Position numbers and translations under genes: made by a program
The notes under the pieces: model-generated
Database searches by the model: none
Told to the model about the DNA's origin: nothing
The model's input: only the letters and a program-made list of their open reading frames with translations
Source: Pontibacter sp. G13
GTDB lineage: Bacteria > Bacteroidota > Bacteroidia > J057
Assembly (NCBI RefSeq): GCF_031851795.1
Contig: NZ_CP134696.1
Coordinates: forward strand, 6,696,001-6,760,000
Length of the DNA stretch: 64,000 bases
Direction of reading: 5' to 3'
Shown: piece after piece, positions 1-64,000 of the stretch
Numbering within the stretch: position 1 is the first letter of the stretch
How the letters are laid out: the number at the start of each line of letters is the position of its first letter

Positions 1-2603
1 GAAGGGAAGGTCGGATTGATCATGCCGGGTTGAACCAGCGTATCCGTACATCCCAAATTGTCCGAAACCACCAAGGTGACATCGAAGCTTCCCGGTGTCT
101 GGTACGTGTGAGCGGGGTTCTGCGCATTCGAAGTGTTCCCATCTCCGAAATCCCATTGCCAACCCGTGATATTCGAAGTGGCCGGAACAGTCGTGGCCGT
201 GCTGGTAAATAAGACGCCAAGCGGTGCACAGCCATCGGTGGTATTCACAGTGAAGTCAGCGATCGGGCCTGTGATGTTGACGACGTTGTTGACGATCATG
301 GTGTCCAGACAGCCATCGGCATTTTGGACGATCAGGGTCACATCGAAATTCCCCGGGGTGGAGTAGAGGTGCGAAGGATTGGCTACGGTAGAAGTGTCTC
401 CATCTCCAAAGTCCCAAAAATAGGAGACCGCATTGGTGGAATTATTGGAGAAGTCAATCAGCTGTCCGGTACATCCATTGGGGGATGAAGCGGTGAAATT
501 GGCAACTGGTGGGAAGATGTTAATCGTCTGGGTTGCCGAGCTTGCACATCCCGTGGAATCATTGGTCACCACAAGGGTCACGTCATAGGTCCCGTTGGCG
601 GTGTAGGTATGGGAGGTGTTTTGGGTGGTGTCGGAATTGCCATCTCCAAAGTCCCAATACCACGTGTGCGGCATCAGGGAAGCATCGGTGAGGTTGACAT
701 TGAGCGGTACTTCGCATCCGGTAGTCGGAGTCATGAAAAAATCCGCAATCGGTCCCAATACCTGAATGTAGTCGGGCTTGACCAAGGTGTCGAGACAGCC
801 ATAATTCTCCACGATCAGGACGACATCAAAGGTACCGGTATCGCCATACTGGTGGGTGGGATTTTGAAGCTGCGAAAAGCCGCCATCTCCAAAGCTCCAT
901 TCCCAGTCGGTCCCGACATTGGACTGGTCGAGGAAGGACACCGGGTCTTCGGCACAGACAATAACTGGATTGGCTGCGAACTGAACCGTAGCTGGAACCC
1001 CAGCTTCGATGAATTGATAGACCGCTGTATCTCTACAGCCAGTGGCCGTCTGGACGATCAGTTGAGACTCAAACAGTCCCACTGCGTTGTAGACATGATT
1101 GGGAGATTGAATGAAGGAAGAACCGCCATCTCCAAAATCCCAGATCCAGTTTGTGATGGAGTCATTGGGGGAAACCGACAGGTCAAGGAAATCTACCGAC
1201 AATGGAATACACCCAGCCACCGAATCTGGCACAAATGCTGCGGTCGGCCTCACGATCTGGACATAATTGGGCTGGTTGAGGGTATCGGTACAGCCATTGG
1301 CATTTTCCACGATCAGCGTGATGCTGTAGAATCCCGGGGTCGTGTAGACATGTGAGGGATTGGAAACGTTGGCCGTTGTGCCATCCCCAAAATCCCAAGT
1401 CCAAGCGACCACATTGCTGGAAGTGTCCGTGAAATTGACGACAAAAGGAACCTCGCAACCCAATGGATCGGAGCTCATGAATTGGGCGCTCGGGCTTTCC
1501 CCAACTGTCATGAACGCCGATTGAACCAAGGTGTCCTGACAACCTGCTGAGTTCGTGGTGATCAAGGTGACGTCGTAGCTGCCGGGAGTCTGGTAGACAT
1601 GCTGAGGCATCGGCCCCGAGTAGGTCGTTCCATCTCCATAATCCCAAAAGAAGGTCGCGCCACCTATCGAATTGTTGATGAATGTGACGGTCTCACCTAC
1701 ACATGCGGAATTGCTCGGAACGCTGAAGGCAGCTACCGGAGGATCGAGCTGGATCGCATTGGGCGCGATGATGGTGTCTGCACAACCGCCCGGATCAGAA
1801 ATGATCAGGGAAACCGTATAGATGCCCGCTGCGGTGTAGGTGTGACCGGGGTTGGGTTGGGTGGAGGTGCCGCCATCTCCAAAGTCCCATTCGTAGCCAT
1901 AGGTTCCCGCTGGAGTCACCGAAGAGGTGAAATTGACCGAGTAGGGAATCTGACAGGACTGTGGCGAGCTCCAGGCGATAGACCCATTGGGCGCTTGGGT
2001 CGTGGTGACCAAGTCGTTTTGGATGAAACTGTTGGAGCAGCCGTTGGTGTCCGTCACGACCAAGGTGATGTCGAACGAGCCGGGAAACTGGTAGGTATGG
2101 GTAGGATTGGGATCGTTGGAGACATTTCCATCTCCGAAATCCCAGAGGTATGAGTCGATCGGAGCATCGCCGATCGTGGTATTGTCGCTGAAAGTCACGG
2201 TCAAAGGCGCGCAGCCGGAAGTCTGGTTGACCGTGAAGTCCGGCTGGGGATCTGCGAAAACCGTGATGTAGTTGGTCTGTACCAATGTGTCGCTGGTATT
2301 GCCGTCTGAGACAATCAGCGTGACCGTGTAGGTCCCCGGATTGATGTAGATCACCCCGGGATTGGCTAGGTTGGAGGTGTTGCCGTTGCCGAAATTCCAG
2401 AGGAAGGTCGTAGCGCCACCGGTGGATTGTTGGGCAAATTGTACCGTCAGTGGGCTACAACCCTCGACAGTATTTGCGGTAAAGCCTGCGGTAACCTGTG
2501 CATGCGCCACCTGGGAAGCGCTGATTCCAAACAAGAGCAAGAGCAGGGAAACTGTATGCACAAGGTATGCAGAGCGACGGAAGCTAGGGAAGGTTCCTCG
2601 CAT
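1..2603 (-). CDS. Giant PKD-repeat surface protein, N-terminal 867 codons (cut by window start)
   Basis: The reading frame opens with ATG at 2603 and runs without a stop to the window edge, so the C-terminus is missing. The first ~36 residues form a signal peptide (basic start, Leu-rich core, cleavage after AHA). At least ten PKD domains follow at a period of about 85 residues. Each has the W-D-F-G-D-G core (variants WNFGNG, WDYGDG, WSFGDG) and a Tyr-x-x-Pro-Gly strand, and most have a Cys pair around G-C-x-D-T. PKD domains are Ig-like beta-sandwiches used as spacers or adhesion modules in secreted proteins. By analogy with the neighbouring cargo genes a T9SS sorting domain is expected at the missing end, but it is not visible. 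No catalytic domain is seen in the visible part, so a stalk or adhesin role is inference. The gene is monocistronic in view, reading away from the protease pair. Confidence 0.93.
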   Translation of the reverse strand, partial: MRGTFPSFRRSAYLVHTVSLLLLLFGISASQVAHAQVTAGFTANTVEGCSPLTVQFAQQSTGGATTFLWNFGNGNTSNLANPGVIYINPGTYTVTLIVSDGNTSDTLVQTNYITVFADPQPDFTVNQTSGCAPLTVTFSDNTTIGDAPIDSYLWDFGDGNVSNDPNPTHTYQFPGSFDITLVVTDTNGCSNSFIQNDLVTTTQAPNGSIAWSSPQSCQIPYSVNFTSSVTPAGTYGYEWDFGDGGTSTQPNPGHTYTAAGIYTVSLIISDPGGCADTIIAPNAIQLDPPVAAFSVPSNSACVGETVTFINNSIGGATFFWDYGDGTTYSGPMPQHVYQTPGSYDVTLITTNSAGCQDTLVQSAFMTVGESPSAQFMSSDPLGCEVPFVVNFTDTSSNVVAWTWDFGDGTTANVSNPSHVYTTPGFYSITLIVENANGCTDTLNQPNYVQIVRPTAAFVPDSVAGCIPLSVDFLDLSVSPNDSITNWIWDFGDGGSSFIQSPNHVYNAVGLFESQLIVQTATGCRDTAVYQFIEAGVPATVQFAANPVIVCAEDPVSFLDQSNVGTDWEWSFGDGGFSQLQNPTHQYGDTGTFDVVLIVENYGCLDTLVKPDYIQVLGPIADFFMTPTTGCEVPLNVNLTDASLMPHTWYWDFGDGNSDTTQNTSHTYTANGTYDVTLVVTNDSTGCASSATQTINIFPPVANFTASSPNGCTGQLIDFSNNSTNAVSYFWDFGDGDTSTVANPSHLYSTPGNFDVTLIVQNADGCLDTMIVNNVVNITGPIADFTVNTTDGCAPLGVLFTSTATTVPATSNITGWQWDFGDGNTSNAQNPAHTYQTPGSFDVTLVVSDNLGCTDTLVQPGMINPTFP

Positions 2604-3048
2604 AAGGACTGGTAATCAAATGTGAATTAATACCCCAAAATTCACGCCGGGGATGGCGTGTAAGAACAGACCTCAAGTTGGTACATTCTGGCCTTTCAAA
2701 CAAAATCTCCCTTGTTAAGAACATGTAATATTCTGGGGTTCGGACTGGGGGAAATGTCGTAACGAGAGGTTGGTGATAGCGCGGGTGAATGGTTTTGTGG
2801 AAGGGGAGATTGGTGGAAATCGTGGATTGAATGGGTTGAGGGCTGATTGTCAGGGAAAAGAACTTGCGTCAAAAAAAGGCTTCGTGGAACGGCTGGGAAA
2901 ATGATTCGGGAATTCTGATTGATTGCGAAGTGAAAGGTCTTGACCTAATCTGTCAGAAATTGCATGTGTTGGACTTTTCGGTGGTTCGCAAATGGGAAAG
3001 TACCGTTTGATGCGTTCCGAAATCTCCTAAAACTTGGCCTCTGGAAAA
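2604..3048. other. Intergenic region upstream of the PKD gene
   Basis: This gene-free stretch precedes the PKD gene (minus strand) and the terminator side of the protease gene. A loose -7-like CACATTTG lies on the minus strand about 20 bases upstream of the PKD start, without a well-spaced TTG. I see no conserved ORF, RNA or repeat until the duplicated unit begins at about 3049. Confidence 0.4.
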
Positions 3049-3284
3049 GAGGTCCAGTTGATGTGCGGATGGCTCGTGGGGGGTGAGGCACCTGGAGGAG
3101 TAGTCGGGAGAATCGGGGTTAGTCTGTCAGCGGCACCGAATCTGATAGGGGATTGTCCGGTTGAAATCCATCGCTCTTTTTCTCCCGACCGAGTGGCAGC
3201 GAGTCCGGAAGACGCCGACGTGGCGACCTTCATGATTGGCAAAGATCCTGATGCCCCGCACGCCACGGCACCCCCAAAACACCC

Positions 3285-3319
3285 AAGCCGGAATGATCAT
3301 GCTTAGACCATCCCGGCTT
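3285..3319 (-). terminator. Intrinsic-terminator-like hairpin after protease copy 1
   Basis: AAGCCGG pairs with CCGGCTT, extended inward by a second partly mismatched stem around a 7-base loop. It lies about 20 bases after the stop codon of the minus-strand gene. The following T-run is short, so its strength is uncertain. The same hairpin is present after copy 2. Confidence 0.6.
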
Positions 3320-3338
3320 GTCGTGCGAGTCAACTAGG

Positions 3339-6300
3339 CTACTCTTTCAGGACTCGGATGATGCCTTGCTGCTGGCCGATCTGGATGCGGAATAGATAGA
3401 TTCCTTGGGCCAAGTGCCCCATCGGAATATCCACCATCGTCTCGCCCGCCTGAATTCGGTGCGCGGAGACCTGTCTGCCCGACAAATCCAACCCCACAAT
3501 CTGACCGTCCGCCTCGAATCCATTTCCGGCGCTCAGGGAGACATGATCCTGTGCGGGATTGGGGAAGAGCCGGATGTCTTGGGCGAATGTGTTCAGGAAG
3601 GTGCCTTTGCATCGGGTGATTTCGATGGAATCGCGCGCGACGCAACCGGTCGGCCCCAGCACTTCGACCCAGTAGGTGCCCGGGCCAGTGATCCATTGTT
3701 GGGGAGCGGAGGACCCATTTTGCCAGTAGTAGGACGAGAAGCCTGTTCCAGCTTCCAACAGGATCGAGTCTCCGGTGCAAATCGTCGTGTCGCTTCCAAG
3801 TGAAACCATCAGGGAGTTGTCGAGGTCCACGACGATGGTATCGGTGGCAGTTTGATTGCAGGCATCTTTGACGGTCACCCAGTAGGTGCCCGGTTGCCAG
3901 ATGGTGATGCTGGAATCGTTGGCCGAAGTAGACCAGTCATATCCGGAGAATCCACTTCCTGCGTGGATGGTGAGGATCTGGCCATCGCAAACCGTCGTAT
4001 CGGGCCCGAGATCCACCGTGGGCGATTGGGTGATTTCGTTCACGATGACGGTATCGGACATCACGCAGCCATTGGCGTGGACGACCTCTACCCAGAAGGT
4101 ATCGGGTTGCGAGACGGTCAAGGTAGGCGTGGTCGCTCCATTGCTCCAGAGATAGGAGACGAAAGCGCTTCCGGGAGCCAATACCACCGAACCTCCGTTG
4201 GGGCAGAGCATTTTGTCGGCTCCAAACGAAGGCGGCTCGATTCCCAGCACCTCAATCTGCATGGTGTCGCGAGCCTCTCCACAGGTGCCCTTGGCGTAGC
4301 CGATCAAGGTATGGGTACCGATTTGGGTCCAATCGATCCAGATGCCGGATTCATCCTCGCTGGTGATGGTGCCGCCCGACCCCAAGGTCCAGGTGACGGA
4401 ATCCGCGCAGGAGAACTTGTCCATGAAATAATGGGCAGGTTGTGGCGTGCAGAGCTTTTGTTTGCCGTGGATGGAGGTTGTCGGCGTGGAGGCAAAATCC
4501 GCCATGAAGGAGGGAAGTCCAAGAGATGCGTCTGAATTCAGGTTCTGGGCATTGTACTGGAATCCGCAAGCGACCCCGGGAGAATTGGGGCTGGAGATCA
4601 CGGACAAACGGGACTTGGTCCACATGGCACAGTAGATTTTTCCATTGGGGGCCACCTGCAACCCAGAATAATAATCCGAGAATGGCGTGATCTTGACGAG
4701 AGAGTTTAGGATGTCCGTTTCGGTTCCGGCCTCTGTATCCATCTGGACGATATATTTGAGCGATCCAAAAGGCTTTGAGACATAGATATATCTTCCGTTT
4801 GGAGAGAATTCCAATCCGTAGATTCCGCGGCCCCAGCCTGCACTCAGCAAATCAATCGTCTTGGGGTTGAAGACGAGACCGGTGGATTTGTCGAAATCCA
4901 GTATCTCGACAATGCTTGTATCCTGAATCACCAGCGCTACCTTGGAACCATCGGCAGAAAACTTCATCTGCCCCTGCCCATTGACCACTTTGGGTTGATT
5001 GGGCGACGCAAATCCTCCGATATGGGTTGTTCCTACCGAACTGATCACAGGAACCGTATCGACTCCTTGAGGCGTCACCCGATAGGCGTAGAAATCCTTC
5101 GATTCGAATTCATGGGTCAATACCCAGACATCGCATCCATTGGCATGCCGGACGGCACACATTTTTTCGGTTGCCCATGTGTAGAGCAATTTATTTTTCT
5201 GGACGACATCTCCGCCCAGCACGGTTGCTCCCGGAACTCGTAGGTCGATGGTCGAATAGGATAAGCCCTTGCTACCAGGCCCAAATACAAATCCATTGAT
5301 TTCGTCGAGTGAAAATAGGTAGTAGACACTATCCTCGTCCGGCTTGGGGATAAACATGGAGGATTGGGTGGAGGAACGGGCAAATCCACCCTGAATACTA
5401 TCGCCATTAGGCATGGCTACGCTGGCGCCCATCCCTGAAATAGTCGTACTCTCTAGCCCTCTCTGGACCTTGATACCATTGGTCGCGAGTACGAGGTACC
5501 CATCAGAGTTGCAGATCGTAGCTCCGCCTTCCGAATATCCACCCAATGAGGTGCTGAGCGGCGTAGGAGGATCTGTATGAAAGCTCAGGCCGTTGTAGTT
5601 GAATCCAAAATTCCAGATCATGGCGCGCATCCGGCCACAATCACCCACCGGAACATAGGTGCAGACGGTGTCTTGGCAGGTTCCTGAATTGGTTACCAGA
5701 CAGATCTCATTCCCTCCGAAGTCCGAAAAGACATGACTGAGGGTATCTCCGGTCCCCGCTGGAAGTCCGTCCACCAGCCATTGGTAGCTCAGGGAGCCGG
5801 GGGTGTTTTGGATGAATGTCACGGTATCTCCCGGCTGTACCTCTGTGAGGTCTTGGGTGAATGAAGCTTGCATCGGACACATGACCTGAACGGATCTGGT
5901 CAAGGAATCGAGGCAGTTGGGATTGCTGTTCATGGCCACCATCTTGAGGAAATGCAGGCCCGTGGTGGGGGGCGTGTAGCTGATGTTCTGTCCGGAAGAG
6001 ATCAGGTTTCCATCCCAAAACCAATTCCAGCTCGTAGCTCCGGAACTCAGATTGACAGGGGCGATGGGGGTTCCCAGCTGAATGGTGTCGGGGACCGAGA
6101 CGAAATTGGCCGTGATGGGATTGGGGCACGGCGTCAAGCAACCGAGGGAGGAGAGCAGGCTCGTGCGATTTTGCTGGAGTTGTAGACTCATCCGGTCTAC
6201 CTGCCCTTGGCTGAATGCCGTCTGACAGGTGAGCGGGCTGTAGTCCATGTAGTTGATGTGCATGTCCGGCTGATCGCCCAATCCTCCGAATGCGACCGGG

Positions 6301-7130
6301 CGAAATGGGTTGTTGGCGGAAGTGTCGTCCTCGTCCGTCTGGCAGGTGTTGGGGGAGGCGCTACATGCAGAATGTGCTGTGGTCGCATCGGGCGGGGTAT
6401 CGCAGACCCGGTCGCCGTCGAGTTGGCAGTCGTTGTTGACACAGCCTCCTTCGAACGTATGGTAAAGCCCGAGATAGTGTCCCGCCTCATGGATGGTGAC
6501 CACGGATTGGCTGGGCGATGAGCCAAAGAAATCCGCTTCCATAACGATACCGTCAATCGCGGAACCATGCGCCAGGGGCAAGGTCGCGTATCCGACTACG
6601 CCCGGACCGGAAGATTGCGAATGGATAGATGCCACGATCCAGATGTTGAGGTAGTCCAGGGAACTCCAATAGCTCAGGGCTTTGAGTTGGGTGTCTTGGG
6701 TTTCCTTGACCATGTCCGTGAGGGGATCTTGCACCCGCAGGATTCCGGTGGTGACTTGGCCTTGGGGATCGCGCTGGGCCAGGCAGAACTGGATGTCTGA
6801 AGGCGCTCCGGTGGTGGGATCATAGGGCCCGACATTCTGGAACGCTTCATTGAGATGGTCCAGGGCTGTGAAGACTTGTGAATTCGGGATGTTTTCGGCG
6901 CCATTTTGGTGAATGATGTGGACCACCACGGGAATGGTCATCGTGCCTGATCGAGTGAAGCTGGATTGGGAAATCCGCTGATCCATACGTCGCAATCGCT
7001 GTTGCTGAGAGGCGGGCAGTTGGTCGATGCTGGGGGTTCCACAGGTAGGAATGGGCGATTGTTGGGAAAATGCCCCATTGCCTCCAAGGAATAGGATCCC
7101 CAGGAGGAAAAGCCGATAAAGGAAATTCAT
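3339..7130 (-). CDS. M43-family metalloprotease with PKD, beta-propeller-like and T9SS type A domains (copy 1)
   Basis: 1263 residues. A signal peptide (1-22) is followed by a zinc metalloprotease domain with the motif HEAGHYLGLYH at 214-224 and a Met-turn NYMDYS at 293-298. Together these identify the M43 (pappalysin/cytophagalysin) metzincin family, secreted proteases that cleave extracellular proteins. Two PKD/Ig-like segments follow (about 335-500). A region of roughly 360 residues (about 500-860) has repeated strand patterns and phrases such as G-x-x-G-L-E-F-S-P-N-G-R, typical of lactonase/WD-like propellers. Several Ig-like repeats come next, with C-x-x-G-x-x-V-x-L and Y-x-W-S-x-G patterns, and then a C-terminal T9SS type A sorting domain (F-P-N-P at ~1185 to the end). 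The protein is thus predicted to be exported by T9SS and anchored or released at the surface. It is a tandem paralogue of 7599-11390, with identical length and near-identical ends. Confidence 0.93.
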   Translation of the reverse strand: MNFLYRLFLLGILFLGGNGAFSQQSPIPTCGTPSIDQLPASQQQRLRRMDQRISQSSFTRSGTMTIPVVVHIIHQNGAENIPNSQVFTALDHLNEAFQNVGPYDPTTGAPSDIQFCLAQRDPQGQVTTGILRVQDPLTDMVKETQDTQLKALSYWSSLDYLNIWIVASIHSQSSGPGVVGYATLPLAHGSAIDGIVMEADFFGSSPSQSVVTIHEAGHYLGLYHTFEGGCVNNDCQLDGDRVCDTPPDATTAHSACSASPNTCQTDEDDTSANNPFRPVAFGGLGDQPDMHINYMDYSPLTCQTAFSQGQVDRMSLQLQQNRTSLLSSLGCLTPCPNPITANFVSVPDTIQLGTPIAPVNLSSGATSWNWFWDGNLISSGQNISYTPPTTGLHFLKMVAMNSNPNCLDSLTRSVQVMCPMQASFTQDLTEVQPGDTVTFIQNTPGSLSYQWLVDGLPAGTGDTLSHVFSDFGGNEICLVTNSGTCQDTVCTYVPVGDCGRMRAMIWNFGFNYNGLSFHTDPPTPLSTSLGGYSEGGATICNSDGYLVLATNGIKVQRGLESTTISGMGASVAMPNGDSIQGGFARSSTQSSMFIPKPDEDSVYYLFSLDEINGFVFGPGSKGLSYSTIDLRVPGATVLGGDVVQKNKLLYTWATEKMCAVRHANGCDVWVLTHEFESKDFYAYRVTPQGVDTVPVISSVGTTHIGGFASPNQPKVVNGQGQMKFSADGSKVALVIQDTSIVEILDFDKSTGLVFNPKTIDLLSAGWGRGIYGLEFSPNGRYIYVSKPFGSLKYIVQMDTEAGTETDILNSLVKITPFSDYYSGLQVAPNGKIYCAMWTKSRLSVISSPNSPGVACGFQYNAQNLNSDASLGLPSFMADFASTPTTSIHGKQKLCTPQPAHYFMDKFSCADSVTWTLGSGGTITSEDESGIWIDWTQIGTHTLIGYAKGTCGEARDTMQIEVLGIEPPSFGADKMLCPNGGSVVLAPGSAFVSYLWSNGATTPTLTVSQPDTFWVEVVHANGCVMSDTVIVNEITQSPTVDLGPDTTVCDGQILTIHAGSGFSGYDWSTSANDSSITIWQPGTYWVTVKDACNQTATDTIVVDLDNSLMVSLGSDTTICTGDSILLEAGTGFSSYYWQNGSSAPQQWITGPGTYWVEVLGPTGCVARDSIEITRCKGTFLNTFAQDIRLFPNPAQDHVSLSAGNGFEADGQIVGLDLSGRQVSAHRIQAGETMVDIPMGHLAQGIYLFRIQIGQQQGIIRVLKE

Positions 7131-7544
7131 GAAAAAGGTAAATCTAGGTTGATAGGAATCTACGAATCAGTGGTTGTGTTACGGATTGAATATTACGAAA
7201 TATATTTCAATTTTTGACAAATTCTGCAATTGCACTTTTAATCTGCTGTAGATATATCCCGTATGTACAAACTATTCAAATTCCGTCATGGTTGGCCATC
7301 GGAATTGAGGTCCAGTTGACGTGCGGATGGCTCGTGGGGGGTGAGGCACCTGGAGGAGTAGTCGGGGGAATCGGGTTAAGTCTGTCAGCGGCACCGAATC
7401 TGATAGGGGGACTGTCCGGTTGAAGTCCATCGCTCTTTTTCTCCCGACCGAGTGGCAGCGAGTCCGGAAGACGCCGACGTGGCGACCTTCATGATTCGTA
7501 AAGATCCTGATGCCCCGCACGCCGCGGCACCCCCAAAAACACCC

Positions 7545-7579
7545 AAGCCGGAATGATCATGCTTAGACCATCCCGGCTT
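7545..7579 (-). terminator. Intrinsic-terminator-like hairpin after protease copy 2
   Basis: Same AAGCCGG/CCGGCTT hairpin as at 3285-3319, about 20 bases beyond the stop codon of the minus-strand gene. It suggests each protease copy is its own transcription unit. Confidence 0.6.
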
Positions 7580-7598
7580 GTCGTGCGAGTCAACTAGG

Positions 7599-10500
7599 CT
7601 ACTCTTTCAGGACTCGGATGATGCCTTGCTGCTGGCCGATCTGGATGCGGAATAGATAGATTCCTTGGGCCAAGTGCCCCATCGGAATATCCACCATCGT
7701 CTCTCCCGCCTGAATTCGGTGCGCGGAGACCTGTCTGCCCGACAAATCCAACCCCACAATCTGACCGTCCGCCTCGAATCCATTTCCGGCGCTCAGGGAG
7801 ACATGATCCTGTGCGGGATTGGGGAAGAGCCGGATGTCTTGGGCGAATGTGTTCAGGAAAGTGCCTTTGCATCGGGTCACCTCAATGGAATCCCGCGCGA
7901 CGCAACCGGTCGGCCCCAGCACTTCGACCCAGTAGGTGCCCGGGCCAGTGATCCATTGTTGGGGAGCGGAGGACCCATTTTGCCAGTAGTAGGACGCGAA
8001 GCCACTCCCCGCTTCCAACAGGATCGAGTCTCCGGAGCAAATCGTCGTGTCGCTTCCAAGTGAAACCATCAGGGAGTTGTCGAGGCCTACGACGATGGTA
8101 TCCGTGGCAGTTTGATTGCAGGCATCTTTGACGGTCACCCAGTAGGTGCCCGGTTGCCAGATGGTGATGCTGGAATCGTTGGCCGAAGTAGACCAGTCAT
8201 ATCCGGAGAATCCACTTCCTGCGTGGATGGTGAGGATCTGGCCGTCGCAAACCGTCGTATCGGGCCCAAGATCCACCGTGGGCGATTGGGTGATTTCGTT
8301 CACGATGACGGTATCGGACATCACGCAGCCATTGGCGTGGACGACCTCTACCCAGAAGGTATCGGGTTGCGAGACAGTCAAGGTAGGCGTGGTCGCTCCA
8401 TTACTCCAGAGATAGGAGACAAAAGTGCCTCCGGGAGCCAAGACCACCGAACCCCCGTTGGGGCAGAGCATTTTGTCGGCTCCAAACGAAGGCGGCTCGA
8501 TTCCCAGCACCTCAATCTGCATGGTGTCGCGCGCCTCTCCACAGGTGCCCTTTGCGTAGCCGATCAGGGTATGGGTACCGATTTGGGTCCAATCGATCCA
8601 GATGCCGGATTCATCCTCGCTGGTGATGGTGCCGCCCGACCCCAAGGTCCAGGTGACAGAGTCCGCGCAGGAGAACTTGTCCATGAAATAATGGGCAGGT
8701 TGTGGCGTGCAGAGCTTTTGTTTGCCGTGGATGGAGGTCGTCGGGGTGGAGGCAAAATCCGCCATGAAGGAGGGAAGTCCGGCCCCTGAGGGAGTATTGA
8801 GGGGTTGGGCATTGTACTGGAATCCGCATGCTAGACCGGGAGCATTGGGGTTGGAAATCACCGACAGATATGGTTGGGTCCACATGGCGCAGTAGATTTT
8901 TCCGTTGGGTGCTATCTGAAGCGCTTGATAGAAATCAGAAATGGGGGTGATTTGGACGATCGAGTTCAAGATATCAGTAGCTGTACCGGCTTCTGTGTCC
9001 ATCTGGATGATATATTTTTGTGTGCCAGTCGCCTTGGATGCATAGACGAACCGTCCATTTGGGGAAAACTCCAATCCGTAGACCCCACGTCCCCATCCCG
9101 CACTCCTCAAATCAATCGTCTTGGGGTTGGAGACGAGTCCGGTGGATTTGTCGAAATCTAGAATCTCCACGATCCCGGTATCCTGAATCGCCAAAGCGAC
9201 CTTCGAACCGTCGGGGGAAAACTTCATCTGCCCCTGCCCATTGAGCACTTTGGGGGAATTGGGGGCTGTAAATCCGCCGATATGGGTGGTCCCTACCGAA
9301 CTGATCACAGGAACCGTATCGACTCCTTGAGGCGTCACCCGATAGGCGTAGAAATCCTGAGATTCGAATTCATGGGTCAATACCCAGACATCGCATCCAT
9401 TGGCATGCCGTACAGCACACATTTTTTCGGTTGCCCATGTGTAGAGCAAGTGATTTTTCTGGACGACATCTCCGCCCAAAATGGCTGCTCCCGGAACTCG
9501 TAGGTCGATGGTCGAATAGGATAATCCCTTGCTTCCGGGGCCAAACAGGAACCCATTGATTTCATCGAGGGAAAAGAGGTAATAGACGCTGTCTTGTTCA
9601 GGTTTGGGAATGAATATGGAGGACTGGGTGGAGGAATGAAAAAATCCTCCTTGGATACTGTCGCCATTGGGCATCGCCACGCTGTATCCAAGTCCTCCTA
9701 CGCCCGTGTTTTCGAGGCCCCGACGAACCTCTCTGCCATTGGTCGTCAATACCAGATGTCCTGCAGGGTTGCAGATGGTTGCGCCGCCTTCATTGAATGC
9801 CCCGAGCGCAGATCCGGCCAATGTGGGAGGATCGGTGTGGAAGCTCAGTCCATTGGAGGTTGATCCAAAATTCCAGATCATGGCGCGCATCCGGCCACAG
9901 TCGCCCACCGGAACATAGGCACAGGCGGTGTCTTGGCAGGTTCCTGAATTGGTCACCAGACAGATATCATTCCCTCCAAAGTCCGAAAAGACATGACTGA
10001 GGGTATCTCCGGTCCCCGCTGGAAGTCCATCTACCAGCCATTGGTAACTCAGGGAACCGGGGGTGTTTTGGATGAAGGTCACGGTATCTCCCGGCTGTAC
10101 CTCTGTGAGGTCTTGGGTGAATGAAGCTTGCATCGGACACATGACCTGAATGGATTTGGTCAAGGAATCGAGGCAGTTGGGATTGCTGTTCATGGCCACC
10201 ATCTTGAGGAAATGCAGGCCCGTGGTGGGGGGCGTGTAGCTGATGTTCTGTCCGGAAGAGATCAGGTTTCCATCCCAAAACCAATTCCAGCTCGTAGCTC
10301 CGGAACTCAGATTGACAGGGGCGATGGGGGTTCCCAGCTGAATGGTGTCGGGGACCGAGACGAAATTGGCCGTGATGGGATTGGGGCACGGTGTCAAGCA
10401 ACCGAGGGAGGAGAGCAGGCTCGTGCGATTTTGCTGGAGTTGTAGACTCATCCGGTCTACCTGCCCTTGGCTGAATGCCGTCTGGCAGGTGAGCGGGCTG

Positions 10501-11390
10501 TAGTCCATGTAGTTGATGTGCATGTCCGGCTGATCGCCCAATCCTCCGAATGCGACCGGGCGAAATGGGTTGTTGGCGGAAGTGTCGTCCTCGTCCGTCT
10601 GGCAGGTGTTGGGAGAGGCGCTACATGCAGAATGTGCAGTAGTCGCATCGGGTGGGGTATCGCAGACCCGGTCGCCGTCGAGTTGGCAATCGTTGTTGAC
10701 ACAACCTCCTTCGAACGTATGGTAAAGCCCGAGATAGTGTCCCGCCTCATGTATGGTGACCACGGATTGGCTGGGCGACGAACCGAAGAAATCCGCTTCC
10801 ATGACGATACCGTCAATCGCGGAACCATGCGCCATAGGCAAGGTCGCGTATCCGACTACACCCGGACCGGAAGACTGCGAATGGATAGATGCGACGATCC
10901 AGATGTTGAGGTAGTCTAGGGAACTCCAATAGCTCAGCGCCTTGAGTTGGGTGTCTTGGGTTTCCTTGACCATGTCCGTGAGGGGATCTTGCACCCGCAG
11001 GATTCCGGTGGTGACTTGGCCTTGGGGATCGCGCTGGGCCAGGCAGAACTGGATGTCTGAAGGCGCTCCGGTGGTGGGATCATAGGGCCCGACATTCTGG
11101 AACGCTTCATTGAGATGGTCCAAGGCGGTGAAGACTTGTGAATTCGGGATGTTTTCGGCGCCATTTTGGTGAATGATGTGGACCACCACGGGAATGGTCA
11201 TTGTGCCTGATCGAGTGAAGCTGGATTGGGAAATCCGCTGATCCATACGTCGCAATCGCTGTTGCTGAGAGGCGGGCAGTTGGTCGATGCTGGGGGTTCC
11301 ACAGGTAGGAATGGGCGATTGTTGGGAAAATGCCCCATTGCCTCCAAGGAATAGGATCCCCAGGAGGAAAAGCCGATAAAGGAAATTCAT
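7599..11390 (-). CDS. M43-family metalloprotease with PKD, beta-propeller-like and T9SS type A domains (copy 2)
   Basis: 1263 residues, the same length as copy 1. Signal peptide, HEAGHYLGLYH (214-224), Met-turn NYMDYS (293-298), Ig-like repeats and the T9SS type A domain are all conserved. I see one substitution in the first ~400 residues (Leu to Met at 186) and only a handful in the last 400. By contrast the central propeller-like region (about 500-860) differs at many positions. Examples are FNYNG versus STSNG near the start of the module and NLNSDAS versus PLNTPSG near its end. The two copies are therefore both intact and probably both functional secreted proteases, with different central modules. 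The start codon context is identical to copy 1, but the sequence further upstream diverges, so expression may differ. Confidence 0.93.
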   Translation of the reverse strand: MNFLYRLFLLGILFLGGNGAFSQQSPIPTCGTPSIDQLPASQQQRLRRMDQRISQSSFTRSGTMTIPVVVHIIHQNGAENIPNSQVFTALDHLNEAFQNVGPYDPTTGAPSDIQFCLAQRDPQGQVTTGILRVQDPLTDMVKETQDTQLKALSYWSSLDYLNIWIVASIHSQSSGPGVVGYATLPMAHGSAIDGIVMEADFFGSSPSQSVVTIHEAGHYLGLYHTFEGGCVNNDCQLDGDRVCDTPPDATTAHSACSASPNTCQTDEDDTSANNPFRPVAFGGLGDQPDMHINYMDYSPLTCQTAFSQGQVDRMSLQLQQNRTSLLSSLGCLTPCPNPITANFVSVPDTIQLGTPIAPVNLSSGATSWNWFWDGNLISSGQNISYTPPTTGLHFLKMVAMNSNPNCLDSLTKSIQVMCPMQASFTQDLTEVQPGDTVTFIQNTPGSLSYQWLVDGLPAGTGDTLSHVFSDFGGNDICLVTNSGTCQDTACAYVPVGDCGRMRAMIWNFGSTSNGLSFHTDPPTLAGSALGAFNEGGATICNPAGHLVLTTNGREVRRGLENTGVGGLGYSVAMPNGDSIQGGFFHSSTQSSIFIPKPEQDSVYYLFSLDEINGFLFGPGSKGLSYSTIDLRVPGAAILGGDVVQKNHLLYTWATEKMCAVRHANGCDVWVLTHEFESQDFYAYRVTPQGVDTVPVISSVGTTHIGGFTAPNSPKVLNGQGQMKFSPDGSKVALAIQDTGIVEILDFDKSTGLVSNPKTIDLRSAGWGRGVYGLEFSPNGRFVYASKATGTQKYIIQMDTEAGTATDILNSIVQITPISDFYQALQIAPNGKIYCAMWTQPYLSVISNPNAPGLACGFQYNAQPLNTPSGAGLPSFMADFASTPTTSIHGKQKLCTPQPAHYFMDKFSCADSVTWTLGSGGTITSEDESGIWIDWTQIGTHTLIGYAKGTCGEARDTMQIEVLGIEPPSFGADKMLCPNGGSVVLAPGGTFVSYLWSNGATTPTLTVSQPDTFWVEVVHANGCVMSDTVIVNEITQSPTVDLGPDTTVCDGQILTIHAGSGFSGYDWSTSANDSSITIWQPGTYWVTVKDACNQTATDTIVVGLDNSLMVSLGSDTTICSGDSILLEAGSGFASYYWQNGSSAPQQWITGPGTYWVEVLGPTGCVARDSIEVTRCKGTFLNTFAQDIRLFPNPAQDHVSLSAGNGFEADGQIVGLDLSGRQVSAHRIQAGETMVDIPMGHLAQGIYLFRIQIGQQQGIIRVLKE

Positions 11391-11472
11391 GAAAAAGGTA
11401 AATCTAGGTTGATAGGAATACTGAAAAACACATTTAATCGAGAATTGAATATTACGAATTTTATTTCAAACT

Positions 11473-11774
11473 ATCATATAACTCCCGAAGTCATTCAGTT
11501 TTGATTTTGATACATAATAGTTTTTCGGATCAATGGGGCCGGGAGCGATGAACGATTAGGGGTGGAAAATGGAGGGTGTATAAGAGGCATGGTCTCCCAT
11601 AAATCCCCTGAATTGGGAATGCCCCCATTCACAGAATTTCCTTACATTTGAATACTGGGAATCTCTGTATGGAAAAGATTCGGGCAATTTGCCATCGTTT
11701 CTGTTTTTCTGAATATCGAAACCCTCGGATCTCTTTTCGCAGTGATAGTTCCCTAACCATTAAATACAGACAAC
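11473..11774. other. Intergenic region between divergent protease copy 2 and RDD gene
   Basis: AT-rich spacer that should hold the promoters for the minus-strand protease and the plus-strand RDD gene. TACATTTG at 11643-11650 fits the Bacteroidota -7 consensus TAnnTTTG on the plus strand, but the nearest TTG is 27 bases upstream rather than 19-21, so the call is weak. Nothing else was recognised. Confidence 0.35.
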
Positions 11775-12254
11775 ATGAACCCTACAGAACAAGACGGTTT
11801 AGACTTCGAGTCTCAATTGAGCATGGAGGACTTTCAGGCAGAGATGCTGGAACCTGCTTCGGCAGGTGTTCGATTCCTCAATTATATCATCGACAACTTC
11901 GTCGTGCAGGTGGTCAGTAGTTTTGCGATTCTTCCGATGATTATAGCCACCTCAAGCTTGGATGAGGAAATCGGTTTGGGTACTACGCTCCTTGCCACCT
12001 ATGGAAGCATTTTCGTCTACTATGCGGTATTGGAAGGACTGACTGGGCAGACTGTCGGCAAAATGCTGACTGGGACGGTAGTCATTGACGCTGAAACCTA
12101 CGAGAAGCCCACTTTCAGTCAGATCGCTGGCAGAACCCTTTCTCGTTGGGTGCCATTTGAGGCCTTCTCCTTCTTGGGGAGCGAGCCTACGGGATGGCAC
12201 GATACCTGGAGCAAGACGATGGTTGTGAAAAAGAAATCCTTGCTGAAACAGTAG
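11775..12254 (+). CDS. RDD-family membrane protein
   Basis: 159 residues. After an acidic N-terminus of ~30 residues comes A-G-V-R-F-L-N-Y-I-I-D-N, the position of the Arg/Asp-Asp signature of RDD proteins. Two hydrophobic membrane segments follow (about 38-60 and 68-88), then the family motif G-Q-T-V-G-K-M-L-T-G and a C-terminal R-x-L-x-R segment. RDD proteins are small inner-membrane proteins; some have been linked to Na+/H+ antiport, but most are uncharacterised. It stands alone between its own upstream spacer and a strong terminator. No partner gene suggests a substrate. Confidence 0.88.
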   Translation: MNPTEQDGLDFESQLSMEDFQAEMLEPASAGVRFLNYIIDNFVVQVVSSFAILPMIIATSSLDEEIGLGTTLLATYGSIFVYYAVLEGLTGQTVGKMLTGTVVIDAETYEKPTFSQIAGRTLSRWVPFEAFSFLGSEPTGWHDTWSKTMVVKKKSLLKQ

Positions 12255-12278
12255 GGGATCGGTAATCGAATCAATCAA

Positions 12279-12309
12279 AGGCTGTGCATCGTTGGATGCA
12301 CAGCCTTTT
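12279..12309 (+). terminator. Strong intrinsic terminator after RDD gene
   Basis: AGGCTGTGCATC and GGATGCACAGCCT form a near-perfect 12-base stem with a tiny loop, followed directly by a run of T. It lies about 25 bases after the RDD stop codon. Confidence 0.85.
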
Positions 12310-12559
12310 TGCGTGTAGAGGGGATCGCTTTCAGTCTCGATCGCTTGACGGAGAAAGTGCGCATTGTCGAGTCTCTCAAAGCCGATGGGAAGCAGCCATT
12401 TGTTTACCATTCCTTTACTTCATTAACGCAACCTTTGTCGTTCCTTAATCTGAGATTCACGACCCGCTGGTTATTTGCGGCCGTTGAAGATCGCATTGCG
12501 GGAAAGGGGAATAAGCAGATTTCGAAGTAATCTGCATGAATTGTAAACCGTGGTCCAAA

Positions 12560-13681
12560 ATGAATTCTTTATTGACCTCTCCATTGGCTTGGTTGGTGTC
12601 TGTGCTGATGACGGTGGGATGTGCCGGAGAACATACAAGCGCCACCCAAAATAGCCTGTACCACAAGGCGGCCAATTTTACGACTGTACCGCCCGAGCCT
12701 GAGATGATCTCTCGAATTTCCTTTGGTTCCTGTGCGCATCAGGACAAGGATCAGCCCGTATTGCGGCATGTGGTGGGGCACGAGCCTGACTTGTTTATTT
12801 ACTTGGGAGACAACATCTATGGCGATTCTGAAGACATGGATGTTCTCCGCGAAAAATACATGAAGCTAGGGATGAAGCCCGAGTTTCAAGCCTTACGAGC
12901 TGAGTGCCCAGTAATCGCTACTTGGGATGATCACGATTTCGGCCAGAATGATGGAGGCCGGCATTATCCCATGAAAGAGGAGTCTCGCGAGATCTTTCTG
13001 GATTTCTGGGGAGAACCAATCTACTCAGAGCGCCGCCGACACGATGGGATCTATCACAGCATGATGCTCCAGGAGGGCGGCCATTCGCTACAGATCATCT
13101 TGTTGGATACTCGGACTTTTCGGGATGACCTGATCGAAAATGACGATCGCGAATACTGGAAAAACGATTACAAACCCAATCCGAGCAAGGATTCCACATT
13201 TCTAGGAGATGCCCAGTGGAAATGGTTGAAAGCACAATTTCAGCAACCTGCGGAGCTACGGATCATCGCGTCCAGCAACCAGTTTGCCCATGAATACAAC
13301 GGCTATGAGTCTTGGACCAATGTGCCGCACGAGCAACAGAAGATGCTCGATCTGATCAAGGAAACCCAAGCCAGTGGTGTAGTCTTCTTGTCTGGAGATG
13401 TACACTGGGGAGAGATCAGCAAGCGGCCTGTCAAGGACCAGTACCCGATCTATGACATCACTTCTTCAGGGATCACACAGACTTGGCCCCATTTTGAAGA
13501 GAACAAGTACCGACTCGGTCGGGTGGTCGAGGATAACAACTTCGGCATCCTGGAGATCGATTGGAAGAAGAACGATCCTATCATCACGATGCAGTTGTGG
13601 GATGAGAGAAATACCAAGAAGGCAGAAACGAGTTTTTCGCTCAGCGAGATCAGTTTCCCAGCCGTCATGGTGAAGCATTAG
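12560..13681 (+). CDS. PhoD-like phosphatase/phosphodiesterase lipoprotein
   Basis: 373 residues from the ATG at 12560, which gives a clean lipoprotein signal peptide ending in V-G-C. An in-frame ATG at 12536 would add eight residues before it. The mature part has the metallophosphatase motifs of the PhoD-like superfamily: F-G-S-C-A-H, G-D-N-I-Y-G-D, W-D-D-H-D-F-G-x-N-D-G-G and S-G-D-V-H-W-G. These bind a dinuclear metal centre (Fe/Ca in the family) and hydrolyse phosphomono- or diesters outside the cytoplasm. The length matches the compact alkaline-phosphatase-D-like lipoproteins common in Bacteroidota. The gene is monocistronic between terminators. Substrate is unknown; phosphate scavenging is the family's usual role. 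Confidence 0.92.
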   Translation: MNSLLTSPLAWLVSVLMTVGCAGEHTSATQNSLYHKAANFTTVPPEPEMISRISFGSCAHQDKDQPVLRHVVGHEPDLFIYLGDNIYGDSEDMDVLREKYMKLGMKPEFQALRAECPVIATWDDHDFGQNDGGRHYPMKEESREIFLDFWGEPIYSERRRHDGIYHSMMLQEGGHSLQIILLDTRTFRDDLIENDDREYWKNDYKPNPSKDSTFLGDAQWKWLKAQFQQPAELRIIASSNQFAHEYNGYESWTNVPHEQQKMLDLIKETQASGVVFLSGDVHWGEISKRPVKDQYPIYDITSSGITQTWPHFEENKYRLGRVVEDNNFGILEIDWKKNDPIITMQLWDERNTKKAETSFSLSEISFPAVMVKH

Positions 13682-13769
13682 TCGAGGAAGACTGAAGAGC
13701 TTTATGCTTCGTAGTAGAGGGAGTTTTCCTTCACGTTTAGGTTAGACCCATTCCTTTTCGCTTAGATAG

Positions 13770-13801
13770 CCCGTGGCCCGAGAAGCCGCGGGTGTTTTTT
13801 T
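13770..13801 (+). terminator. Intrinsic terminator after PhoD-like gene
   Basis: CCCGTGGC pairs with GCCGCGGG (one G-U) around a 7-base loop and is followed by TGTTTTTTT. It is about 90 bases beyond the stop codon. Confidence 0.8.
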
Positions 13802-14110
13802 GGCTCGATACGTTTGAGCTTTATTTGAGGGTGAGGACTACTTTGAAACCATCGTGATGTTTAGGGTCAATGGTCGAGCGAGATGGCGAGGGAATAAGCG
13901 GAAATAATGGGGCTTGGTGGAATCCAATGGAGGTTATTCCCTAACGCGGATCGGAGCTATGTGAATCTGCTGATTAGGAATGCTTAATACGTGTTAATTG
14001 GTATTTTCGTCTAGTATGAAAAAGAGTAATTTTCTGTTTTGAATGACGATAATATTTGAATTTTTCAAAAATTTAAGTATCATCTACCTCTTAACAGATT
14101 ATTATTTGCT
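13802..14110. other. Intergenic region upstream of the SprB-repeat gene
   Basis: AT-rich toward its end. TAATATTTG around 14049-14057 is one base out of register from the TAnnTTTG consensus and could be the promoter of the downstream gene. Nothing else was recognised. Confidence 0.3.
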
Positions 14111-16162
14111 ATGAACAAAAACATCTACACCTGCACAAGGAGGGGACTGTACGGCCTCTTCTTTTTTTTATGCTTCGGATTATCGAGCGTAACAGCACAG
14201 ATTTTCAACCCTTTCACGACCACTCCCTTCCAGCCCAAGGATTGTGACATCATTGTCGTGAACATCTCTGGGACCTTGAACTGTTCCAATGCGATCATCA
14301 ACGGGTACGCAACTAGCATTGTGGGTAGCAACATCACCATCACGATGGACGTGACTCAGCCTTTGATCTGTCTGGGGGCATTGATGCCATTTTCCCAGGG
14401 TCAAAACATCGGCACCTTGGCAGCGGGTACCTACAACATCACGCTGAACTATGTAGAGAATGGTACCTTGCTTTCCAGCATCACACAGGGGATCACAGTT
14501 GGAACTTGTGGCCCAACGCTAGGTACTTCCGGTGCGGTGACTCAGGAGAGTTGTCCCAACTCTATGGATGGTGCCATTGACTTGACCGTTACGGGTGCTA
14601 CTTCCTCATTGTCTTACCTTTGGAGCAATGGCGACACTACAGAGGACCTCACGGGGTTGGCGACTGGCTCCTACAACGTATTGGTTACCGACTCTTTGGG
14701 GAACACCATTGCCGACACATTCAACGTCGGACAAGGTTCTGCGCCCGTAGCCTTCTTCCTTGCCAATCCACCTTCTGGATTTGTCTGCTACGGTTCCACT
14801 GTTCAGGTTGTGAGCAATAGCACCGGCGCTACCCAGTTGGAATGGTACAGCAATTTCAACTTCCTCGGCTCCAATTCTACCATGAACGTGGCTATGACCG
14901 ATACAGGAGCCTCCTTCATTGCCTTGATCGCCAAGGACGGTGTGTGTGCGGATACGATGGTGCAGCTTTATCAAGTCGGGCAACCTGTGGATATGGTAGG
15001 AACCATTGTGGACGAGACGTGTCCGGGCGAGGCAGACGGAAGCATCGATGTAGCAGTTTCCCCAGCAGGCACTTACGGGTACAGCTGGTCCAATGGAGCT
15101 GCTACGGAGGATCTTACCGGGATTCCAACAGGTTCATATACCTTGACTGTGACCGATGCCAACAACTGTTCATTCTCCGAGATGTTCCAGGTAGCTACCG
15201 GTACTCCTCCCGTGGCAGACTTTTCAACGAGCGCGAATTTGGTATGTCCGGGTGAATCCGTTCAGCTGACCAATATCAGTACTGGAGCTGTTTCCTACGA
15301 ATGGTGGGTAGATGGCGCGCAGGTGACCACCGCTATGGATACCGTTTTGACCTTGTCAGACGAAGGGGCCCACGATATCGTGTTGGTTGCATTGGGAGCC
15401 GTATGTACCGATACTTCTGAAATGGTGGTGTCGGTTTCCGACGTGCCAGAAGTCACTGTAGGAATCACCCATGAGACCTGTCCAGAAGACATGGATGGTG
15501 CCTTACAGGTAGACATCGTGGGTGGCGCAGCTCCGGTCGTCTTCACTTGGGGACATGGATCAGCTTTGGAAGATCAGGTAGGCTTGGCTCCGGGCGGATA
15601 CGCGCTGACCGTGACCAATAACGATGGTTGTGTATGGGCGGATTCCTTCTACGTCGAAACCTTGGGCGGACTGACCGCCGATTTCGAATGGATGCCAGAT
15701 GCGATGGATCCATACACGCTTGATTTCTCTGACTTGTCCGACACCTCTGCAGTTGCTTGGGCTTGGGACTTTGGAGACGGAATGACTTCCACCGATCAAG
15801 ATCCCGTATACACCTACGCCTTCCCAGGGGACTTCCCCGTGCAGTTGATTGCAGAAGACCGCTACGGCTGCAAGGATACTGTCGAGTATATTTTGACAGG
15901 CGTATCCATCGATGACGAATTGGCGGCCCAAATGGAAGTATATCCCAATCCTGCACGCATGGACGTACTCGTTGCGGTACCTGCTACGTTTGGCACTATC
16001 CAAGCCATTTCCATCATGGACTTGGCGGGTCGTACCCTGCAGGAAGTACAGCCGATGGACAATCGGGTGAATCTTTCTGTGCGTGACTTGGCGGCGGGTT
16101 GGTATCTCGTCCGAGTAGAAACTGAGATGGGCGTTGGCGTTCGTCGCCTACAGGTGAGATAA
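14111..16162 (+). CDS. SprB-repeat and PKD protein with T9SS type A sorting domain
   Basis: 683 residues. The signal peptide ends at about residue 30 (V-T-A-Q). Three SprB-like repeats lie at about 145-207, 298-362 and 451-515. Each starts E-x-C-P-x-x-x-D-G-x-I-D/L, carries Y-x-W-S-N-G-x-x-T-E-D-L or a close variant, and ends in a G-x-Y-x-L/V-x-V-T-D strand. They alternate with Ig-like segments (about 212-290 and 366-445). A PKD domain (WDFGDG at 552-557) precedes the type A sorting domain, which begins at Y-P-N-P (~617). SprB repeats occur in the gliding adhesin SprB of Flavobacterium and in many secreted Bacteroidota proteins. No enzyme domain is visible, so an adhesin or surface-layer role is inferred. 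The gene has its own terminator. Confidence 0.92.
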   Translation: MNKNIYTCTRRGLYGLFFFLCFGLSSVTAQIFNPFTTTPFQPKDCDIIVVNISGTLNCSNAIINGYATSIVGSNITITMDVTQPLICLGALMPFSQGQNIGTLAAGTYNITLNYVENGTLLSSITQGITVGTCGPTLGTSGAVTQESCPNSMDGAIDLTVTGATSSLSYLWSNGDTTEDLTGLATGSYNVLVTDSLGNTIADTFNVGQGSAPVAFFLANPPSGFVCYGSTVQVVSNSTGATQLEWYSNFNFLGSNSTMNVAMTDTGASFIALIAKDGVCADTMVQLYQVGQPVDMVGTIVDETCPGEADGSIDVAVSPAGTYGYSWSNGAATEDLTGIPTGSYTLTVTDANNCSFSEMFQVATGTPPVADFSTSANLVCPGESVQLTNISTGAVSYEWWVDGAQVTTAMDTVLTLSDEGAHDIVLVALGAVCTDTSEMVVSVSDVPEVTVGITHETCPEDMDGALQVDIVGGAAPVVFTWGHGSALEDQVGLAPGGYALTVTNNDGCVWADSFYVETLGGLTADFEWMPDAMDPYTLDFSDLSDTSAVAWAWDFGDGMTSTDQDPVYTYAFPGDFPVQLIAEDRYGCKDTVEYILTGVSIDDELAAQMEVYPNPARMDVLVAVPATFGTIQAISIMDLAGRTLQEVQPMDNRVNLSVRDLAAGWYLVRVETEMGVGVRRLQVR

Positions 16163-16189
16163 TCACTGACTCATCCATATCCAATATTA

Positions 16190-16221
16190 GGGCCACGCAT
16201 CGAAAGATGTGGGGCCCTTTT
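16190..16221 (+). terminator. Intrinsic terminator after SprB-repeat gene
   Basis: GGGCCACGCATC and GATGTGGGGCCC pair over 12 bases with one mismatch around a GAAA tetraloop, followed by TTTT. It lies 28 bases after the stop codon. Confidence 0.85.
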
Positions 16222-16280
16222 GTGTGTAGTAAACTGGCAAATGAATAATGCGGAAGGGTAGGGGGGATCCGAAAAACACA

Positions 16281-16310
16281 AAGCCCTCGCTTCTTTCGAA
16301 ACGAGGGCTT
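16281..16310 (-). terminator. Terminator of the tRNA-Leu transcript
   Basis: AAGCCCTCG and CGAGGGCTT form a 9-base stem. Read on the minus strand it is followed by TGTGTTTTTC, and it begins four bases after the tRNA 3' end. Confidence 0.75.
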
Positions 16311-16314
16311 GTTG

Positions 16315-16396
16315 TACTCAGGGTGGGACTCGAACCCACACAGGTTTCCCTATTGGTGTTTGAGACCAACGCGTCTACCAATTCCGCCACCTGAGC
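16315..16396 (-). tRNA. tRNA-Leu (anticodon CAA)
   Basis: On the minus strand the sequence folds as a class II tRNA. The acceptor GCTCAGG pairs with CCTGAGT (first pair G-U). The D-arm contains AATTGGTAGA, and the anticodon stem TTGGT/ACCAA encloses the loop CTCAAAC, giving anticodon CAA, which reads UUG. A longer variable arm follows, and the T-arm is GTGGG-TTCGAGT-CCCAC. The 3' CCA is not encoded (the genome reads CAA after the discriminator A), so it would be added enzymatically. It is a single-gene unit with its own promoter and terminator. Confidence 0.95.
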
Positions 16397-16430
16397 TTGT
16401 GTGGCTGTAGTCGTTTTCTCAACAGCGATG

Positions 16431-16461
16431 CAAATATGGGGGTCAAAATCGGTCTTTGCAA
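16431..16461 (-). promoter_or_regulatory. Bacteroidota-type promoter of tRNA-Leu
   Basis: On the minus strand TTG (16461-16459) is followed after exactly 20 bases by CATATTTG (16438-16431), one mismatch from the -7 consensus TAnnTTTG. Transcription would begin roughly 25-30 bases before the tRNA 5' end. Spacing and sequence both fit the known -33/-7 architecture of this phylum. Confidence 0.6.
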
Positions 16462-16581
16462 GCCCTAGGGGGATTTTTTTTGAAATTTGCGTTGTGCCGA
16501 ATCATGGAATGTCCTGATTTGTGGGCAAATCGCAAGGTGGATTTTTCACGGATAGATCTGATTCTGAGTGGTATGGATGTG

Positions 16582-17064
16582 TCATTTCTGGGCAAATGAA
16601 CGTCCTACTGCCAAGCACTGAATCAGGCGTGCAATCCGGTCAATTCTCCCATCCTCATCCTTGGCTCGATAGATCCAATCCATCCATTGCCGCAATTCGT
16701 CTTGCTCCATCCCCTCAAACCTCCCTTGCACCTCTTCGGATTCGAGCGCCAAGCTATCCCGAATTTCGGGGGGGATCTCTATCGAACGATCGTCCAAATA
16801 TAGTTCTAAATGCGCTTCGTCGCCGGCTGCCTTGCCGATGGCTTTGCGGAGTTTGGCAGATACGGAGAACATCGTGCCGCGTCCCTTGAGGGGCCACAAT
16901 TTGGCGTGCGGAACTGCTACCCCATCGATTTCTCCGTGGACCCGGACCCAGCCAAAATGCGCGTGTGGATCGGGGAGGATTTCGGGGAGGGCAATATAGG
17001 TCCATCCTCCCTTTCCGGGGAATTTTTCCAGCAGGCAAATACGTGATACGAGGGGCTTGGACAT
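16582..17064 (-). CDS. YdeI/OmpD-associated family protein with DUF1905 domain
   Basis: 160 residues. The N-terminal half (about 10-95) has the DUF1905 beta-sandwich pattern: G-G-W-T-Y-I, V-x-G-x-I-D-G-V, then L-W-P-L-K-G-x-G-T-M-F-S-V. The C-terminal half has the YdeI/OmpD-associated pattern with Ile-P-P-E-I-x-x-S-L and a helical end rich in acidic and basic residues. Families of this kind are widespread small cytosolic proteins with no established enzymatic role; 'bacteriocin-protection' names come from loose similarity. The start codon lies 56 bases from the divergently read lipoprotein gene at 17121, so the two share a promoter region. Confidence 0.85.
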   Translation of the reverse strand: MSKPLVSRICLLEKFPGKGGWTYIALPEILPDPHAHFGWVRVHGEIDGVAVPHAKLWPLKGRGTMFSVSAKLRKAIGKAAGDEAHLELYLDDRSIEIPPEIRDSLALESEEVQGRFEGMEQDELRQWMDWIYRAKDEDGRIDRIARLIQCLAVGRSFAQK

Positions 17065-17120
17065 AATCGGGATCTGGGTGAATGTGTATATTTCCGGAAA
17101 TTATCCAAAACTACGAACTG

Positions 17121-17573
17121 ATGCATGTGATTTCAAAAGTAGCTTGCTTGCTCGTCATGGCGCTGAGTATGCTGGCCTGTCAGCCTTCTTCGAATGGCGA
17201 TGCTCGCTCCCAATCTCCGATAGTGGGTACTTGGCAGTTGGTGTATGGCGAGATCCGGGAAGGCGATTCAGTCCAGATCAAGGACCTTTCCGAGACGACT
17301 TTCCTCAAGATCATCAATCCGACTCACTTTGCTTTTTTCAACCAGCATGAAGGATCGTCCACTGGATTCTATGGGGGCGGAGGAACCTGGAAATTGGAAG
17401 GGGACCGATATGTCGAGCGCCTGAACTTGATCGAGCCAGTCAGTATCCGCGGGCATGAATTTCCATTTACGGTGGAATTTCGGGGCGATACCTTGGTTCA
17501 ATACGGCCATGAGGAAGTTCCCGAAGCAGGGATCGACCGAGACATTGTGGAGAAGTATCTTCGCGTCCAATAG
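17121..17573 (+). CDS. Small lipocalin-like lipoprotein
   Basis: 150 residues from the ATG at 17121. An in-frame ATG at 17082 would put 13 non-hydrophobic residues before the signal peptide and is less likely. The lipobox is L-A-C near residue 20. The mature part begins with I-V-G-T-W-Q-L-V-Y-G-E, followed by alternating strands with F-L-K-I-x-N-P-T-H-F-A-F-F and G-G-G-T-W-K-L-E-G-D-x-Y. This is the pattern of small lipocalin-like ('lipocalin_4'-like) periplasmic or membrane-anchored proteins of Bacteroidota. The ligand is unknown. It is divergent from the YdeI-like gene. Confidence 0.8.
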   Translation: MHVISKVACLLVMALSMLACQPSSNGDARSQSPIVGTWQLVYGEIREGDSVQIKDLSETTFLKIINPTHFAFFNQHEGSSTGFYGGGGTWKLEGDRYVERLNLIEPVSIRGHEFPFTVEFRGDTLVQYGHEEVPEAGIDRDIVEKYLRVQ

Positions 17574-17932
17574 TCTGATGTGCGGATGGCCTGCCGCGGC
17601 GTAAAGGATCGGAAGGGAGCGCCCCTAGGCGCTGTCCGAAAGGAAGGAAAAGTTGCATGGGATGATCGACAGTCGAGGCAAGTGATACATCCCATGCACT
17701 CAAATTGTGGAGGACGATGCCCCTGCAGAGCCTGACCCGCCGGCTCCTTTTGCCAAGCGGTACTTGGAGGCCAAGCCGGCGGGGTACGCCCAAATCATGA
17801 AAATCTACATAGGGTCTCAATATTGAAATATAAGCAAATGGGAATTGATCATGGAATTGAAATATGGTTCATCTATTTGATTTTTCGGAATTAGTCAGTT
17901 ATTTGATTTAGCTAATCCAAATAGCCATTACC
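17574..17932. other. Structured non-coding spacer with three hairpins and a dispersed-repeat remnant
   Basis: Three consecutive hairpins occur between the lipoprotein and LamG genes. AGCGCC-CCTA-GGCGCT lies at 17618-17633. GCATGGGATG pairs with CATCCCATGC at 17655-17697. CCCGCCGGCT pairs with AGCCGGCGGG at 17736-17783, with an inner CCAAG/CTTGG stem. The first ~60 bases (from TGATGTGCGGATGGC at about 17578) resemble the reverse complement of 28450-28510, so this is probably a decayed member of a genomic repeat family rather than a dedicated RNA. The last ~110 bases are AT-rich and should contain the promoter of the next gene. Confidence 0.5.
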
Positions 17933-19423
17933 ATGAAACGCAATTTCTTCAGGGCTACCCAGATGCTGGGAGTCCTACTCGCCCTTACGATCGGGTCCCC
18001 GGTCATGGCGCAAATCAACCTCTCCAATGGTTTGATCGCCCATTATCCCTTCAACAATGATGCGCTCGACGCCTCCGGCAATGGTCATCATGGGACCCTA
18101 TTTGGTCCAGTGTATGCGATGGGGTATGATGGGACGGCGAATGGGGCTTTGTCCTTTGATGGCACAAATGACTGGATCGAATATATCAGCAGTCCCATCT
18201 TTCAGCCACAGCTCACAACCTCCATCACCGCTTGGGTGATGATCCTGGATCTTGATTCCAATCCGGTATTTTTCAACAATTGGGAAGAGGATGACTACAA
18301 TGGAACTTGGTTGCATGTTCTACCGGGAGGGATGCCCACTACTGGGTTTGCCGATGGTGGTGCGATTGGACCTTCTTCCCGCCGATCTTACAGTGCCACT
18401 TCCCAAATCTTGACGCTTGGGGAATGGCATCATCTCGTGGCCATTGTGCGCGGACCGCTGGATATGGATATTTATGTAGATGGAAACCAGATTTGCGGAA
18501 ATTATAGTGGAAATGGCGGCTCAATCCATCATGATCCAAGTTTGCCAGGTTCATCAGGCCTCACTGACGCTTTCTCCCAAGGGGGGAATCCACTCAATTT
18601 TTTCCATGGAAAGATCGACGAACTTAGATTCTACAACCGCGAACTGACTGCTGACGAAATCAAGTTTCTGTCCGAGTCGGCTCCAGATACCCTGTACTTC
18701 AAAGCTTGTGAGGGGGATGTCCTTGATCTACAGGGGCCTCCGGGTATTCAGTATTCCTGGTTTCCTCATACGGGCCTCAGTTGTACCAATTGCCAGTTTC
18801 CACAACTCACCGTCGGAGACGACACTCTGTATGCCCTCGGTCTAATGGATACTTTGGGGTGTTCAAGTATCCACTTTTTTGTCATTCAGGACGATAGTTG
18901 CTGTGAAATGCAAGAAGGCGCTCCCAACCGAGCGGACTTTGATTTTGTCCCGTCACAGGGTTTTCCGCTCAAATTGCCTATGGCAGAAGTCAACTTTGAA
19001 GATCTGTCCGATGGGGCGGTTTCATGGTCTTGGGATTTTGGAGACGGGAATGTGTCCAATCAGAAGCACCCTTCACATGTCTACTCGAATCCGGGTATGT
19101 ATTGGGTCTCTTTGACAATTAGGGATGAGGTTGGTTGCAAACACACAATAACAAAAGGACCGATTCAGGTTCTTCAGCCAAATTTATTTATTCCGAATGT
19201 CTTTAGCCCAAATGGCGACGGAATCAATGATGTGTTCAAGGTCGAATACGAAGGCAATGAGCCTGTATATATTGAAATATTCGACCGCTGGGGCTTGATC
19301 GTCTTCAGGGGAGGGGCAAGCCAAGAAACTTGGGACGGTGGAGACCAGCCTGAAGGCGTTTATTTCTATATCGTTCGGATTGGAAACGATATCTATCGGG
19401 GAGATTTGACGCTATTGAGGTAG
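17933..19423 (+). CDS. LamG-PKD surface protein with T9SS type B (gliding-motility C-terminal) domain
   Basis: 496 residues. The signal peptide ends at M-A-Q (~27). A LamG/concanavalin-like domain (about 30-240) opens with G-L-I-A-H-Y-P-F-N and D-A-S-G-N-G-H-H-G and closes with the typical I-D-E-L-R-F-Y-N-R-x-L-x-x-D-E-I. A Cys-rich Ig-like segment follows, then a PKD domain (WDFGDG near 375). The last ~85 residues are a type B sorting domain (F-S-P-N-G-D-G-I-N-D, then I-x-I-F-D-R-W-G, ending G-D-L-T-L-L-R). LamG domains usually bind glycans or proteins, so this is likely a secreted binding protein. It is the shorter paralogue of 19613-23026, matching over the LamG half and the C-terminus. 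Confidence 0.92.
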   Translation: MKRNFFRATQMLGVLLALTIGSPVMAQINLSNGLIAHYPFNNDALDASGNGHHGTLFGPVYAMGYDGTANGALSFDGTNDWIEYISSPIFQPQLTTSITAWVMILDLDSNPVFFNNWEEDDYNGTWLHVLPGGMPTTGFADGGAIGPSSRRSYSATSQILTLGEWHHLVAIVRGPLDMDIYVDGNQICGNYSGNGGSIHHDPSLPGSSGLTDAFSQGGNPLNFFHGKIDELRFYNRELTADEIKFLSESAPDTLYFKACEGDVLDLQGPPGIQYSWFPHTGLSCTNCQFPQLTVGDDTLYALGLMDTLGCSSIHFFVIQDDSCCEMQEGAPNRADFDFVPSQGFPLKLPMAEVNFEDLSDGAVSWSWDFGDGNVSNQKHPSHVYSNPGMYWVSLTIRDEVGCKHTITKGPIQVLQPNLFIPNVFSPNGDGINDVFKVEYEGNEPVYIEIFDRWGLIVFRGGASQETWDGGDQPEGVYFYIVRIGNDIYRGDLTLLR

Positions 19424-19436
19424 AATAGATAGCTCA

Positions 19437-19490
19437 AAAGCCGTCGGTTTCTTCTCTTAGCTCAAGGGTATGGGAACCGGCGGCTTTACT
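19437..19490 (+). terminator. Terminator after the short LamG gene
   Basis: AAAGCCGTCGGTTTC and GGAACCGGCGGCTTT pair across a ~20-base loop, followed by ACTTT, about 13 bases after the stop codon. Confidence 0.65.
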
Positions 19491-19556
19491 TTGGATAATT
19501 TCTCGGCAAGAATCGAATCTGTACATGCCAGTTTCAATGTTCTTCCGAATATTGAA

Positions 19557-19564
19557 TATATTTG
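19557..19564 (+). promoter_or_regulatory. Candidate -7 element for the large LamG/SprB gene
   Basis: TATATTTG matches the Bacteroidota TAnnTTTG consensus, about 50 bases before the chosen start codon. At the expected -33 distance there is TTC rather than TTG. Confidence 0.4.
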
Positions 19565-19612
19565 GGGCGGATATCATTTGGTGATATCGCACATTCCCCT
19601 AGCTCTCTTTCA

Positions 19613-22600
19613 ATGAACTATGCGCTGTTTTCCCGCCAAATTTTGGGGTTGGTTTTGATCCTCCTGCCAGTATTTGGATTAAGTCCTTGTCTTCAAGCCC
19701 AAGTCAACCTCACCAACGGTCTCGTCGCTCACTATCCATTCGATGGGAATGCCCAAGATGCTTCAGGCAACGGGCATCATGGTACGCTATTCGGACCCAT
19801 TTACGCCGCTGGATTCAATGGTACCCCCAATGGCGCCATAGCCTTGGATGGTGTAGATGACTGGATTGAATATATGTCTAGCCCAACATTCCAGCCACAA
19901 TTACCCATGTCCATCTCAGTTTGGGTAAAAATCGAGGATTACGATGCCAACCCGATCTTCTTCAACAATTGGGAAGACAATGACTACAATGGGATGTGGT
20001 TCAATATTCTGACAAATGCCCGACCCGTCATTGCCTTTGGAGATGGTGGAGCCATTGATGCTCAGGCAAGGAGAAGTTATTTCAGCAGTTTTCCACAACT
20101 TTCCCTCAATAATTGGCACCATCTGGTAGGCATTGTCCGAGGGCCCATGGACGCGGATATCTTCGTAGACGGAAATGTCATCTGTGGATCATATAGTGGA
20201 ACTGGAGGGGCCATCAGCTATGATAGTTCCCTCCCGGGATCTGGCGGGAAATCAGACCCTAATGCTGCAATCGCCCCTGCCAGTAACTTTTTTCATGGTA
20301 GTATGGACGAACTTCGTTTTTACGATCGTGAATTGACTGCCGATGAAATTGCCTTCCTCTCTGGGAATCCCGGTACGAATGATACCACCTTCCATCAAGT
20401 TTGTATGGGGGACACTGTGCAACTGAATGCTCCAAGTGGAAGCTTTTACAGCTGGACGCCGGGCACAGGACTTACTTGTTATTATTGCCCTTCCCCTGAG
20501 CATATCGCCTATGGTCCCGCCAGCTATCAGGTCGTGATGACCAATCCCTACGGGTGTCCGGATACTGCATACCACGTCATCGGGGTGGATAGTTGTTGTG
20601 CGTTGGAAATCAGTTCTTTAGTGGCGCTAGATCCCACTTGTCAAGGGGACCAAGATGGTCAAATTACTATCGCCGCTACTGGCGGCAATGGATGGGTAGA
20701 GTTTGCGCTCGATTCTGGGAGTTTTGCAGCCTCCCCGGTGTTTGGTGGATTGCCGGGTGGAACCTATTGGGTATTTGCCAGAGACTCTACAGGATGTATG
20801 GACTCGCTGCAAGTGGTGTTGCTAGATCCTCCTGCTTTGACATTCGGAACCATTCAGGTGGTCGGACTCGATTGCCAATCCCAATATTCCGGTTCGGTAG
20901 ATCTCTCTGCATCTGGCGGTGTTCCTACCTACCAGTTTTCGTGGAATGGCGGTCCGTTTCAGCCTTCCCCAACCTTCAATTCCCTTCCGGGCGGGAATCA
21001 GACCTTTGTTCTGATGGATGCTGGAGGCTGCACCGATACGCTTGAGGTAGGGATTCCTCAGCCGGATTCCATTCAGTTCACCGTCAATTCTGTGTTTGGC
21101 TTGGATTGTCATGGAGATAGCGATGGGCAAATTTCCCTCAATGCCTTTGGGACAGTACCTCCATATCAATTTGCCATCGATCAAGGTCCTTATGGGAATT
21201 CTGGATTATTCACCCAATTGACGGGTGGGACTCATGTTCTTTGGGCAATGGATTCTCTGGGCTGTGAAGATTCCATCATCGTGGTGGTGCCGGCGCCAGA
21301 CTCTATCGAGTTCACCGCATTAATCGATCATCCAAGCTGCTTTGAAAGTGTGGATGGATCATTTACTCTGGTCAGTTCGGGCGGAACCATGCCGCATGTG
21401 TATGCATGGAATGGGGGGCCATATCAGGGGCAAACCACCTATGGTCCCTTGGGTGCTGGATTTCACGCATTCGTCCTGTCAGATGCCAATGGCTGCCTCG
21501 ATACGTTGGAGTTGGAACTCGTGGAGCCATCTCTGTTGGAATTGTCAGTCGCTCAGGTATTTCCTGTAATCTGTCATTCGGATTCTTCAGGAGCGGTTCA
21601 ATTAACGGCAACAGGGGGCACCCAGCCTTATTTGTTCGGACAGGGGAATAATTCTCAGACGGACTCCTTGTGGGTGGGATTGCCTGCCCAGATGATGACT
21701 GTCTGGATCGAAGATAGCCAAGGCTGTCAAGATAGCGTGACGGTCGAAATTCCTATCACCCCTGATCCACAGGTGACTGCATCATGGCTTTCCAACTATG
21801 TGAATTCTCCGTTCCAATGCTTTGGAGATTCATCAGGTCAAGCATTGGCTGAGGGGCAGAATGGTACCCTTCCGTATACATTCATTTGGAGTCATGGAGA
21901 AACGGGGCCGACAGCCTTCGCGATCCCTACCGATGGTCCTTGGGAGGTGATTTTGGTGGATTCTGTGGGATGCCAAGATACCACTCAGCTTTTCGCCGAT
22001 GTACCTCCGCAAATGTTCCTCGCCTTGACTATGGACCCAGTCGATTGCTTTGGGACAGCTACGGGAGCCATTTCGGCAAGGGGCTCTGGCGGTGTTCCCG
22101 GTTATTCCTATCAATGGGAACCCGGGTTAGCGGAAAAGGGGAATGAAGTTTCGGATCTGTTGGCAGGATTATACGCGGTGACGGTCACCGATTCTGCGGG
22201 GTGCCAACTGACGGATTCTGTGGAAGTGACTCAGCCGGATTCCTTGTACCTCGTGCTTGATTCGCTCAATCACCCAGATTGCGATCCCAATCGTGGATAT
22301 GTGGCTTTTGAGACAATTGGAGGCAATGGCCTTGACTATGCATACACTTGGTCCGATGGTTGGATGGATGTGATGGGGGACAGGGAAGGACTCAGTGAAG
22401 GGACCTTGACGGTATGGGTGGTGGATTCGCTTGGATGCGCTGATTCAGCAACGATTGAATTGATCCGGGAGATTCCGGTCATTGCCGATTTTGGGGCGTA
22501 TCCTCGTGCCAATAGCCTTGAGTCAGGAGCCCCGATTTTGCTGAACCATGCTCGTTTCCGATTGGAGAATCGATCGTCATTCGCAGTTGAATACCTATGG

Positions 22601-23026
22601 GATTTTGGCAACGGACATACTTCCCAAGCATTTGAGCCCGATCCATACACCTACTACGAACCCGGTACCTATACCCTTTCGCTGATTGCGTATGATCCGG
22701 ATCGCGCCTGCCCAGATACTGCCAGCATCACCTTTACAGTCATAGAAAATGGCGCCTTGACACTCCCAAGTGCATTTTCTCCCAATGGAGATCTTCACAA
22801 CCAAACCTTTCGGATGATTGGGAAAGGGATCGATGAGATTGAGGTTCAGATTTTCAGCCGTTGGGGACCGCTCGTCTGGTCTTGGGAAGGCATGGATGGC
22901 AGCTGGAATGGGCAGATGATTCAGGGTGGGGCCGCTCCGGAAGGGGTGTACGTAGTAGTGGTCCGAGGTAGAATGGCCGGAGGAATTCCCTTCGAGCAAT
23001 CAGGAACCCTTACGCTGATTCGATAG
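19613..23026 (+). CDS. Large LamG and SprB-repeat protein with T9SS type B sorting domain
   Basis: 1137 residues from the ATG at 19613, which begins a proper signal peptide ending in L-Q-A-Q. An in-frame ATG at 19562 would add 17 residues ahead of it. A LamG domain (about 30-245) is closely similar to that of the preceding gene. About eight SprB-like repeats of ~70-75 residues follow, each starting with a Cys in a pattern like C-x-G-D-x-D-G-Q-I and holding G-G-x-P-x-Y-x-F/W and D-S-x-G-C-x-D-S. A PKD domain (W-D-F-G-N-G) comes next, and then a type B sorting domain starting F-S-P-N-G-D. The likely role is a long surface or secreted adhesin whose LamG head binds a ligand. The repeat array appears inserted between domains shared with the shorter paralogue. 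Confidence 0.92.
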   Translation: MNYALFSRQILGLVLILLPVFGLSPCLQAQVNLTNGLVAHYPFDGNAQDASGNGHHGTLFGPIYAAGFNGTPNGAIALDGVDDWIEYMSSPTFQPQLPMSISVWVKIEDYDANPIFFNNWEDNDYNGMWFNILTNARPVIAFGDGGAIDAQARRSYFSSFPQLSLNNWHHLVGIVRGPMDADIFVDGNVICGSYSGTGGAISYDSSLPGSGGKSDPNAAIAPASNFFHGSMDELRFYDRELTADEIAFLSGNPGTNDTTFHQVCMGDTVQLNAPSGSFYSWTPGTGLTCYYCPSPEHIAYGPASYQVVMTNPYGCPDTAYHVIGVDSCCALEISSLVALDPTCQGDQDGQITIAATGGNGWVEFALDSGSFAASPVFGGLPGGTYWVFARDSTGCMDSLQVVLLDPPALTFGTIQVVGLDCQSQYSGSVDLSASGGVPTYQFSWNGGPFQPSPTFNSLPGGNQTFVLMDAGGCTDTLEVGIPQPDSIQFTVNSVFGLDCHGDSDGQISLNAFGTVPPYQFAIDQGPYGNSGLFTQLTGGTHVLWAMDSLGCEDSIIVVVPAPDSIEFTALIDHPSCFESVDGSFTLVSSGGTMPHVYAWNGGPYQGQTTYGPLGAGFHAFVLSDANGCLDTLELELVEPSLLELSVAQVFPVICHSDSSGAVQLTATGGTQPYLFGQGNNSQTDSLWVGLPAQMMTVWIEDSQGCQDSVTVEIPITPDPQVTASWLSNYVNSPFQCFGDSSGQALAEGQNGTLPYTFIWSHGETGPTAFAIPTDGPWEVILVDSVGCQDTTQLFADVPPQMFLALTMDPVDCFGTATGAISARGSGGVPGYSYQWEPGLAEKGNEVSDLLAGLYAVTVTDSAGCQLTDSVEVTQPDSLYLVLDSLNHPDCDPNRGYVAFETIGGNGLDYAYTWSDGWMDVMGDREGLSEGTLTVWVVDSLGCADSATIELIREIPVIADFGAYPRANSLESGAPILLNHARFRLENRSSFAVEYLWDFGNGHTSQAFEPDPYTYYEPGTYTLSLIAYDPDRACPDTASITFTVIENGALTLPSAFSPNGDLHNQTFRMIGKGIDEIEVQIFSRWGPLVWSWEGMDGSWNGQMIQGGAAPEGVYVVVVRGRMAGGIPFEQSGTLTLIR

Positions 23027-23037
23027 AGCAGGGATGT

Positions 23038-23071
23038 AGGCGTGGGCAAGATCATCATCTTGCCCACGCCT
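23038..23071. terminator. Perfect bidirectional hairpin between convergent genes
   Basis: AGGCGTGGGCAAGAT and its exact complement form a 15-base stem with a 4-base loop, between the stop codons of the LamG gene (plus) and the SDR gene (minus). There is no T-run on either side, but the position argues for shared termination. Confidence 0.65.
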
Positions 23072-23086
23072 GATTGGAGACTAAAG

Positions 23087-23944
23087 CTACTCAAACACTG
23101 CTAGGGCCGCAATCTCCCGGTTGGCATCCAGATCTGCCTGCACTTGATCGAGTTTGGATTGGATGGTCACGAGTGGAATGGTGCCCAGCGGAAGTCTGAG
23201 GGGAGCTTTGTCGCTGTGGGCTAAATCCACCAAGATGTCTGCCGCCTTGTCCGGATCGCCTTCTTGCTTGCCGTTCACCCCCTTGATCTTGGTTCTGAAG
23301 GTTCCGGCCGTTTCGTCATAATCCGCAATTCGATCCGCTGCCAACTGGAAGCCTGATCCCGCAAATCCTGTCCGAAAAGGTCCCGGTTGTACAATGGTCA
23401 CTTGAATCCCCAATGGCGCAACCTCCGCGGCAAGTGCCTCGCTCATGCCTTCCAACGCGAATTTGCTGGCGTTGTACATCCCAAATCCAGGGAATGCCTT
23501 GATGCCTCCATGTGAGGAAATCTGGAAAATTCGCCCCTGTCGCTGATTGCGTAGCATCGGCAAAAAGGCCTGTGTGATCGCCAATGCACCGAAGAAATTG
23601 GCTTCGAACATGGCTCTGGCTTCAGCAAGACTGGTTTCCTCGATCGCGCCAGCCATGCCAAACCCCGCATTGTTGACGAGGATATCAATTTTGCCGAACG
23701 CCTGTTCAATGTCTTTGGCAACCTTGGCGATCTGGTCGATATGGGTGACATCCAGTACGATTCCTTTGGCTCGGTCTGGGAATCGAGCTTCGAATGCCTC
23801 CGCCTGTTCGGGTTTGCGAAAGGTAGCCGCAACTCGGTCACCGCGATTCAATGCTGCAAACGCGAGGGATTGACCCAGGCCACTAGAAGCACCAGTGATT
23901 ACCCAAGTCTTTGCGGAGGAGGTTGAATGGTCTGTTTGATTCAT
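23087..23944 (-). CDS. Classical short-chain dehydrogenase/reductase (SDR)
   Basis: 285 residues from ATG at 23944; an ATG at 23962 would add six. Numbered from the longer start, the NAD(P)-binding motif TGASSGLG is at 23-30, NNAG at 97-100, the catalytic Ser near 149-150 and Y-N-A-S-K at 163-167, so the full Asn-Ser-Tyr-Lys set is present. An Arg follows the second beta-strand (T-F-R-K), which favours NADP(H). The fold family oxidises or reduces alcohols and ketones; the substrate cannot be told. It is the last gene of a tight minus-strand run with the AraC-type regulator 80 bases upstream, which probably controls it. Confidence 0.92.
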   Translation of the reverse strand: MNQTDHSTSSAKTWVITGASSGLGQSLAFAALNRGDRVAATFRKPEQAEAFEARFPDRAKGIVLDVTHIDQIAKVAKDIEQAFGKIDILVNNAGFGMAGAIEETSLAEARAMFEANFFGALAITQAFLPMLRNQRQGRIFQISSHGGIKAFPGFGMYNASKFALEGMSEALAAEVAPLGIQVTIVQPGPFRTGFAGSGFQLAADRIADYDETAGTFRTKIKGVNGKQEGDPDKAADILVDLAHSDKAPLRLPLGTIPLVTIQSKLDQVQADLDANREIAALAVFE

Positions 23945-24024
23945 GCTCCAAAGTTCCGGCATTCACGGAGGATTGGATAGGAGGATTCTGACAACTTCCG
24001 GTACTTTTGGAAGAAATGCCCGAA

Positions 24025-24912
24025 TTAGGACTCAGTGGAGGCTGATTGATTCTGTTGAGTTCGATAGGCCTTGGGGGAAAGGCCGATTTCTTGCCGGAAG
24101 ATTCGAGCGAAATAGGCACTATCCTCGATTCCCAAAGACATGGCTATATCCGAGATGGGCTCATGTGTGAAGGCCAGTAGTCGTTTGGCTTCCAGGAGTT
24201 TCCGGTTTTTGATGATCTGCGATGGAGAATGTCCCGTGACTTCCTTGCAGGCGCGATTGAGTTGGTGCGGGGTGACATGAAGCCCTTCCGCGTGATCCGC
24301 CACGGAAATGGATTGGGCATACGTCTCCTCAATTCGTTGCTGAAATCGCTTGAACAGGACCATGGAGGGCTTTTCGATGGGGACATGAACCCGATCGTGG
24401 ATGGACCGCTGGATCTGGATGAGAAGGACCTGAAGCAGGGACCGCAAAAGTTCCATGCTAGGCTGGGAGCGCGAAAGTTCCCGGATCATCCATTGGATGG
24501 TTGCACGTATTTCTTGGAAGGTCTCCGTCGGAAGATCCAGATTGGGTTGCGCGTACACATTGTCGAGAAAGCTCCAAGGTAGCAACGAGTCCAAGCCATT
24601 GGGATGCATTTGGAGAAACTCGCGGGTAAAAAACAGCGTGCCTCCCTGCAAATGCCGCCATTCCACAAACTCATGAAGCTGCCCGGGAGAAATGAAAAAC
24701 AAGCTCTCCGCTTCCAAATGGTAGGTTTGATCCTCAATGCCCTGAATGCTGGTTCCCTCATCTACCCACAGGATTTCGTAAAAACTATGCTTATGGGGAT
24801 CTTCTACCTCGGGAACTTCCATCTTGCCAAACTCCGTGATCGCAAAAGGCATCGGCGTATCCGGCTGATTGAGGAAATGGCCGATATGGTAGAAGGGAAA
24901 GGAAAGGGGCAT
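24025..24912 (-). CDS. AraC-family transcriptional regulator
   Basis: 295 residues. The N-terminal ~140 residues form a cupin-like sensor, with H-K-H-S-F-Y-E-I-L-W-V-x-E-G and S-P-G-Q-L-H-E typical of AraC ligand-binding domains. The C-terminal ~100 residues hold two helix-turn-helix units. These show I-S-V-A-D-H-A-E-G-L-H-V-T-P-H-Q-L-N-R, G-H-S-P-S-Q-I-I, and the conserved I-S-D-I-A-M-S-L-G-I-x-D-S-A-Y-F-A-R-x-F-R. The start lies only 7 bases from the DinB stop codon and the SDR gene follows, so DinB, regulator and SDR are probably co-transcribed. The likely target is this same operon. The effector is unknown. Confidence 0.92.
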   Translation of the reverse strand: MPLSFPFYHIGHFLNQPDTPMPFAITEFGKMEVPEVEDPHKHSFYEILWVDEGTSIQGIEDQTYHLEAESLFFISPGQLHEFVEWRHLQGGTLFFTREFLQMHPNGLDSLLPWSFLDNVYAQPNLDLPTETFQEIRATIQWMIRELSRSQPSMELLRSLLQVLLIQIQRSIHDRVHVPIEKPSMVLFKRFQQRIEETYAQSISVADHAEGLHVTPHQLNRACKEVTGHSPSQIIKNRKLLEAKRLLAFTHEPISDIAMSLGIEDSAYFARIFRQEIGLSPKAYRTQQNQSASTES

Positions 24913-24919
24913 ACTGCTA

Positions 24920-25489
24920 TCAGCTTGTTTGGGCTGGAGATTTCTCGCGTAGGGATTCTAGGTTTTGGGCTTGTTGGAGGTGCCTGAATTCATGGGCGAC
25001 GATGATGTCAAACGCCTTGTCCAAGCGGTAGACAATATTCCGGTTGGCGGGCGATGCAATCACTGTTTTCTGGCGAATGAGGTGTTCAGAACTCTCGATC
25101 ATGATCTTCAGATCTGATTGGCTCTGAAGGAAGTCTTCCCAAATCTCCGAAGAGATGCCGCTTTGGCTAGGTTCCCACACAGGAAAAGTCTCAACCTTGC
25201 GCTGAGTCTCTGGCTGAACCGATTTGAGGATCATCTTGCCCATGAAGGTGGCGAAGAAAGGGATTTTGGCCTGCCAAGGCAATGGGTACTTCCCTGCTCG
25301 AATTTGGTCCGGAATGTAAAGGTAAGACTGATTGATCTGGATGAGGTGATCCAGAATCTGACCCACACTCCAAGCGGATGCATGGGGTTGCCAATTGATG
25401 GATTCAGGAGACAGTTCGGGCACCCAGGAAGCAAATGCTTGGGTGACTTCATCTATTTGGGAGGTCCATTTGGCGATAGCTGGTTGCAT
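24920..25489 (-). CDS. DinB-superfamily protein
   Basis: 189 residues from the ATG at 25489. The open frame continues upstream, but that part is low-complexity and unlike the family. Family features are I-N-W-Q-P-x-x-x-A-W-S-V-G-Q-I-L-D-H-L with the first metal-ligand His, and the C-terminal A-H-E-F-R-H-L-Q-Q-A with the other His residues. DinB proteins are four-helix bundles that bind a divalent metal; many are thiol transferases (bacillithiol or mycothiol dependent), but the role of most is unknown. It is first in the run DinB - AraC regulator - SDR. Confidence 0.88.
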   Translation of the reverse strand: MQPAIAKWTSQIDEVTQAFASWVPELSPESINWQPHASAWSVGQILDHLIQINQSYLYIPDQIRAGKYPLPWQAKIPFFATFMGKMILKSVQPETQRKVETFPVWEPSQSGISSEIWEDFLQSQSDLKIMIESSEHLIRQKTVIASPANRNIVYRLDKAFDIIVAHEFRHLQQAQNLESLREKSPAQTS

Positions 25490-25681
25490 CGAGTAATAGC
25501 GATTGGGAAGGTGGATAGGAATGGGCAAAAGGGAACTCTTTAGTCCTTTTTGCGGCGAAATTCTCAGGCGAAAGTTACGACTAATCCCTATCCGCCACCA
25601 ATTAAATATTGCGAGAGCAAGAATTTTCCACGAGGCCCCACCATCAAATCCTTGCCCGCTAGCCACATATCCATCAAAACA

Positions 25682-25703
25682 GGGGCATCTGCTTGAATGC
25701 CCC
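25682..25703 (-). terminator. Hairpin after the DUF2255-like gene
   Basis: GGGGCAT and ATGCCCC pair around an 8-base loop. On the minus strand TGTTTTG follows. It separates the DUF2255-like gene from the DinB operon. Confidence 0.55.
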
Positions 25704-25739
25704 CGCCTGATTTTATGGAGTGTATGGAAAATTAAATGC

Positions 25740-26192
25740 TTAGGATGCCTGAGGGAAAATCTCCAGCGTCCAGTTCGAACTCGCCGGAGAGGTGATTTGT
25801 TCGACAAGGGGGATTCTACGTCCGTACCCGTATTTGTCCCAATATGCTTGGTCGATTCGAGGAAGCATGTCCTTCAGATCCACAGGCAGATACCCTGTGA
25901 TGGGGATCACTTCCTGATCACACAATAGGTATCCGTACTCGTCTTGCATGAAGGTGGCAAACCACCCCGCTGGGTCATGGCCTCCCGATCTGACAAAGAT
26001 TCGGTCTTCCACTTCCACAATCCAGATATCAAGGAAACGATTGAATCGGTTGCCTGAGTTGATCCCCACCGTATCGAGGTTCCTCGCATACAGGTGCAGG
26101 GCCTTTCGGTGTCCGATGGCGTGCATGAGTTGTAGGTTAGGTTGATGGTTTTGGTCATGGGGAGCAGACCCGAAGGTGCTACCCAAAATCAT
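25740..26192 (-). CDS. DUF2255-like protein
   Basis: 150 residues from ATG at 26192; an internal ATG at 26126 would remove a poorly structured start. The core reads I-W-I-V-E-V-E-D-R-I-F-V-R-S-G-G-H-D-P-A-G-W-F, followed by strands ending in G-Y-L-P and a helix with D-Q-A-Y-W-D-K-Y-G. That pattern (V-x-V-x-x-x-L-Y-V-R-S, W-Y/F) is characteristic of DUF2255, a split-barrel-type small protein related to flavin/F420-binding folds. I cannot confirm the family without a profile search. No biochemical role is known. Confidence 0.65.
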   Translation of the reverse strand: MILGSTFGSAPHDQNHQPNLQLMHAIGHRKALHLYARNLDTVGINSGNRFNRFLDIWIVEVEDRIFVRSGGHDPAGWFATFMQDEYGYLLCDQEVIPITGYLPVDLKDMLPRIDQAYWDKYGYGRRIPLVEQITSPASSNWTLEIFPQAS

Positions 26193-26294
26193 GGAGACCT
26201 AACCTCGAAGTGCCGAGAAGGTTTTGGAATTGCTGGGTTTGAACGGTTGGATTTCGCTGCGTCAATGGTGTCAATGGGCGGGCCAATGGTTGCG

Positions 26295-26798
26295 CTACAT
26301 TCCTTTGAGCTTGTCGAATCGCTCAAAGACTGCCTGAATACTGGGGTGGGATCTGGGGTCCTCGCCTTTGGCATAATTGGCGGGAAGCCCGAAAGAGAAT
26401 TGTAGGACGGGCCGTCCTGCCCATCGCATGGCATACACCCGGTCGCACCCATGAGAAGAGGTCGGTGACCAGAGCCAACCTCCATATACAGGTTCCCCTT
26501 CCACATAGATGGCAAAGGCAAGTCCCTCGTCAGGAATCGTGAGTTGAGACAGCTTGGCAACTCCCTGTTCTGTCAGTTTCAGCGTGTGGACTCCCCAATC
26601 ATAGTATTCGATATCTTGAATCGACAGGAGCGGGCTCTGCGAAAGGTCGGTCTGACCGATATCTAGGCAGTAGGTACAGGGAGCTTGCTCGCCATGAGGC
26701 CGAGCTTCCGGGAGGAGATATAACCCGAAGGCTGTCTGGGCCTGGATGGGAAGATTCCAGAAGATTAGGGTCAAAACCGACAGGATATGAAATCGCAT
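26295..26798 (-). CDS. Secreted protein, possibly with a SecDF-P1-head-like domain
   Basis: 167 residues. The signal peptide (1-20) ends I-Q-A-Q. The mature part contains E-Q-G-V-A-K-L-S-Q-L-T, then D-E-G-L-A-F-A-I-Y-V-E-G-E-P-V-Y-G-G. This resembles the exposed head region of SecD-type proteins (x-x-G-A-x-x-F-x-x-L-T ... L-A-I-V-L-D-G-x-V), which is also found in stand-alone secreted proteins. The resemblance is by eye only. Two Cys residues (C-T-Y-C) may form a disulphide. No function is claimed. It lies in a run of unrelated minus-strand genes and is 102 bases from the next one. Confidence 0.7.
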   Translation of the reverse strand: MRFHILSVLTLIFWNLPIQAQTAFGLYLLPEARPHGEQAPCTYCLDIGQTDLSQSPLLSIQDIEYYDWGVHTLKLTEQGVAKLSQLTIPDEGLAFAIYVEGEPVYGGWLWSPTSSHGCDRVYAMRWAGRPVLQFSFGLPANYAKGEDPRSHPSIQAVFERFDKLKGM

Positions 26799-26933
26799 GG
26801 CAAGGGTGGATTGGCTAGGAATAAACGCTTGGTCAAAAAGTGCCTGACTTTCCAGTATTCGAATTCGCGAATTCTTGTAAATTCTCTTTTAAGGGATTGC
26901 AAAATTGTTGGGGAACATGCTCCGGAGGGGAGA

Positions 26934-27374
26934 TTATCGCTCGGAAGATTCCGCAAATGCCTTGAAGTCCTGCAGGTACTTCATGGATTGTTTTTTGAAC
27001 GCGCCCGGCATGAGCCAGCCCATCAGTTTCATGAATCCACCAAATCGGAAGGTTTGCTCGGTCACCCAGCGGGTTTGATCGGGACCGTGTTCATGGAAGA
27101 AGTTCTTGACCTCGTTCCAGACATTGGCTGCTTCATACGTGGCCGAAAACTCCGAGGGCAGATCCCGAGAGAGGATGGTTTCGGTCATTTCGATGGTCCG
27201 CTTGCCCATCTGATAGGTGAGCTTGGATTGGGCTCCCGCTTGTCCGGGCGTTCCGGAAAGGGGTTCAAGACTGATGAAGCCCGTCTGCCAATGCTTCATA
27301 TTGTCTGGGTTGTCAAATAACTCAATGACTTGATCCCGAGGGAGGTCGATGATGATTTCGCAGGTGTAATTCAT
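26934..27374 (-). CDS. SRPBCC-family (polyketide cyclase/dehydrase-like) protein
   Basis: 146 residues with the START-like pattern. It begins with a short strand, then L-P-R-D-Q-V-I-E-L-F-D-N-P-D-N-M-K-H-W-Q, a glycine-rich turn, S-K-L-T-Y-Q-M-G-K-R-T-I-E-M-T-E-T, and a long C-terminal helix. Such helix-grip proteins bind hydrophobic ligands in a cavity; no specific substrate is known for this subgroup. It is cytoplasmic (no signal peptide). It is transcribed in the same direction as the YD-like gene 47 bases upstream, possibly together. Confidence 0.85.
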   Translation of the reverse strand: MNYTCEIIIDLPRDQVIELFDNPDNMKHWQTGFISLEPLSGTPGQAGAQSKLTYQMGKRTIEMTETILSRDLPSEFSATYEAANVWNEVKNFFHEHGPDQTRWVTEQTFRFGGFMKLMGWLMPGAFKKQSMKYLQDFKAFAESSER

Positions 27375-27421
27375 AGGCGAAATATAATCATGCCCGAATG
27401 AATATGCGACTATCCGCCTGA

Positions 27422-28255
27422 TTATGGCTCCGAGATTTGAGCGGCACTGGCGGGAACCTCCAAGGTCTCGTAAAAAGTGATCTGGATCGTTCCCGTTTCT
27501 AGGTATTGAACCTTCTCCCGGAGGAGGGTCGATCCTTGGTATTCAAACACGGAAATCTGGCTGGGAGTGGCTCCCCGGTAATGCGTTTCGGAGGTTTTTC
27601 TACCTTTTCGGTCGTATTCAAAGGTCTGGAACTGCTCGGTCCCTTCGGCCAGATTTCGGGACATGATTCCCGTGACAAGTCCCTTGCGATTGTAGCTGTA
27701 AAAGATCTCCGATTGGACGCCAGCCTGTTTGGAATGCCGTTCCAAGATTTTGCGGCCTTTCCGATCGTACTGGTACTCGATCGTGGCAGTAAGGAGGGCG
27801 GCGACGAAAGGGTTGGCTTCTTGTGGGATTTGGGTGCGCTTCAGCATTCTCCCCTTGGCGTCCCGCACATACTGAAACTCCCAACCCGAAGTGTGTCCTT
27901 GATCATTTTGAACCTGTTGCCCGATCATCTCGCCCGCATCATTTCGGATGACTGTGACGGTATCCCAAAATTCCCCGCCAGAGAATTCGTGGTAGGCGCC
28001 GATTTTTCTGCCCTGTTCATCAAAATAGGTTTTGGAGACCGAAAGCGTGGGCGCATAGGTGTACGTCTCCAAGATCCGCTCATGTCCATCCTTGTCGCGC
28101 CATGACTTTGCGGTGATGACGGTATCTGAGGGCATCAGCGTGGAATCCATCCGGAAGGAATAGGCCACAACCACTTCTTGGGCATGCACGGATTGAGCAA
28201 CCGCCAAGAGCATCCAAACCATACAACCAAACCGGATCATCGAGCACATACGCAT
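27422..28255 (-). CDS. Secreted YD-repeat-like protein
   Basis: 277 residues, or about 272 if the ATG at 28240 is used. The signal peptide ends V-H-A-Q. The body is made of short beta-hairpin units with the pattern Y-x-Y-D-x-K-G-R-K-x-x-E or F-x-Y-D-R-K-G-R-K-T-S-E-T. There are about five, including Y-F-D-E-Q-G-R-K-I and Y-N-R-K-G-L-V. These are the YD/RHS-type repeats that build beta-shells in RHS toxins and wall proteins, but the gene is short and has no RHS core or C-terminal toxin, so it is a simple secreted repeat protein. It is read away from the repeat array at 28289. Confidence 0.78.
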   Translation of the reverse strand: MRMCSMIRFGCMVWMLLAVAQSVHAQEVVVAYSFRMDSTLMPSDTVITAKSWRDKDGHERILETYTYAPTLSVSKTYFDEQGRKIGAYHEFSGGEFWDTVTVIRNDAGEMIGQQVQNDQGHTSGWEFQYVRDAKGRMLKRTQIPQEANPFVAALLTATIEYQYDRKGRKILERHSKQAGVQSEIFYSYNRKGLVTGIMSRNLAEGTEQFQTFEYDRKGRKTSETHYRGATPSQISVFEYQGSTLLREKVQYLETGTIQITFYETLEVPASAAQISEP

Positions 28256-28532
28256 GGGAAATCGCTTATGAGCGTGAAGATAAGCAATCTATCCAACGGA
28301 CCATGAGATTCTAGGGGAGGAGGGCGTATCCCGGCGAACGAGCCTAGCGGGTTCTGCTTGGGCATGCGAGTCGCCGGGTCGGGCCCTTGCGTGCTCGCTG
28401 ATCGCTCGGTCCACGATCTGGGGGCGATAGACCGCCGCCCCCAGATCGTGGACTCCGCCTAAGGGCGGCCACTTCAGACCCCTTACGCCGCCGCAGGCCA
28501 TCCGCACATGAACAATAAACCTGTCATCCCAT

Positions 28533-28624
28533 GCTGAGGCGGATTTCGGCAAATGCTTGAAATCCATCCAAGCGCTGTAGGCGCGACACCCCACAGGCAA
28601 GGGTTTCAACCCTTGACCCATCTT
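28533..28624. repeat. Partial R1 unit followed by an R2 unit
   Basis: A truncated R1 (28533-28560) runs into a full R2 (28568-28624) containing GCGCGACACCCCACAGGCAA and the palindrome AAGGGTTTCAACCCTT, then GACCCATCT. Confidence 0.85.
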
Positions 28625-28850
28625 GCATGGCATCCTAAAGAAATCGCCGAGGGGGCATTTGGAGTGGGCTTGGCATGATTTTCCACCCTTGGCAAAAAAC
28701 AGACCCAGCATGCACGAAGCGTGAGATCCCGCATAAATTTCCCCACCGCACAGGCGCCACCGCATCGAAATTTTGCGGGATGAGGCATTTTTTTTCGTTT
28801 GACTGGATGTTCCGCGCTCAGGAGATTCCCGATCGGCAAGCTGAGGCGGA
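28625..28850. repeat. R3 repeat, full copy 1
   Basis: About 225 bases beginning GCATGGCATCCTAA and ending CAAGCTGAGG. It matches 32145-32371 with scattered substitutions and a one- or two-base length change. A partial copy of its right end (from CGAAATTTTGCGGGATGAGG) is at about 29012-29097. Confidence 0.9.
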
Positions 28851-28930
28851 TTGTGGCAAATGTTCGGGCTGTAGGTAATCCGGCAGCTGAGGCGGATTTC
28901 GTCAAGTGCGTTTGCCCGTGGGTAATCCGG
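28840..28930. repeat. Two R1 units in tandem
   Basis: R1 copies at 28840-28883 (divergent) and 28886-28930, each ending GTAATCCGG. AATCCG of one unit and CGGATT of the next can pair. Confidence 0.85.
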
Positions 28931-28960
28931 CTCCTGCTAAGCATGCACTTAGCATCCATC

Positions 28961-29010
28961 CAAGCGCTGTAGGCGCGACACCCCACAGTCAAGGGTTTCA
29001 ACCCTTGGCT
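28961..29010. repeat. R2 unit
   Basis: CAAGCGCTGTAGGCGCGACA through AAGGGTTTCAACCCTTGG. It is preceded by the TGCTAAG/CTTAGCA hairpin at 28936-28954. Confidence 0.85.
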
Positions 29011-29087
29011 GCATCGAAATTTTGCGGGATGAGGCATTTTTTTCGTTTGGCTGGATGTTCCGCGCTCAGGAGATTCCCGATCGGCAA

Positions 29088-29179
29088 GCTGAGGCGGATT
29101 TCGTCAAGTGCATTTGCCCGTGGCTAATCCGGCAGCTGAGGCGGATTTCGTCAAGTGCGTTTGCCCGTGGGTAATCCGG
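29088..29179. repeat. Two R1 units in tandem
   Basis: R1 copies at 29088-29132 and 29135-29179, nearly identical, preceded by a partial R3 end (29012-29097). Confidence 0.85.
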
Positions 29180-29209
29180 CTCCTGCTAAGCATGCACTTA
29201 GCATCCATC

Positions 29210-29330
29210 CAAGCGCTGTAAGCGCGACACCCCACAGGCAAGGGTTTCAACCCTTGACCCATCTGAAATCCATTCAAGCGCTGTAGGCGCGACACCCCAC
29301 AGGCAAGGGTTTCAACCCTTGACCCATCTG
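29210..29330. repeat. Two R2 units in tandem
   Basis: R2 copies at 29210-29265 and 29272-29330, separated by TGAAATCCATTC. The same tandem pair with the same linker occurs at 32435-32551. Confidence 0.88.
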
Positions 29331-29449
29331 CGTCTACATCTGCGTCTTCCTCATGGGACGGAATGGCACCCATTTGAAAAAATATCCCGAAAGCTTGTCA
29401 TATTGGGTTGGCAGCAGGTACTAACCCCATAGAAAATGCCCAAAAACCC

Positions 29450-29962
29450 ATGATCATCACCGACCTCCAACAACAGGCTTTTACGGATTTGCTGGATGCG
29501 CATCAGGGAATCCTGATCCGGATGAGCCGGGTCTACAGCCGCAACGAATCGGACCGGAAGGATCTGTTTCAGGAAATGGTCTTCCAGCTTTGGCGGGCTT
29601 GGCCCAACTATCGGGGAGAAGCTGCGGCTTCGACTTGGATGTACCGGGTTGCGCTCAATACTGCGCTGAAATTCTATAGCCTCCTGCGCAGGAAAAAGGA
29701 CCGGAGTATGGAGCTCTCCGCCATCTCGTTTGAGCCCAGCCATCAGGATACACCGGAGCAACAAGTCGAGCGGGACTCTCAGGTGGACCGACTCTATGCC
29801 TGTATCTCTCAACTGCCGGAGCCGGACCGCACCATCGTCCTCATGTATCTGGAAGAATTGCCGTACCGGGAAATCGCCCAAGTCACCGGCCTCACTGAAA
29901 ATCATGTCGCCGTGAAAATGAAACGCGCCAAATCCAAACTCTTCAACTGCCTCAATGCCTAA
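29450..29962 (+). CDS. ECF-type RNA polymerase sigma-70 factor
   Basis: 170 residues from the ATG at 29450; an open frame reaches 29408, but the extra residues are not family-like. Region 2 shows Y-S-R-N-E-S-D-R-K-D-L-F-Q-E-M-V-F-Q-L-W-R-A-W-P-N-Y-R-G-E-A-A-A-S-T-W-M-Y-R-V-A-L-N-T-A. Region 4 shows L-P-E-P-D-R-T-I-V-L-M-Y-L-E-E-L-P-Y-R-E-I-A-Q-V-T-G-L-T-E-N-H-V-A-V-K-M-K-R-A-K-S-K-L. These are the two ECF domains; no region 3 is present. It would redirect RNA polymerase in response to a signal held by a membrane partner. Its end overlaps the next gene by 8 bases, implying translational coupling. Upstream is the repeat array. Confidence 0.95.
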   Translation: MIITDLQQQAFTDLLDAHQGILIRMSRVYSRNESDRKDLFQEMVFQLWRAWPNYRGEAAASTWMYRVALNTALKFYSLLRRKKDRSMELSAISFEPSHQDTPEQQVERDSQVDRLYACISQLPEPDRTIVLMYLEELPYREIAQVTGLTENHVAVKMKRAKSKLFNCLNA

Positions 29963-30560
29963 TCCCATGAACGAACAAGATTGGAAGAATCTGTGGCAGG
30001 AATCAGCCACCGACCTGCATGTACACTATCACGCCGATCAGTTGGAAGCGGAGCTCAACCAGAGATTGGACAAGGTGAGCCAACAGGTCAATCGACGAAA
30101 TCGGAGAGAAACCCTCGCAGCCATCGCGGTGGGAATGGTCGCTGTCCCGCTGTCCTTGATCATGCCTGAATTGCTGGCCCGAATCGGCTTTGCATGGATG
30201 GCGCTCTATGCACTTGGCGTCCTATACGTCATTCGCAAGGTCAAGCAGACCCAGCCGGATACCGATCTGGAAATGGATCAGCAGACCTACCTCACCTCGC
30301 ATATCCACTACCTCAAGCTGGAGCGGAAAATGCTCAGAAATGTCCTGTGGTGGTATCTGGCACCGGCCTGGGTAGCGGCAACGCTCGTCTTTATGGGGGT
30401 GAGCTCGACTTGGCAGGAATGGGTGGGCTTTCAAGTCTTCATCTTGGCCATGTATGGATGGATCCTCCGGATGAATCTCAAAGCCGCCAAGGATACCTTT
30501 GATCCTTTGATTCAAGACCTCGAAGCACAATTGTCCCAATTCTCAACCCACGAAGCATGA
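29955..30560 (+). CDS. Membrane protein coupled to the sigma factor (candidate regulator)
   Basis: 201 residues; a second ATG at 29967 is possible. The first ~50 residues are soluble and helical with charged residues (D-W-K-N-L-W-Q, then L-E-A-E-L-N-Q-R-L-D-K-V). Four hydrophobic segments follow at about 55-70, 77-92, 130-148 and 155-170. The C-terminal ~25 residues are acidic. Its position right after, and overlapping, an ECF sigma gene fits an anti-sigma role with a cytoplasmic N-terminal sigma-binding helix. However, no anti-sigma zinc motif (H-x-x-x-C-x-x-C) is present, so this is inference. The stop codon overlaps the start of the serine hydrolase gene as ATGA. Confidence 0.82.
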   Translation: MPNPMNEQDWKNLWQESATDLHVHYHADQLEAELNQRLDKVSQQVNRRNRRETLAAIAVGMVAVPLSLIMPELLARIGFAWMALYALGVLYVIRKVKQTQPDTDLEMDQQTYLTSHIHYLKLERKMLRNVLWWYLAPAWVAATLVFMGVSSTWQEWVGFQVFILAMYGWILRMNLKAAKDTFDPLIQDLEAQLSQFSTHEA

Positions 30561-31606
30561 AACGTACCCTTCTTCTCATCCTCGCAGCAGTTGTCCTGAT
30601 CCTCCTTGGAGGCTTCGGTTTTCTGGTCTGGTATTTCCTGCCAGATTCCGGGAAAATTACCCAATTTATCGATGAGCATCCCGATCAGGTGTCGTACTGC
30701 TTGATCCGGAATGGGGAGGTCGCCAAGTCCCACCGAGCAAAAGCTGTTGGGCCCCTCGCATCGACCGTCAAAATCGTGGTAGCCATCGAATATGCCGAAC
30801 AGGCCGCGGCAGGACTGATCGATCCAGATGCATGGATCTCTCTTGATTCGGTGAACCGCTTCTATCTCCCCGATACAGATGGCGGGGCACAGCCGGGCTG
30901 GCTGGCTTCCATTTCGGAAAAGACGCAGCAAGATCAAGTCCAAGTCCGAGAAATTGCCAAGGGCATGATTCAGTTCAGTTCCAATGCCAATACCGAATGG
31001 TTGATGGATCGTCTTGGGTACGATTCCATACAGGCGCGTCTCGTGAAGCTGGGGCTCCAGGACCACACCGAAATTCACTATATCGTCTCGGCCTTGCTGG
31101 TGGGGAAAGTGGCATTTCCGGGGTTGAAGGGATCGGATTTGGTGGAAGCTTTGAGAAACATGGATATGTCCACCTATCGGCAATATTGCCATGAAATCCA
31201 TGCTGCGCTCAAGGCAGACACGCTCATGAAGCAGGATTTGGGCGATTTCAGCATGCCGGTACAGCGTGTATGGTCGGACCGCCTTCCGGCATCGTCGCCT
31301 GAGACGTATGCCCGATTGGTTAGGCAGATCAATCAACGGACGTTTGATCCCGCCGCGCAAGTATACCTCAGCGAGACGATGGAGAGATTGATGGAAAACC
31401 CGGCCAACCAATCTTGGCTCAAGCATGCGGGGCAGAAGGGCGGCTCGACGGGTTTTGTCCTGACCAAAGCGATGTATGCCACGACCTTGGCCGGCGAATC
31501 TGTGGAATTGGCTTATTTCTTCCATGACCTCGATCCCCTTCAAGTGCAATTGCTATCGATGAGCATGAATGCCTTTGAACTGGAGGTTTTGCAAGGGAAT
31601 TGGTAG
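30557..31606 (+). CDS. Class A beta-lactamase-like serine hydrolase, membrane anchored
   Basis: 349 residues. An N-terminal signal or anchor segment (5-28, very hydrophobic) is followed by a penicillin-recognising fold with the three classical motifs: S69-T-V-K72 (S-x-x-K), S141-S-N143 (S-x-N) and K-G-G-S-T at 294-298 (the K-T/S-G box). The catalytic set is complete. A clear omega-loop E-x-x-L-N is not obvious, so deacylation as in true beta-lactamases is uncertain; a peptidase or esterase acting on the cell wall or a D-amino acid substrate is possible. The start overlaps the preceding stop (ATGA), making it the third gene of a coupled sigma / membrane protein / hydrolase operon. Confidence 0.9.
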   Translation: MKRTLLLILAAVVLILLGGFGFLVWYFLPDSGKITQFIDEHPDQVSYCLIRNGEVAKSHRAKAVGPLASTVKIVVAIEYAEQAAAGLIDPDAWISLDSVNRFYLPDTDGGAQPGWLASISEKTQQDQVQVREIAKGMIQFSSNANTEWLMDRLGYDSIQARLVKLGLQDHTEIHYIVSALLVGKVAFPGLKGSDLVEALRNMDMSTYRQYCHEIHAALKADTLMKQDLGDFSMPVQRVWSDRLPASSPETYARLVRQINQRTFDPAAQVYLSETMERLMENPANQSWLKHAGQKGGSTGFVLTKAMYATTLAGESVELAYFFHDLDPLQVQLLSMSMNAFELEVLQGNW

Positions 31607-31817
31607 GTAGGGTTGTGTTCTATGATTGAGCTGGATTAGACATGGGCCGATTTCTCATGCCGAAATCCGGCTCTTGCTAGATGTACAGCCCAACCCATTT
31701 GCCTCATCCCTGAAAATCCCCGCGATGGCCGCCCCCAGAGCTGCATCTAATCCACCATCATGTCATCCTGAACGGCCATAGCCTAGGCTTCTAGCGATGG
31801 CTGGCGATTCAGGATCT

Positions 31818-31908
31818 GCTGAGGCGGATTTCGGCAAGCACTCGGGCTGTGGGTAATCCGGCAGCTGAGGCGGATTTCGTCAAGTGCGTTTGCCCGTGGG
31901 TAATCCGG
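31818..31908. repeat. Two R1 units in tandem
   Basis: R1 copies at 31818-31861 (divergent, like 28840-28883) and 31864-31908. The order divergent-then-canonical is the same as in array 1. Confidence 0.85.
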
Positions 31909-31937
31909 CTCCTGCTAAGTATGCACTTAGCATCCAT

Positions 31938-31990
31938 TCAAACGCTGTAGGCGCGACACCCCACAGGCAAGGGTTTCAACCCTTGGCTGC
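31938..31990. repeat. R2 unit with partial R3
   Basis: R2 copy with AACGCTG instead of AGCGCTG, ending AACCCTTGG. It is followed to about 32030 by a degraded R3 segment starting CGAAATTTTGCGGGATGAGG. Confidence 0.82.
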
Positions 31991-32144
31991 TTCGAAATTT
32001 TGCGGGATGAGGCAATATTTTCGCTTGGGATGATGCTCCGCGCTTGGGCTGGGCATTTATTCCTCTCACTCAACGCGTCATCCCGGAAGGGCTTAAGCCG
32101 AGGCCTTTGAGCGTTGGGGCCCTATCCGGGATCTCCCCGAGCTA

Positions 32145-32371
32145 GCATGGCATCCTAAGGAAATCGCCGAGGGGGCATGTCGAGTGGACTCGGCATGATT
32201 TCCCACGCTTGGCAAAAAACCAGCCCCAGCATGCACGAAGCGTGAGATCCCGCATAAATTTCCCCACCGCACAGGCGCCACCGCGTCGAAATTATGCGGG
32301 ATGAGGCATTTTTTTTCGTTTGGCTGGATGTTCCGCGCTCAGGAGATTCCCGATCGGCAAGCTGAGGCGGA
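32145..32371. repeat. R3 repeat, full copy 2
   Basis: Matches 28625-28850 in the same orientation, including CACGAAGCGTGAGATCCCGC and the run of T near 32310. Confidence 0.9.
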
Positions 32372-32551
32372 TTTCGTCAAGTGCGTTTGCCCGTGGGTAA
32401 TCCGGCTCCTGCTAAGCATGCACTTAGCATCCATCCAAGCGCTGTAGGCGCGACACCCCACAGGCAAGGGTTTCAACCCTTGACCCATCTGAAATCCATC
32501 TAAGCGCTGTAGGCGCGACACCTCACAGGCAAGGGTTTTAACCCTTGGCTG
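32361..32551. repeat. R1 unit, hairpin and two R2 units
   Basis: R1 at 32361-32405, the TGCTAAG/CTTAGCA hairpin at 32410-32429, and R2 copies at 32435-32490 and 32500-32551. This is the same composite order as 29135-29330 in array 1. Confidence 0.88.
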
Positions 32552-32641
32552 CGTTGAAATTTCACGGGATGAGGCCGGAAATTATTTGGGAAGGAAGGAT
32601 GCCCCACGGAGGTTTGAGGCCGAAGTCTGGCTCAGGTCAAG

Positions 32642-33046
32642 CTATCCTTTGCTCTTTTTCCTTCGTTTCTTTCCTTCTGGACATTTGAGCTTTTTGTACC
32701 ACCTTTGGTAAGTTTCCGGTAGGTTTACATATAGGATGAGCCCGCTACCATCGTATTGATGTCGATCGATCGGGTGGATTCTGGTGAGAGACCCCATGCG
32801 ATCGTAGAATTCTTCTATTCCACCACTGCAGGGGACAGATGGGTGATTCAGTAACCATTCCAGTTTTTCGCAATCCGTGGCCGTACTATCATAAAATATA
32901 TAGCAGACTGCAAACGGACTTCCATCGAACCGCCAAGTGGAGTCTTGTTGGTCATAGAGGGAATCTATTTGGGCGTAGGTTGTACCCAAAAAAGAGATTC
33001 CATAGAAAAGAAATGTACAGGTATATATAAGAATTGTATGCTGCAT
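32642..33046 (-). CDS. Small secreted protein of unknown function
   Basis: 134 residues. The signal peptide (1-25) ends in T-Y-A-Q. The mature part has alternating strands with three Cys (two flanking an L-L-N-H-P-S-V-P-C segment) and a very basic tail, K-K-R-R-K-K-S-K. I recognise no family. The basic tail could contact nucleic acid or anionic polymers, but this is speculation. The gene borders repeat array 2 on its 3' side and a zinc-ribbon protein upstream. Confidence 0.72.
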   Translation of the reverse strand: MQHTILIYTCTFLFYGISFLGTTYAQIDSLYDQQDSTWRFDGSPFAVCYIFYDSTATDCEKLEWLLNHPSVPCSGGIEEFYDRMGSLTRIHPIDRHQYDGSGLILYVNLPETYQRWYKKLKCPEGKKRRKKSKG

Positions 33047-33080
33047 GTTGTCGTGCTTGATAGGCTTCTTCAGCCGTTCA

Positions 33081-33458
33081 TTAACTAATCTGCTCCCCGC
33101 AATTCGGGCAGAACTTGTAGCGCTTTTCCAGCTTGGTGCCGCATTGGGTGCAATGGTTCATGGGATTGGAGTGCGTGAAGCTGGTCGGAGCGCCAAAGTC
33201 TATTTCGGAGGTGTGTTCTATCACGGACTCCGAATGGGACGTGGTTTTTTTCCCAATTAAGATGGCGATGAATGATATAACTCCGATCAGTCCAAATCCA
33301 ATTCCAACGACTGCAACAATGGGTGCAGGAGGATTCGAAGCAAAGGAGAAGCCAGAAATTGCAAAGACAAGCATGAAGATTCCCCCTACGATTTTTCCCA
33401 AAATGCTGGAAGTGGGGGATTCGTCAGTTGTGAATCGGGTGTGTTTCTTCATGTTCAT
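33081..33458 (-). CDS. Two-TM membrane protein with C-terminal zinc ribbon
   Basis: 125 residues. Two hydrophobic segments at about 22-40 and 46-68 are followed by a soluble linker and a C-terminal zinc ribbon, C-T-Q-C-G-T-K-L ... F-C-P-N-C-G (two C-x-x-C knuckles). This resembles the widespread zinc-ribbon-domain membrane proteins with no known function. The ribbon is expected on the cytoplasmic side. It is 34 bases upstream of the secreted 134-residue protein on the same strand, so the two are probably co-transcribed. Confidence 0.82.
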   Translation of the reverse strand: MNMKKHTRFTTDESPTSSILGKIVGGIFMLVFAISGFSFASNPPAPIVAVVGIGFGLIGVISFIAILIGKKTTSHSESVIEHTSEIDFGAPTSFTHSNPMNHCTQCGTKLEKRYKFCPNCGEQIS

Positions 33459-33580
33459 GGTTTAGAGATTCATACTATTTGTGCGAAAATTTCCTTTTTG
33501 CTAAAGAATCATTTCATACGAATATAATGGATATTCCGGTTTTGGGGAAGTTGATAGCCCGTCATGATTTCTGTAAAACC

Positions 33581-33615
33581 TAATAAACACCGCCCAGTCC
33601 AAGACCGAGCGGTGT
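33581..33615 (-). terminator. Terminator of the acidic lipoprotein gene
   Basis: ACACCGC and GCGGTGT pair around a ~15-base loop. On the minus strand TTTATT follows. It is located about 45 bases after the stop codon at 33659. Confidence 0.6.
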
Positions 33616-33658
33616 CACCGTTCATCGTTTTACCTATACGTAATAAATTTTCAGCTGA

Positions 33659-34291
33659 TTATTGCCACTCCGAGATGTAGTCGCTATCGATCCAGATCCG
33701 GCCTGTGCCGACCGGGATCAGTATAGCGTCCAAATCATCTCCCTCCTTGTCGGTCATGAGGAAAGCATATTGGAAATCCTTTACGCCATCGTCAGTGATC
33801 ACTCCGGTCATGATCACCGCCTGGGTGTATTGGATTCCTTGGACATCGCCAGCAAGCTCTGAAAAGATGGTGAAGCCATTTCCTTCTCCGGCGATGATTC
33901 CACCGATCCCGCTGCCTTGGTCTGTACCATTGGGTTGGTGGTAGCTGATGGAAACCGTCTTTTCTGCCGGATCGAAGTTTTCGAAGGTGTATTCATAGGC
34001 CTGAACCTCTTTGCCCACTTCCCAAGGATCTTGAGGTCCGAATGGGATCAGAAGCTCAAAAGGTTCGATGTGAAGTGCGCCGTCTATGACTGGCGGATTG
34101 GTTCCTTCATGGACATTGAATCCCAAGGCTTCGAGGGAGTCGATAGTCTCACGCGGAACAATGTCGAGAATCTCTTCTACGAATTCAATTTCATCTTCAT
34201 CAAGGGGACGCTCCAGACAGCCGCTCAATCCCACAATCAGGGAGAGCAACAATAGGGGCAGGACGATGGAAGGCTTGCGCATGAATAACAT
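33659..34291 (-). CDS. Acidic lipoprotein of unknown function
   Basis: 210 residues, or 207 from the second ATG at 34282, which puts the basic residues first. The lipobox is L-S-G-C followed by a Glu/Asp-rich stretch (D-E-D-E-I-E-F-V-E-E), a common surface-export-like acidic signal region in Bacteroidota lipoproteins. The rest is a beta-rich domain with Y-x-Y-x-F-E-N-F-D, S-I-S-Y-H-Q-P-N-G-T and W-I-D-S-D-Y. The family is not recognised. It is a single gene with its own terminator. Confidence 0.8.
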   Translation of the reverse strand: MLFMRKPSIVLPLLLLSLIVGLSGCLERPLDEDEIEFVEEILDIVPRETIDSLEALGFNVHEGTNPPVIDGALHIEPFELLIPFGPQDPWEVGKEVQAYEYTFENFDPAEKTVSISYHQPNGTDQGSGIGGIIAGEGNGFTIFSELAGDVQGIQYTQAVIMTGVITDDGVKDFQYAFLMTDKEGDDLDAILIPVGTGRIWIDSDYISEWQ

Positions 34292-34442
34292 TGGGTGATG
34301 GGTATTAGTGATGATTAATTGGATGCTGATACATGCGCAATATCAGCGAGATCTCGACGGTCATCAACCCCTCGTTTGTAGCGTTATCGACCCATAATGG
34401 TGATAGGTCCACGATTTTGTATGCGTGTCGCCCGCGTATGGT

Positions 34443-34898
34443 TTAGGGAGCCAGCGTTTTCTCCATGCAAATACTATTCGGGGATTCGTGATATGGCGGA
34501 TAATTGGGAATTCGACAAAACCCTGCTCGCTCATACAGTCTGATCGCCGGAAGTTGATTGACGCCAGTCTCGAGGATGCAAGCGCGATAGTTCAATTCTC
34601 TCATCCAATCTTCCAATTCTTTCAACACTCGCTGGGCAATTCCACGGCCTCGGGCAGATGACAGGACAAACATCCGCTTGACTTCCGCTCGGGACGCATC
34701 TACCCGCCTGAATGCACCACAGCCCACCCATTCACCCTGTACTTGTGCCAGTACGATTCCTTGGATTTTCTCCAACCCGTTGAATTGATGATAAAAGGCA
34801 TGTTCATCGCCATCAGTGATGGCCAATTCTCGGTCGAGTAGGGGAATTAGGTCGTTCAAGGCGGGGTGTTGGGCGTCGGTTCGGATACAATGAATCAT
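34443..34898 (-). CDS. GNAT-family N-acetyltransferase
   Basis: 151 residues, the usual GNAT length. The acetyl-CoA binding motif A appears as R-G-R-G-I-A-Q-R-V-L, preceded by the strand V-K-R-M-F-V. It is followed by A-C-I-L-E-T-G-V-N-Q-L-P-A-I-R-L-Y-E-R-A-G-F, the motif B segment that ends most small-molecule GNATs. The substrate is unknown. It is cytoplasmic and read alone. Confidence 0.93.
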   Translation of the reverse strand: MIHCIRTDAQHPALNDLIPLLDRELAITDGDEHAFYHQFNGLEKIQGIVLAQVQGEWVGCGAFRRVDASRAEVKRMFVLSSARGRGIAQRVLKELEDWMRELNYRACILETGVNQLPAIRLYERAGFCRIPNYPPYHESPNSICMEKTLAP

Positions 34899-35220
34899 GA
34901 TCGGAAGGGATAGTAGTAGAAATATTGCCCAAACATACGATTATCCTACAAAGTGAAAGGTCTTGCGAAGGGATCATATTCGTCCTCTTTGATTAGGTGA
35001 AAAAAAGTCTTGGCCATTGATCATGAGTGGGTTATCGGTTGGGAAAACATTTCTCCCCACCATCATAGACATTTTTTTCCTCGGGAATGGGCAATTTTTG
35101 TTTCGGATCGAGGCTGTCGCTTGAGTCTCGAATTCCAAGCTAGCCCCTGTAAACACAATTTCGAAAGCGTGTATCAGACATGCCTTTCAACTACTATTCC
35201 TTCACGCTTGATTTACCTTT
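34899..35220. other. Intergenic region upstream of the beta-helix gene
   Basis: Separates divergent genes. TACCTTTA just before the ATG at 35221 resembles a -7 element but sits too close for a leader. I see no ORF or repeat here. Confidence 0.3.
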
Positions 35221-37299
35221 ATGAAAAAGGACCTGAACTACCTCTTACGTGCCTGTGCCCTCTTGCTGTTGGGCTTGGCAGGCATGACTCCTACATGGGC
35301 GACCACCTACACCTGTAGCTCCGTCTCCCAAATTCAAAACGCACTGGCCAGTGTTGGGCCGGGAGATGAAATCGTTATCACGGCGGGCACCTATGTCGAA
35401 ACTGGCGTTACCGTTTCGGGCTCATCAGCCTATTACTATGGATCTGCCAATGGTACCGCGAGCAATCCAATTACCATTCGCAGCCAGTCGGCCTCCAATC
35501 CTGCCACGCTTTCCGGAGATACAGAGTCCAGCTTAACTGTCTTGCGAATTGTTGGAGATTATTGGGTGGTCAAAGACCTGAAAATCACCAAAGGCCAGAA
35601 AGGACTGATTTTCGACAACGCCAACCACTGCGAAGCCCGCAATGTCGAAGTCTACCAGATCGGCTATGAGGGGATCCACGTTCGCGACGGCTCTGACTAC
35701 ACCCTGCTCGAAGACTGCAACGTCCATGATTGCGGAACTGTCAATGCCGGATTCGGAGAAGGGATCTATATTGGTACGGACAAGGGAAGCTGGAGCAATT
35801 ACGATCCCTATGTGGATTACACCACTGTCCGGAACTGTACCATCGGACCGAATGTCGGGGCAGAAGCGTTTGACATCAAAGAAGGTTCTACCGAGACCAT
35901 CGTAGAAGGCTGTACCATCGATGGCGATGGCATCTCTGGCAACAACTTTGCCGACTCGTTCATCGACTTGAAGGGTACGCGCAGCTACATTCGCTGTAAT
36001 ACCTTCTACCGGAGTGGAGAGAGCAATATCACCAAAGGGATCGCCTGTATTGATCGTGGAGTTGCGCTTTCTTCCTATGAGCATTCGATCCACGACAACA
36101 CTTTCTACATGGATCAAAGCTCCAACAACATGGCGGAGGCCTACTCTGGAACTGCGGATGTGTATGCGTGGAACAATACCCGAGTTCCTTCGGGAGATGA
36201 TTATTCCAGCCGTATCACGACCTCTTGCTGCCCATCTTGGTACAGCAATCCTCCTGCTTGCGGAAGCGGTGGTGGAGGCGGTGGAGGAACCACCTGCGAT
36301 GCTCCTACTGGCCTTTCTACTAGCGGAGTGACCCAGACCGATGCGACGTTCTCTTGGAGCGCTGCATCTGGTGCCAATGATTACGATTTGCGCTATCGCG
36401 AGACGGGGAGCAGCACCTGGACCAATGCCAGCAACCTCTCCGGCACCAGCTATTCCACCACAAGCTTGACAGCAGGAACTACCTACGAGTGGGAAGTCCG
36501 CACCTCTTGCAGCAGCAGCAATTCTAGCTATGCCAGCGGAAGCAATTTCACCACTCAGTCCAGTGGTGGAGGCGGCGGTGGCGGTGGAGGTACCGCCGGA
36601 TTCGTACTCTACGACGATGCAGTTGATGGGGATTGGAATGATTATTCCTACTCCGGAACCTACAATGCCTCCAACACCTCGAATGTTCAGGTAGGGTCCA
36701 ATTCCTACAAAGCGAGTTATAATGGCTACGGTGGAGTGAATCTGAAAACCAACAACGACCTAGATGTAAGCGGATTTACCGCCCTCAGATTCTGGGTGAA
36801 GAGTGATGGATCTCACCTGATCCGGGTGACCTTGGCCACTGACTCGGGGAATGAGGACTATGAATTCAACACCAGCGCTAGCTGGCAGCAGCTCACGATC
36901 AATATGTCCGAGTTTGGCAATCCGAATACGGTGGATAATGTCAAGTTGGTCAATCGATCCAGCTCTAGCTTCGATGTCTACTATGACCAAATCGAGTTCC
37001 TGAGCAGCTCATCACGGATCGCGTCTGGCATTCAGGCAGGTCAGGTGAATGCTTGGCCCAATCCAGCCATCGGCGGGACCTTCAATGCTGAATTGAGCCA
37101 TCCGGAATATTCAGGCCCACTTTCAGTGGCATTGTATGATCTGACCGGCCGAGTGGTCTGGTCTCAAGAAACTGTCTTGGAGGCAGGTGAGCCATTGACC
37201 TTGAAGGTGCGACCTACCCAAGACTTGCCACAAGGCGTCTATGTCCTGATGGGCAAAGGAACCGCTGTATCCATGCAAACCCGCGTATTGATTCGGTAA
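35221..37299 (+). CDS. Secreted right-handed beta-helix protein with FnIII and carbohydrate-binding-like domains, T9SS type A
   Basis: 692 residues. The signal peptide ends near residue 27 (T-W-A). The N-terminal ~320 residues form a right-handed parallel beta-helix, with L-x-I-V-G-D-Y-W-V-V-K-D-L-K-I-T-K-G and repeated turns containing R-N-V-E-V-Y, L-E-D-C-N-V-H-D and V-R-N-C-T-I. The N-terminal I-Q-N-A-L-A-S-V-G-P-G-D-E-I-V-I is typical of pectate/alginate-lyase-like and related polysaccharide-acting proteins. A poly-Gly linker (seven Gly) leads to an FnIII domain (about 373-450). A second, nine-Gly linker leads to a jelly-roll-like domain with F-W-V-K-S-D-G-S and I-R-V-T-L, then a type A sorting domain (W-P-N-P near 620). 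A polysaccharide lyase or binder acting outside the cell is likely; catalytic residues cannot be assigned. Confidence 0.9.
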   Translation: MKKDLNYLLRACALLLLGLAGMTPTWATTYTCSSVSQIQNALASVGPGDEIVITAGTYVETGVTVSGSSAYYYGSANGTASNPITIRSQSASNPATLSGDTESSLTVLRIVGDYWVVKDLKITKGQKGLIFDNANHCEARNVEVYQIGYEGIHVRDGSDYTLLEDCNVHDCGTVNAGFGEGIYIGTDKGSWSNYDPYVDYTTVRNCTIGPNVGAEAFDIKEGSTETIVEGCTIDGDGISGNNFADSFIDLKGTRSYIRCNTFYRSGESNITKGIACIDRGVALSSYEHSIHDNTFYMDQSSNNMAEAYSGTADVYAWNNTRVPSGDDYSSRITTSCCPSWYSNPPACGSGGGGGGGTTCDAPTGLSTSGVTQTDATFSWSAASGANDYDLRYRETGSSTWTNASNLSGTSYSTTSLTAGTTYEWEVRTSCSSSNSSYASGSNFTTQSSGGGGGGGGGTAGFVLYDDAVDGDWNDYSYSGTYNASNTSNVQVGSNSYKASYNGYGGVNLKTNNDLDVSGFTALRFWVKSDGSHLIRVTLATDSGNEDYEFNTSASWQQLTINMSEFGNPNTVDNVKLVNRSSSSFDVYYDQIEFLSSSSRIASGIQAGQVNAWPNPAIGGTFNAELSHPEYSGPLSVALYDLTGRVVWSQETVLEAGEPLTLKVRPTQDLPQGVYVLMGKGTAVSMQTRVLIR

Positions 37300-37325
37300 T
37301 TGATTCATCACGAGGTTCATGTAGG

Positions 37326-37352
37326 AAAGGGGCTGCCGGTGAGCAGCCCCTT
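37326..37352. terminator. Bidirectional terminator between convergent genes
   Basis: AGGGGCTGC and GCAGCCCCT pair around a 6-base loop. ATGTTTTTG follows on the plus strand and TTTCC on the minus strand, serving the beta-helix gene and the gene at 37374. Confidence 0.7.
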
Positions 37353-37373
37353 CATGTTTTTGGGAGAGAGGGA

Positions 37374-38000
37374 TCAGAGTCCCAATTCTTTCCGTCGCTG
37401 CTTGAGCAACTGTGCGACGAGGATTTCTTCGCCAGATTGGATGGTTTCATCGACGATGAGCAATACGTGTTTCTTGCCCTTTTCCTTGAAGAGAATTTTT
37501 TGGCCATACTCGAGATTCACCCCGCTTCGGGAATTGGGAGAGAGATTGGGATTCATCACAGAAGGAATCAAGAGCGGAATGGATTTGGAGGTCGTATTCC
37601 TCAAGGTAAAACTGACGGCGCCTTCAGGAATTTCCAGATATTTCGGATCGACCGTTCCTGCCTTGACCTTGAATTTGGCGGTTTGGTCCCCCTCGTTTTC
37701 CACGACCAATTTACAGCCCTTTCGGATGGTGATTTTTTCCTTGGAATGAGGGGCCAGTCCAAATCCACTGACTTGCTCTCCCGTGCTGCGATTGATCACG
37801 CGGATCATCAGATCTTCAGAGGATGGATTGTGAATTTTAGCCACGTAGGTGACCAAATCTGAGAATTCTACGGACTGTTGCTGTCCTTGGGCCAGTTGGA
37901 AGGACTGTTGGGGTTGTTGGGCAAATGTTCTGGAAATGCCGCCTATGGCCATGAACAAGAGGATGCAGGCGGTCAGGATGGTGGTGAAGAATGCTTTCAT
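37374..38000 (-). CDS. Secreted protein with paired immunoglobulin-like beta domains, unknown function
   Basis: 208 residues. The signal peptide (1-27) ends T-F-A-Q and is followed by a Gln-rich stretch (Q-P-Q-Q-S-F ... G-Q-Q-Q-S). Two similar-looking beta segments follow: V-A-K-I-H-N-P-S-S-E-D-L-M-I-R-V-I-N-R-S-T-G and V-S-F-T-L-R-N-T-T-S-K-S-I-P-L-L-I-P. Both have strand pairs ending in K-I-T-I-R-K-G or K-I-L-F-K-E-K-G, and a basic helical tail closes the protein. This suggests two tandem domains of one fold. I cannot name the family. Confidence 0.75.
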   Translation of the reverse strand: MKAFFTTILTACILLFMAIGGISRTFAQQPQQSFQLAQGQQQSVEFSDLVTYVAKIHNPSSEDLMIRVINRSTGEQVSGFGLAPHSKEKITIRKGCKLVVENEGDQTAKFKVKAGTVDPKYLEIPEGAVSFTLRNTTSKSIPLLIPSVMNPNLSPNSRSGVNLEYGQKILFKEKGKKHVLLIVDETIQSGEEILVAQLLKQRRKELGL

Positions 38001-38478
38001 CGTGAAACTTTTTTGATTGAATGTTTAATCTTTAACCTAAAACATTCAACAGTAGTTTGGGTGAAAATTGCACCACGAACTGAACGGGACACTTGAGGCA
38101 TTCAACCCGTCAAAAGCCTCACCGAACCCAAAATCGGCGATATGGCAAAATTGCAGGAGGTTGAAACTGATAGGGTTGTAGTCTTTGAGGGCGAATGCCC
38201 AGAACTGCCAACCCTTCGAGGACTTACGTCAAATCCAAGGGAGGGAGGTTCAGCTCAAAATAGGCAGGCGTTTGAGGAACTTGTCTGTTTTGATGAATCA
38301 ATGTTAAATGGGTTATCCCGAGGATGGGTTACTACCCTCCTTTTTTTGCCAGAATACTTGGATTTCGGGTATGTAATAACGAGGATATAATTATCTGCAC
38401 ATATAGGTATTTCGAATTATGAATTATATTCATTCTGCTTATATTCGGGAGTAATCAGATTCCAACTGATCTCTACTT
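38001..38478. other. Intergenic region upstream of the amidohydrolase locus
   Basis: 478 bases with no convincing ORF. A frame at 38142-38390 lacks any family pattern and has poor codon use. The last 100 bases are very AT-rich and contain TAGGTATTTCG around 38404-38414, a candidate promoter zone for the amidohydrolase/porin genes. Confidence 0.35.
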
Positions 38479-39573
38479 ATGGCCAAGGCGATACGCACTG
38501 GCCTTGCTCTTAAGACATTTTGGGGCTGTGCATTGATGGGCTACAGCCAAGATTACCAATTCAACGATTCGCATTTTCACCTCACGAACTACATCCAAAA
38601 AGGGATTACGCTAGATCAGATGCTCGAGATCATGGGAGATCGGGTAGGTCGAGTGGCATTGTTCGGGATTCCTCTTCAGCAGACTTGGGCATTCCAAAAC
38701 TCTGGGGACTACGATCCGCAATATTATCTCCAGACCGATGCGCCCCTGTACTATTATTCCTTCACCGACGCGCACATCGCCTCCATCTACAATCAACTGA
38801 CTGATGAACAAAAGCAGCGATTTGATCCCATGATCACGGGGTTTAATCCGGCTGACATGTATGCGGTAGATCATATCCATCGAGTGCTGGAGACCTTTCC
38901 GGGGGTATTTTCAGGAATCGGCGAATTCACTGTGCACAAGGAATTTGTCTCCTCCAAGGTTGCCGGAAATGTCGCGAGCCTCACCAATCCCGCGATGGAC
39001 AGTATCCTGACTTTCACGGCAGAAACAGGGCTTGTATCCATTATTCATTGCGATATCGACATCCCCTTTCAAAAAACCGGCAAGAAGCCCGTCTACTTAC
39101 GCCAAATGTTGGAACTGCTCGCGAGGCATCCCGATGCAACGGTGATTTGGGCACATACGGGATTGGGGCGAGTCGTGCATCCTGTGACCTCGAATAACTC
39201 CGACAATTTCTTCGAGCGTAGTCCTGCGCATCTTGAGTTGCTCGCCGAGATCCTCGCTGATAGCAGGTTCAATCACTTGCATTTCGACATTTCTTGGGAC
39301 GAGGTGGCCAAATATGTGGTGTCATCTCCAGAGAACATCGAGAAGACAGCCAACCTCCTCAACACATACAACACGCGATTCCTATTCGGGACTGACAATG
39401 TCGCTCCGGAGAGTAAAGACCAATACTTCGCTGTATTTGACATGTATGATCCGCTGTGGGAGAAGCTCACGCCTGAAACCAAGGAAAATGTGCTGCTCAA
39501 AAACTATGAACGCCTGTTTGATGCTGCTTCGGCCAAAGTCCGGAAGTGGGAAGCCGCTAATCTCAAAAAATAA
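38479..39573 (+). CDS. Amidohydrolase-family metal-dependent hydrolase, probably exported
   Basis: 364 residues. The first ~23 residues are hydrophobic around W-G-C-A-L-M-G-Y-S-Q, compatible with a signal peptide. The TIM-barrel metal ligands are visible: H-F-H at 32-34, S-I-I-H-C-D-I-D for the third ligand, W-A-H-T-G-L-G-R for the fourth, and F-G-T-D-N with the catalytic Asp near the end. This is the amidohydrolase-2 type (hydrolases and decarboxylases of cyclic or aromatic substrates). A chain rich in Tyr and Phe lines the first third. It is followed after 9 bases by the OprP-like porin gene and then the DcaP-like one, so the three are one unit. The substrate is unknown. Confidence 0.88.
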   Translation: MAKAIRTGLALKTFWGCALMGYSQDYQFNDSHFHLTNYIQKGITLDQMLEIMGDRVGRVALFGIPLQQTWAFQNSGDYDPQYYLQTDAPLYYYSFTDAHIASIYNQLTDEQKQRFDPMITGFNPADMYAVDHIHRVLETFPGVFSGIGEFTVHKEFVSSKVAGNVASLTNPAMDSILTFTAETGLVSIIHCDIDIPFQKTGKKPVYLRQMLELLARHPDATVIWAHTGLGRVVHPVTSNNSDNFFERSPAHLELLAEILADSRFNHLHFDISWDEVAKYVVSSPENIEKTANLLNTYNTRFLFGTDNVAPESKDQYFAVFDMYDPLWEKLTPETKENVLLKNYERLFDAASAKVRKWEAANLKK

Positions 39574-39582
39574 TCCTTCTCC

Positions 39583-40878
39583 ATGAAGCTACGCAATTTG
39601 CTCACACTTCTGATGCTCTTGTTGGGAGTGGATGGCCTGATGGCTCAGCTGCCCAGTAGCCCCTTTGATTCGACTCAGACCAGTCCTTCGATAGACACCT
39701 ATCAAGTTGGAAAAGGATTTGGCGTCTTCAAGAATGACAAGGCTACTCTCAGGATCAGTGTGTTCGCCACCTCTCGCTACCTGAATCAATTGGGAATAGA
39801 CGAGTCCTACGTCAACAACATTGGGGACACCCTCACGCTGCAACGTCGTCAGGATATTCAATTCCAGAAAACCACGATCTACTTCAAAGGCTGGATGCTC
39901 GATCCCAAGTTTAGGTATTTGGTGTATGTCTGGACATCGAATACCTCCCAGGGTCTAGGGGCGCAGGTAGTTGTCGCAGGTAATGTCCAATATCAGATCA
40001 ATAAATTCCTAGATGTGGGAGTAGGGATCGCCGGAAATCCCACAACCCGAAGCCTGCTCGGACAATGGCCTTTCTGGTTGAGGCAGGATGCCCGCCCGAT
40101 GGCCGAAGAGTTTTTCCGGGGGTCGTTTACCACAGGGGTTTGGCTTCAAGGAGAACTCGCCAAGGGGCTGTATTACAAAGGCATGGTGGGCAATAACCTC
40201 TCCCAATTGGGGATCGATGCAGGGCAGCTCGACAATTTCCTGAATACCTATTCTCTCGCACTGTGGTACTGTACTGGGGATTATCCTCGAAATGCTCCCT
40301 TCGGAGATTATCAGAATACCCAGAAGTTCTCTACGCGTTGGGGGGTACATGCCACCACCAGCACGGAAGATCCTCAATCGCAACCGGGTTCGGACGACCC
40401 TGAGAACTCCCAAATCCGGCTTTCGGATGGAAGGGGGGTATTCAATCTCGGGACTTTCGGGCAAGGGGTTTTGGTGACCAAGGCCCAGTACAACATGTTT
40501 GCAGGGAATGTGGGCTTCATCTACAAAGGATTTTCGCTGGACGTGGAAGGGTATTACCGACGAGTAACCGACATCAAGGTCAATCAGGGAGATCCCATCG
40601 ACGATCTGGAAGACAGCGGGTTTTCCGCTCGTGCTTCAGGCATGATCATCGATGAACTCCTTCAGATTTATGGCTTTGGATCGTACATCAATGGCGAACA
40701 AGGCGATCCATTTGAAGTCGGCCTAGGGCTCAATGTCTATCCTTTTAAGACTCGAAACCTTCGTTTCAATCCTGAATACTTTTACGTCGAAAATTCCCCC
40801 GTGGGTTACCAAAGCTACCCATCCGTGGTAGGAGCCAATGGAGGCATTTTCATGATGAATATGGAAATCTTTTTCTAA
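39583..40878 (+). CDS. OprO/OprP-like outer-membrane porin
   Basis: 431 residues. The signal peptide ends M-A-Q (~22). The body consists of long amphipathic strands with many Tyr, Phe and Trp and periodic Gly, with F-Q-K-T-T-I-Y-F-K-G-W and F-L-D-V-G-V-G-I-A-G near the front. It ends in the C-terminal Phe of outer-membrane barrels (E-I-F-F). A negatively charged loop sits around D-D-P-E-N-S. The pattern matches the phosphate-selective porin O/P superfamily as found in Bacteroidota, where the substrate is often not phosphate. It is the second gene of the amidohydrolase/porin/porin run, with a 9-base gap upstream and a 30-base gap downstream. Confidence 0.88.
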   Translation: MKLRNLLTLLMLLLGVDGLMAQLPSSPFDSTQTSPSIDTYQVGKGFGVFKNDKATLRISVFATSRYLNQLGIDESYVNNIGDTLTLQRRQDIQFQKTTIYFKGWMLDPKFRYLVYVWTSNTSQGLGAQVVVAGNVQYQINKFLDVGVGIAGNPTTRSLLGQWPFWLRQDARPMAEEFFRGSFTTGVWLQGELAKGLYYKGMVGNNLSQLGIDAGQLDNFLNTYSLALWYCTGDYPRNAPFGDYQNTQKFSTRWGVHATTSTEDPQSQPGSDDPENSQIRLSDGRGVFNLGTFGQGVLVTKAQYNMFAGNVGFIYKGFSLDVEGYYRRVTDIKVNQGDPIDDLEDSGFSARASGMIIDELLQIYGFGSYINGEQGDPFEVGLGLNVYPFKTRNLRFNPEYFYVENSPVGYQSYPSVVGANGGIFMMNMEIFF

Positions 40879-40908
40879 TCCGATCCAAACGCCAACTTGA
40901 AGACTTAC

Positions 40909-42135
40909 ATGATTCGCATATTTTCCTTTCTGACCATTACCTGTTTGCTCTTGATCTTGTTTCCACATGTTTCCTTGGCTCAATTCGAGCTTGGCGAGGA
41001 AGGTGGGACCCGCATTTATGGTCACGTCATGACGGATATTGGCTATAACTTCGGCCGGATCAATCCTAGTTGGTTTGACGTCATGCGCCCATCTCAACTG
41101 CCGACCGCGGAAGATCAATTCGGCACGGATGGAAACTGGTATTTTAGTGTGCGCCAAACTCGCTTCGGGGTGGAACACGCCCAGCCCACAGATGTCGGTC
41201 AACTGAAGCTCGTTTTTGAATGGGAACTCTTCGGGGTAGGGGCCGATGCCGGTCAGACTACTTTCCGTCTTCGGCATGCCTATGGCGAATTGGGAAGATG
41301 GGGAGCAGGCCAATACTGGAGTGTGTTTATGGATATCGGGATTTTTCCGAATTCCATCGAATATTGGGGCCCAAATGGGATGATCCTTTATCGTAACATC
41401 CAGTTGCGTTACAAACTCCTAGAGACTGAAAAGGCGTATGCCAATATCTCCATCGAGCAGCCCGGTGCATCTGGAGATGGAGGGCAGTATGCTGACAGCC
41501 TCGCCCTTCAGGATCTCAATCCACGTTTTCCCATGCCTGATATCGCGTTGGAGTACCATCGCAACTTCAATTTTGGATATGTGGAACTTGCGGGTATTGT
41601 GAGATACATCACGTGGGAGGACCAAAATCAAGATTCCATAGACTTGAGTAATGAGGTCTTCGGATGGGGGCTCAATTTGACCACCAATGTGAACGTAGGG
41701 GAGAAAAACACCATCCGGGCTGGTTTTGTCGTGGGAGATGGTATTCAGAACTACATGAACGATGGCGGGCCTGATATCGGCATCGAGAACCAATTTTCCA
41801 ATCCTAGTCAACCGATCAAAGGAGTGACTCAACCTTTGTGGGCCTTTTCTGCATTTTTGGATCGTACTTGGAATGAGCGATTTACCTCCTCCATTGGATA
41901 TGCAATGGCCCAGATTGATGTGGCAAGTGGGCAAGACGGAACCTCCCTGGAACAGGGTCGATATGGCTTGGCAAATGTCCTCTTTCATCCCACCAGGAAT
42001 ATGTTGACAGGGGTAGAACTGCAATACGGCGGACGCAGAAATTTCAATGATTTTACCTATGATCTGCTTCGCGTTCAGTTCTCTTTCAAGTACATCTTCT
42101 CCTCAGAGGTATCCCTGAACATACTGAAAAACTAA
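40909..42135 (+). CDS. DcaP-like outer-membrane porin
   Basis: 408 residues from the ATG at 40909; a TTG at 40897 is in frame but less likely. The signal peptide ends L-A-Q (~25). The mature start, R-I-Y-G-H-V-M-T-D-I-G-Y-N-F, is the hallmark of DcaP-like trimeric porins. It is followed by S-V-R-Q-T-R-F-G-V-E-H, F-E-W-E-L-F-G-V-G and R-L-R-H-A-Y-G-E-L, also characteristic. DcaP porins carry small negatively charged solutes such as dicarboxylates. It is the third gene of the run, suggesting import of an acidic or amide-containing substrate that the amidohydrolase cleaves. The barrel ends with aromatic strands before the tail. Confidence 0.9.
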   Translation: MIRIFSFLTITCLLLILFPHVSLAQFELGEEGGTRIYGHVMTDIGYNFGRINPSWFDVMRPSQLPTAEDQFGTDGNWYFSVRQTRFGVEHAQPTDVGQLKLVFEWELFGVGADAGQTTFRLRHAYGELGRWGAGQYWSVFMDIGIFPNSIEYWGPNGMILYRNIQLRYKLLETEKAYANISIEQPGASGDGGQYADSLALQDLNPRFPMPDIALEYHRNFNFGYVELAGIVRYITWEDQNQDSIDLSNEVFGWGLNLTTNVNVGEKNTIRAGFVVGDGIQNYMNDGGPDIGIENQFSNPSQPIKGVTQPLWAFSAFLDRTWNERFTSSIGYAMAQIDVASGQDGTSLEQGRYGLANVLFHPTRNMLTGVELQYGGRRNFNDFTYDLLRVQFSFKYIFSSEVSLNILKN

Positions 42136-42414
42136 GCACCAAACTCAGTCTATGCCTCCCCGTCCATGGTTTTGGGCGGGGATTTCTGTATGTGGAGTCA
42201 GGGGAATGGATGTATGGAATCCGTTTTTTACCCAAGGATTAGAAGGTTTCAGCATTTGACAATCAAACACTAACAATCATTCGAAGTTTGGATATCACGA
42301 GTAGCAGCATGTAACGCTTTATTCCGGCAGGGATAGGATAATTAGAGGCTTTCAAACTCCAGACAAAGCCTACTTTTTGTCGGATTCATGTTCATTTTCT
42401 TTGATTCCAACACT

Positions 42415-43458
42415 ATGAAAAAACCGTCTAATCTATTGGTCTACGCCTTGATTTGGCTGCTGGTGGTGGGGACTGGTTCGAACCTTTCCGCCCAAAGCAA
42501 AAAGGAAATCAAGAAGCGCGATGCCGCCATCCAGGAGGCCATCGACCAAGCTTACGATAAGTACAAGGATTTGGACCGAGGGAAAAATGCAGACTACATT
42601 CCCGTGCTCGCCAATGTGCCTTCCGATCTATTTGGGATTGTCGTCGTCACCCCAGATGGGCAAATTTTCCAAAAGGGAGATGTAGACCATCATTTTTCCA
42701 TCCAGTCGATCTCCAAAGCATTTGTACTGGCTTATGTGACCGAGAACCGGGGCCCGCAAATCATCGAGGATAGCATTGGGGTCAATCCTACTGGACAGGC
42801 TTTCAACTCCATCTTGCCGATCGAGCAGCACGAAGGAAAGGGAATCAATCCTCTCGTCAACCCGGGAGCGATTGCCACTACGAGCTTGATTCATGGAGGA
42901 AGTTATGATGAGAAATTCAATAAGATCCTCACTGCCTTGAGCGACTTCGCTGGGCATGATCTGGATGTAGATCAGGAGGTTTACGAGAGTGAAGCAGCCA
43001 CCAATGAGCGAAACCGCTCCATCGCGATGTTGCTGGATTCGTACGGTCGGATCTATGATGAACCCATGGAGAGTACTGACATTTACACCAAGCAATGCGC
43101 GATCAGTGTCGATGCACTTGATTTGGGCGTGATGGCGGGTACCTTGGCCAATGGTGGCGTCAATCCGGTTACAGGCAAGCAGGTTGTATCCTCAAGCACG
43201 GTTTCTTATGTACTGCCCATCATGACTGTGGCTGGACTCTATGACAACTCTGGCTTCTGGCTCTACAATGTGGGGGTTCCTGCCAAGAGTGGAGTAGGGG
43301 GCGGACTGATCGCTGTCGTTCCGGGCAAATTCGGGATTGCGGCATTCGCGCCACCACTTGATGAAGCAGGAAATAGTGTCAAGGCTCAGATGGCCATTTA
43401 TGACATCATCAAGACCCTTCGGATCAATCCATACCTGATTGAACCGTCCAAAAACTAG
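42415..43458 (+). CDS. glsA: Exported glutaminase (glutaminase A family)
   Basis: 347 residues from the ATG at 42415, which begins a clear signal peptide (M-K-K-P-S ... N-L-S-A-Q, cleaved near 27). An ATG at 42388 would add a non-basic lead. Glutaminase A motifs are intact: the serine-hydrolase-like S98-I-S-K101 (F-S-I-Q-S-I-S-K), N-P-L-V-N-P-G-A-I-A, the Asn/Glu in S-E-x-x-T-N-E-R-N-R, Y-x-x-Q-C-A-I, and the final V-G-V-P-A-K-S-G-V-G-G-G. The enzyme deamidates L-glutamine to glutamate and ammonia. A signal peptide is unusual, since most family members are cytosolic, and points to periplasmic deamidation. It follows the amidohydrolase/porin unit after a 280-base gap, probably with its own promoter, and ends in a strong terminator. 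Confidence 0.95.
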   Translation: MKKPSNLLVYALIWLLVVGTGSNLSAQSKKEIKKRDAAIQEAIDQAYDKYKDLDRGKNADYIPVLANVPSDLFGIVVVTPDGQIFQKGDVDHHFSIQSISKAFVLAYVTENRGPQIIEDSIGVNPTGQAFNSILPIEQHEGKGINPLVNPGAIATTSLIHGGSYDEKFNKILTALSDFAGHDLDVDQEVYESEAATNERNRSIAMLLDSYGRIYDEPMESTDIYTKQCAISVDALDLGVMAGTLANGGVNPVTGKQVVSSSTVSYVLPIMTVAGLYDNSGFWLYNVGVPAKSGVGGGLIAVVPGKFGIAAFAPPLDEAGNSVKAQMAIYDIIKTLRINPYLIEPSKN

Positions 43459-43480
43459 TCAATCAACATCAAGTATACAG

Positions 43481-43521
43481 AAAGGGCTTCCCTCCGCGTC
43501 TGGAGGGAAGCCCTTGTTTTT
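43481..43521 (+). terminator. Strong terminator after glutaminase (bidirectional)
   Basis: AAGGGCTTCCCTCC and GGAGGGAAGCCCTT form a perfect 14-base stem with a 6-base loop, followed by GTTTTT. It lies between convergent stop codons and may also end the channel gene. Confidence 0.85.
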
Positions 43522-43532
43522 GGCCTGCATAT

Positions 43533-44570
43533 CTACATCAGTACGCCTTTGCGCGCTTCGATGGCTGGAGGAATGTCTTTTTCCCCGAGCATTTCCCTCA
43601 AATCGATCTCGATTACGCGAGTCAGGGATAGCATGGGAATATCATGGGACATTCCCTGGAAAGGGTTTTCGGAGTAATCCCCCACGATCTCCATCACCAC
43701 ATAGAGCCATCCCACAAGCACTGTCAACGGAATCGCCAACAGGTATCCGATATCCCCCATTTTCCCTAGTTCAGTCACCATACCGAAGGGCAGCAGAAAT
43801 ATGAAGATTCCCACAAAAACCCGACTCATGCTGGCGTACTGGCGAGGCAGTGGGAATTTTTTGATCCGTTCGCATTTGCCCTGATGATCATAGAATTCCT
43901 TGAGCAAATTCTGCAATGCCATGTGCCGAAAATCGTCGATGAGATCTGCCTCTCTGAGTTTCGCGAGCTCTTGCGATTGCTGGTCGATAATCTGGGTGGC
44001 GGTATTCTTGTAGTTGATCAGTCGCTCGTATTCATTGGCTGGCAGAAACTTGCGCAATTCCTCTGGCGTGACTTGATCATCCACAAGCCCTACTCCAAAC
44101 TCCTTTTGGTAGAACCTCGCATAGGTGCCGATCACCCCCTTTTGGTTGGCGTGCTCCCAAGAAGTCGGCATGAGCAGCTGACTCCTCAAAGCATACAGCC
44201 AGCCGATATGTCGGTAAAGTAACCGTTGCCAAATAGCATGGATTTCCTGATCTGAGTATGGCGGATTGGCAAATTGATTGCCGACAAACCCCTTCACAGA
44301 TGCGCCCCAAGATCTACTGCTATTGATGATCGCTCCCCAAATCTTGCGAGCCTCCCACATCCGATCGTAGGCACTATTGTTCTTGAAACCCACATAGAAG
44401 GCAACCGCTGTACCCACAACGGTGATAGGAAACCATGGGACACTGATCCAATCAAACCATCCGAAATAGGGGGGAAGGGCCACGGCTGATGCCAAGAGTG
44501 CCAACCAAACAATATGATGGCCGGAAAATTGGGCCACCTGCCGAAGTGAAAATGCGCGTTTTACTAGCAA
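43533..44570 (-). CDS. Bestrophin-like anion-channel family protein
   Basis: 345 residues with a TTG start at 44570 as the best choice; no ATG lies near, and the sequence from here fits the family. Four hydrophobic segments lie at about 19-36, 46-62, 252-272 and 278-296. Family marks are F-K-N-N-S-A-Y-D-R-M-W-E-A-R-K-I-W-G (conserved Arg-Met-Trp-Glu region) and K-F-P-L-P-R-Q-Y-A-S after a long cytosolic helix. Bacterial bestrophins (UPF0187) form pentameric chloride or cation channels in the inner membrane. The gene is convergent with glutaminase and shares its terminator. Confidence 0.88.
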   Translation of the reverse strand: MLVKRAFSLRQVAQFSGHHIVWLALLASAVALPPYFGWFDWISVPWFPITVVGTAVAFYVGFKNNSAYDRMWEARKIWGAIINSSRSWGASVKGFVGNQFANPPYSDQEIHAIWQRLLYRHIGWLYALRSQLLMPTSWEHANQKGVIGTYARFYQKEFGVGLVDDQVTPEELRKFLPANEYERLINYKNTATQIIDQQSQELAKLREADLIDDFRHMALQNLLKEFYDHQGKCERIKKFPLPRQYASMSRVFVGIFIFLLPFGMVTELGKMGDIGYLLAIPLTVLVGWLYVVMEIVGDYSENPFQGMSHDIPMLSLTRVIEIDLREMLGEKDIPPAIEARKGVLM

Positions 44571-44906
44571 GTCAACGGGAGAATTAGAAGGTGATAGTCA
44601 AGGTAGACAATAGCGACGAACCAACCCTTGAGGTGAATAACTCAGAGAATTGGATTTCTCGAAACACGAAACCAATGATCACCAATATAGCCAATCGTGG
44701 CCATTTTGGAATAGAACATTGGGAACAAGGGCAAGTAGATGAATTCCAGTCGCTTCGGTATGCACAAATTGAGAAATGAACAGCACGATTTCCGGAAAGC
44801 GGCATTTCAGGCTTCCAAGACCTGAATCCACGAATTGACAATATTGAGAGTAGGATAGTGGATTCTTCCTCAAAATCTCCGATATTTCCCTAAATCTCTC
44901 AATATC
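44571..44906. other. Intergenic region between divergent channel and DUF2306 genes
   Basis: 336 bases holding the two promoters. No consensus -7 element of good quality, ORF or repeat was recognised; frames on both strands are too short and unlike any family. Confidence 0.3.
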
Positions 44907-45536
44907 ATGTCTCTCGCTCGAAATATCGGTTGGTGGGTATTTGCTGTCCTGTGTGTGATGGTAGGATTGTATCCCTTGGCTTACCTCTTCATGGATACAA
45001 GCATGGGCTTGCTGGGTACCAAATCCGCAGAATTGCTGCAACAGACCTTGTGGAACGTCGCTTTCTATGTGCACATTAGCTTGGGCGGTTTGGCGCTGCT
45101 TGTGGGATGGACCCAGTTTCACGAAGGGTTTCGGACCAAACGCCTGCAACTGCATCGGAAAATAGGGCTTGTGTATGGCCTATCGGTAGCCCTGAGTGGA
45201 ATCGCTTCGCTGTATATCGGCTGGTTTGCTACAGGTGGCTGGGTCAGTCAAGTCGGATTCATGGCCTTGGGACTGGTATGGTTGTTTACCACAGCGAAAG
45301 CATGGATGGCGATCCGAGAACGGGAGATTCGTCAGCATCAGGTTTGGATGACCTATAGCTATGCAGCCTGTTCTGCAGCAGTGACCCTCCGGCTTTGGAT
45401 GCCGATCTTGATCCCCCTGATGGGAGAATTTATACCCGCATACCGCATCATCGCTTGGCTCAGTTGGGTCCCGAATTTGCTGGTGGCGGCCTGGATCGTC
45501 AAGCGACAAGCCGATCGGCAACCGGTCGTGGCCTGA
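44907..45536 (+). CDS. DUF2306-domain membrane protein
   Basis: 209 residues with six to seven hydrophobic segments. The family pattern is visible: H-I-S-L-G-G-L-A-L-L-V-G-W-T-Q-F, then L-Q-L-H-R-K-I-G-L-V-Y-G-L-S-V, R-Q-H-Q-V-W-M-T-Y-S-Y-A and A-A-V-T-L-R-L-W. The conserved His residues in helices 2-5 suggest haem or metal coordination, but no activity has been shown for the family. It is a single gene; the next gene on the other strand ends right after it (convergent, almost abutting). Confidence 0.88.
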   Translation: MSLARNIGWWVFAVLCVMVGLYPLAYLFMDTSMGLLGTKSAELLQQTLWNVAFYVHISLGGLALLVGWTQFHEGFRTKRLQLHRKIGLVYGLSVALSGIASLYIGWFATGGWVSQVGFMALGLVWLFTTAKAWMAIREREIRQHQVWMTYSYAACSAAVTLRLWMPILIPLMGEFIPAYRIIAWLSWVPNLLVAAWIVKRQADRQPVVA

Positions 45537-46289
45537 TCACTGCTTCTGCAAGTATCGATTGAGGATATTGGGCAGTTGGTAATCGATTCCATATTGATGT
45601 TTCAAGAGCCTAGACACGATGTTGGAAATGGTGACCGGGTCTCGGTGAAATTGAGGGAGCAATCCCATAGCAGCATAGCTGATAGGATTCACTGCTGGAA
45701 TGAACGTTTCCCAAGGTTCACCCTCGCCCCATACGAATCCCCGAACCGTCACAGATAGGTCTGCCCCATGTTTCAGGAGCAACTCCATCATGGGTTCGCT
45801 TTGGTTGAGATTTTGGCATACGGTATGAAAAATAGGGGTTTGGCCACCAAATCCCATGACATTGATCCCGGCAGGTTCATCGACGTTTGCCCCAGATTCC
45901 AGAAGGACCTGGCCCGTCTCCAAGAGATTGAATTCAGCACACAGATGGAGGAGCGAGACAGATGTCAAGGGCGTGTAGGCAAAAGGGAAGCTCCACTTCC
46001 TCGCCAAAAGTTCAGGATGTGCTTGGACCCGTTCACGAACCTCCTCAGCACGATTCAGCAATACAGCCATGATATCTGCATCATCCACCGTCAATCCCGC
46101 ATCCCAAAATGCTTCCATGCAGGCCGAGAATCTGGGACTACGGGCGTACATCCGGATCATCCAATGAAATAGGGAGACGCCTTGCCAGTTTTCGTTGGGG
46201 GAGATCCCATTTTGAAAGCAACTGCGAATCCCTTCCACATCATGTGTCTCTATGCATCCGAGCAGGGTAGGAAAATCTTTTGAGGACAT
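45537..46289 (-). CDS. Ankyrin-repeat protein
   Basis: 250 residues from the ATG at 46289. In-frame starts up to 46370 would add a poorly conserved lead. Three or more ankyrin units are visible: D-V-E-G-I-R-S-C-F-Q-N-G-I-S-P-N, T-S-V-S-L-L-H-L-C-A-E-F-N-L-L-E-T-G-Q-V-L-L-E-S-G-A-N-V-D, and G-Q-T-P-I-F-H-T-V-C ... M-E-L-L-L-K-H-G-A-D-L. Such repeats mediate protein binding. There is no signal peptide, so it is cytoplasmic. It is divergent from the histidine phosphatase gene (about 115 bases apart). Its stop nearly abuts the convergent DUF2306 stop. Confidence 0.85.
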   Translation of the reverse strand: MSSKDFPTLLGCIETHDVEGIRSCFQNGISPNENWQGVSLFHWMIRMYARSPRFSACMEAFWDAGLTVDDADIMAVLLNRAEEVRERVQAHPELLARKWSFPFAYTPLTSVSLLHLCAEFNLLETGQVLLESGANVDEPAGINVMGFGGQTPIFHTVCQNLNQSEPMMELLLKHGADLSVTVRGFVWGEGEPWETFIPAVNPISYAAMGLLPQFHRDPVTISNIVSRLLKHQYGIDYQLPNILNRYLQKQ

Positions 46290-46405
46290 AGAGAAAGGAA
46301 ATATCTGCATACCAATATCCCAAAGGCCAACCTCGTTATTTTCGACATTGGAATATCCTTGCCCCAACATTGGGATAAAATGATCACCTTTGCCGCAAAA
46401 AAATC

Positions 46406-46987
46406 ATGCTGACCCTCGTCCGCCACCCTCAAGTCCTCCTACCCAAAGGTATCTGCTATGGAAGCGCCGATGTTCCGTTAAAACCGGGCTGGGAGTCTTG
46501 GGCCGATGCATTATCCGGATATTTAAGTAGGGTTTTTCCGGAGGGCTATTCGATATGGTCCAGTCCGCTTCAGCGGTGCCAAATTCCTGCGAATTATATC
46601 TCTCAGGAGCCTGTACAGTTGAGGCCTGACTGGCAGGAGATCCATTTTGGAGACTGGGAGATGAAGGCCTGGGAGGATATTCCCGCCGGAGAACTCAACC
46701 CTTGGATGGAGGCATTCGTGCACACAAATCCTCCTCAGGGCGAATCATTTCTCGAATTGTCCGATCGGGTAGGTGCTTCCCTGGATTCGCTTCAGGAGTC
46801 CATGACTGACCGCCCGGTTGTCCTCATCACGCATGCAGGCCCGATCCGAGCGGCCCTTTGTCGTGTATCTAGCCGTCCATTGGCGGATGCCTTTTCGCTT
46901 CCCGTGGATTATGGTCACCTGTACCAGCTTTCCTATCGACAGGGTCAATGGGAAATCATGAAGGAAAATGTCCTTCCCAAGGCTTGA
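46406..46987 (+). CDS. Histidine phosphatase family protein (alpha-ribazole-phosphatase-like)
   Basis: 193 residues. The catalytic L-V-R-H-P (His7) is at the N-terminus and I-T-H-A-G-P-I-R-A (second His) near residue 142. S-S-P-L-Q-R-C and E-I-H-F-G-D-W-E-M-K-A-W-E-D-I complete the phosphoglycerate-mutase-like site. The F-G-D-W-E-x-x-x-W pattern and short length match the CobC type that removes phosphate from alpha-ribazole-5'-phosphate in cobalamin assembly. No other cobalamin biosynthesis gene is adjacent (a cobalamin-binding-type protein is at 62.4 kb), so the specific substrate is not certain. Confidence 0.88.
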   Translation: MLTLVRHPQVLLPKGICYGSADVPLKPGWESWADALSGYLSRVFPEGYSIWSSPLQRCQIPANYISQEPVQLRPDWQEIHFGDWEMKAWEDIPAGELNPWMEAFVHTNPPQGESFLELSDRVGASLDSLQESMTDRPVVLITHAGPIRAALCRVSSRPLADAFSLPVDYGHLYQLSYRQGQWEIMKENVLPKA

Positions 46988-47097
46988 TTTGCTGAAATTC
47001 CAACCCATGCATGATTTCTCCGAAACTCTCATGGGTGACAAAAGCCAGAAAGTCCTTAATTTTCAGGATCAAATGCAGACACCACACTTTGGATACC

Positions 47098-47571
47098 ATG
47101 AACAACAAATATCTGACAACGCGGTCCAAGCTCGGGAAGTGGCTATTTTTGGGTATAGCGGCCCTGGGTACGACAGCTTGTAACAATGATTTGAAGCAGC
47201 AGAACCTGCAACTTACTCAGCAGGTGGAGGCACTCAATGCAGAGATGGATACGCTCCGTAGGGAAAATGCTGCCTATCGCCAGATGTTGGGGGAGCAGAT
47301 CACCTATGGATTTGAGGTTCAGATTGGGGCTTTCGAGGATTTTGACCTGGGCCGGTATGAGGATCACCTGCTGCAGTTTTCGCAGTTGGAGGCTGGCAAT
47401 ATGAATAAATTCGTCTTGGGGCGATTTGAGGATATCGAAACGGCTCAAGCCTTCTTGAATGATATCAGGAATCTGGGTATTCAGGACGCTTTCATTGCGG
47501 GAATTGTTGACGGACAGCGTACTACCGTTGAGGAAGCCAAGGCTGCCGTCAAGGACCACTATGGATTCTGA
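47098..47571 (+). CDS. Lipoprotein with coiled coil and SPOR-like domain
   Basis: 157 residues from the ATG at 47098, which starts a lipoprotein signal with T-T-A-C; an earlier in-frame ATG at 47011 would bury it. After the lipid-attached Cys comes a ~35-residue heptad-rich coiled coil (L-Q-L-T-Q-Q-V-E-A-L-N-A-E-M-D-T-L-R-R-E-N). The C-terminal ~75 residues resemble a SPOR domain (F-E-V-Q-I-G-A-F-E-D, then F-V-L-G-R-F-E-D-I-E-T-A-Q-A-F-L-N-D-I-R-N-L-G-I-x-D-A-F-I-A). SPOR domains bind denuded peptidoglycan glycan strands, so this is probably an envelope protein at division or turnover sites. Confidence 0.88.
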   Translation: MNNKYLTTRSKLGKWLFLGIAALGTTACNNDLKQQNLQLTQQVEALNAEMDTLRRENAAYRQMLGEQITYGFEVQIGAFEDFDLGRYEDHLLQFSQLEAGNMNKFVLGRFEDIETAQAFLNDIRNLGIQDAFIAGIVDGQRTTVEEAKAAVKDHYGF

Positions 47572-47600
47572 GCCGATAGTTGACCTTCATACAGAATACA

Positions 47601-47631
47601 AAAAGGGAACCCAAGCGAGGGTTCCCTTTTT
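47601..47631 (+). terminator. Terminator after SPOR lipoprotein gene
   Basis: AAAAGGGAACC and GGTTCCCTTTT pair around a ~9-base loop, followed by T. It serves as terminator 30 bases after the stop and, read the other way, also follows the convergent lipoprotein gene. Confidence 0.75.
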
Positions 47632-47696
47632 GATATGTTCAATTCTCCCTTTTTGTGGTGTGCTAGGACCACCCCAAAGTGAAATTTTCTTTCAAC

Positions 47697-49232
47697 TTAT
47701 TCTTCCTCGATGAGATAATATTCGAAGGCGCCAATATCCAACGTGTCTGTTCTTGAGAATTCGGCCAATCCGCGGAAATCCAGCTCAATCCCCGGAATGT
47801 CTTTGCCGGCATTGATGACTGGACTCGTTGAATCCGCAGGGCGATAATCCCGCACAAAATAGTTCCAGAATTTCGGGTCCTCATTCACACGGCAATTGAC
47901 GAGGTGAGGTCGAATGAATGGCTCATTGTCTTCGTCCAGCTTGACGATACAATGATCAAATACCAGTTCATCGAATGGATAGCCGATCAGGGTATCTTGA
48001 ATGATCTCATTGTCCTCGCTTCCCCAGATGACGCAGTTGTTGAAGCTCACATACGATGGATAGACAAAGAAATTGGCTCCGTCGAAGGTGTACCAATTAC
48101 TGGCGATAATCTGTGGTGTACGCCTACTGAACCGGATATCTCCGAGGTTGAAATTGGCGAATGTACAGTTGTTGAATTCATAGGAGCCTCCTCCTGAAAT
48201 GGCGACTGTACGATCCTTGCAGGTATTGATGATCGAGTTTTCCATCAATACAGTCGGACGGTCTGGGGATACATTTTCCGAGACGTTCACTGCGAAAAAC
48301 CCATAGACGCCCATATTTTTGATCTCGGTATTTCGGATGATCAGTTTGGGATTGAGGTTGACGGAGGACGAATCCACTTTCACACCGAACTGGGCATTCT
48401 GAATCACACAATGCTCCAATTTGCTGTCGCGACTTGTGGGATGGAAGAAGAGCCCTCGCCATTGAGCCGGCAATTCTTGGTACAAGGTGTCGAATCGCGT
48501 TCCCTGAAACTTGATCGGCATGGAAGGAGTGCCTTCTGCCACCAACGTCCCATCTACAAACAGACTAGAGAAAAAGCCAAAGACCTGCTGGCCGGAGGTG
48601 TCTTCAATCCCAAACTTGTACGGGGTGAAATGGAGCTGTGTCCCGGGTTCCACAGTGACAGTCACGCCTTCGGGAATGAAAATGGGACCATCGAAGATGA
48701 TGGGTTTTTCGGGCGTGAGTGTAGTGTCTTGGCGGAAGAAGAAACTACCGGGCTTAAGGCCCAGGAAGTCCTCGCCTTGGGTAACACGGGCGGTCAGGAA
48801 ATATGCATCTACGATCCAAGCCATGATGGGCACCTTCTGGATGTCCTCGCCAATCTGAAAATTGACGTAATCCATGGCAAACCCGTCCCGCTCGTAGGAT
48901 TTCATCGTGATGAAAATATGCATGGAATCCTTTTGGGAAATCACCAGATCTGTGGTGTCTGAGGTCCGGACTCCATCTACAATCATGTCAAACTCGGAAT
49001 TTCCGCCGTTTTCCATCCAGATCCGATCAATCGCCAATGCCCGACCCTGTTCATTGCGGACAATCAATCGCTCAGTGGGAGCCTGTAGGGTCGTGAAGAT
49101 GGTATCAAAATGGACGGTATCGGAGTTGAAGGTCAGCAGGCCTTCATTCACCGGGTTGGAGGGTTGTTCGCAGCTCGACAAGGCAGTCATCAGGGCCATC
49201 CAACTCAAAACAATCAACAGCGGAATTCTCAT
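47697..49232 (-). CDS. Beta-helix lipoprotein of Bacteroidota type
   Basis: 511 residues. The lipoprotein signal ends S-S-C (Cys21). The first domain (about 30-160) is Ig/MSP-like (F-D-T-I-F-T-T-L-Q-A-P-T-E-R-L-I-V-R-N-E). A right-handed parallel beta-helix follows (about 180-430) with V-T-V-E-P-G-T-Q-L-H-F, L-F-V-D-G-T-L-V-A-E-G-T, W-R-G-L-F-F-H-P-T-S and H-C-V-I-Q-N-A-Q-F-G-V. This two-domain lipoprotein occurs across Bacteroidota, often near gliding or secretion genes, but its role is unknown. TAGGTTTG lies 5 bases upstream of the ATG on the minus strand and matches the -7 consensus, so the transcript may be leaderless or a later start may be used. Confidence 0.88.
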   Translation of the reverse strand: MRIPLLIVLSWMALMTALSSCEQPSNPVNEGLLTFNSDTVHFDTIFTTLQAPTERLIVRNEQGRALAIDRIWMENGGNSEFDMIVDGVRTSDTTDLVISQKDSMHIFITMKSYERDGFAMDYVNFQIGEDIQKVPIMAWIVDAYFLTARVTQGEDFLGLKPGSFFFRQDTTLTPEKPIIFDGPIFIPEGVTVTVEPGTQLHFTPYKFGIEDTSGQQVFGFFSSLFVDGTLVAEGTPSMPIKFQGTRFDTLYQELPAQWRGLFFHPTSRDSKLEHCVIQNAQFGVKVDSSSVNLNPKLIIRNTEIKNMGVYGFFAVNVSENVSPDRPTVLMENSIINTCKDRTVAISGGGSYEFNNCTFANFNLGDIRFSRRTPQIIASNWYTFDGANFFVYPSYVSFNNCVIWGSEDNEIIQDTLIGYPFDELVFDHCIVKLDEDNEPFIRPHLVNCRVNEDPKFWNYFVRDYRPADSTSPVINAGKDIPGIELDFRGLAEFSRTDTLDIGAFEYYLIEEE

Positions 49233-49494
49233 AATACAAACCTACTAGATCGAGCGGACATTTGTAAGTGAAAAATTCTGCACCAGGGTGGCTTTTCACC
49301 CTTTCAGGCAGATGAACTGCCGAATGTTTACACTGTAGACTGCGAATATCCATGTTTAGCATCTCTTCACAGCCTCCATTGGGGGACAACCTGCCCAGAA
49401 TATTGGTCGCGGATCGTGCCAACACTAGCCGTTTCCTCTTCCCCACATAAATCCTGAAAAAGCTTCGAAATTAACCGTAGCTTAAAGGACAATT

Positions 49495-50610
49495 ATGGAG
49501 GAACTGTTCTACTTCGTGTTTGGATTTCTGGTGATCCGGTTCATGGTCAGTGGCTATAATTTCTTCTGCAGGGCTAACATCCCGCATCATCCGCTTCCAG
49601 AAGATAGGCCCAAAATCTCTATCTTGATTCCTGCCCGAAATGAGGCGGAGAATCTCCCCCATCTTTTTCATATTCTCCGGAGCCTTGCAAGGGCCGATCG
49701 CGAAATCATCATTCTGGATGATGGATCTGAGGATGAAACTGCGCGCATGCTGGAAGCTCAACTTTCACGGATACCGGGTTTCAGGTGGATTCAGGGAGGG
49801 AGATTGCCCGAAGGTTGGCTGGGAAAAAACTATGCCTGCCACCAATTGGCTTTGGCAGCCAAAGGGGAGTACTTCCTGTTTTTGGATGCAGATATTCAGC
49901 AGGTTGACAGTGCCTTTATCGATCGGGCAGTACATGAAATGCAGACTCGCGAATTGGACTGCCTCTCCGTCTTTCCCGACCAAATCATGGAGTCTCCGGG
50001 TGAGCAGATGGTGGTTCCGCTGATGCACTATTTGCTGCTATCCATGCTTCCACTACCGTGGGTGATGAGATCGCCATTTGTGACGATGTCTGCTGCGAAT
50101 GGGCAATTCATGCTGTTTCAGGCGGCATCCTATCGCTCCTATCTGTGGCATGCTCGGGTGAAGTCCGAAATCGTGGAGGATATCAAGATCATGCAGACGG
50201 TAAAGCGTCTCAAAAGGCGTGGGATGACCTATCTGTCAGAAGGAGAAATCCAGACGAGGATGTATCCCGGCTATTGGCAAGCCGTTCAGGGTTTCAGTAA
50301 AAATCTCTTTGCCGGATTCAATAATAGCTTTGTCGGAATACTTGTATATTTGTTTGCCGCGTATGGTGCATGGGGCTGGTTGGTATGGGAATTGCCGACA
50401 ACCAAGCTGTGCGCAAGTTCGGCACTCATTTTGGGAATCCGAATGTGGATCAGTTTGTCGGCCCGTCAATCCATTTGGCGAAATTGGATGCTTCACCCGA
50501 TCCAAATGGCTTCGATTATTCTGATCAGTTTGGTTTCCCTGTACAAGTGGATCACAGGCAAAAACGAATGGAAAGGACGCAACGTTCAGTTACGGCGAGT
50601 ATCGTATTGA
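49495..50610 (+). CDS. GT2-family glycosyltransferase, candidate carotenoid glycosyltransferase
   Basis: 371 residues. An N-terminal hydrophobic segment (5-22) is followed by the GT2 catalytic domain: I-S-I-L-I-P-A-R-N-E-A-E-N-L, I-I-I-L-D-D-G-S-E-D-E-T, L-D-A-D-I-Q (metal-binding D-x-D) and S-E-I-V-E-D-I-K-I-M for the acceptor side. Two or more C-terminal membrane helices complete it. This layout matches the hydroxylated-carotenoid glycosyltransferases (CruC/CruG group). The stop lies 43 bases inside the start of the CruF-like gene, so the two are made as a coupled pair and probably act on the same carotenoid end group. Exact donor sugar and acceptor are unknown. Confidence 0.85.
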   Translation: MEELFYFVFGFLVIRFMVSGYNFFCRANIPHHPLPEDRPKISILIPARNEAENLPHLFHILRSLARADREIIILDDGSEDETARMLEAQLSRIPGFRWIQGGRLPEGWLGKNYACHQLALAAKGEYFLFLDADIQQVDSAFIDRAVHEMQTRELDCLSVFPDQIMESPGEQMVVPLMHYLLLSMLPLPWVMRSPFVTMSAANGQFMLFQAASYRSYLWHARVKSEIVEDIKIMQTVKRLKRRGMTYLSEGEIQTRMYPGYWQAVQGFSKNLFAGFNNSFVGILVYLFAAYGAWGWLVWELPTTKLCASSALILGIRMWISLSARQSIWRNWMLHPIQMASIILISLVSLYKWITGKNEWKGRNVQLRRVSY

Positions 50611-51209
50611 TCGCCATTTTGCATTTGGTGGGAGTAGTGGGGCTTAGTCTAGACAATACCCGTCCCCTTTTTCAATCCATTTTTCCCTTAAACCTGCTCG
50701 TGACAGCAGGTGTTCTGGCGATTTTTCACCGGTTGTGGACCCAGAAATTCGGATATTTCGTGTTCGGAATTTTCTGGGCGGGCTTTCTGATTGAATACAT
50801 TGGGGTTCATACAGGGGTGATCTTCGGTCATTATTTTTATGGAGAAACCCTAGGTTTCAAGGTCGGTGGTATCCCGATCGTGATGGGCTTATTATGGGTG
50901 ATTTTGGTGTATATGTCTGGTGTGATCGCCCAGCCAATCTCCGGCAATATTTGGGTCCGTGCTTCAATTAGTGCGCTGCTTATCCTCGTAATGGACTTGT
51001 TGTTGGAGCCATTGGCTTTCACCTTTGACCTGTGGAATTGGAACAATGTCCATCCGCCGCTCCAGAACTACCTCGCTTGGTACATCCTCGGCTGGGTCAT
51101 GTCTTACATATTTCATAGTATCTATCAAGAAAAATCCAACCCGCTTGCCTTTCCTGCCTACGCTATCATGGTCTTTTCCTTGGTCATGTTCCTCGTCGTA
51201 GGTGCCTGA
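50568..51209 (+). CDS. cruF: CruF-like carotenoid biosynthesis protein
   Basis: 213 residues from the ATG at 50568, inside the end of the glycosyltransferase gene in another frame. Longer in-frame starts from 50370 fall fully inside that gene and are less likely. It is a multi-helix inner-membrane protein with the DUF422/CruF pattern: F-W-A-G-F-L-I-E-Y-I-G-V-H-T-G-V-I-F-G-H-Y-F-Y-G, G-I-P-I-V-M-G-L-L-W-V, D-L-L-L-E-P-L-A and W-N-W-N-N-V-H-P-P-L-Q-N-Y-L-A-W. CruF hydrates the psi end of gamma-carotene-type carotenoids (1',2'-hydratase), making the hydroxyl a glycosyltransferase can use. Together with the upstream gene it implies a glycosylated monocyclic carotenoid pigment. Confidence 0.93.
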   Translation: MERTQRSVTASIVLIAILHLVGVVGLSLDNTRPLFQSIFPLNLLVTAGVLAIFHRLWTQKFGYFVFGIFWAGFLIEYIGVHTGVIFGHYFYGETLGFKVGGIPIVMGLLWVILVYMSGVIAQPISGNIWVRASISALLILVMDLLLEPLAFTFDLWNWNNVHPPLQNYLAWYILGWVMSYIFHSIYQEKSNPLAFPAYAIMVFSLVMFLVVGA

Positions 51210-51238
51210 TTCCTCAACGATCTTTCAATCGCTATATC

Positions 51239-51829
51239 ATGAGATATTTTCTTGCCCTGATGCTGGGGATCTATTCAGTTGTCGGATATTCCCAAAACTT
51301 CACGGGAGGCTTGGCTATCGGGATCAATTTGAGCCAAGTCGATGGGGACTCATTCGGAGGCTTCAACAAGCTGGGATATGCCTTTTCCGGCTTTGTCAAT
51401 TATCGCTGGGATGACCGCTGGGCAGTTCAACCTGAGCTTCGCTTCGAATCACTGGGAAGTGCCAATGATGTCGGCCGAGTGGTAGAAACACGTCACCTCA
51501 GCATTCCGATCTTGGCAGAGTACGCCCTCCCCATCAAGAAAGGTCAACCACAATCCATTGGATTTCATGCAGGGCCTGTAATCGGCATTTTGTTGGGGGC
51601 AGATGATGCATTCAATAGCGTCAGTAATATCTTGGACGGAGTGGATTTCCGGGGAGAGGCTGGTGCGGATTATCGCTTTGCCCTCAATTGGAGCTTCGAA
51701 GTGCGATATGGATATTCGCTTTCCTCCTTCCTCAAAGGGGATGGGCAAGGTTCGACGATTGTGGCCCCCGGAAAGGTGGGGTTATTCCACAATTACCTCT
51801 CGGGGACCATCAGATGGCATATTCTCTAA
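51239..51829 (+). CDS. PorT-family outer-membrane beta-barrel protein
   Basis: 196 residues. The signal peptide ends G-Y-S-Q (~19). The strand pattern of the PorT/OMP_b-brl_2 family follows: G-L-A-I-G-I-N-L-S-Q-V-D-G-D, Y-R-W-D-D-R-W-A-V-Q-P-E-L-R-F-E-S-L-G, L-S-I-P-I-L-A-E-Y, G-F-H-A-G-P-V-I-G-I-L-L-G-A and final aromatic strands. Small eight-strand barrels of this family are abundant and mostly of unknown role. It starts 29 bases after cruF on the same strand, so it may be co-transcribed, though no functional link to the pigment genes is known. Confidence 0.88.
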   Translation: MRYFLALMLGIYSVVGYSQNFTGGLAIGINLSQVDGDSFGGFNKLGYAFSGFVNYRWDDRWAVQPELRFESLGSANDVGRVVETRHLSIPILAEYALPIKKGQPQSIGFHAGPVIGILLGADDAFNSVSNILDGVDFRGEAGADYRFALNWSFEVRYGYSLSSFLKGDGQGSTIVAPGKVGLFHNYLSGTIRWHIL

Positions 51830-51849
51830 ATCCAGCGCCGAGAATCTGG

Positions 51850-52239
51850 CTATTTGTGCTCCTCGGAGATAAATAGGTTCACCTGATCAAATTGATTTCC
51901 CACTCGAATGGACAGGTGGTAAAGACCCTCTGGCCATCTCTTGACTGAAAAATCCACCGAGGCATCTCCTTTGCCATTGGGCGTAAACTGGAATGCAGCC
52001 ATTCGAATCCCATCCGAATTTTCTACCTCAATCTCTCCGCCAGATGCCGGAACTTCAGAAAAACTGACCTTCACATGGCGCTTGGCAACCAAAGTTTGAT
52101 CAAAGCTGGATGGCTTTCCATCAATGGTCAGCCTTAGCGGGATTTTGGTAGGGGCATTCGCTTGAAGTCTTCCCCACAACATTAGGCAAGTAAAGAGCAA
52201 GGTGATTCTCCCATAAGGAAGCAAATTGGACAGGTTCAT
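51850..52239 (-). CDS. Small secreted beta-sandwich protein
   Basis: 129 residues. The signal peptide ends L-Q-A-N-A. The single mature domain is short strands: P-L-R-L-T-I-D-G-K-P, V-K-V-S-F-S-E-V-P, G-E-I-E-V-E-N-S-D-G, W-P-E-G-L-Y-H-L-S-I-R-V-G-N. The last one has the G-x-Y-x-x-x-I/V pattern of the T9SS type A sorting domain, and the whole mature part could be such a domain alone, but the F-P-N-P-start is missing. Its function is unknown. It lies 49 bases from the stop of the larger T9SS protein on the same strand, so it may be co-transcribed with it. Confidence 0.75.
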   Translation of the reverse strand: MNLSNLLPYGRITLLFTCLMLWGRLQANAPTKIPLRLTIDGKPSSFDQTLVAKRHVKVSFSEVPASGGEIEVENSDGIRMAAFQFTPNGKGDASVDFSVKRWPEGLYHLSIRVGNQFDQVNLFISEEHK

Positions 52240-52288
52240 ATTGTGCTACTTTCAAATATATAGCCTGTGGAGGTGCTGGGTTTAAGGG

Positions 52289-54544
52289 TTAAGGAATGAT
52301 GAGTTTCTGGATGTCGATCATGTGGGCATTCTGGATGGAAACGCTATACATGCCTGCTTGCCACTCTTTGACCGAAATTTTGAAAGGATGATGGGGCACA
52401 CCGTAGGCATGGCTTTCCTTGAATATTTCCTTTCCTTCCGTTGAGAAAACCGTCAGTTGGAATGCCGTCTGGCTTTCTACGCGAATTTCTACAAAATCCG
52501 AAGCAGGATTGGGCATCATGGAAAGCTGAAATCTCGCTCGTTCTGATGGCTCAAACGCCATGATTTCGCTCTTTGCGAAGCCTCCATCTCTTCCGATTCC
52601 CACGATTTGGTACCGGGTTTCAACCCCCATTTGGTATCTCCAGTCACGGTCCTGAAATCGATAATGAGCTGAAGAATCAGCAGAGAGTTCGGCAATGTGG
52701 TTCAGGACCCCCCATTCATCTGTTCTGAAGACGATGTAGGACTTGATCCGGTCATCATCTGGGCTTGTCCAATTCAAGATCGGATAGGTCGCTTTTCCAT
52801 CGAATTGCAAATCCAATCCTGCCAAGTCTAGGGAGGTAGCCGCAAGGCATTCCAATTCCCACTCGATGACCAATTGAGCGGTAGCACATCTGGCTCCACC
52901 CAAAGATTCGGGTGTCAGATCACATATTTCATAAGTCAGACTCAGCGTACTGGTGTTGTCCGTTGCCGGTGTGAATGACAGGAGCTTGCTCTCTGCATCC
53001 CAGTTGAGGCTTGCGCCACTCGGGGAGACATTGGAGAGCGTGACGCTCGACGAGTCTAGCAAATTGTCTGGGTCCGTATCGTTGGCCAAAATCGCCACTT
53101 GTCTGGACTTGTTGGTCTGGTAGCAAGTGGAATCTGCAATAGGAACAGGATCACATGCCACGTCTATCCCAATTTCGGCGGTATCACTATTCAAGATGGT
53201 ATTCATCCAAGTATTGATCATGACCTTGTCGCCGCTATTGCCGGTCCAGACGTTACACCCTCCGCTACAGCCATCGAGATTGGAGGTCGCGATATCTGTG
53301 TTGGAATTGTCGAAATACATCAACGGATCAAGACCCGATGGCCGAATGATGGAACAATTGAACCCATTGGCATTGTTCTCAGGGTCCCAGATCGGGAAGT
53401 GAACGATCCCTCCCAGAAACTGGACGATGACTTCTCCTGATTCGGGATTCGCTTCGTTGCCTGCTCCATCTAGCCCATCCCAAGGGATTGCGGTTTTTCC
53501 GGCACCCGGGATCTCGTAGGGGAAGTAGACATCCGTTCCTCCAGACTGGTACCCATCGGTCCCGTCTAGGTCAATGAACACATTGATTTCGCCGGATTTG
53601 GAGGTCTCTACCACGATTTCATATCCACTTTGAGATTCGCAGCTGGTCATGGTCACATAGGTTACCTCCCCGGGAGTACCGGTAGGGTAGGCGTCCTCAT
53701 CCGGACTGTGAAGGAAAACGGGATATTCAGCTACGTCCGCAGAAAAGGTAGTGGTAGATTTTCGGTCGGCTTCGATGTCTCCAGTACTTTGGACGCCATA
53801 GCTGTTGAAGGCTACGGTGAATCCATACGGCTGGAAACCATTCATATCCACGGACACGACCATGCTATCGGGCGTATAGGCGAAAAAGGTCATACAGGCC
53901 TGGTTGGAGCTGGAGGCAGTGTTGAGGTGCCAATTGTTGGAGAAAACGCGTCCAGTGACTTCCTGTGGGTTATCCTCATCGGAGATGTCCGCAACTGTGA
54001 TGTCAAATGGATGGAGATAGTACCGAGTGCTGAGATTCGCCGGAGTTTCGGCATCTCCTACATTGAACATCACGAGGTAATCTCCTGCGACAGTGGGGCT
54101 ACATTCGATGGCATCATAGCCACCCGAGAAGTTGCCATAGATTTGCGTAGGGCCAACATAGGCTTCCACGCCGTTGTCATTGATGTAGCCTGCATCATCC
54201 TTGTGATCGGCGACGACACCCGTACACAGGACCGTACTGTCAGGCGTAAGGATCTGATAGTAGATTTCTTGCGAGTTGGGTTCCAGCTTGGTGAAGCCCA
54301 CATAGATGGTTTCGTTGTCCGGATCCTCGATATGGACGTGGATCAGGTCCGTACGAGGGCGCCCATAGGTCGAGCCTTCCTTGCCCGTGCCATCATTTCC
54401 TTGAATGTAGGTCACGCAGGAGCTGGAAGAGCCAGACGGTACCAATGGATCGGTTCCCTCGGCAAACAGGTAAAGTTGAAATAGAATGAGCGACGCACAC
54501 AGGGAAATCAGTTCCTTGAAGGAAATGGGAAACGTGCACCACAT
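52289..54544 (-). CDS. T9SS type A secreted multidomain protein
   Basis: 751 residues. An N-terminal hydrophobic segment (10-27) serves as signal peptide. The first ~460 residues are beta-rich with conserved pieces D-L-I-H-V-H-I-E-D-P-D-N-E-T-I-Y-V-G, D-L-D-G-T-D-G-Y-Q-S-G-G-T-D and several Cys. A cadherin/Ig-like segment follows (N-D-T-D-P-D-N-L-L-D ... S-L-T-Y-E-I-C-D). Next is an FnIII-like domain (Y-P-I-L-N-W-T-S-P-D-D-D-R-I-K-S-Y-I-V-F-R-T-D-E), and finally a type A sorting domain (M-M-P-N-P-A-S-D-F-V-E-I). No catalytic motif is visible. It resembles large cell-surface proteins with repeated D-G-T-D loops that may bind calcium. The 12-base motif ATTACGAAATAT upstream (54565) also occurs upstream of the M43 protease gene copy 1. 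Confidence 0.85.
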   Translation of the reverse strand: MWCTFPISFKELISLCASLILFQLYLFAEGTDPLVPSGSSSSCVTYIQGNDGTGKEGSTYGRPRTDLIHVHIEDPDNETIYVGFTKLEPNSQEIYYQILTPDSTVLCTGVVADHKDDAGYINDNGVEAYVGPTQIYGNFSGGYDAIECSPTVAGDYLVMFNVGDAETPANLSTRYYLHPFDITVADISDEDNPQEVTGRVFSNNWHLNTASSSNQACMTFFAYTPDSMVVSVDMNGFQPYGFTVAFNSYGVQSTGDIEADRKSTTTFSADVAEYPVFLHSPDEDAYPTGTPGEVTYVTMTSCESQSGYEIVVETSKSGEINVFIDLDGTDGYQSGGTDVYFPYEIPGAGKTAIPWDGLDGAGNEANPESGEVIVQFLGGIVHFPIWDPENNANGFNCSIIRPSGLDPLMYFDNSNTDIATSNLDGCSGGCNVWTGNSGDKVMINTWMNTILNSDTAEIGIDVACDPVPIADSTCYQTNKSRQVAILANDTDPDNLLDSSSVTLSNVSPSGASLNWDAESKLLSFTPATDNTSTLSLTYEICDLTPESLGGARCATAQLVIEWELECLAATSLDLAGLDLQFDGKATYPILNWTSPDDDRIKSYIVFRTDEWGVLNHIAELSADSSAHYRFQDRDWRYQMGVETRYQIVGIGRDGGFAKSEIMAFEPSERARFQLSMMPNPASDFVEIRVESQTAFQLTVFSTEGKEIFKESHAYGVPHHPFKISVKEWQAGMYSVSIQNAHMIDIQKLIIP

Positions 54545-54771
54545 AACAAGAGCATTTGTCGTAAATTACGAAATATCAGATCATGCTATGCGTTGATTTT
54601 CGGGGATGTGTTACATCTCCATTTACCTGTTTCTAGGGGATTAGGACCAATAATAGCGGGTTTCCCGGCGATTCGTGAGGATAGCGTTAGTTTATTGCAT
54701 CAGGAATTGTTTATTTTGTTCGCGTTTATTTATCCTGCAAGCCCGCAGGGAATCACCTTGAATTCGTATCC

Positions 54772-55260
54772 ATGACCATCCGTGTGTTTGTCACTGGCGG
54801 GACCTTTGACAAAAACTACGACTACCTGAGAGGGGAACTCTATTTTGAAGATACTCAACTACCTGAGATGCTTCGTCTTGGCCGCAATACCGTCGATATC
54901 CGACTTCGGACGTTGATGATGGTAGACAGCCTTGAGATGACGTTGGAGGACCGTGAACTGATCGCGCGCAATTGCCTGAATTGCGATGAGGAGCGAATTC
55001 TGATTACACACGGAACGGATACGATGGTAGAGACCGCCAAAGTGATAGCCGACACGGTCCGGGACAAGACGATTGTGGTGACAGGCGCAATGGTTCCTTA
55101 TCGATTTGGAAGCTCCGACGGATTTTTCAATCTCGGGAGTTCCCTTGCATTTGCCCAGACCCTCCCACACGGTGTCTATATCGTCATGAACGGACGATAC
55201 TTCACGTGGGACAATGTCCGCAAGAATCGCCAGACTGGATTCTTCGAAGAATTGCGATAA
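54772..55260 (+). CDS. Single-domain asparaginase-like protein
   Basis: 162 residues, about half of a normal L-asparaginase. The nucleophile motif F-V-T-G-G-T-F-D-K sits at the start (Thr9/Thr12), and the second motif T-H-G-T-D-T-M-V-E-T-A follows in the middle. V-V-T-G-A-M-V-P-Y-R-F-G-S-S-D-G-F-F-N-L matches the loop that ends the N-terminal domain. The C-terminal domain that completes the active site in the asparaginase dimer is absent, and the stop follows a natural tail (T-G-F-F-E-E-L-R) rather than a frameshift. Small proteins of this kind are known as asparaginase-domain proteins; catalytic activity is uncertain. It is convergent with the LolC/E-like gene, whose stop lies only a few bases beyond. 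Confidence 0.85.
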   Translation: MTIRVFVTGGTFDKNYDYLRGELYFEDTQLPEMLRLGRNTVDIRLRTLMMVDSLEMTLEDRELIARNCLNCDEERILITHGTDTMVETAKVIADTVRDKTIVVTGAMVPYRFGSSDGFFNLGSSLAFAQTLPHGVYIVMNGRYFTWDNVRKNRQTGFFEELR

Positions 55261-55263
55261 GAC

Positions 55264-56487
55264 TTATTGGAACCGGATGGCCCTGAGCGGGGTGATCCGG
55301 TTGATCACCCAAGTGGGGATGACCATGGCAGTGGTGCAGATCAACGCAACCATGAGATTGACAATGAAGAATCTACTCCAAACCCAAGCCACAGGGACAA
55401 CCTCGATGAAGTAATCCTCTTGTGAGACTCTGAGCCAATGGAGCCAGTCCTGACTCGCAAGCAATCCCAAGCCGATCACATTTCCCAACACAATTCCGAT
55501 GAGAATCAGGAACAATGCATACCACAAGAACATGCGTTGAATCCGGCTCGATGACATGCCTTGGGCTTTGAGGATTCCCACGGTATTGGCACGCTCGATG
55601 ATTAGGATCAACGTAACAGAGGTCATATTGATGATCGACACGACCATCATGAGGATGAGGATCACCCAGACGTTTTGATGCAAGAGGCTCAGCCAGTCGA
55701 AAATCCCACGGAATAGATACGTGATGGATTCTGCTCCCATAGAGTAGGGGATAATGCCATTGACCTCCTCATGTGCCTGATCCAGATCTTGTAAATCATG
55801 AAGGTTGATGGAGAATCCCGTCACCTCGTTATCATTCCAGTCCCAGATCTGCTGAAGGAGTCTCATGTCGCAGATCACGACATTGTTGTCGAATTCCTCC
55901 ATGCCCGTCTCGTAAATTCCTGCCACTCTCACCGGTCGCCGACGATAAGGCTCCGGGAAAAACAACAATACCGCCTTGTCATCGACAGAGAGGTTGAGGA
56001 CTTTGGACTGCTTTTTGGAAATGAGGATTTCCTGATGGTATAGCTCCTCGGTGGCACCGTATTCGGGGAGTGCTCCATCCACCAAGACGGTGGCGAAGAA
56101 GCGCCAATCGAAAGTCGAATCAACCCCACGCAGCATGGTTCCATCCCAACCGGTTTTGGATTTCAGGGCTGCGGATTTCTCCACATAGGGTGAAACAGAA
56201 GCTACATAAGGAAGCTTTCTGACCGAATCAAGCGTGGGCTCATATCGATCGATCGGCATGACCTCGGTATCCACTTCCCGAAAATAGGTCACGACCTGTA
56301 GGTGAGAGCCAAAGCCCACCACCTTATTGGAAATCTCATTTTGGAACCCTTGCACAAAGGAAAGGGCGATTTCCATGGTCGCTACCGCCAACGCAATACT
56401 GACGATCCCCAAGCGAATGACCAGGGAGGAGGCCTTTCGTTCGGGGTTGAAGGTGATTCGCTTGGCGAAGTAATATTCGAAGTTCAA
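55264..56487 (-). CDS. FtsX-like ABC transporter permease (LolC/LolE family)
   Basis: 407 residues. One membrane helix lies near the N-terminus (25-45), then a ~220-residue periplasmic domain and three helices at about 272-296, 322-345 and 375-395, the FtsX arrangement. L-x-V-V-T-Y-F, I-L-K-A-Q-G-M-S-S-S-R-I-Q-R-M-F-L-W-Y-A and the ending I-T-P-L-R-A-I-R-F are characteristic of LolC/LolE-type permeases. With an ATPase (not in the window) such permeases extract lipoproteins from the inner membrane. It is divergent from the NamZ-like gene by 66 bases, and its stop is 4 bases from the asparaginase-like stop. Confidence 0.9.
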   Translation of the reverse strand: MNFEYYFAKRITFNPERKASSLVIRLGIVSIALAVATMEIALSFVQGFQNEISNKVVGFGSHLQVVTYFREVDTEVMPIDRYEPTLDSVRKLPYVASVSPYVEKSAALKSKTGWDGTMLRGVDSTFDWRFFATVLVDGALPEYGATEELYHQEILISKKQSKVLNLSVDDKAVLLFFPEPYRRRPVRVAGIYETGMEEFDNNVVICDMRLLQQIWDWNDNEVTGFSINLHDLQDLDQAHEEVNGIIPYSMGAESITYLFRGIFDWLSLLHQNVWVILILMMVVSIINMTSVTLILIIERANTVGILKAQGMSSSRIQRMFLWYALFLILIGIVLGNVIGLGLLASQDWLHWLRVSQEDYFIEVVPVAWVWSRFFIVNLMVALICTTAMVIPTWVINRITPLRAIRFQ

Positions 56488-56553
56488 GGTTATTTCGTAG
56501 CTTTGGTTCTTTCCCAGCCTAGGCTCATCACGGGGCCCAGAAAGATACTTTGC

Positions 56554-57930
56554 ATGATTCGATCAATCGCCAAATATACCAATTTCCTGCTCATCCCATT
56601 CATGAGTTTGACGATCTCTACCACTTGGGGGTGCAATGATGCCGAAGATTCTCATGCGACCCTCCCCACAGAGCCGTCTGCTGCTACTGGAGATTCCATC
56701 ACTTTTGAGCGAGGATCAGGGGGCGCCGGTCATGATCATCAGGCTACCGTCCGTACAGGTGCTGAAATATTTGTTTCGGAAATGGTCGGAAAGTGGGCCG
56801 CAGATAGTGCCAAGGTCGTAGTGGTGGCCAATCACACCACACAAGTTTTTGGCGGAGTCCACCTGGTAGATACCCTTATCGGAAGTGGCGTTCAGGTGGT
56901 GAAGGTATTTGCACCTGAGCATGGATTCCGAGGAACTGCCGATGCCGGAGAAGCCGTCCAAGATGGGATCGATAAGAAGACAGGCGTTCCGGTAATCTCC
57001 CTCTATGGTAAATTGAAAAAGCCAACCCCAGAGTTGCTGAAAGGCGTGGATGCCGTATTTTTCGACATTCAGGATGTCGGTAGTCGCCATTACACCTACA
57101 TTTCCACCATGACCTACGTGATGGAAGCGTGTGCAGAATTGGGGATTCCTTTTTATGTGCTGGATCGTCCCAACCCAAATGGCTGGTACGTGGATGGGCC
57201 TGTTTTGGAAACAGGTAGTGAGTCATTCATTGGTATGCACCAAGTCCCTATTGTCCACGGAATGAGCATTGGAGAATATGCGCAGATGGTCAATGGGGAG
57301 CATTGGATGAAAAACGGCGTAGAGGCAGATTTGACCGTCATTCCATGTGAGGGATATGAGCATGATATGCGCTGGGAGGAAACAGGGTTGGAGTGGATTC
57401 CACCTTCCCCCAACCTCGGAACTGAATATTCTGCCTATCTATATCCCGCATTGTGTTGGTTGGAGCCAACTCCCATGAGTGTAGGTCGAGGAACTGATTC
57501 CGCTTTTACTGTCGCTGGAGCCCCTTGGTTTGAGACTTCCACTCCACAAGCTCGTATGGCCGATGGAGCCAGCCAGCTCTACGGATTGGAAGCAGACCCA
57601 ACGGACTTTACCCCTCGTTCTTTGCCGGGCAAATCCAAATATCCCAAGTTCCAAGACCAGCAATGTCATGGTTGGGTGTTCCGAAATCGTGTGGAAGGAA
57701 AGGAATTGCTTTTGGCAGGTTTGAGCATATTGGGTGATTCCTACCGCCAGCATCAGCAAGCACATGCGGGAGACTCCTTTTTCAAGAAAGGATTTCACAA
57801 GTGGCCGGGCAATAAAACCCTCAAATCCCAAATACAGTCCGGAATGTCTCCCGAGGAGATTTATGAGAGCTGGAGACCCAAAGTGGAGGATTATATAATG
57901 ATCCGTAGAAATTATCTGATATACCCTTGA
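56554..57930 (+). CDS. DUF1343/NamZ-like exo-beta-N-acetylmuramidase, exported
   Basis: 458 residues from the ATG at 56554. The open frame reaches back into the divergent gene, but the first sensible hydrophobic signal begins here; W-G-C could be a weak lipobox. The DUF1343 (GH171) pattern is complete: V-V-V-A-N-H-T-T-Q, F-A-P-E-H-G-F-R-G, V-I-S-L-Y-G-K-L-K-K-P, D-A-V-F-F-D-I-Q-D-V-G-S-R-H-Y-T-Y-I-S-T, L-D-R-P-N-P-N-G and S-P-N-L. Members release N-acetylmuramic acid from non-reducing ends of peptidoglycan fragments, so cell-wall recycling is the likely role. The ~60-residue stretch between signal and domain is unstructured and not conserved. The gene precedes a GT2/epimerase pair. Confidence 0.92.
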   Translation: MIRSIAKYTNFLLIPFMSLTISTTWGCNDAEDSHATLPTEPSAATGDSITFERGSGGAGHDHQATVRTGAEIFVSEMVGKWAADSAKVVVVANHTTQVFGGVHLVDTLIGSGVQVVKVFAPEHGFRGTADAGEAVQDGIDKKTGVPVISLYGKLKKPTPELLKGVDAVFFDIQDVGSRHYTYISTMTYVMEACAELGIPFYVLDRPNPNGWYVDGPVLETGSESFIGMHQVPIVHGMSIGEYAQMVNGEHWMKNGVEADLTVIPCEGYEHDMRWEETGLEWIPPSPNLGTEYSAYLYPALCWLEPTPMSVGRGTDSAFTVAGAPWFETSTPQARMADGASQLYGLEADPTDFTPRSLPGKSKYPKFQDQQCHGWVFRNRVEGKELLLAGLSILGDSYRQHQQAHAGDSFFKKGFHKWPGNKTLKSQIQSGMSPEEIYESWRPKVEDYIMIRRNYLIYP

Positions 57931-57983
57931 CCGAATGCGTGTCAAAGCCCGTCTGGACCATAGGCGCAGTCCTTAAATTTTCC

Positions 57984-57991
57984 TATCTTTG
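57984..57991 (+). promoter_or_regulatory. Candidate -7 element of the GT2/epimerase pair
   Basis: TATCTTTG fits TAnnTTTG exactly, 22 bases before the ATG at 58014. No TTG is found 19-21 bases upstream, so the call is partial. Confidence 0.4.
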
Positions 57992-58013
57992 GACGGATTG
58001 AGATGAATGCTAA

Positions 58014-58985
58014 ATGGATATTTCAATAGTTGTACCGCTCTACAATGAGGTCGAATCCCTCGGAGAGCTTGTCGAAAAGATCGCCGATGTCGCCGATGCT
58101 CATGGGTATTCCTATGAGGTGATCATGGTAGATGACGGGAGCAAAGACGGTTCTTGGCAGAAGATCAAAGAACTGTCCGAATCTTATCCACAAGTACGTG
58201 GAATCAAGTTCGGCCGGAATTACGGTAAATCCCCGGCGCTTCACATGGGATTCCAGGCTGCGCAGGGAGATGTGGTGATCACGATGGACGCCGACCTTCA
58301 GGACAACCCAGAAGAAATTCCGGGATTGTACCGGATGATTCAGGAGGAAGGATACGACTTGGTATCTGGCTGGAAGAAGAAGCGTTACGATCCGCCTTCC
58401 AAAACCATTCCCACGAAATTGTTCAATGCGGTAACTCGCAAAGTGACTGGCATTCATCTGCATGACTTCAACTGCGGCCTGAAAGCCTACCGCCTAGATG
58501 TCGTCAAAAGCATCGAGGTTTATGGCGAAATGCACCGATATATTCCTGTATTGGCCAAATACGCCGGGTACGGACACATCGGTGAAAAGGAAGTCGTCCA
58601 TCAGGCACGTCCCTACGGAGTCTCCAAATTTGGCGGTCTGAATCGATTCGTCAATGGATTCCTGGATCTTATTACCTTGGTATTTACCCGAAAATACGTC
58701 AAGCGTCCGATGCACTTCTTTGGCACTTGGGGGGTAATCTTTGCATTGATTGGAGGGATAAATCTTTTCTACTTGGCCTTTATTCGATTGGTACAAAACA
58801 TCTGGATCTCGGATCGTTTGCCTGCCTTGATCTTTGGTGCGGTGGCTTTCCTTTCAGGGATCTTGTTGTTTACGGTGGGACTTTTGGGTGAATTGATCGT
58901 CCGAAATTCCTCCGGCAGAAATAATTACCACGTTTCCCAGCGATTGGGATTTGACCATCAGGAACAGATGCATCGATCTTCCTGA
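58014..58985 (+). CDS. GT2-family polyprenyl-phosphate glycosyltransferase (GtrB/DPM-like)
   Basis: 323 residues. The catalytic domain has I-V-V-P-L-Y-N-E-V-E-S-L, V-D-D-G-S-K-D-G-S, the metal site D-A-D-L-Q-D-N-P-E-E-I-P and G-V-S-K-F-G-G-L-N-R-F for the lipid acceptor. Two C-terminal membrane helices (about 235-258 and 270-293) complete the GtrB/dolichol-phosphate-glycosyltransferase layout. Such enzymes make polyprenyl-phosphate-linked sugars at the inner membrane for cell-surface glycan or protein modification. The epimerase gene follows after 41 bases, so the two probably supply and load a modified sugar. Confidence 0.92.
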   Translation: MDISIVVPLYNEVESLGELVEKIADVADAHGYSYEVIMVDDGSKDGSWQKIKELSESYPQVRGIKFGRNYGKSPALHMGFQAAQGDVVITMDADLQDNPEEIPGLYRMIQEEGYDLVSGWKKKRYDPPSKTIPTKLFNAVTRKVTGIHLHDFNCGLKAYRLDVVKSIEVYGEMHRYIPVLAKYAGYGHIGEKEVVHQARPYGVSKFGGLNRFVNGFLDLITLVFTRKYVKRPMHFFGTWGVIFALIGGINLFYLAFIRLVQNIWISDRLPALIFGAVAFLSGILLFTVGLLGELIVRNSSGRNNYHVSQRLGFDHQEQMHRSS

Positions 58986-59026
58986 GGCATATAGGAACTA
59001 CAACTTCTACAACAGTCTGTTAGAAT

Positions 59027-60103
59027 ATGAATTTTCACTTGATTTCCGGCGGGTGCGGATTTGTAGGCCGGAACATGGCCAAACACCTATACAAGACCAC
59101 GCAAGACACCATCATCGTGGTCGATGACCTTTCTGTAGGGATGGAACCTGCACAATGGCCATTTCCTGAGGGAAAATTCCTGGGAGACGCTCCACAACGA
59201 TCTATTGACAATGTGGAATTTTGGGGAGAAGACCAGCGCATGATCTTCTGGAATGGAGACTTCCGGTTGTTCCTCCGCAACATGCTCGAAAATGACCAGT
59301 GGCTCAAGGAAGCCTATGGGATCGAGATGGAGAAATTCACCGATGTATTCCACTTCGCAGCCATCGTAGGTGGACGTGCCAAAATCGATGGGGACCCGAT
59401 GATGGTCGCGCTCGATTTGTCCATTGACGCGGAGTTCTTCTACTGGGCTTGCAAACACAAGCCTACCCGTGTGATGTTCCCAAGCTCAAGTGCCGCCTAT
59501 CCTGTGAATCTGCAGGCCGAGGAGGGATTTGTTGCCTTGAAGGAATCTGACATCGACTTCGAAACAGGGAACTTGGGACAGCCTGACATGACTTACGGTT
59601 GGTCAAAGCTGACAGGTGAATATCTGGCTCGTATCGCCGCAGAACACTATGATCTGCACGTGGCATGTGTGCGTCCATTCTCCGGATATGGAGAGGATCA
59701 GGACCTTTCCTATCCAATTCCTGCAATTGCTTCCAGAGCCGCAGGTATGGAAGATCCCTTCGAAGTGTGGGGTACTGGTAAGCAAGGTCGTGACTTCGTG
59801 CACATTGATGACTGTATCGATGCAATCCTATTTGCGCTAGACAACATCAAGGATGGAAGCGCGATGAATATCGGATCTGGAAAAATCACCAGTTTCCTCG
59901 AAATCATCGAGCTCTTCACTGAGTTTGCCGGGTACAAACCAGAAATCAAGCCTTTGCTGCACAAGCCTGTAGGGGTACACGCACGCCATGCCAACATGGA
60001 TCACGTCTTCAACGAGCTGGGTTGGAAACCCAAAATTTCTCTCCGCGAAGGGATGAAGCGTGTGTATGAGCAAGCAGTGAAGAATCTCGAAAAAACTACT
60101 TGA
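59027..60103 (+). CDS. NAD-dependent sugar-nucleotide epimerase/dehydratase
   Basis: 358 residues of the extended SDR family. The dinucleotide motif G-G-C-G-F-V-G is at 8-14, the catalytic S-S-S-A-A-Y near 175, and Y-G-W-S-K with the Tyr/Lys pair near 202. V-V-D-D-L-S-V-G, F-H-F-A-A-I-V-G and P-F-S-G-Y-G are classic sugar-nucleotide epimerase features, and G-R-D-F-V-H-I-D-D-C-I-D-A-I marks substrate binding. A long insert between strands 2 and 3 (about 40-95) differs from GalE. It lies 41 bases after the GT2 gene and ends in a strong terminator. Confidence 0.93.
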   Translation: MNFHLISGGCGFVGRNMAKHLYKTTQDTIIVVDDLSVGMEPAQWPFPEGKFLGDAPQRSIDNVEFWGEDQRMIFWNGDFRLFLRNMLENDQWLKEAYGIEMEKFTDVFHFAAIVGGRAKIDGDPMMVALDLSIDAEFFYWACKHKPTRVMFPSSSAAYPVNLQAEEGFVALKESDIDFETGNLGQPDMTYGWSKLTGEYLARIAAEHYDLHVACVRPFSGYGEDQDLSYPIPAIASRAAGMEDPFEVWGTGKQGRDFVHIDDCIDAILFALDNIKDGSAMNIGSGKITSFLEIIELFTEFAGYKPEIKPLLHKPVGVHARHANMDHVFNELGWKPKISLREGMKRVYEQAVKNLEKTT

Positions 60104-60130
60104 TTCCTTTTTCTGATTGAATAGAAACGT

Positions 60131-60163
60131 AGAGGCTTTCCATTGAGGAGGGCCTCTTTTTTT
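60131..60163 (+). terminator. Intrinsic terminator after the epimerase gene
   Basis: AGAGGC pairs with GCCTCT around a ~15-base loop and is followed by TTTTTTT. It lies 28 bases after the stop codon. Confidence 0.75.
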
Positions 60164-60506
60164 GTGCTGATCTTCCGGTTCCCTCTGCCACAAAAAGACC
60201 GATGGGCGTCCATTTTGCCCGAATGGGAACATTCATCTGGCCTGAAATCCCTCTTGGCCATTAAACTCAAGTAAAAGTCAGAGGTCCGAATGTTTCAGCT
60301 TCGCGGGTTGAAAGTCCATTCGGGGCTTTGTATTTTTAGTAACTTGCGGATTGGAACGAATGCTGAACTGGATGTTTTAGATATCGGACGATCAGCTAGT
60401 TGGGAATTCTGGGCAATGTCTTGTCTGCTTCCGATCCAGCCTTTTGTGCTGATTTTTCGTCTGCAAGATCCACCATTCAACCTCATGACTTACTGATTCA
60501 ACCTCC
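60164..60506. other. Intergenic region upstream of the barrel/lipoprotein pair
   Basis: 343 bases with no credible ORF. TAACTTGC around 60340 resembles a degenerate -7 element. Nothing else was recognised. Confidence 0.3.
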
Positions 60507-61190
60507 ATGAACCCACTCAAACATCTGGGATTGCTACTCATGCTGGGTTTGCTTTCCTACACAGTTTCCCTCGGTCAATACCGGGAGATAGAAGAAGAGG
60601 ACAACGACTTTTTCTACCAAGCCGTGACTCCCAAAGTGGAGGTCGGATTTGGCATCAGCCAATACACCAATGAATCGATCTCCAGCCTTTTTGGAGCAGC
60701 CGGTAATTTCCATTTGGGCGTCGGGGCATCCTACTGGATGGATCGGATCACCACCTTGGCCAGAGTCGGGGTGAAGTTTGCCGAGCATCCCTACCCGGGC
60801 AACGCCGTCGAGCAGAATCAGATGATTTCTGTAGGGGTTGATGCAGGTTACAACTGGTATTTCTACAACTACGACTGGAATATCCGGCCCTTTTTTGGGG
60901 CTTCTTATGCATGGTTCAACAATGCTCTCGCGCCTGCACCGGGCTTTGCCGGAGACATTTTTCCACTCCTCAGAGGCCGCGGATTGATGCCTAGGGCGGG
61001 ATTGCAGATTGGCTTTCGCCAGTACTTTATCGCTGGATACTACGAGCTATTCAATCCCACGCTGAATATCTCGGATGCCCTGGATGACAACTTCAACGGC
61101 CAGACCTTGCTTTACAGCCCTGTGAGCATTGATCAGCGAAGAATCCTCCTCCATACCCTTTCCGTTCAAGTTGGCCTTTCCTTCAATTGA
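60507..61190 (+). CDS. Outer-membrane beta-barrel protein
   Basis: 227 residues. The signal peptide ends S-L-G-Q (~24). An acidic segment (E-I-E-E-E-D-N-D-F) is followed by about ten amphipathic strands, for example V-E-V-G-F-G-I-S-Q-Y, F-H-L-G-V-G-A-S-Y-W, S-V-G-V-D-A-G-Y-N-W-Y-F-Y and the last strand T-L-S-V-Q-V-G-L-S-F-N. The specific family cannot be named. It is followed after 8 bases by the lipoprotein gene, so the barrel and lipoprotein are probably co-expressed and may form a pair at the outer membrane. Confidence 0.85.
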   Translation: MNPLKHLGLLLMLGLLSYTVSLGQYREIEEEDNDFFYQAVTPKVEVGFGISQYTNESISSLFGAAGNFHLGVGASYWMDRITTLARVGVKFAEHPYPGNAVEQNQMISVGVDAGYNWYFYNYDWNIRPFFGASYAWFNNALAPAPGFAGDIFPLLRGRGLMPRAGLQIGFRQYFIAGYYELFNPTLNISDALDDNFNGQTLLYSPVSIDQRRILLHTLSVQVGLSFN

Positions 61191-61198
61191 GATTCCCT

Positions 61199-62371
61199 AT
61201 GAAGAAATTGTATATCGCCCTATTGGCGGCTGTATTAGCCGGATGTGCTTCTCCCTTGACCGACGAGCTTTTGTTGGATCAATTGGGAGGCCTGACCACC
61301 ATCAGTGCAGAATCCAACAAGATCACCGGACTTGGAGATATCGATGCATGGTTCAGTCCGGATGGACGAATCGTCGGATACGTCGACAACATTGCCTTTG
61401 ATTCCGATGACGGATTGGTCTCCATCAATGTGTATGGAGCGGATCGTTTCCCGATCAGCCCTTTTACCTTTCAATCCCTGACCCTTGCGTATCGTGGCTA
61501 TCCTGCGCAATGGTGGTATGAAGACGACATCAACAATGGCTTCCGCATGTACCGGAGCGAGGAATACGGGCGCAATCCCCAGCTTTGGTTTGAGGCTTCC
61601 AATCAGCTCTCCCGTACGGTTTTCGATGGAGGGAATACCTACTTCGTACAGGGAACTTATGCCAATTTCGGCTTCCATTTCATCACGGATGGGTTTGGAT
61701 GGTTTGTCCGTTCGTTCACCGAAACCTCCAACACGCCTGTAGCCAAAGACTCAGTGAACCTCTATTTCATTCAAGAAGGGGTTCCTACGAGTTTGGGAGA
61801 ATTGCCGGATTATATCACAGCTTCGCGTATCAGAAGGCTCTTTTTCGCGGATCTGCTTCACGGCACGATCCTGTTTGGGGACGCTACAACTTCCGAGCTG
61901 TCGATGGCTACCACCTCAGATGGCGGAATTTCTTGGCAGCGTTCGCAGGCTGAATTGCCAGAGGGATTTGATCAGTTCATGGAGGCGAGAGGACGCCAGT
62001 TTCGGACCTACTGGTTTATGCCCGGAACCAATTCCCTTTATTTGCACAATTCCTCCGACGACTCTTGGAATAGCTACGAATTCTCCAATACCCGCGACAA
62101 TCTCGATATCCGCGATGTCTCCTGGAGCGGGCCTTTGACTGCGTATGCGGCGGTTGCTGGGGAGGACCAAACGGTAGATCCCTCAGGAACCCGGGCTTTC
62201 ATGTATCGGACGCAGGATGGAGGCCAAACTTGGGGCAAAGTGGGAGAACGACCTGTGTATGCCGATCATATCGATTTTCCGACAGATTCTGTTGGGATGG
62301 CGATTTCCCAAGATGTGATTCAGTTCACCGTAGACGCTTCGAATAGCTGGTTTCTGCGAGTGGCTCCCTAA
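61199..62371 (+). CDS. Lipoprotein with beta-propeller-like repeats
   Basis: 390 residues from the ATG at 61199; an in-frame TTG at 61187 is less likely. The lipobox is L-A-G-C (~16). The chain has repeated short strands with Asp-box-like pieces such as T-S-D-G-G-I-S-W and T-Q-D-G-G-Q-T-W. These match the sialidase/BNR Asp-box pattern (S-x-D-x-G-x-T-W) seen in sialidases and photosystem-stability-type propellers. No sialidase active-site set is visible. It is probably a surface propeller of unknown ligand, co-transcribed with the upstream barrel gene. Its stop codon overlaps the convergent gene's stop by 4 bases. Confidence 0.83.
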   Translation: MKKLYIALLAAVLAGCASPLTDELLLDQLGGLTTISAESNKITGLGDIDAWFSPDGRIVGYVDNIAFDSDDGLVSINVYGADRFPISPFTFQSLTLAYRGYPAQWWYEDDINNGFRMYRSEEYGRNPQLWFEASNQLSRTVFDGGNTYFVQGTYANFGFHFITDGFGWFVRSFTETSNTPVAKDSVNLYFIQEGVPTSLGELPDYITASRIRRLFFADLLHGTILFGDATTSELSMATTSDGGISWQRSQAELPEGFDQFMEARGRQFRTYWFMPGTNSLYLHNSSDDSWNSYEFSNTRDNLDIRDVSWSGPLTAYAAVAGEDQTVDPSGTRAFMYRTQDGGQTWGKVGERPVYADHIDFPTDSVGMAISQDVIQFTVDASNSWFLRVAP

Positions 62372-63300
62372 TGCGTCGGGCTATACTCGTGTGCCAAGAT
62401 CCAGTCAGCATATCCGTGTTTTCTGGGGAATGATTCCGGGTGAAAAATCTCTGTCAAAATCTCTAGGGAATCGACCACACGCGGCCCAGGTCGATTGAAG
62501 TATTGATTTCCATCTACGATAAATACCCGCTGTTTTCGGACAGCGGGTATTTTGTTCCAATCAGGGTGTTGGGTGAGGAGATGCATTTCCGCACCAGATT
62601 GCGAGATGGAATATCCACACGCCATGATGACGATGAGGTCTGGTTGAGCATCGGCGATTTCGGATAATTCCATATAGTGAGAATGACTATCCCGCTCTCC
62701 AAACAGATTGATTCCGCCAGCCATTTCGACCAATTCAGGAACCCAGTTTCCTGCATTCATGATGGGATCGATCCATTCGATGCAGGCGACTTTGGGAGGA
62801 TTGGGAAGGATGGAGGCTTTCGCATTTACTGCTTCCATCCGAACCTTCCATTGCTCCACCACTTGATGGGCACGGTCGGGTACGCCGAGTATTTCTCCCA
62901 ATCGCTCCAGATCCGAAAAAATATCTGACAGTCCCATGGGGGCCAGATCCACGATCTTGGGATTGGAGGAAACCAATTGGCAGGTGGCGCGCTCCACTTC
63001 CTCCAAGCTCACGGCACAAACCTCACACTGGGTCTGCGTGATGATGAAATCTGGCTGCAACTGTTCTAGGACCTCAGTATCCACCTCATAGATCGACAAG
63101 CCTTTGGACAATCGATCCTTGACGGCATCATCAATTTCGCGGCTGGAAACATCAGCCGGGATATGGGCATGGCAACAGATGGGAAGGGTTTGGACAGTGA
63201 GGGGAAAATCACATTCGTGTGAGCGGCCGACCAGACATTCCCCCAAACCGAGGGCGTAGACCATTTCTGTGGCGCTGGGGATCAGGGAGACGATTCGCAC
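62368..63300 (-). CDS. Cobalamin-binding-protein-like (TroA/BtuF-fold) protein
   Basis: 310 residues using the GTG at 63300, which gives the family start R-I-V-S-L-I-P-S-A-T-E-M-V-Y-A-L-G-L. A GTG at 63357 would add 19 non-family residues. The BtuF-like fold is evident: V-G-R-S-H-E-C-D-F-P, the paired Cys in Q-T-Q-C-E-V-C-A-V-S, I-E-W-I-D-P-I-M-N-A-G-N-W-V-P-E-L-V-E-M-A-G-G, D-L-I-V-I-M-A-C-G-Y and Y-F-N-R-P-G-P-R-V-V-D. Members without a signal peptide are common in Bacteroidota and annotated as cobalamin-binding proteins; ligand binding here is inferred. The gene is convergent with the propeller lipoprotein, with overlapping stops. Confidence 0.87.
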   Translation of the reverse strand: MRIVSLIPSATEMVYALGLGECLVGRSHECDFPLTVQTLPICCHAHIPADVSSREIDDAVKDRLSKGLSIYEVDTEVLEQLQPDFIITQTQCEVCAVSLEEVERATCQLVSSNPKIVDLAPMGLSDIFSDLERLGEILGVPDRAHQVVEQWKVRMEAVNAKASILPNPPKVACIEWIDPIMNAGNWVPELVEMAGGINLFGERDSHSHYMELSEIADAQPDLIVIMACGYSISQSGAEMHLLTQHPDWNKIPAVRKQRVFIVDGNQYFNRPGPRVVDSLEILTEIFHPESFPRKHGYADWILAHEYSPTH

Positions 63301-63458
63301 CTCCAAAGATATCGAGTGGGACTCACATTCCTGCGTGGGATTTGCCGAAACAGGCACAAGATGAATCTCAAGGGGCGAATTCCCGTAGGCACACGAATAT
63401 TTTCATGTTCATATCCTTTTGCGATATTGTAGGGAACGATTCATAATTATTCCCGCCA

Positions 63459-63788
63459 ATGACCCAAACAGAGCTGGTTTCCCTGATAGATCTCGCCAAT
63501 CAACTTCATGACCTTGGCCGTAAGATTTCCCGTGTGGAAGAGTCTCACTCGATGCACCGGAATCTACGGAGAATGCTGGCATCACTGCAAGATCTTGGAC
63601 TGGAAATTCACGATCCGCTCGGGGAGTCTTTCGACGAGACCCGAACCGATGTGGAGGCATCCATTTCAGGTGTGTCTGACAAGGATCTCAAGGTGATTGA
63701 AGTGATCAAGCCCATCCTGCGATTTCGGATGGATGGCGTTCCTCAGATCGTCCAGCGAGGAGTTGTGATCGCAGGAAAACCCACCTAG
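63459..63788 (+). CDS. Small GrpE-like protein preceding an Hsp70 gene
   Basis: 109 residues. A ~35-residue N-terminal helix (L-V-S-L-I-D-L-A-N-Q-L-H-D-L-G, then R-V-E-E-S) is followed by a second helix with M-L-A-S-L-Q-D-L-G-L-E-I. A small beta domain comes last: D-P-L-G-E-S-F-D-E-T-R-T-D-V, then I-E-V-I-K-P-I-L-R-F-R-M-D-G and V-Q-R-G-V-V-I-A-G-K. The last part matches by eye the beta-wing of GrpE-type nucleotide exchange factors (G-x-x-F-D-x-x-x-H-x-x-V ... V-x-x-x-G-Y ... V-x-V). The long GrpE coiled-coil is missing. An Hsp70-family gene starts 165 bases downstream on the same strand, which supports a co-chaperone role. Confidence 0.75.
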   Translation: MTQTELVSLIDLANQLHDLGRKISRVEESHSMHRNLRRMLASLQDLGLEIHDPLGESFDETRTDVEASISGVSDKDLKVIEVIKPILRFRMDGVPQIVQRGVVIAGKPT

Positions 63789-63953
63789 AAACGGAAGTTT
63801 GTCAACTCTTCCCGTAAATCTGGCTTCTTTTGACCCAATTTATTGCGATCTTCCTGCTGGGCCCTGCCTGATGGAAACTGAGGATTACCCCCCTTCTTTG
63901 GGCAGCCTCCAACGGAAAGCATCGTCTTCCTGACAAGCAAAGACAACCCCTCT

Positions 63954-64000
63954 ATGATCAATTTCGGCATCGACCTGGGTACCACCAATTCTGCCATCGC
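63954..64000 (+). CDS. Hsp70-family chaperone, N-terminus only (cut by window end)
   Basis: The ATG at 63954 opens a frame that starts M-I-N-F-G-I-D-L-G-T-T-N-S-A-I. This is the phosphate-1 motif of the Hsp70/actin ATPase fold, and only about 15 codons are in the window. The upstream GrpE-like gene on the same strand fits an Hsp70 operon that may differ from the main dnaK system. Confidence 0.88.
   Translation, partial: MINFGIDLGTTNSAI

Follow-up and report, generated by a model that had tools for sequence, protein, structure and literature searches.

We find that two neighboring genes of Pontibacter sp. G13, each encoding a predicted exported metalloprotease of 1263 aa, are mosaics in which segments with few silent differences alternate with segments whose silent sites are near saturation. 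Judging from the sequences, this pattern probably arose by an old tandem duplication followed by segmental gene conversion of both gene ends and of an island within the central module. The genes lie in a stretch of 64,000 nt, here called the window, in whose coordinates all features are given; copy 1 occupies 3339..7130 and copy 2 7599..11390, both on the minus strand.

Both copies have the predicted architecture M43 metalloprotease, PKD-like, beta-propeller, Ig-like and T9SS type A sorting tail, the T9SS being also the export route of the gingipains. The motif HEAGHYLGLYH at residue 214 follows the pattern HExxHxxGxxH, which we take to be that of M43 peptidases. The Pfam profiles PF05572 (59.8 bits, cut-off 23) and T9SS type A tail (34.9 bits, cut-off 27) and TIGR04183 on the tail (35.2, cut-off 23) all matched, and the metzincin lipoprotein equivalog TIGR03952 scored 56.3, under its cut-off of 208.1. 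The profile and motif tests for the class identify the predicted products as M43 (pappalysin-like) peptidases and T9SS cargo. The central module spans 4503..5627 in copy 1 (minus strand; residues ~502–876, an extent taken from query residues 13–387 of the matches) and 8763..9887 in copy 2 (minus strand), at an offset of 4260 from copy 1. It is predicted to be a beta-propeller, as a 35-row profile of relatives matched solved propellers, namely a protein with WD-40 repeats (six stretches, 8.9e-25), TolB (7.6e-8) and lactonase-like chains, the matched parts being approximately positions 141–315 of the 343-position profile, that is its second half, with the first part unsupported by itself. Pfam gave no family above cut-off on the centre of copy 1, and AlphaFold, run on the centre with three sequences, returned a poor model (pLDDT 43.8).

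The two copies differ at 305 nt and 85 aa without a single indel. A preliminary description had reported one substitution in the first ~400 residues, a handful in the last ~400 and dozens in a centre of unchanged length, and this is borne out: one amino acid differs in residues 1–400 (residue 186), five in 401–509, 72 in 510–870 and seven in 871–1263, and its coordinates for the central module were right to within tens of bases. The ends are near-unchanged at the amino acid level but not at the DNA level, where 23 synonymous changes fall in residues 1–400 and 24 in residues 880–1263. Synonymous divergence (pS), 0.08–0.09 in the ends, rises to 0.75 (residues 510–625) and 0.61 (residues 721–870) in the centre and falls to 0.14 in the island between these blocks, so that the centre, though diverged as described, is not a single unit but two deep blocks around an island at residues 623–724.

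Segmentation was based on synonymous changes only, over the 1129 degenerate codons that specify the same amino acid in both copies, 156 of which are changed. In copy 1 it delimits a homogenized N-terminal segment at 5604..7130 (residues 1–509; 33 of 482 degenerate codons differ), old block 1 at 5265..5594 (residues 513–622; 47 of 82), the low-divergence island within the propeller at 4959..5264 (residues 623–724; 7 of 90), old block 2 at 4539..4958 (residues 725–864; 46 of 107) and a homogenized C-terminal segment at 3339..4538 (residues 865–1263 and stop; 23 of 368). The corresponding segments of copy 2 are 9864..11390 (residues 1–509), 9525..9854, 9219..9524, 8799..9218 and 7599..8798 (residues 865–1263 and stop), all ten lying on the minus strand. 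The five-segment fit has a log-likelihood of −360.0 versus −453.4 for a flat profile, with −432.3 as the best of 100 shuffles fitted with five segments. The pattern is far beyond chance, and divergence is non-uniform as first claimed. The outer edges of the old blocks lie at most 12 residues from the edges of the propeller module. Within residues 1–480 the synonymous changes are uneven both in their dispersion (p = 0.022) and in their longest run (p = 0.024), which several conversion events would be expected to produce; the C-terminal end showed no such unevenness (p = 0.37 and 0.53), and BIC gave no preference for splitting the N-terminal segment.

Amino acids alone suggest a hypervariable module, and one might imagine that the genes are of uniform age and that the head has evolved faster as a protein through diversifying selection. 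The changes are indeed concentrated in the head, and dN/dS is raised in some stretches, to 0.33 in the island and 0.39 in residues 841–880, still below 1. However, silent sites diverge in the centre too, which makes it older rather than faster: the blocks are also close to saturation at synonymous sites and have a dN/dS of only ~0.05 and ~0.11 (with saturated dS), selection on the protein is unable to lift pS seven- to ninefold, and the differences between the copies sit in columns that vary family-wide. Both old blocks evolve under purifying selection, diversifying selection on the head is ruled out by the synonymous profile, and we give uniform age practically no credence. Profiling identity and dN/dS along the pair, proposed earlier as a check, gives uneven values, and amino acid changes do occur in the centre; neither of the two outcomes named beforehand as refuting the description was observed. 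The suggested resemblance to cassette-type surface diversification is not supported, as the source assembly yielded just two copies and no silent repertoire, none of the dN/dS values in the blocks or the island indicates positive selection, and low divergence extends into the propeller itself. Dating by whole genes, or a whole-gene dN/dS (0.16 here), would average parts that differ greatly in age.

We suggest that a gene for a T9SS-exported M43 metalloprotease was duplicated in tandem long ago, and that inter-locus gene conversion, a homologous recombination of the two copies that presumably required RecA, has since overwritten three parts: a 5′ part reaching from around −29 to codon ~509, a stretch within the propeller (codons 623–724) and a 3′ part from codon ~865 to ~305 bp beyond the stop. 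Two blocks, which make up most of the beta-propeller, would have been spared and would have kept their original deep divergence under purifying selection, and the outcome would be a single frame for export and catalysis that carries two propeller heads, both constrained and separate for a long time. The heads may be held apart by selection and not just by heterology.

The flanks bear on this order of events. The last 29 bp before the ATG of copy 1 (7131..7159, minus strand) are identical to 11391–11419 of copy 2 in the alignment, and the 3′ non-coding flank of copy 1 (3034..3338, minus strand) is 95% identical to its counterpart in copy 2 (7292..7598, minus strand). Upstream of these 29 bp, region 7160..7290 (minus strand) appears to have a modest, old and gapped homology to ~11420–11590 upstream of copy 2. 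Its local score of 25.5 was equalled by one of 2000 Markov-1 resamples, and none of 201 upstream regions from elsewhere came above 22.5. We regard homology of this flank as supported, if more weakly, and its age speaks against a young duplication whose centre was afterwards replaced, unless the duplication started exactly at −29.

In that alternative, two propeller blocks of one copy were replaced after a recent tandem duplication from a divergent allele or paralogue, with the donor now lost or present in another strain or species. It would likewise produce such ends and blocks of deep divergence, it requires just two events where conversion takes at least three tracts, and genomes throughout the class carry the module in ORFs that vary widely in length (28 of 394 others, E ≤ 1e-50). 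The source assembly (98.1% complete, 3 contigs) nevertheless holds no donor: at the DNA level the centre matched only the pair itself, and the next protein match is 32% identical with partial cover. A scan of genome contigs gave a single distant locus (29%). The closest long homologue of the protease is 38% identical over residues 32–1124, and among the matches listed in the class sample no relative has a centre more than 45% identical. By family consensus neither head stands out, the two diverging symmetrically from 33 relatives: of the 58 columns where the copies differ and 20 or more relatives are aligned, copy 1 has the family majority residue at 7, copy 2 at 9 and neither at 42. Foreign codon usage of one head was also ruled out, both being native-like (old-block z −1.45 to 0.53), and the low third-position GC of the centre is common to both copies. 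Replacement was one of two alternatives raised in the preliminary description, the other being homogenized ends; we favor the latter because the upstream flank is old and homologous and a third donor was not found in the assembly, and consider replacement unlikely.

An assembly or polishing artefact could in principle homogenize near-identical repeats, and a 4.2-kb tandem repeat would be prone to it. This seems very improbable, as scattered silent differences persist in the homogenized parts and a similar pattern is found in an unlinked pair on different contigs. That pair, pair B, was included in a survey of paralogues: 86 ORFs, taken from the window and 22 stretches (20 of the stretches chosen by eye via tail coordinates), formed 31 pairs with a best HSP ≥300 bits. 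Only the protease pair (pair A) and pair B, two of the 31, contain any 50-codon window with pS ≤0.30. Tandem pair L129 (960/960 aa) has 68–96% amino acid identity and pS of 0.45–0.90 in every window, and tandem pair L131 60–86% and 0.50–0.80; both are deeply diverged throughout, at a protein similarity about that of the centre of pair A. Since deep divergence is the norm among the surveyed pairs, it is the young ends of pair A that are the anomaly. In pair B the heads are 30–54% identical and the stalk and sorting tail 88–98%; stalk pS is 0.09–0.23, heads and upstream gene are saturated, and similarity ends past the stop codon. Pair B thus displays tail overwriting directly and is a second mosaic pair in this genome; in both pairs synonymous divergence steps sharply between low and high segments, a sign by which gene conversion is recognized.

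Third-position GC is 0.13–0.20 over expectation in most homogenized segments but not in the unconverted heads (both copies of pair A; the C2 copy of pair B). Corrected for amino acids, pair A has +0.13 to +0.17 in residues 61–480 and 880–1263 and ~0 to +0.08 in the centre. Propeller minus rest is −0.125 and −0.117 in its copies, compared with a mean of −0.002 among 24 relatives (sd 0.042, with −0.093 as the lowest value), about ten further ones being left out. On the other hand, BIC preferred no segmentation of third-position GC in pair A, and its island and first 60 codons are homogenized without raised GC. In pair B the entire C1 operon is GC-rich, unconverted upstream gene included, so that the pattern is accounted for if sequence passed one way, out of a C1-like copy and into C2. 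The GC-rich 3′ flank is no evidence for biased conversion either, because it carries a dispersed GC-rich element, R1, at 3062..3277 beside copy 1 (182.4 bits) and 7320..7536 beside copy 2 (177.4 bits; both on the minus strand, and both included in building the model). R1 is a covarying element of ~213 nt with at least 150 copies. Rfam at gathering thresholds gave no match in window positions 2500–12000, and on nine repeat stretches one tRNA adjoining a copy, with otherwise weak sub-threshold matches only. The case for GC-biased conversion is suggestive only, and we doubt the wider proposal that in this genome shafts of T9SS surface proteins are repeatedly homogenized up to domain boundaries by GC-biased exchange, sparing propeller heads; if true, GC-biased gene conversion would have left its footprint inside single genes of a bacterium.

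Segmental conversion between paralogues is a known process, to which the protease pair most likely adds a case, and pair B a second in this genome. In H. pylori, babA/babB and homA/homB are outer-membrane paralogues reported to undergo concerted evolution, with segments homogenized by gene conversion within strains and a middle that behaves differently (PMC2795765, PMC4552749), much like the protease pair. These are other proteins in another phylum, our pair is known from one genome, and in homA/homB only Ka, not Ks, is elevated in the middle, whereas the protease middle is near-saturated at synonymous sites. Conversion between the ancient paralogues RF1 and RF2 of Bacteroidia and Chloroflexi is reported to be limited to the shared-function domain while the specificity domain remains distinct (PMC4530459), a likeness to our pair, although these are housekeeping factors and conversion was demonstrated by phylogeny. 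Domain exchange among gingipains and HagA of P. gingivalis likewise varies the modules of exported proteases by recombination, as seen from mosaic alleles in different strains (PMC5266723); there catalytic and adhesin domains vary, whereas in the protease pair the catalytic and sorting parts are uniform and the propeller differs. In conclusion, the silent sites show a module older than its surroundings. If selection halts conversion at the module edges, such pairs would serve as a natural experiment on what holds the recognition heads of paralogues apart while their export and catalytic parts evolve in concert.

Two tandem genes for T9SS-exported M43 metalloproteases, copy 1 (3339-7130, minus strand) and copy 2 (7599-11390, same strand), have 1263 codons each and differ at 305 nucleotides and 85 amino acids with no indel, which bears out the preliminary description of a centre without length change. 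In both proteins an M43 peptidase (residues 153-316, HEAGHYLGLYH at 214) is followed by a PKD-like stretch (match below cut-off), a central module of ~375 residues (about 502-876, extent taken from matches in class genomes), Ig-like stretches (likewise matched below cut-off) and, at residues 1188-1255, a T9SS type A sorting tail. A Pfam search with the copy 1 centre returned no family above cut-off. A 35-row profile of the module aligns with beta-propellers of known structure (8.9e-25 for a WD-40 repeat protein; also TolB and lactonase-like chains) over about positions 141-315 of its 343. At E<=1e-50 the module has matches in 28 of the 394 other genomes of the class sample, and the open frames that carry it range from 482 to 5773 residues.

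The divergence profile along the pairwise alignment, proposed earlier as a check, is not flat. By Nei-Gojobori counts, pS is 0.081 (pN 0.001) in residues 1-400 and 0.087 (pN 0.009) in residues 880-1263, versus 0.746 (pN 0.158) in residues 510-625 and 0.609 (pN 0.131) in residues 721-870; between these two old blocks lies an island (residues 626-720) with pS 0.143 and pN 0.051. With synonymous changes only, the best BIC model has five segments (2-509, 513-622, 623-724, 725-864 and 865-1263; BIC 783 versus 914 for a flat model), and its log-likelihood is -360.0, the best among 100 shuffles being -432.3. At their outer ends, the old blocks stop 11 and 12 residues short of the module boundaries. 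Because the silent sites are segmented in this way and pS is high in the central blocks, we conclude that the centre is older, not faster-evolving. This is supported by the low dN/dS of the blocks (about 0.05 and 0.11, rough values as dS is at or near saturation there; 0.33 in the island), by the position of the differences in family-variable columns (p about 1e-7), and by the similar departure of both copies from the family: in the 58 columns where they differ and 20 or more relatives align, the family majority is carried by copy 1 at 7, by copy 2 at 9 and by neither at 42.

The T9SS cargo set of this genome is very large: at least 150 matches to Por_Secre_tail (best 150 of 294 candidates), plus 31 to CHU_C that pass the cut-off. 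Starting from position lists of sorting tails, one of them those best 150, we surveyed 20 stretches chosen by eye (neighbouring tails or matching lengths) together with the window and both loci of pair B, a second, unlinked mosaic pair known from the initial own-genome search; among the 86 ORFs compared (each 300 aa or longer), 31 pairs reached 300 bits or more in their best alignment and were kept. Many of the surveyed cargo proteins are tandem paralogues of similar length that are synonymously saturated. Two tandem pairs with protein similarity about that of the centre show deep divergence along their whole length (L129, 960/960 aa, pS 0.45-0.90 in every window; L131, pS 0.50-0.80), and a 50-codon window with pS <=0.30 occurs only in the protease pair and pair B. 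Deep duplication is thus ordinary in this genome, and it is the young ends that need explaining. Another pair, L141:60-1928 and L141:2128-5187, reaches pS 0.34; it has six middle windows of 78-94% amino acid identity (pS 0.34-0.80) and N-terminal windows of 18-36%, which makes it a further, third candidate for partial homogenisation, of older date.

On the upstream side, the two protease copies are identical over the 29 bp that precede the ATG; further out the homology goes on but is weak and gapped. Its local score, computed from -28 outwards, is 25.5, which was equalled or beaten by 1 of 2000 Markov-1 resamples and by no region among 201 upstream of other ORFs in the genome (best 22.5). An old duplication in which a converted tract stopped at this point would leave such a trace, and we suggest that conversion probably overwrote the 5' part up to ~29 bp upstream of the start codon. 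After a young duplication with a swapped centre, weak old homology upstream would not be expected, unless the duplication had begun exactly at that point. The preliminary description proposed searching the same genome for a third donor of the propeller segment; none was found, the only two matches of the centre DNA to the whole genome being the pair itself. The whole-gene DNA adds one 52-bp stretch, the next own-genome protein match is 32% identical over part of the centre, and among the matches listed none exceeded 41% in 12 other family genomes or 45% in the class sample.

Only on a bold reading would the homogenisation be attributed to GC-biased gene conversion. In both copies, residues 61-480 and 880-1263 carry an excess of 0.13-0.17 in amino-acid-corrected third-position GC (the largest excess in 117 background segments, each 380 codons long, is 0.122), versus 0 to 0.08 in the centre; however, the island and the first 60 codons lack raised GC, the BIC result goes against such a bias, and the unconverted gene upstream of the chromosomal member of pair B is also GC-rich.

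Downstream, the two copies stay 95% identical for about 305 bp after the stop codon, where similarity ends. These flanks hold copies of a dispersed structured element (3062-3277 after copy 1 and 7320-7536 after copy 2, both minus strand), also found at 17579-17793 (minus) and 28320-28508 (plus). It spans ~213 nt with several helices, and 16 of 30 consensus pairs show compensatory double changes among 18 copies, both flank copies included. Lengths cluster near 165, 187, 213 and 236 nt (149 copies), and an internal loop varies in length and sequence. Since the flank copies have the same loop (93%), the element belonged to the shared unit of the pair rather than arriving by two insertions. A covariance model finds at least 150 copies in the genome (best 150 of 1317 candidates); as 9 occur in 20 spaced 10-kb stretches (19 chromosomal, one on contig C3), the total extrapolates roughly to some hundreds. 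Elsewhere, a single one of 12 other family genomes gave 22 matches and, under stricter filters, 7 of 294 further genomes in a class sample gave weak ones. Rfam gave no match at gathering threshold in 2500-12000 and no credible match for nine copies; a non-autonomous mobile element and a 3'-end processing or termination element are candidates. Twelve of 149 chromosomal copies, including the two in the shared unit of the window, are found within 600 bp on the downstream side of one of 178 T9SS sorting tails (mean 2.05, maximum 7 in 2000 random placements), which may reflect gene-end spacing alone, because placements were not limited to intergenic DNA.

The members of pair B, on contig C2 (13592-17092, minus strand; L073:3593-7093) and the chromosome (7488772-7492272, minus strand; L074:3773-7273), encode 1166 aa each, with a head called propeller-like by its similarity to the protease module, an Ig/PKD stalk and a CHU_C (type B) sorting tail. 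In 50-codon windows, identity is 30-66% (pS 0.55-0.87) from residue 1 to about 576 and 88-98% (pS 0.09-0.23) from about 627 to the stop, the step between head and stalk being covered by one window (78%); past the stop codon, local similarity amounts to 19 bp at best. Within the genome, the stalk DNA occurs at these two places only. A large gene lies upstream of each member, and these two are 39% identical. That both stalks are GC-rich (third-position GC 0.73-0.74 by corrected counts) while the upstream gene is at 0.50 on C2 and 0.75 on the chromosome suggests that the stalk moved from a chromosome-like copy into the C2 gene. L073:3593-9689, on the 43-kb C2, and L074:3773-9768 are two-gene operon-like units with the homogenised stalk. 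Third-position GC in the chromosomal unit is 0.72-0.75 (corrected excess 0.185 and 0.222; largest in 80 other ORFs, 0.104). This is unusually high, and the unit may have been horizontally acquired.

Earlier reports describe segmental concerted evolution of homA/homB and babA/babB in H. pylori (PMC2795765, PMC4552749), conversion confined to a domain in RF1/RF2 of Bacteroidia and Chloroflexi (PMC4530459), and exchange that varies modules of surface proteases in P. gingivalis (PMC5266723). The protease pair resembles homA/homB and babA/babB in its segmental concerted evolution, and it is a new, clean example of an already known process.
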